Shown: positions 1-14,821 of the stretch, piece by piece
Position numbering within the stretch: the stretch's first letter is position 1
Layout of the letters: every line of letters starts with the position of its first letter
Assembly: GCA_002292185.1 (NCBI GenBank)
Contig: DBBL01000195.1
Coordinates: 12,553 to 27,373, forward strand
Direction: 5' to 3'
Source: Akkermansiaceae bacterium UBA985
GTDB lineage: Bacteria; Verrucomicrobiota; Verrucomicrobiia; Verrucomicrobiales; Akkermansiaceae
DNA: 14,821 bases
The notes under the pieces: generated by a model
What the model was told of the DNA's origin: nothing
What the model saw: the letters and a program-made list of their open reading frames with translations, nothing else
The model's database searches: none
Translations under genes and position numbers: made by a program

Positions 1-1317
1 TACTCACTCTTTGCTGGATCAGCTTCACCACTTCACCCGAGTGAGTGGGAAAATCAGGGCGGGGCCTTTTTCCTCGATAATGGATCACTCACCAACAAGG
101 ATAGTAATTGGTTCAAAAAGGGGTTTTTCCGCGGCGCTCGTCAACTCTTCAGCGAAACCGTCAACGACCTCGAATACGCAGGTGTATCCAACCAATTCTT
201 TACCACACTGATTCGTCCCGACCGCAAGTACGTTTCCAACTTCTGGGCCAAGTCGAGTAGTATTCGTATCGCAGGTGATAATCCGGATAGTCCAAAATAC
301 GCTGTTCGATCCGGCTTTTCACTCCCTGAGCGCAAACTCGCTCCCGGTGAATTGGAAAATTTTTCATGTAACCTTTACCTTGGGCCCAAGTATTACAGCG
401 TCCTGAAAAAAATGGAGAACGACACTGCCGAAGTCATGAACTACGGCTGGTTTACTCCTATCAGTGTCCTTCTTAGTAATGTGCTCAACTGGCTTCATAG
501 CACCGCATTTTCTAAGACTGCCGACAAGTGGGCTTGGGGGCTTTCCATCATCGCTCTTACAATCCTAATCCGTATCGTCATTTGGCCACTGCACAATAAA
601 TCGACACGCACCATGAAGCGCATGTCCAAGCTGCAGCCGCTGATGAAAGACATCAAGGAGAAGTATAAGGACAATCCTACTAAGCTGAACCAGGAAACCA
701 TGAAGCTCTACAAGGATTATCGTATTAACCCGATGGGTGGCTGTCTGCCGATGTTCCTTCAGATTCCCATCTTCTTTGGTTATTATCGTATGCTTCAGTA
801 TGCCGTTGAGTTGCGCGGTCAGAGCTTTTTGTGGGTCGATGACTTGTCGATGCCAGATACTGTTTATGAGCTACCGTTTGGTTTGCCGTTCTTGGGAGAG
901 AATATACCGGTCAACCTGCTCCCCATCTTGATGGCTGTGACCATGGTGTTACAAATGAAGATGACCCCCAAGACAGGTGACAAGATGCAACAACGCATCT
1001 TCATGTTGATGCCTCTTATGTTCTTCTTCTTCTGTTACAACTTTGCCTCCGCACTAGCACTCTACTGGACCACTCAGAACATCTTCTCTATTGGCCAAAC
1101 CTGGTTTACCAATCGCATGCCAGAGCCCGAGCTACAAAAACGTAATAAACCAGGGAAGCCTGGTAAAAAAACATTTATGCAGCGCATGGCAGAGCGCGCA
1201 GAGCAAATGCAAAAACAGCAAGCCGGTTCAGGTGAGGGTTCCAAAGCGCCAATGCGAAACGCTACACCAAGCGACAAAAAGCAGGTGAAAAAGCGCAATC
1301 CTAAAACGGGGGGGTAA
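1..1317 (+). CDS. yidC: Membrane protein insertase YidC, 5'-truncated by the window edge
   Basis: YidC inserts and folds proteins in the inner membrane, alone or with SecYEG. The reading frame is open from base 1, giving 438 codons to a TAA; Gram-negative YidC is usually 540-620 residues, so the first membrane anchor and part of the periplasmic domain lie outside. The TTG at 352 is internal and not the start. The visible part begins in the periplasmic beta-rich domain (about bases 1-450). The conserved insertase core follows: a helix with the groove arginine in the LIRIVIWPL segment (about 560-590), the cytoplasmic coiled hairpin (KLQPLMKDIKEKYKDN), the NPMGGCLPMFLQIPIFFGYY segment, and further helices around 920-960 and 1000-1090. 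The tail is basic and lysine-rich (about 1120-1314), as in YidC forms that touch ribosomes. The gene is convergent with the PIN-TRAM gene. yidC normally sits in the rpmH-rnpA-yidC origin cluster. Confidence 0.96.
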   Translation, partial: YSLFAGSASPLHPSEWENQGGAFFLDNGSLTNKDSNWFKKGFFRGARQLFSETVNDLEYAGVSNQFFTTLIRPDRKYVSNFWAKSSSIRIAGDNPDSPKYAVRSGFSLPERKLAPGELENFSCNLYLGPKYYSVLKKMENDTAEVMNYGWFTPISVLLSNVLNWLHSTAFSKTADKWAWGLSIIALTILIRIVIWPLHNKSTRTMKRMSKLQPLMKDIKEKYKDNPTKLNQETMKLYKDYRINPMGGCLPMFLQIPIFFGYYRMLQYAVELRGQSFLWVDDLSMPDTVYELPFGLPFLGENIPVNLLPILMAVTMVLQMKMTPKTGDKMQQRIFMLMPLMFFFFCYNFASALALYWTTQNIFSIGQTWFTNRMPEPELQKRNKPGKPGKKTFMQRMAERAEQMQKQQAGSGEGSKAPMRNATPSDKKQVKKRNPKTGG

Positions 1318-1366
1318 GAAGCCTGCTGAACGGTGGGCCGTCATAAACGTTCACCGCTATTAGGCC

Positions 1367-1392
1367 GCTTGCCTGGGAATCCGCAGGCGAGC
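1367..1392. terminator. Hairpin between convergent yidC and the PIN-TRAM gene
   Basis: GCTTGCCTG (1367-1375) can pair with CAGGCGAGC (1384-1392): nine pairs including one G-T, with an 8-base loop. It lies 50 bases past the yidC stop in the convergent gap 1318-1482. Smaller stems flank it (CGGTG 1331-1335 with CACCG 1352-1356; GGGTG 1410-1414 with CACCC 1424-1428). There is no T-run next to it, so it may be a 3'-end stability hairpin or part of a factor-dependent terminator rather than a classical intrinsic terminator. Confidence 0.35.
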
Positions 1393-1482
1393 CATGAGGG
1401 TCTCAGATCGGGTGCCCTCTAGACACCCCTCAAACAAGCAAACGATACCCGTCCGCCTTCTGATTTCTCTTCGTGAGGTTGT

Positions 1483-2556
1483 TTATTTTTTGCCCGCCTC
1501 TGGCTCTACTGCTGACGTTATTAGTTCAGCAAAAACCATCGTTCCGGCATCTGTTTCGAGGGTGCTAATAACGGTAACGTCTTGGGTGGTGTTTAGCTTG
1601 TTGCTGGCATGGTTCACCACAATCATCGAACCATCCGGCATATAACCCACCGCCTGATTTTCATCCTTGCCTGCACGCACGAGGGGCAGCCGGATGCGCT
1701 CACCCACCGCTATTTTGGGTTTAAGTGCGTGAGTAAGATCATTGATGTTTAATGTTTTGACGCCCTGTAAGCGTGCCGTTTTAGCCAAGGCCTCATCGGC
1801 TGTCAGTAGTTTGGCACCTAGCAAACGGCAAATAAACAACAGGCGTGCGTCCATTGAATCAGAGGCATCTTCCGTCTCAGAGTCCTGAATGGTTATCTGG
1901 AACTGGTCCCCTGTTTGTAAACGCTCTAAAACATCCAAACCCCTTTGTCCGCGTGCTTGTTGGCTTGGCGTGCTTGAGTTGGCCATGATGTGCAGATCCT
2001 CAAAAACGAAGCGGGGAATGATGAGGTTTCCATCAACAAAACCCGTCTTAAGTATCCTGTAGAGACGGCTGTCCGTGATAACGTTGATGTCCAGTAGTAT
2101 TGGTCGACCTGGGGATGAGTCTTGTTGAAATCGAATGTAAGGAATAAGCAGGGAGAAGTCATCCCTTCCGCTTCGTAGTGCCAATACTGAGCCAAGAAAA
2201 CCTAAACTCGCGTAAAGTGATGCGTTTAGCACCAGGGTGATGGACTCAAATTGCTCTACTTTTCCCTGAAGCGTAGCTTCGACCAATTTTACCAAACCCC
2301 GTGATAGCAACCACGCACAGAAAACACCTATCAATAGACCCACTGTGGCATTAGAAAACCCACGCAAGGTAAATTTTTTGGTCAATGATTCAACTAATAT
2401 GAAAAACACGGCCAAGACCAAGCCGCCTACGACCCCTATCCATATTTTTTCTGATCCTGCGATATGGTTTGCCATCGCTGCCCCAGCTAGCTCACAAATC
2501 AATAAATAGACCAACCTTGCTATGTTGACTGAGCGTATACCCGTTAACCTTTCCAT
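1483..2556 (-). CDS. Membrane-anchored PIN-TRAM domain protein (YacL-like)
   Basis: 357 residues from the ATG at 2556; a TTG at 2592 would add 12 residues, but the ATG begins where the family-like sequence starts. Four hydrophobic segments come first (about 8-27, 36-56, 70-90, 105-126). A PIN-type nuclease domain follows (about 152-275) with the expected acidic residues: D156 in LLDINVITD, E186 in FVFEDL, D236 in SMDARLL and D254 in TADEAL. A TRAM RNA-binding domain ends the protein (about 285-345, with VGYMPDGSMIVV). This is the architecture of the YacL/PIN-TRAM family of presumed membrane-bound RNases; the target RNA is unknown. The gene is divergent from the thioesterase gene (145 bases apart) and convergent with yidC. 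No Shine-Dalgarno motif is visible. The family call is firm; nuclease activity is inferred from the complete acidic set. Confidence 0.9.
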   Translation of the reverse strand: MERLTGIRSVNIARLVYLLICELAGAAMANHIAGSEKIWIGVVGGLVLAVFFILVESLTKKFTLRGFSNATVGLLIGVFCAWLLSRGLVKLVEATLQGKVEQFESITLVLNASLYASLGFLGSVLALRSGRDDFSLLIPYIRFQQDSSPGRPILLDINVITDSRLYRILKTGFVDGNLIIPRFVFEDLHIMANSSTPSQQARGQRGLDVLERLQTGDQFQITIQDSETEDASDSMDARLLFICRLLGAKLLTADEALAKTARLQGVKTLNINDLTHALKPKIAVGERIRLPLVRAGKDENQAVGYMPDGSMIVVNHASNKLNTTQDVTVISTLETDAGTMVFAELITSAVEPEAGKK

Positions 2557-2701
2557 GGTTGGCAGACTGCATGATTCATTATCATACGGCAAGTCTAAGT
2601 CTACCGCCGGTATTGGGTGTGTTTAAGAAAGGGGTATTATCAGCACTATCAAGATACAGTGATTGCTTGTAATGTGAGGTGTAAGAAGCATTTATACCCA
2701 T

Positions 2702-3127
2702 ATGAATATCCCCGAGTTTACTACCCATGAAGATGTAATGTTTTTTGATACTGATTGTGCTGGAGTCGTTAACAATATTGCTTATCTCAGGATGATTGAG
2801 ACTTGTCGTACTCACCTAGGAGCAAAAATGGGCATGGATTTTCAATCGATGGGCTCGAGTCAGCTTTATCCGGCCGTATTACGAACAGAAATCGATTATC
2901 GTGTTCCCGCCGTGCTGGGAGATAAACTCAAAATTTATGGGAAACTCGAACTGCTCGAGCGTGTTCGCTTTTGGTGCTCTTTTGTAATGACTAGAGAAAG
3001 TGACGATAAGGTGCTCGTCACGTGCCGCCAGTCACTCGCGATGGTGCAAATGGGCGACGGTAAGCCGGCACGCCCTACTCGTCTTCCTGGCGAATGGACA
3101 AGCCAATGGGGGCATCTCCTCGGGTAG
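2702..3127 (+). CDS. Acyl-CoA thioesterase of the 4HBT/YbgC hotdog family
   Basis: 141 residues, a typical length for single-hotdog thioesterases of the YbgC/4-hydroxybenzoyl-CoA type. These hydrolyse acyl-CoA, or in some members acyl-ACP, in the cytoplasm. The N-terminal signature is clear: FFDTDCAGVVNNIAYLRMIE (residues 14-33) matches the family pattern of an acidic residue followed by GxV and an aromatic position before the central helix. D16 or D18 would be the catalytic aspartate, D18 by analogy with YbgC. The second half (RTEIDYRVPAVLGDKLKIYGKLE) fits the following beta strands. YbgC of the tol-pal cluster is one relative, but no tol-pal genes are near, so the substrate cannot be named. 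The ATG at 2702 has no good Shine-Dalgarno motif; a GAGGTG lies about 20 bases upstream, too far away to help. Confidence 0.85.
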   Translation: MNIPEFTTHEDVMFFDTDCAGVVNNIAYLRMIETCRTHLGAKMGMDFQSMGSSQLYPAVLRTEIDYRVPAVLGDKLKIYGKLELLERVRFWCSFVMTRESDDKVLVTCRQSLAMVQMGDGKPARPTRLPGEWTSQWGHLLG

Positions 3128-3163
3128 TGCTTGCTGGTTTGATTAAAAATACCGATATTTAAC

Positions 3164-3373
3164 CTATTCTCCTTCTGCGGTTGCCTGAATGTCTGTTAAG
3201 GCGGCGATGAAGTCCCCTAGGATTTCTGTTGGCACCATGATGGTGTCTCGGTTACCCGACACATCTTCTGTAATTTTTACCACCATGCCTCTGGCGTTTT
3301 TCTTTAAGTCCAAATAAAACGTTTTACGGTCTGCTAAAATCTTTTCTGTGTGTAACAAGTCGTCGTTATTCAT
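3164..3373 (-). CDS. Small PUR-family (Pur-alpha/DUF3276-like) DNA/RNA-binding protein
   Basis: 69 residues from the ATG at 3373. An in-frame ATG pair at 3415/3418 would add 14 or 15 residues (MMLWRNRNELNFKNH) unlike the family's N-terminus, so the shorter start is preferred. The core TEKILADRKTFYLDLKKNARG followed by MVVKITEDVSGNRDTIMVP and a final amphipathic helix (ILGDFIAALTDIQ) resembles one bacterial PUR repeat: beta strands with aromatic and basic residues, then a helix. Such proteins bind single-stranded DNA or RNA, probably as dimers; their cellular role is poorly defined. The gene is convergent with the thioesterase (36-base gap) and divergent from ribD across the candidate origin. 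A TTGACG that could serve as a -35 box lies on the minus strand just before the longer start, which would also favour the shorter one. Confidence 0.75.
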   Translation of the reverse strand: MNNDDLLHTEKILADRKTFYLDLKKNARGMVVKITEDVSGNRDTIMVPTEILGDFIAALTDIQATAEGE

Positions 3374-3418
3374 GTGGTTCTTAAAATTAAGTTCGTTTCT
3401 ATTTCTCCATAGCATCAT

Positions 3419-3763
3419 CGACTCGTCAAGCTGCTTGTTTAAATACAGTAAGTTCTTGTCGTGTGCTGGTTGAACGAACGATAAGAGAGGTTATTCACTT
3501 ATTATATTAAGATTCTATTTGGTACCCATATATATTCTTCTTCTTCTATTTGTGAGTAACTCATCAAAATGTCCGTTTCTCAGCATAGGAGTAGGTGTTC
3601 CACGTGATTAATAAGATGGGGGTGACCACGGAAACAATCAGGGTGAAACAGGGCTATAGAGAAACGAGACACAAATAAACACAGGGATTAACAAATTACT
3701 CACATTCTAGAGGGGCTTGTTCACAGCTTGCCAAAAAGAAAAAGCTAAGCGCATAATTCAACC
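3419..3763. other. Candidate replication origin (DnaA-box cluster in an AT-rich gap)
   Basis: This 345-base gap between two divergent genes holds four 8-of-9 matches to the DnaA box TTATNCACA: TTATTCACT (3491-3499, +), TTACTCACA on the minus strand (3551-3559), TTACTCACA (3696-3704, +) and TTGTTCACA (3717-3725, +). An AT-rich stretch (about 3491-3550) adjoins the first box and could be an unwinding element. A one-armed relative of the parS palindrome lies at 3596-3611. yidC, mnmG and two parS sites are in the same window, which fits an origin domain. There is no perfect DnaA box and no dnaA gene in view, so this is a hypothesis. Confidence 0.35.
3728..3757 (+). promoter_or_regulatory. Predicted sigma70-type promoter of ribD
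   Basis: TTGCCA (3728-3733) and CATAAT (3752-3757) each match five of six consensus bases and are 18 bases apart. Transcription would begin about seven bases after the -10 box, at or next to the A of the ribD ATG at 3764. The mRNA would then be leaderless, which agrees with the absence of a Shine-Dalgarno motif. Confidence 0.5.
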
Positions 3764-4837
3764 ATGCTTACACCAGATGAAGATATTCATTGGATGAAAC
3801 TTGCTCTAAAGCAAGCGAGCAACGGGGTGGGCACCACATCACCGAACCCCCCTGTAGGGGCTGTTATCGTTAAAGGGGGCAAACTCATTGGTAAGGGGTG
3901 GCACCAAAGAACTGGAGGACCGCACGCCGAACGCGAAGCAATCGCAGACGTGCTGAAACAACACCAACCCGAAGCACTTAATGGCGCAACGATTTACGTG
4001 ACACTGGAGCCGTGCTCGAGCCACGGTCTAACGCCACCATGCACAGATGGAATCATAGCTGCAGGAATCACACGTCTTGTCTATGGATCCCAAGACCCCA
4101 ACCCCAAGCATGTTGGGGTAGCAAAAACAATCATGCACTCTGCCGGGTTAGAAGTGCACAGCGGTGTTTATCGGGCTGCATGTGACAAACTCATCAGACC
4201 TTTTACAAAGGTTCAGCAAACAGGATTGCCCTGGGTGACTCTCAAGTCAGCAATCAGTTTAGATGGCAAAACAACCCGTCGCCCAGCTGAAGGCCAGTGG
4301 TTGAGTTCTCCCGAGTCACGAGAATACGTGCAAAAAATGCGATACCAGTCAGATGCGATCATCACCGGCGGCAACACAGTCAGGATGGACAACCCATCAC
4401 TCACACTAAGATCAACGAACAGACCTGATAAACAACAACCGTGGCGCATGGTTATTACTCGTGGGAAAAAAGAAGCCCTACCACAAGATTACCAACTCTT
4501 TGGCGATGAGCACGCCAACAGAACTCTCATTCAAGAACATGGAGACATACTCTCAGCGCTTAAAACTCTAGCCAACAAAGGGTGTAATTCTGTCTTGGTG
4601 GAAGCAGGCGGAACCCTTATGGCGGCCATTCTTCAACTAGAGCTCGCTGATGAACTCGTTATATTTTATGCCCCGATGCTTACCGGCGGTGCGGATGCTG
4701 GGTTTGGGCAATTAACCCCTGAAGTTGTTTTAGAAGAACAACAATTTACCAGAATAGGGAGTGATATTATGATGCGCGCAACCATAAAAAAACCAACTCC
4801 CCCTCAACTTGTTTACCCTGAAGGCAAACAAAAATGA
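3764..4837 (+). CDS. ribD: Bifunctional riboflavin biosynthesis deaminase/reductase RibD
   Basis: 357 residues, a normal length for fused RibD. The N-terminal domain (about 8-145) is the zinc-dependent pyrimidine deaminase: H54-A55-E56 supplies the zinc histidine and the catalytic glutamate, and PCSSHGLTPPC supplies zinc cysteines C84 and C93. The second position after C84 is S where many relatives have H. The C-terminal domain (about 155-345) is the NADPH-dependent reductase, with WVTLKSAISLDGKT and the TGGNTVRMDNPSLTLR substrate/cofactor loop. Together they carry out the second and third steps from the GTP-derived pyrimidine towards 5-amino-6-ribitylamino-uracil. The gene stands alone: ribE and ribBA are not adjacent, and no FMN riboswitch is recognisable upstream. 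It is convergent with the RRM gene. Confidence 0.96.
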   Translation: MLTPDEDIHWMKLALKQASNGVGTTSPNPPVGAVIVKGGKLIGKGWHQRTGGPHAEREAIADVLKQHQPEALNGATIYVTLEPCSSHGLTPPCTDGIIAAGITRLVYGSQDPNPKHVGVAKTIMHSAGLEVHSGVYRAACDKLIRPFTKVQQTGLPWVTLKSAISLDGKTTRRPAEGQWLSSPESREYVQKMRYQSDAIITGGNTVRMDNPSLTLRSTNRPDKQQPWRMVITRGKKEALPQDYQLFGDEHANRTLIQEHGDILSALKTLANKGCNSVLVEAGGTLMAAILQLELADELVIFYAPMLTGGADAGFGQLTPEVVLEEQQFTRIGSDIMMRATIKKPTPPQLVYPEGKQK

Positions 4838-4854
4838 GAGATAGCTGGTTTGCT

Positions 4855-4876
4855 TAAAAAACAGCGGATTGCTGTT
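4855..4876 (-). terminator. Intrinsic terminator of the RRM gene
   Basis: Read on the minus strand, AACAGC and GCTGTT (4876-4871 and 4865-4860) form a 6-bp stem with a 5-base loop, followed by a run of T (A-run 4856-4861 on the plus strand). It begins one base after the RRM stop codon. On the plus strand the same hairpin lacks a T-run, so it serves ribD less well. Confidence 0.65.
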
Positions 4877-4877
4877 C

Positions 4878-5123
4878 TTACTCGCGTGGACGAGCTTCGT
4901 TTACTTTGAGGTTACGACCGTCAAGATCGTTGCCATCAAGTTCACGAATTGCACGCTCGCCGTCTTCGGCGCTTTCCATTTCAACAAAACCGAAGCCCTT
5001 TGAGCGACCAGTGTCACGGTCAGAGATAACGTTTGTTTTGCTGACTGCACCAAACTGACCAAAGAGGTCGCGTAGTTGTGAGTCAGTTGCGGAGTAAGGT
5101 AGATTACCTACGTAGATGTTCAT
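4878..5123 (-). CDS. Small single-RRM RNA-binding protein
   Basis: 81 residues forming one RNA recognition motif with almost nothing else. RNP2 is IYVGNL (3-8) and RNP1 is KGFGFVEM (42-49); the aromatic residues Y4, F44 and F46 that stack on RNA bases are present. The order beta1-helix1-beta2-beta3-helix2-beta4 is complete, ending in NLKVNEARPRE. Such short RRM proteins are known in cyanobacteria and other phyla, where some are cold-inducible RNA chaperones. Here the gene has a strong predicted promoter, a long structured leader and its own terminator, so it is probably monocistronic and could be post-transcriptionally controlled. No glycine-rich tail follows the RRM, unlike many cold-inducible forms. 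The RNA targets cannot be told from sequence. Confidence 0.93.
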   Translation of the reverse strand: MNIYVGNLPYSATDSQLRDLFGQFGAVSKTNVISDRDTGRSKGFGFVEMESAEDGERAIRELDGNDLDGRNLKVNEARPRE

Positions 5124-5212
5124 TATTGTATAAAGTTGCGCATTATTATTATTTTAACCGACCAACGGAGCGCACTCACCAATCGAGAAGTTTCTGACAT
5201 TATTGTGCAGAA

Positions 5213-5269
5213 GCCTGATACCACCACCACCTTGAAACTTGTAAAGTAACTCAGTAATGTTGATCAGGC
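5213..5269 (-). promoter_or_regulatory. Stem-loop at the predicted 5' end of the RRM mRNA leader
   Basis: On the minus strand GCCTGAT (5269-5263) and ATCAGGC (5219-5213) are exact complements enclosing 43 bases that include four GGT triplets in a row. The predicted transcription start falls on the first base of this stem. The rest of the roughly 145-base leader (5124-5212) has no Shine-Dalgarno motif before the ATG. A structured leader of this kind is typical of self- or temperature-regulated RNA-chaperone genes; that role is inferred. Confidence 0.45.
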
Positions 5270-5274
5270 ACGGC

Positions 5275-5302
5275 AACATACAGAAAAAATGAAATATGTC
5301 AA
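5275..5302 (-). promoter_or_regulatory. Predicted sigma70-type promoter of the RRM gene
   Basis: On the minus strand a perfect TTGACA (5302-5297) and TATGTT (5280-5275) are 16 bases apart. Initiation would fall near 5269-5267. This is one of the two best promoter matches in the window and predicts a leader of about 145 bases. Confidence 0.6.
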
Positions 5303-5359
5303 CAACTCAACTTCAAGCTATTATTGTGGCGGTTTTTTAAGCCCTGAGCCAATTAAGCA

Positions 5360-8300
5360 CTAGGCGTGATATTCCTGAAGTGTTGTTACTGTGAGTTCGT
5401 TCTCCTGGAGAGAGCGAATGGCTAGGATGGATGCCTCTGCCGCAGAAAGGTTGGTGCAGTGAGATATGGTATTGGCCACCGCTCCTGATCGAATGGTTAC
5501 CTCATCTTCTCTTGCCTCATGTCCACTTGGGGTGTTGATGATAAATTGGATTTCGCCATTCTTCATCATATCCATTACATTGGGGCGTTTTTTCTCAGCC
5601 AGTTTGTAAAGCCTCTCTACTTCGACGCCTTCAGCTTTGAGGCGTTTATAGGTGCCCCCGGTTGCAACAATAGAAAAACCAAGCTCAGCTAACTCGCGAG
5701 CAATAGGCACGGCGCGGTCTTTATCACGATTATTGACAGAGAAAAACACATTGCCCTCAGTTGGAAGTGGGTTGAAGGCACTAATCTGCGCCTTGGCGTA
5801 TGCCATGCCCATGTCTTCATCAATACCCATCACCTCACCCGTGGATTTCATCTCTGGCCCAAGAACAATATCAATGCCCGGGAAGCGCGGCCATGGGAAC
5901 ACAGCTTCTTTGACGCAGTAGTGTGCCGGGAGAATTTCTTCTGTAAAACCAAGTTCCTTCAGTGTTTTACCAACCATGATTTTGGCAGCAAGCTTTGCAA
6001 GAGGAACACCAATGGATTTGGAGACAAAAGGAACCGTGCGTGAGGCACGAGGATTAACCTCGATGACATAGAGTTCCTCGTCCTTGACCGCAAATTGGAT
6101 GTTCATCAAACCGAGCACACCAAGCTCACTCGCGAGATCTTTGGCCGCCTTGAGGATTTGTGTCTTGATGGATTCTGACAGTGAGAATGCAGGAATCACG
6201 CAGGCTGAGTCACCTGAGTGAATACCAGCTTGTTCAATGTGCTGCATGATAGCTCCAACCACAGAAGTCTCACCATCTGAAATGCAATCCACATCAACTT
6301 CAACAGCAGCCTCTAAAAACCGATCTACAAGCACCGGGCGGTCTGGTGACACATCAACAGCATCATTCATGTAACCGACGAGGTCTTCACTATTGTAGAC
6401 AATCATCATCGCACGACCACCCAGAACAAAGGACGGTCTGACTAATACTGGATAGCCAATTCTCTCAGCCACGACGACAGCCTCTTCAGCATTCACCGCT
6501 GTTCCAGCTTCTGCTTGTTTTAAGCCGATTTTATCAAGTAGTGCGGAGAAGAATTTTCTATCCTCGGCAAGCTCGATGGATTTGGGAGACGTTCCAACAA
6601 TAGGCACACCGTGTCTTTCAAGATCAGCAGCCAGATTGAGGGGTGTCTGTCCGCCAAACTGAACAATGACGCCGTCTGGTTTTTCCTGATCACAAATATT
6701 TAATACGTCCTCAAGTGTGAGAGGTTCAAAATAAAGTTTGTCACTCGTGTCGTAATCTGTGGATACCGTTTCAGGGTTAGAGTTTACCATCACGGTCTCA
6801 TAGCCGAGCTCTTTAAGGGCAAAGGCCGCGTGCACACAGCAGTAGTCAAATTCAATACCTTGACCAATCCTGTTAGGACCACCACCAAGAATTACAATCT
6901 TCTTATGGTCTGTTTCCTTAGCCTCATTCTCATCACCATAGGTGGAGTAATAATAAGGTGTGTGAGCTTCAAATTCAGCTGCACAGGTATCGACTAAACG
7001 ATACGTTGGAATGACGCCGGCTTTTTTTCTATCTGCACGGACCTCATCCTGAGAAACACCCCTTGCATGAGCAATCTGATGATCGGAGAAACCGAGGCGC
7101 TTCGCTTTACGCAGATCCATCGTTGCCAAGTTCCTGCCTTCATCAACGATGATCTTGAGGTGCTCCAAGAACCAAGGATCGATCGAGGTTGCTTCAAATA
7201 CTTCTTCTACGGTCCAGTCTTGTTCAAAGGCGGTTTGAAGCCAGAAGATGCGTTCGGCATTTGGCACGTGAAGCATGCGTTCAACTTCCTCATGCGTAGG
7301 GTTCTCTTTACCCTTACCATCAAAACCAAAGCCAAAGCGGCCCGTCTCCAGAGAGCGTAGCGCTTTTTGCATGGACTCCTTAAAGGTCCGCCCAATCGCC
7401 ATGGCTTCTCCCACAGCTTTCATCTGTGTTGTTAGAACAGGGTCTGCCGTTGGGAATTTTTCAAAAGTGAATCTTGGTAGCTTGGTGACAACGTAATCAA
7501 TCGTTGGCTCGAACGACGCGGGAGTTTCTCGGGTGATGTCATTGGGAAGCTCATCGAGCGTGTACCCGACGGCGAGCTTAGCTGCAATTTTTGCGATTGG
7601 GTACCCGGTTGCTTTAGATGCCAGTGCTGATGATCGTGATACCCGGGGGTTCATCTCGATGACAATGCAGCGCCCTGTTTTTGGATCAACGGAAAATTGA
7701 ATGTTAGATCCTCCTGTCTCAACGCCGATTTCTCTGATGCATGCGAATGATGCATCACGCATGATTTGGTATTCACGGTCTGTGAGTGTCTGTGCAGGAG
7801 CCACCGTGATGGAGTCTCCGGTGTGCACACCCATAGGGTCTAAGTTTTCAATCGAGCAGATCACAACACAGTTATCAGCGCAGTCACGCATGACTTCCAT
7901 TTCATACTCTTTCCAACCTAACAGACTTTCCTCAACCAATACCTCATCAACGGGAGATAAGTCGATACCCCGGTTGACGATGGTTTCAAATTCTTCTTTG
8001 TTGTATGCTATACCACCACCGGCACCACCTAAGGTGAAAGCGGGACGAATGATCATTGGAAATGATCCAATCTCAGCGCAAATCACCCTAGCTTCTTCCA
8101 TAGTGTGAGCTACACCACTTTGAGGAAGGTCGAGGCCGATCTTTAACATCGCCTCTTTGAATCGTAAACGATCCTCACCCTTGTCGATAGCATCGGCGTT
8201 GGCACCGATCATTTTGACACCATGCTTATCTAACACTCCGGACTTGAAGAGGTCCATCGATGTATTAAGAGCGGTTTGGCCACCCAGGGTTGGCAGTAAG

Positions 8301-8554
8301 GCATCAGGTTTTTCTCTGATGATGATCTTCTCTACGATTTCTGGAGTAATGGGCTCAATGAACGTTTTGGGAGCAAACTCCGGATCCGTCATAATCGTTG
8401 CCGGATTTGAGTTTACTAGAATGACTTCATAACCCTCCTCGCGCAAAGCTTTACAAGCTTGCACTCCAGAGTAGTCGAACTCACATCCTTGTCCGATCAC
8501 GATCGGGCCTGAGCCGATCACCAGAATTTTTTTGATACTTTCGTCTTTGGGCAT
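5360..8554 (-). CDS. carB: Carbamoyl-phosphate synthase large subunit
   Basis: 1064 residues, against 1073 in E. coli. CarB makes carbamoyl phosphate from bicarbonate, ammonia (tunnelled from CarA) and two ATP, feeding arginine and pyrimidine synthesis. Both duplicated synthase halves are complete. The first opens with [20 protein letters not shown], has the [10 protein letters not shown] loop and ends its ATP-grasp core with [18 protein letters not shown]. The second begins with [19 protein letters not shown] (about residue 555) and carries [10 protein letters not shown] and [15 protein letters not shown]. The C-terminal MGS-like allosteric domain (about 935-1064) includes [15 protein letters not shown] and INTPSG. 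carA is not adjacent, so the subunits are encoded apart. The ATG at 8554 starts the usual [10 protein letters not shown] and has no Shine-Dalgarno motif. hflX lies 201 bases upstream on the same strand, with a promoter and a weak terminator between, so they are probably separate units. Confidence 0.98.
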
Positions 8555-8577
8555 CGGGTGTTGCTAAATTTGTAGGA

Positions 8578-8605
8578 TTTATGCTGACTTTGATGCACTT
8601 GTAAA
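8578..8605 (-). promoter_or_regulatory. Possible promoter of carB
   Basis: On the minus strand TTTACA (8605-8600) and CATAAA (8583-8578) are 16 bases apart, with five and four consensus matches. The predicted leader would be only about 15-20 bases. No PyrR or arginine-repressor site could be recognised. Confidence 0.35.
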
Positions 8606-8749
8606 GCTTTGCGCACAACTCAAGCCAACTTTTTAAGACATTACCCCTAAAACAGTAATAGAATCATGCGCATCATACCGCTTTTGGCCGGCGTTTTAGT
8701 GACTCATATGGCGCCTTAGTAGACTAAAGCCAACAGCTTTCCCTTGCAG

Positions 8750-8770
8750 AAAAAACTACAACTCCTTGTA
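8750..8770 (-). terminator. Weak intrinsic terminator overlapping the end of hflX
   Basis: On the minus strand TACAA, a GGAG loop and TTGTA form a 5-bp AT-rich stem that overlaps the hflX stop codon; a run of six T follows (A-run 8750-8755 on the plus strand). The stem is weak, so some read-through into carB is possible. Confidence 0.4.
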
Positions 8771-10063
8771 TTCGAGTAGCTTACCTGATATTCGCGCAGG
8801 CACAACCGCCTTCACGATTACATCATTACCATCATATTCCGTTTCCAAAACTTTAGCGTCACGGTGTAACAAACCTGACAAATCACCACGGCTTTGTGGG
8901 ATCCGGTAGGTTTGTGTGGATACTCGGTCGGCCAGCATCTCACTGCACCTGACCAATAACTCATCGCAGCCCTTACCTGTGATGGCACTCACTGAGATCG
9001 TATTGGGGAATGTGACCTCAAGCCCAGCTAGCTTGACTGGGTCATTGAGCACATCGATTTTATTGAGCACCGTGATGACGGGTTTGTCCCCTGCCCCTAG
9101 TTCCTCGAGAACCTCCATCGTGGTTTCGTAATATTTCTCCACCTCAGGAGAAGAGGCATCAAGCACATGAATAATGAAATCTGCTAATACGGACTCTTCT
9201 AGGGTTGCTTTGAATGCTTCCACAAGGCGGTGTGGTAAATTTCTGACAAAACCAACCGTATCCGTTAATAATAAGGGCTGACCATCTGGGAGTTCGATCG
9301 CCCTGGTGGTGGTATCGAGTGTGGCAAACAGCATATCCTTGGCCATTATATCAGACCCTGACAGGCAGTTTAACAGTGTTGATTTACCTGCATTGGTGTA
9401 TCCAGCGATTGCCGCGCATGGGACCCCCTGTTTCTCACGCTCCTTACGGCGAGTGCCGCGCTGCTTTCTGACTTCTGCCAACTCACGTTTACATTGGTCA
9501 ATGCGAGTCCTGGCTAGGCGCCGGTCCACCTCGACCTGCTGCTCACCCATTCCACGGGAGGCACCACCGCCCCCCTTGCCGCCACCGCCATCACCGCCGC
9601 CACCACCCTCACGGTCTAGGTGACCCCACATCCGAGTGAGCCTTGGTAATGAATACTGCATTTTGGCGAGATCAACCTGTAACCTTGCCTCACGAGTTTG
9701 AGCCCGCTGAGAGAATATATCTAAAATCACCTCCTCGCGGTCGATTACACAAGTATCTGCAAGCTCTTCCCAGTTTCTCTGCTGGGAGGGAAGGAACATA
9801 TTATCAAAAACGATGCAATCACACTCATGAGCCTTAGCGAGATCAACCATCTCCTGTGCCTTACCCGTGCCACACAAAAACTTCCTATGCAGAGAGCGGG
9901 TGTGAACCAAACAGGATTCTATCACCCCGATACCAAGCGTCTTCACGAGTTCACCTAATTCCTCTAGTAGGGAAATAGCCTCCTCCTCCTCACGCTTATC
10001 CGAGTAGATCCGGATCAGTAGCGCCCGTTCCACCATTTCCGGCTTGTCCCTGACCTCAAACAT
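8756..10063 (-). CDS. hflX: Ribosome-associated GTPase HflX
   Basis: 435 residues from the ATG at 10063; a TTG nine bases upstream is possible but less likely. HflX binds the 50S subunit and, in E. coli, splits stalled ribosomes after heat shock. The N-terminal HflX domain (about 15-150) contains LHRKFLCGTGKAQEM and the helical linker LQVDLAKMQYSLPRLTRMWGHL. The G domain follows: G1 GYTNAGKS (221-228), switch TLDTTTR, G3 DTVGF (268-272), G4 NKID (334-337) and G5 SA (359-360). A final helical/beta domain ends in ISGKLLEYKEL. The linker between the domains is expanded to an almost pure glycine run (153-167), and the usual RGPGETQLETDRR is RGMGEQQVEVDRR here. No hfq or hflKC is nearby. The gene is downstream of the universal stress gene on the same strand (92-base gap), without a clear Shine-Dalgarno motif. 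Confidence 0.95.
   Translation of the reverse strand: MFEVRDKPEMVERALLIRIYSDKREEEEAISLLEELGELVKTLGIGVIESCLVHTRSLHRKFLCGTGKAQEMVDLAKAHECDCIVFDNMFLPSQQRNWEELADTCVIDREEVILDIFSQRAQTREARLQVDLAKMQYSLPRLTRMWGHLDREGGGGGDGGGGKGGGGASRGMGEQQVEVDRRLARTRIDQCKRELAEVRKQRGTRRKEREKQGVPCAAIAGYTNAGKSTLLNCLSGSDIMAKDMLFATLDTTTRAIELPDGQPLLLTDTVGFVRNLPHRLVEAFKATLEESVLADFIIHVLDASSPEVEKYYETTMEVLEELGAGDKPVITVLNKIDVLNDPVKLAGLEVTFPNTISVSAITGKGCDELLVRCSEMLADRVSTQTYRIPQSRGDLSGLLHRDAKVLETEYDGNDVIVKAVVPARISGKLLEYKEL
9563..9607 (-). repeat. GGN-type triplet repeat encoding the HflX glycine linker
   Basis: Fifteen consecutive codons, thirteen of them glycine, are interrupted by one Asp and one Lys. They form a low-complexity GGC/GGT run in hflX. 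On the opposite strand this run produces a proline-rich phantom frame. Such runs are prone to slippage, so its length may vary among strains. Confidence 0.8.
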
Positions 10064-10155
10064 ATGCGCCAATCAATGCCCCAAGTGACAGCACAAGGCA
10101 AGCAACATAATGGATCAACAAGCCCCACTTATCGGGGTGCGTCACCGTATCAGCA

Positions 10156-10608
10156 CTAAGAATCGTCTGATTGCTTCATCGGCACAATCAAAGCGGGCAG
10201 CTCAGCCTTACGCACACAACCCTCAGCAACACTGCCCAGCAGTAAGCTACTTAAAAAGCCGTGTCCATGAGAACCAATTACCAGCATTTCACCGCCTACC
10301 TCTTTAGCATATTGAAGTAGTGCATGCAGTGGTTGCCCTTGTACAACCTTGGTTTGAACCCCCGCTAGGCCAGATTGCTCAGCCATTTTACCGAGTTTGA
10401 TTTGAGCCCGAGATGCTGACTCAACCTGTATTTCGTGCATGGCGGGGTAATCATCTGGGGAGAATCCGTAGGCGGCATAGGTTGGCTCCGCCTCAACCAC
10501 GTGCACGAGGTGAAGCTGCCCACCCAGGGCTTGGGTTATCTTCACTGCCGCGTCAAGGACTGGCACACTGACATCCGAAAAATCAACTGCTGCAATAATC
10601 TCTTTCAT
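10156..10608 (-). CDS. Universal stress protein A family protein, ATP-binding type
   Basis: 150 residues from the ATG at 10608, which gives the family-typical MKEIIAAVDFSD; in-frame starts at 10620 (ATG) and 10626 (GTG) would add four or six residues. The Usp fold is complete: a first strand with the D9/S11 nucleotide-site region, LHLVHVVE, and the ATP-binding signature G-x2-G-x9-G-S at G112, G115, G125 and S126 (in GSHGHGFLSSLLLGS), then LPALIVP. The intact glycine motif places it with the ATP-binding (MJ0577-like) group rather than the UspA group that lacks ATP binding. Members help in survival of starvation, redox or membrane stress; the partner here is unknown. It precedes hflX on the same strand by 92 bases and is divergent from mnmG, with a parS site in the shared upstream region. 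Confidence 0.9.
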   Translation of the reverse strand: MKEIIAAVDFSDVSVPVLDAAVKITQALGGQLHLVHVVEAEPTYAAYGFSPDDYPAMHEIQVESASRAQIKLGKMAEQSGLAGVQTKVVQGQPLHALLQYAKEVGGEMLVIGSHGHGFLSSLLLGSVAEGCVRKAELPALIVPMKQSDDS

Positions 10609-10699
10609 CACATAAACCATTACCACAAAGCTTTAGGAGGATCAAGATCATAAGGCATCTCGTTCTATCCCCCTCATTATACTGTGCCGCCGAGCAATA

Positions 10700-10715
10700 A
10701 GTTCCACGTGGAACA
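10700..10715. promoter_or_regulatory. parS centromere-like site (ParB binding), intergenic copy
   Basis: AGTTCCACGTGGAACA contains the perfect 14-base palindrome GTTCCACGTGGAAC (10701-10714). It matches 15 of 16 bases of the parS form TGTTCCACGTGGAACA, a variant of the bacterial consensus TGTTNCACGTGNAACA. It lies between the divergent usp and mnmG genes. ParB loads here and spreads to help segregate the origin region. Confidence 0.88.
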
Positions 10716-10810
10716 ATTGCCAAGAGATCAACCACCGCAGCCATCATCTTTTGCATGAGAGCTGATATTTCGAGTTTGAATCTCCTCTATTTAAGGGTAA
10801 AGACTCCACC

Positions 10811-12709
10811 GTGTTCACCTACCCCCAAACATACGATGTTCTTGTCATCGGCGCCGGTCACGCTGGAGTTGAGGCCGCGCTTGCCGCTGCCAGGCTCGGG
10901 TGCTCAGTCGCCGTGCTTACGCAGAACTTGGATACCATGGGTGCGATGTCGTGTAACCCAGCGATTGGTGGCCTAGCAAAGGGGCACATGGTTCGTGAAA
11001 TTGATGCGCTCGGTGGTGCTATGGGCCTGAATACAGATGCCACTGGGATCCAGTTCCGTATGCTCAACGCCAGCAAAGGACCTTCCGTTCGTGCCCCTCG
11101 AGCGCAGTGTGATAAAAAAGCCTACCAGTTCCGCATCAAACACACCCTGGAATCCACCCCCGGTATTGACCTTCACCAGGCCAACGTCACCAAACTCCTC
11201 ACCAAAAACGACACGATCACCGGGGTGGCCACCTCACTGCAGATGCAGATTAACGCCCACTCTGTGATCCTCTCTGCCGGCACATTCATGCGCGGCCTGA
11301 TGCACGTCGGCATGAAAAACGAAAAGGGAGGCCGCATGGGTGATGCCACCTCAACCGTATCTGACTGCCTCTATGAGCTTGGTTTTCAAGTGGAACGCTT
11401 CAAGACCGGCACCCCCTGCCGCATTAACGGGCGCTCCATTGATTTCTCCAAAACTGAGGCCCAGCATGGTGATAGTCCCCCACCCTTCTTTTCCTACCTG
11501 GCTGATACATTGACACGCACCGCAGATGATGTTCATAGCCTCAATGGGCGCCTTGTTAAGCCTGAAGATGATCAGCAAGATGAGGATTCCACTGAAACAA
11601 CAGATGAGAAGTTCCACGTGGAACAAATCCCCTGCCACATCACCTACACCAGCCCCCAAACCCACGACATCATTCGTAATAACCTCGATAAATCTCCCAT
11701 GTATGCGGGGAAAATCGAAGGCCCTGGCCCACGCTACTGCCCTTCTATTGAGGATAAGGTTGTCAAATTTGCTGAGAAAGAGCGCCACCAGGTCTTTCTT
11801 GAGCCAGAGGGTCGCCATACTAGGGAGTATTACATCAATGGCGTTTCCACCTCCCTCCCCTATGATGTGCAGCTCGACTTCATCCACTCTATTGCGGGGC
11901 TCGAAAACGCGCAGATTATCCGCCCAGGCTATGCCGTAGAGTATGATTACTGCCCCCCTACCCAACTCTCCCCAACTCTTGAGACCAAAAAAATCTCAGG
12001 CCTTTATTTTGCCGGTCAGATAAACGGCACATCGGGTTACGAGGAAGCCGCAGCCCAAGGCCTCATGGCGGGTGCGAATGCAGCCTTCAAAGTGCTTGGT
12101 AAAGCCGAATTCATCCTCCATCGAGACCAGGCTTATATTGGAGTCATGATTGATGACCTTGTTACCAAAGGCACCACCGAGCCTTACCGCATGTTCACTT
12201 CCCGTGCTGAATACCGTTTACTACTGCGTCAGGACAATGCTGACCTGCGGCTTACGCCCCTCGCTATCGAAAACGGCCTCGTTACAGGCACTCGAGCTAC
12301 CCGCACTGAGCAAAAAATAACGGATTTGGCCGCTGCTAAAGCGCACCTCCCCACCCTGTCCCATGAGGGCGTGAAGCTAGACCACTGGTTCCGCAGATCT
12401 GAAAATTCCCACACCACCCTGCCCTCTGAAATCCTCTCCCAGGCGCCAGCCAAGCTCTGGCCCCTGATTGAGACTGACTTCAAATACGCAGGCCATTTGA
12501 ATCGCCAACAAATCCAAGTTGAGCGGCTCAATCGCATGGAAGACAAAAAGATACCGGAAAACTTCGACTATTCTAAGGTCTCCGGTCTCAAGGCTGAGGC
12601 CCGCCATCATCTTGACACCATCCGCCCAACCACGATCGGTCAGGCCTCTCGTGTCTCCGGCATCACCCCGGCAGACCTCGCTATTGTTGCCATCGCTTTG
12701 CGGAAATAA
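10811..12709 (+). CDS. mnmG: tRNA uridine-5-carboxymethylaminomethyl modification enzyme MnmG (GidA)
   Basis: 632 residues, against 629 in E. coli. With MnmE it adds the carboxymethylaminomethyl group to U34 of certain tRNAs, using FAD, NADH and methylenetetrahydrofolate. The N-terminal Rossmann motif is [19 protein letters not shown] (GAGHAG at 14-19). SCNPAIGG supplies the first conserved cysteine (C48) and QIPCHITYT the second (C275). Further motifs are [15 protein letters not shown] (199-212), [21 protein letters not shown] (about 296-316), [18 protein letters not shown] and [21 protein letters not shown]. The MnmE-binding C-terminus ends with [26 protein letters not shown]. Residues about 231-267 form an acidic insert absent from E. 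coli MnmG; a parS site lies at its end. The GTG start fits the family; only a weak AAGGG lies 12 bases upstream. The rsmG and par genes that often follow mnmG are not present downstream. Confidence 0.97.
11610..11625. promoter_or_regulatory. parS centromere-like site (ParB binding) inside mnmG
   Basis: The same AGTTCCACGTGGAACA occurs here, exactly 910 bases from the intergenic copy; the identity extends to 18 bases (AAGTTCCACGTGGAACAA). It is read in frame as KFHVEQ (residues 267-272 of MnmG), at the end of a lineage-specific acidic insert. Two copies of a 16-base near-consensus palindrome within 1 kb beside mnmG are very unlikely by chance. Confidence 0.88.
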
Positions 12710-12782
12710 ACACTCCTTGGTGTCACCCGAGCCGCCTTTGAGCGCGTCATTCTGCTGAAAAGTCGAACTTCAGTCAGGAAAT

Positions 12783-12825
12783 AGCACATCTAGTATGCTT
12801 TTATCAAAACAGCACAACATGTGCT
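12783..12825. repeat. Alternative hairpins after mnmG
   Basis: AGCACAT (12783-12789) and AGCACA (12811-12816) are direct copies. Either can pair with the downstream ATGTGCT (12819-12825), giving a long-loop stem or a tight 6-bp hairpin with a 3-base loop. The two folds are mutually exclusive. No T-run follows on the plus strand, so intrinsic termination of mnmG here is doubtful. Confidence 0.4.
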
Positions 12826-12895
12826 AAAAACCTGCAAAAAACCCCAATTTATTGATGTGGGTATATATTACTCTTGGTGAGTTACTTAAGACCAT

Positions 12896-12914
12896 AAAAA
12901 GCCTTATTTAAGGC
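12896..12914 (-). terminator. Intrinsic-terminator-like hairpin pointing left
   Basis: On the minus strand GCCTT and AAGGC form a perfect 5-bp stem with a 4-base loop, immediately followed by five T (A-run 12896-12900 on the plus strand). The orientation implies a transcript entering from higher coordinates on the minus strand, although no minus-strand gene was recognised there. Confidence 0.4.
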
Positions 12915-13008
12915 CCTGAGAATAGCGCCAAATATCATATGCTGGTGGATGACCCGCACCAATACAATCTCAGACCGTAAAAATAAAGCCGACAAGCCGC
13001 ACAAATCG

Positions 13009-13026
13009 AAATGGGCAGACCCATTT
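13009..13026. repeat. Perfect 7-bp hairpin
   Basis: AAATGGG, a CAGA loop and CCCATTT form an exact stem-loop. A T-rich stretch occurs about 13 bases later on the plus strand, too far for a standard terminator. The function is unknown. Confidence 0.45.
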
Positions 13027-13340
13027 ATAGCCCTTGACTCCCGTTTTTATTTGTTTGCCTAAAAAACCACCCGTGAACCAAATATTTTTATATTATTGGA
13101 AATATAAACCTATATTAAAATTCATCAAAACAAGGGCAGGGGAGTAGAGAAGTAGACATGATCAAATGATGAGCGCATCATGGGGTGGGGGACGAAGCCC
13201 AAAAATCAAAATTCAACGTATTCATGCTTTTGCTCGGCGTAGGATTGTCTAATCTAAAGTATGGTTTTTGCCGTACGCGGGTAAATCGACCATGAGCGGA
13301 CGCGTCCACTAAAAAAAATGATTTAGATAGGAGCTTTCTT

Positions 13341-13435
13341 ATGAAAGCGACGTGCCTTCTGAATCAATGAAAAAGGCGAGGGGAGCACAAGGGTTAGTTC
13401 GCAAACCGAATCAATACATCATCCAGATGATTTAG
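13341..13435 (+). other. Two coupled mini-ORFs (9 and 22 codons)
   Basis: An AGGAG (13329-13333) stands seven bases before ATG 13341, which encodes MKATCLLNQ and stops at 13368-13370. The stop overlaps a second ATG (ATGA at 13367-13370) whose frame gives MKKARGAQGLVRKPNQYIIQMI and ends at 13435. This is the only strong Shine-Dalgarno motif seen at a candidate start in the window. It may be a leader peptide, a decayed gene start or chance; no homology is recognised. Confidence 0.2.
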
Positions 13436-13638
13436 ACGCACGGCAGCTGAGAGAGCCTAAGGTCATAAAGCATCCAGAAAAACACCAACAGAATATAGCT
13501 AACAAAAAATGACAACAAAAAAACTAACAGGATAATTTTTGATGTTTTGTCGAAGGTGTGTTCAAAGTGTTGGTGTTGTGTGTATTAATCTAAGAAATAG
13601 GGCGGGGGACACAACGGATACTAGGTTGCAATTTTACA

Positions 13639-13666
13639 TTGGACCACTTGCTACCCATTTTATAAA
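13639..13666 (+). promoter_or_regulatory. Possible promoter reading into the cassette array
   Basis: TTGGAC (13639-13644) and TATAAA (13661-13666) are 16 bases apart; the -10 box matches five of six consensus bases and the -35 only three. It ends 24 bases before the first cassette junction, in the place and direction of an integron cassette promoter, and could drive both membrane-protein cassettes, which have almost no leader of their own. Confidence 0.4.
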
Positions 13667-13690
13667 CTACCACCTCCTGTCCATTTAACT

Positions 13691-13697
13691 GTTCTGC
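13691..13697 (+). other. First recombination core of the array (possible attI or remnant junction)
   Basis: GTTCTGC is the junction where cassette 1 begins (cut expected between G13691 and T13692). The bases before it do not form an attC-like hairpin and do not share the conserved 19-base stretch of the two real attC sites, so this may be the attI side or the point where the array has been cut off. Confidence 0.45.
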
Positions 13698-14163
13698 TAA
13701 AATAAAAAGTGCAAGAATCTCATTCAATTTATAAGAAGCCATTTCACGAAGTTTTCCTACAAGATTATGGAGATAGCCTCCTTAATTGGGGGATTTTATC
13801 GATAATTCCTTTAATTCTATTCCTGTTAGTCTTGTTCAAAGCAAAGTCACGATCTGGAATAATTGGAGCTAATATAACCATATCGATTTTATGGTGTATT
13901 ACCCTTCTTGGATTTCATTTTATGATGTCTTTTGGGGAAGCTTTCGTTGAGGGCATCGATGATAAAAGATTTGCAACTTGGGGAGTATTGACCGTGATCA
14001 CAATCATAATTTTTTCGTATCTTAACTCTCGAAAAAAACCTCTGCAGAACAAGGCGGCGCACACCAATCCACTACCCGCTCCGAGTCGAAGTTTAAATGA
14101 AAATTATGAACCTTAACCTGATAACAAAGCTCGCCCTCCGGTAGTGGATGGGTGGCCTTTACG
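13692..14163 (+). mobile_element. Integron cassette 1
   Basis: This 472-bp unit runs from the cut in GTTCTGC to the cut in GTTCGCT. The coding part is visibly AT-rich compared with both mnmG and cassette 2, suggesting a separate origin. The leader before the GTG start is only 17 bases, so expression must come from an upstream promoter. Confidence 0.82.
13709..14116 (+). CDS. Unrecognised three-helix membrane protein (cassette 1)
   Basis: 135 residues from a GTG; no other start is available before residue 72, and no Shine-Dalgarno motif is present. I do not recognise a family. Three hydrophobic segments are visible: about 24-43, 51-73 and 89-105. Positive residues (KAKSRS, 44-49; NSRKK, 106-110) follow helices 1 and 3, and the acidic loop GEAFVEGIDD (76-85) lies between helices 2 and 3. 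By the positive-inside rule the N-terminus would be outside and the C-terminus in the cytoplasm. From about residue 112 the protein is translated from the attC itself (NKAAHTNPLPAPSRSLNENYEP), so its tail is a by-product of the recombination site and the frame stops inside it. AT-rich codon use differs from the chromosomal genes. The function is unknown. Confidence 0.7.
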   Translation: MQESHSIYKKPFHEVFLQDYGDSLLNWGILSIIPLILFLLVLFKAKSRSGIIGANITISILWCITLLGFHFMMSFGEAFVEGIDDKRFATWGVLTVITIIIFSYLNSRKKPLQNKAAHTNPLPAPSRSLNENYEP

Positions 14164-14169
14164 TTCGCT
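14044..14169 (+). other. attC recombination site 1
   Basis: R' GCAGAAC (14044-14050) opens the site and R'' GTTCGCT (14163-14169) closes it, 126 bases in all. The inner L arms AAGGC (14051-14055) and GCCTT (14155-14159) pair. Next come CACC (14062-14065) with GGTG (14151-14154), an A/G mismatch, and a perfect 10-bp stem ATCCACTACC (14067-14076) with GGTAGTGGAT (14140-14149). The centre is unpaired and variable. The stretch CTACCCGCTCCGAGTCGAA (14072-14090) is identical in attC 2. Confidence 0.85.
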
Positions 14170-14758
14170 CCAATAATGAAAAACAGAGCCATCCCGCTTA
14201 TTGCCTCTCTAGCCGTTTTATCGCCGGCGATTTTGCATGTTGAAAAGACCGTGTGGGTGATGTTTCGCTACGGTGACCCGAGATACATGGCTTGGGGCAT
14301 GGCCATCTCTGCACTGATCGCGTTCTGGGCATCTCGCCGGATGCGACGCAGCTTCCACGTGGCGCTTATCGTCGCCGCGATTCTCCCTCTTTGGTATGCA
14401 ATGCTCATGGCTGCCGACTCGGGCTATCGAAACTGGCAGGGTAGTGCGAATGCGCCAGCAGAGGCGTACGCCGATACCGGCCCGATTTTCTTTCTGATCG
14501 CGGGATGGTTCCCTAGCTGGGGAATCGTCTATTTGCTGTTACTCCTCTTCCAACGGATCGTTCCACGCTCACCCGTTTCGCCTCCGCCACTACCATCGCA
14601 CCCGAGGTAAAAACGCCCATTCCCGACAAATTTCTCAAGCGAACAAGGCGGTGCTGGACAACCGGCTACCCGCTCCGAGTCGAAATGATCTCCGCAGCTA
14701 CAACCCTCACACAGCAGTCGAAGGCGCGCCACCGGTAGCCGGTGTCAGACCTTGGACG
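14164..14758 (+). mobile_element. Integron cassette 2
   Basis: This 595-bp unit runs from the cut in GTTCGCT to the cut in GTTCGGC. Its ORF starts 12 bases after the junction, as in most promoterless cassettes. It is clearly richer in GC than cassette 1, which points to a different donor. Confidence 0.85.
14176..14610 (+). CDS. Unrecognised four-helix membrane protein (cassette 2)
   Basis: 144 residues from the ATG at 14176. An in-frame GTG at 14152 would start inside the preceding attC, across the recombination junction, and is rejected. I do not recognise a family. Four hydrophobic segments are visible: about 5-22, 36-52, 59-79 and 102-126. A basic cluster RRMRR (54-58) links helices 2 and 3 and would be cytoplasmic. 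A polar loop rich in Ala, Asp and Asn (81-100) lies between helices 3 and 4, and the tail is proline-rich (PRSPVSPPPLPSHPR, 130-144). The short YGD..(3-4)..WG pattern at 32-41 recalls YGDSLLNWG (20-28) in cassette 1, which may be chance. The stop is 28 bases before attC 2. No Shine-Dalgarno motif is seen; expression would depend on upstream transcription. The function is unknown. Confidence 0.75.
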   Translation: MKNRAIPLIASLAVLSPAILHVEKTVWVMFRYGDPRYMAWGMAISALIAFWASRRMRRSFHVALIVAAILPLWYAMLMAADSGYRNWQGSANAPAEAYADTGPIFFLIAGWFPSWGIVYLLLLLFQRIVPRSPVSPPPLPSHPR

Positions 14759-14764
14759 TTCGGC
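14638..14764 (+). other. attC recombination site 2
   Basis: R' AGCGAAC (14638-14644) and R'' GTTCGGC (14758-14764) bound 127 bases. AAGG (14645-14648) pairs with CCTT (14750-14753). GACA (14657-14660) pairs with TGTC (14743-14746) and CCGGCTACC (14662-14670) with GGTAGCCGG (14734-14742), leaving A14661 unpaired on one side. An unpaired base of this kind is what integron integrases use to choose the strand. The 19-base stretch shared with attC 1 is at 14666-14684. Confidence 0.87.
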
Positions 14765-14775
14765 AATAATAAGAA

Positions 14776-14803
14776 TTGACACGTGTATCAAATGTGATAC
14801 ATT
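14776..14803 (+). promoter_or_regulatory. Promoter of cassette 3
   Basis: A perfect TTGACA (14776-14781) and TACATT (14798-14803) are 16 bases apart. The start of transcription would fall at about 14810, the A of the ATG, so the message would be leaderless. Confidence 0.65.
14784..14801. promoter_or_regulatory. Operator-like inverted repeat in the cassette 3 promoter
   Basis: TGTATCA, AATG, TGATACA is a perfect 7-bp inverted repeat. It fills the spacer and enters the -10 box, where a bound dimer would block RNA polymerase. This is the layout of autorepressed antitoxin promoters. Confidence 0.65.
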
Positions 14804-14809
14804 ATTCCC

Positions 14810-14821
14810 ATGCCCCAGACT
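14810..14821 (+). CDS. Start of cassette 3 gene, possibly an antitoxin (partial)
   Basis: Only ATG and three further codons (MPQT) are in the window. The antitoxin idea rests entirely on the dedicated promoter with its palindromic operator and on the cassette setting; four residues cannot identify a family. There is no Shine-Dalgarno motif and probably no leader. Confidence 0.45.

Follow-up and report, generated by a model that had tools for sequence, protein, structure and literature searches.

Integron cassettes are inserted by the integrase IntI, which recombines the attI site, or an attC, with folded attC hairpins at the G/TT position. Recombination at this position leaves cassettes with their signature of a core and its reverse complement. 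The large sedentary chromosomal integrons, typified by the Vibrio superintegron, resemble those of the relatives examined here, in which an IntI and an attI go with numerous attCs similar to one another. Arrays of at least two attCs with no integrase nearby are known as CALINs, the two-attC threshold being the one given in PMC9024848. The same survey counted 2961 CALINs and 2760 complete integrons, which makes the two about equally frequent (PMC9024848). The ways in which CALINs are proposed to arise include the loss of intI (PMC8618304), and their cassettes have been described as mobilisable in trans (PMC9668308, PMC12444791). The Xanthomonas integron downstream of ilvD, as reported in PMC12444791, is fixed by a housekeeping gene and has lost intI in some lineages, and strains with the same lesions usually carry identical arrays. 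Verrucomicrobiota are among the phyla listed with integrons in PMC8618304; among the papers listed, as judged by their titles and abstract openings, none is devoted to the integrons of this phylum.

The locus described here lies in a window of 14,821 nt, which is the whole stretch of DNA analysed, from the draft genome G000. The window array is a CALIN with an attI. As in other CALINs, G000 has several attCs, two of them in the window and further ones on another contig (C114), all called with a model of our own, while an IntI is lacking both nearby and in the rest of the draft (84.6% complete, 199 contigs; a copy elsewhere in the genome could have been missed). Unlike a typical CALIN, it keeps its attI and part of the intI flank, and intact sisters display the layout that preceded the loss. 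The array is thus very probably the attI-proximal part of an ancestral chromosomal integron that sits downstream of mnmG and has lost its intI. Like the Xanthomonas integron, it has a fixed place next to a housekeeping gene, and intI is gone from some lineages. It differs from that integron in phylum and neighbour gene (here Verrucomicrobiota and mnmG), and in that G000 and its sister G005, despite a common intI-less junction, differ at attI. Compared with the sedentary type, the array is short as seen and lacks intI, and the IntI proteins of the relatives measure 620-719 aa.

All cassette units of the window lie on the plus strand, with limits set by the core/attC pattern. Cassette 1 (13691-14162) holds a 135-aa membrane-like ORF (13709-14116) and attC 1 (14044-14169). 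Cassette 2 (14163-14757) holds attC 2 (14638-14764) and an ORF that ends at 14610 and measures 152 aa when counted from the GTG at 14152, with an in-frame ATG at 14176; it has 28 homologous protein clusters, one of them bearing the name Luteolibacter. Cassette 3 begins at 14758 and reaches the end of the window at 14821. The cores named in the original prediction are present, GTTCTGC at 13691, GTTCGCT at 14163 and GTTCGGC at 14758, and the attC openings GCAGAAC (14044) and AGCGAAC (14638) are, as claimed, exact 7-base reverse complements of the core of their own cassette. A scan of both strands for this grammar (a core, its exact reverse complement followed by AAG, then CTT..GTT) finds two chained units in the window and no others, and none on the other strand. 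Across 300 dinucleotide shuffles of the window, 0.047 units appear in each and a chained pair in 0/300. A chance pattern as the source of the two units is ruled out by these shuffles together with the covariance model described below. Nothing matched in the window in an Rfam search at gathering scores or a tRNA scan, a promoter scan before cassette 1 stayed at chance level, and PADLOC gave no defence-gene match among 10 cassette ORFs.

The attC calls were made with our own covariance model, R1, and not with IntegronFinder. It was built from 10 attCs of the relatives G008, G013 and G012, leaving out the window and an eleventh attC, from G013. This search for attC structure, called for by the original prediction, matches both expected sites, 14044-14169 with 33.4 bits (E 6e-7) and 14638-14764 with 22.1 bits (E 4.3e-4), and finds nothing else in the window up to E 10. 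Both window sites thus have the secondary structure and conserved boxes of an attC according to a model made from relatives only. In the R1 alignment 87.1% of the cells pair; sliding the partner by one, two or three columns lowers this to 29-41%, and the alignment's covariation is equalled in 0/500 shuffles. Of the five shuffle measures, two stand out little: changes on both sides of a pair are equalled in 72/500 shuffles and further pair types in 138/500. The structure of R1 was, moreover, drawn from the sequences that make up this alignment. Hairpin energy alone was set aside as weak evidence for an attC: for bottom-strand folding, 10/200 shuffles are as stable as attC 1 and 53/200 as stable as attC 2. 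An exact scan of the genome for AACAAGGCGG finds 11 places; judged by eye, the resemblance to an attC is confined to the two that lie in the window. R1 matches five times in G000, at most four of these being placed (two in the window and two on C114), and once in each of the clade sisters G005 (E 0.07) and G006. In the third, G003, it has no match, and DNA similarity to attC 2 is detected there instead.

The right edge of the window is the end of its contig, and the array continues on C114. The last 66 nt of the window (14756-14821) are exactly the first 66 nt of C114 read backwards (L137 3764-3829), so that cassette 3 can be followed across. This is the only end overlap of at least 20 nt among 43 pieces, two all-N contigs aside, the pieces being 40 other contigs (two of them compared over 20,000 bases), C114 and both ends of C132. 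The overlap begins 2 nt ahead of the core of cassette 3, and a break there would fit two different left neighbours of this cassette in the sequenced population. On the minus strand of L137, cassette 3 carries RelB and YafQ frames (Pfam RelB, YafQ_toxin), the only ones named by Pfam among eight C114 frames tested. At least four further cores follow, at minus-strand positions 3127, 2289, 1103 and 513, which brings G000 to at least seven cores over the two contigs; seven is a lower bound, because the core pattern was limited. The reverse-complement rule is exact for the units at 3127 and 1103, holds for 6 of 7 bases in cassette 3 and in the unit at 513, and is ambiguous at 2289; some of the sites lack the 3' GTT and look degenerate. 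The next attC had been expected to open with GCCGAAC and was found as GCCCAAC, six of the seven bases being right and one wrong. The expectation of more attCs beyond the window is itself borne out.

The placement of the array on a chromosomal contig of a verrucomicrobial genome, about 1 kb past mnmG, is also supported. The mnmG gene (gidA; 10811-12709, plus strand) encodes GIDA and SAM_GIDA_C domains and was detected in 29 of 30 relatives. Among the matches listed, its closest named records are Akkermansiaceae, Rubritalea, Haloferula and Roseibacillus, with 67-72% identity. Two parS-like sites, each with 1 mismatch, lie just before mnmG (10700-10715) and inside it (11610-11625), and two or more such sites occur in 1/200 shuffles. 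The integron position beside mnmG belongs to part of the genus, since the flanks of six members (G001, G002, G004, G007, G009 and G012), readable for 1.5 to 20 kb past mnmG, hold no attC or IntI. In three IntI-bearing relatives it is the integron's own site and no chance landing place: G008, G011 and G013 have an IntI above the TIGR02249 cut-off downstream of mnmG and on the opposite strand, at 0.9, 1.2 and 3.1 kb respectively, in the order mnmG, intI, attI, cassettes.

A predicted attI lies beside the first cassette, and the last 31 nt of this attI form a motif (13663-13693, plus strand) ending in the GTT where cassette 1 joins. The same motif stands directly ahead of the first cassette in G008, G011 and G013. 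Within the 14 genomes of the genus (G000 included) it has one copy each in G000, G005, G008, G010, G011 and G013 and none in the other eight, and a reversed control also gave none. Matches in G000, G008, G011 and G013 are expected, because the pattern was written from these four. An imperfect palindrome like GATAGACAACCGGTCGTCTATC adjoins the outer side of attI in G008, G011 and G013 (L086, L087, L088) and is eroded in G000 (13630-13662), G005 and G010; it could be a site for the integrase or a regulator. Further upstream, at 13406-13440, the window retains a 35-nt relic of the sequence that borders intI in G011 directly beyond its 3' end; the best of three tandem copies there is 92% identical to it. 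A dispersed repeat is ruled out for this stretch, as a 141-nt query around it matches just G000, G005 and G011 among the 14 genomes. From remnant to attI the distance is 222 nt in the window and about 2.3 kb, intI included, in G011. In the latter, ~199-nt tandem repeats (L087 2769-3342) carry extra copies of the intI 3' end together with the adjoining flank.

The integrase itself is present in most of the genus and missing here. An IntI above the cut-off is found in 9 of the 14 genomes, the exceptions being G000, G003, G005, G006 and G010. No IntI frame occurs in the 954 nt from mnmG to attI or elsewhere in the G000 draft, so that the intI next to attI that marks a complete integron is absent, and within 13441-13662 no decayed frame is seen, local alignments being gapped and unconvincing. 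With the full-length IntI of G013 as query (E <=10), the five genomes lacking IntI give only partial matches to ~300-aa frames, which are read as Xer-type from their length and match; G010 also has two weak matches to a repetitive stretch. The attI of G010 has no adjoining IntI on its 4.5-kb contig. In the MnmG tree, from which G004 was left out with its mnmG in two pieces, G000, G003, G005 and G006 group together (100/99), as do G008, G011 and G013 (86/87). The tree tentatively pairs G000 with G003 (support 92/89, unstarred, and with half of the columns for G003), against the nucleotide identities to G000, which are 93.4% for G005 and 88.4% for G003. The intI-less junction is visible in G000 and G005 only; in G003 and G006 the contig breaks off within mnmG or close to it.

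The IntI frames of G008, G011 and G013 (L086 3642-5504, L087 3363-5522 and L088 5283-7442, all minus) share with the 473-aa IntI of G012 some 170 aa ahead of the usual IntI core. They also have a variable leader, and Pfam names their C-terminal part alone. The nearest PDB entry to the IntI core is IntI4 (2a3v, E 4.5e-105), and an AlphaFold model of a relative's IntI is poor, with a mean pLDDT of 51. Between intI and attI, G008 has two small overlapping frames (L086 5919-6430, minus) that look by eye like a toxin-antitoxin pair, and a match to the attC model lies at L086 5793-5910, minus. According to that model, there are integrons of predicted superintegron size in the genus. In G012 (contigs C1 and C17-C43) all 150 scored candidates match it, out of 1759, which gives at least 150, and in G013 (C17, C22) 71 of 150 scored candidates do.

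Along the 10.9 kb that lead up to attI, the sister G005 matches the window with 93.4% identity; it departs from the window after a common GTTC at the attI core. Rather than being identical in distant relatives, the locus therefore already changes at the attI core between these sisters. The 39 nt of G005 beyond the junction, where its contig stops, are identical (39/39) to the start of the seventh core unit of G000. Both genomes thus have the intI-less junction and differ in the unit joined to attI. The 214 identical nt before the junction were rejected as a sign of special conservation, being only the fifth longest run in the alignment (287, 282, 235, 218 and 214 nt). Cassette 4 has a copy with 92.6% identity in G005, at a contig end and with other genes beside it.

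The ancestral state would have been mnmG, an intI on the opposite strand, attI and cassettes that IntI had inserted by the G/TT recombination described above. As G005 has the same junction, intI was probably deleted before the two sisters split, leaving in G000 a piece of the intI flank, attI, at least seven cores and no intI in the draft. Since the cassette joined to attI differs between the sisters, recombination at attI may have continued once intI was gone; the IntI would most likely have come from elsewhere, which is the least certain step. It is proposed, tentatively, that an attI without its own integrase since before the split kept gaining or losing cassettes through IntI supplied in trans. 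The source would be other members of the genus or incoming DNA, and cassettes would pass between species whose mnmG genes are nearly 30% different.

Cassette transfer between species, beyond vertical descent, is firmly indicated by sequence comparison, because the identity of the cassettes is far above that of mnmG. For cassette 1, the identity to a cassette of G002 is 91.5% over 492 nt, while the mnmG genes of the pair have 71.8% identity. Copies of cassette 3 in G009 and G002 (mnmG 73.8 and 71.8%) have 93.2% and 91.1% identity to it, and in both the similarity ends at the start of the attC. Between G000 and G002, cassette 1 differs at 6 of 74.5 synonymous sites (dS 0.085), and the dS of mnmG is saturated. 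Between G000 and G005, five core genes differ at 402.2 of 1859.3 synonymous sites, with a dS of 0.13 to 0.36 by gene. Set against these, the dS of cassette 1 gives Fisher p values of 0.003 for the five-gene pool, 0.014 for mnmG and 0.53 for hflX, the slowest gene. Cassette 3, with a dS of 0.27-0.32, seems to have spread at about the time of the G000-G005 split, and cassette 4 has a dS of 0.13 between these two. The values suggest that the transfer of cassette 1, in either direction, postdates the loss of intI. Entry of cassette 1, or loss of the first six units in G005 by recombination, would imply that IntI from elsewhere acted on attI.

Alternatively, the array may be frozen, without any integrase action since the loss of intI, and this is quite possible, if short of probable. 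The difference between the sisters would then have its source in ancestral polymorphism, homologous exchange with another strain, deletion between short homologies or an error of metagenome assembly. The Xanthomonas arrays with a common intI lesion (PMC12444791) would fit such stasis, the GTTC on both sides of the G005 junction is enough for a short-homology deletion, only 39 nt of that contig lie past the junction, and the dS test is not uniform, as the comparison with hflX shows. Nevertheless, the change sits on the integrase's own cut site, the new neighbour begins exactly at a cassette core, and cassette 4 stands in another setting in G005. These points argue against a frozen array.

The loss of intI has alternatives as well. 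The gene could be unassembled or lie elsewhere in the genome, since arrays break assemblies, the window's contig ends within one, and draft genomes are said to overestimate CALINs (IntegronFinder 2.0, PMC9024848). This is improbable, given that the native interval from mnmG to attI is fully assembled in both G000 and G005 and holds no intI, and that all four genomes of the clade (completeness 84.6, 84, 92 and 96) lack an IntI above the cut-off, while 9 of the remaining 10 in the genus have one. Less probable still, and nearly refuted, is the reading that intI was never here and that a distant IntI put the cassettes in off target. Such an origin is among those proposed for CALINs (PMC8618304), and the G002 copy of cassette 1 has neither a recognisable attC nor a window-type attI before it. 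Here, however, the docking site is the very motif that stands between IntI and the leading cassette next to mnmG in three relatives, and part of the intI flank is still present at 13406-13440.

The array thus belongs to a recognised class, the CALINs, with a history better documented than most, and it is possibly not frozen. The origin of a given CALIN is usually obscure, whereas here the intact layout, the intI flank and attI can be compared at one locus, as can two intI-less sisters with different first cassettes. The analysis also brings to light a genus of Verrucomicrobiota in which attCs occur in large numbers. Within it, this locus documents a loss of intI and lets the movement of cassettes without a resident integrase be tested.
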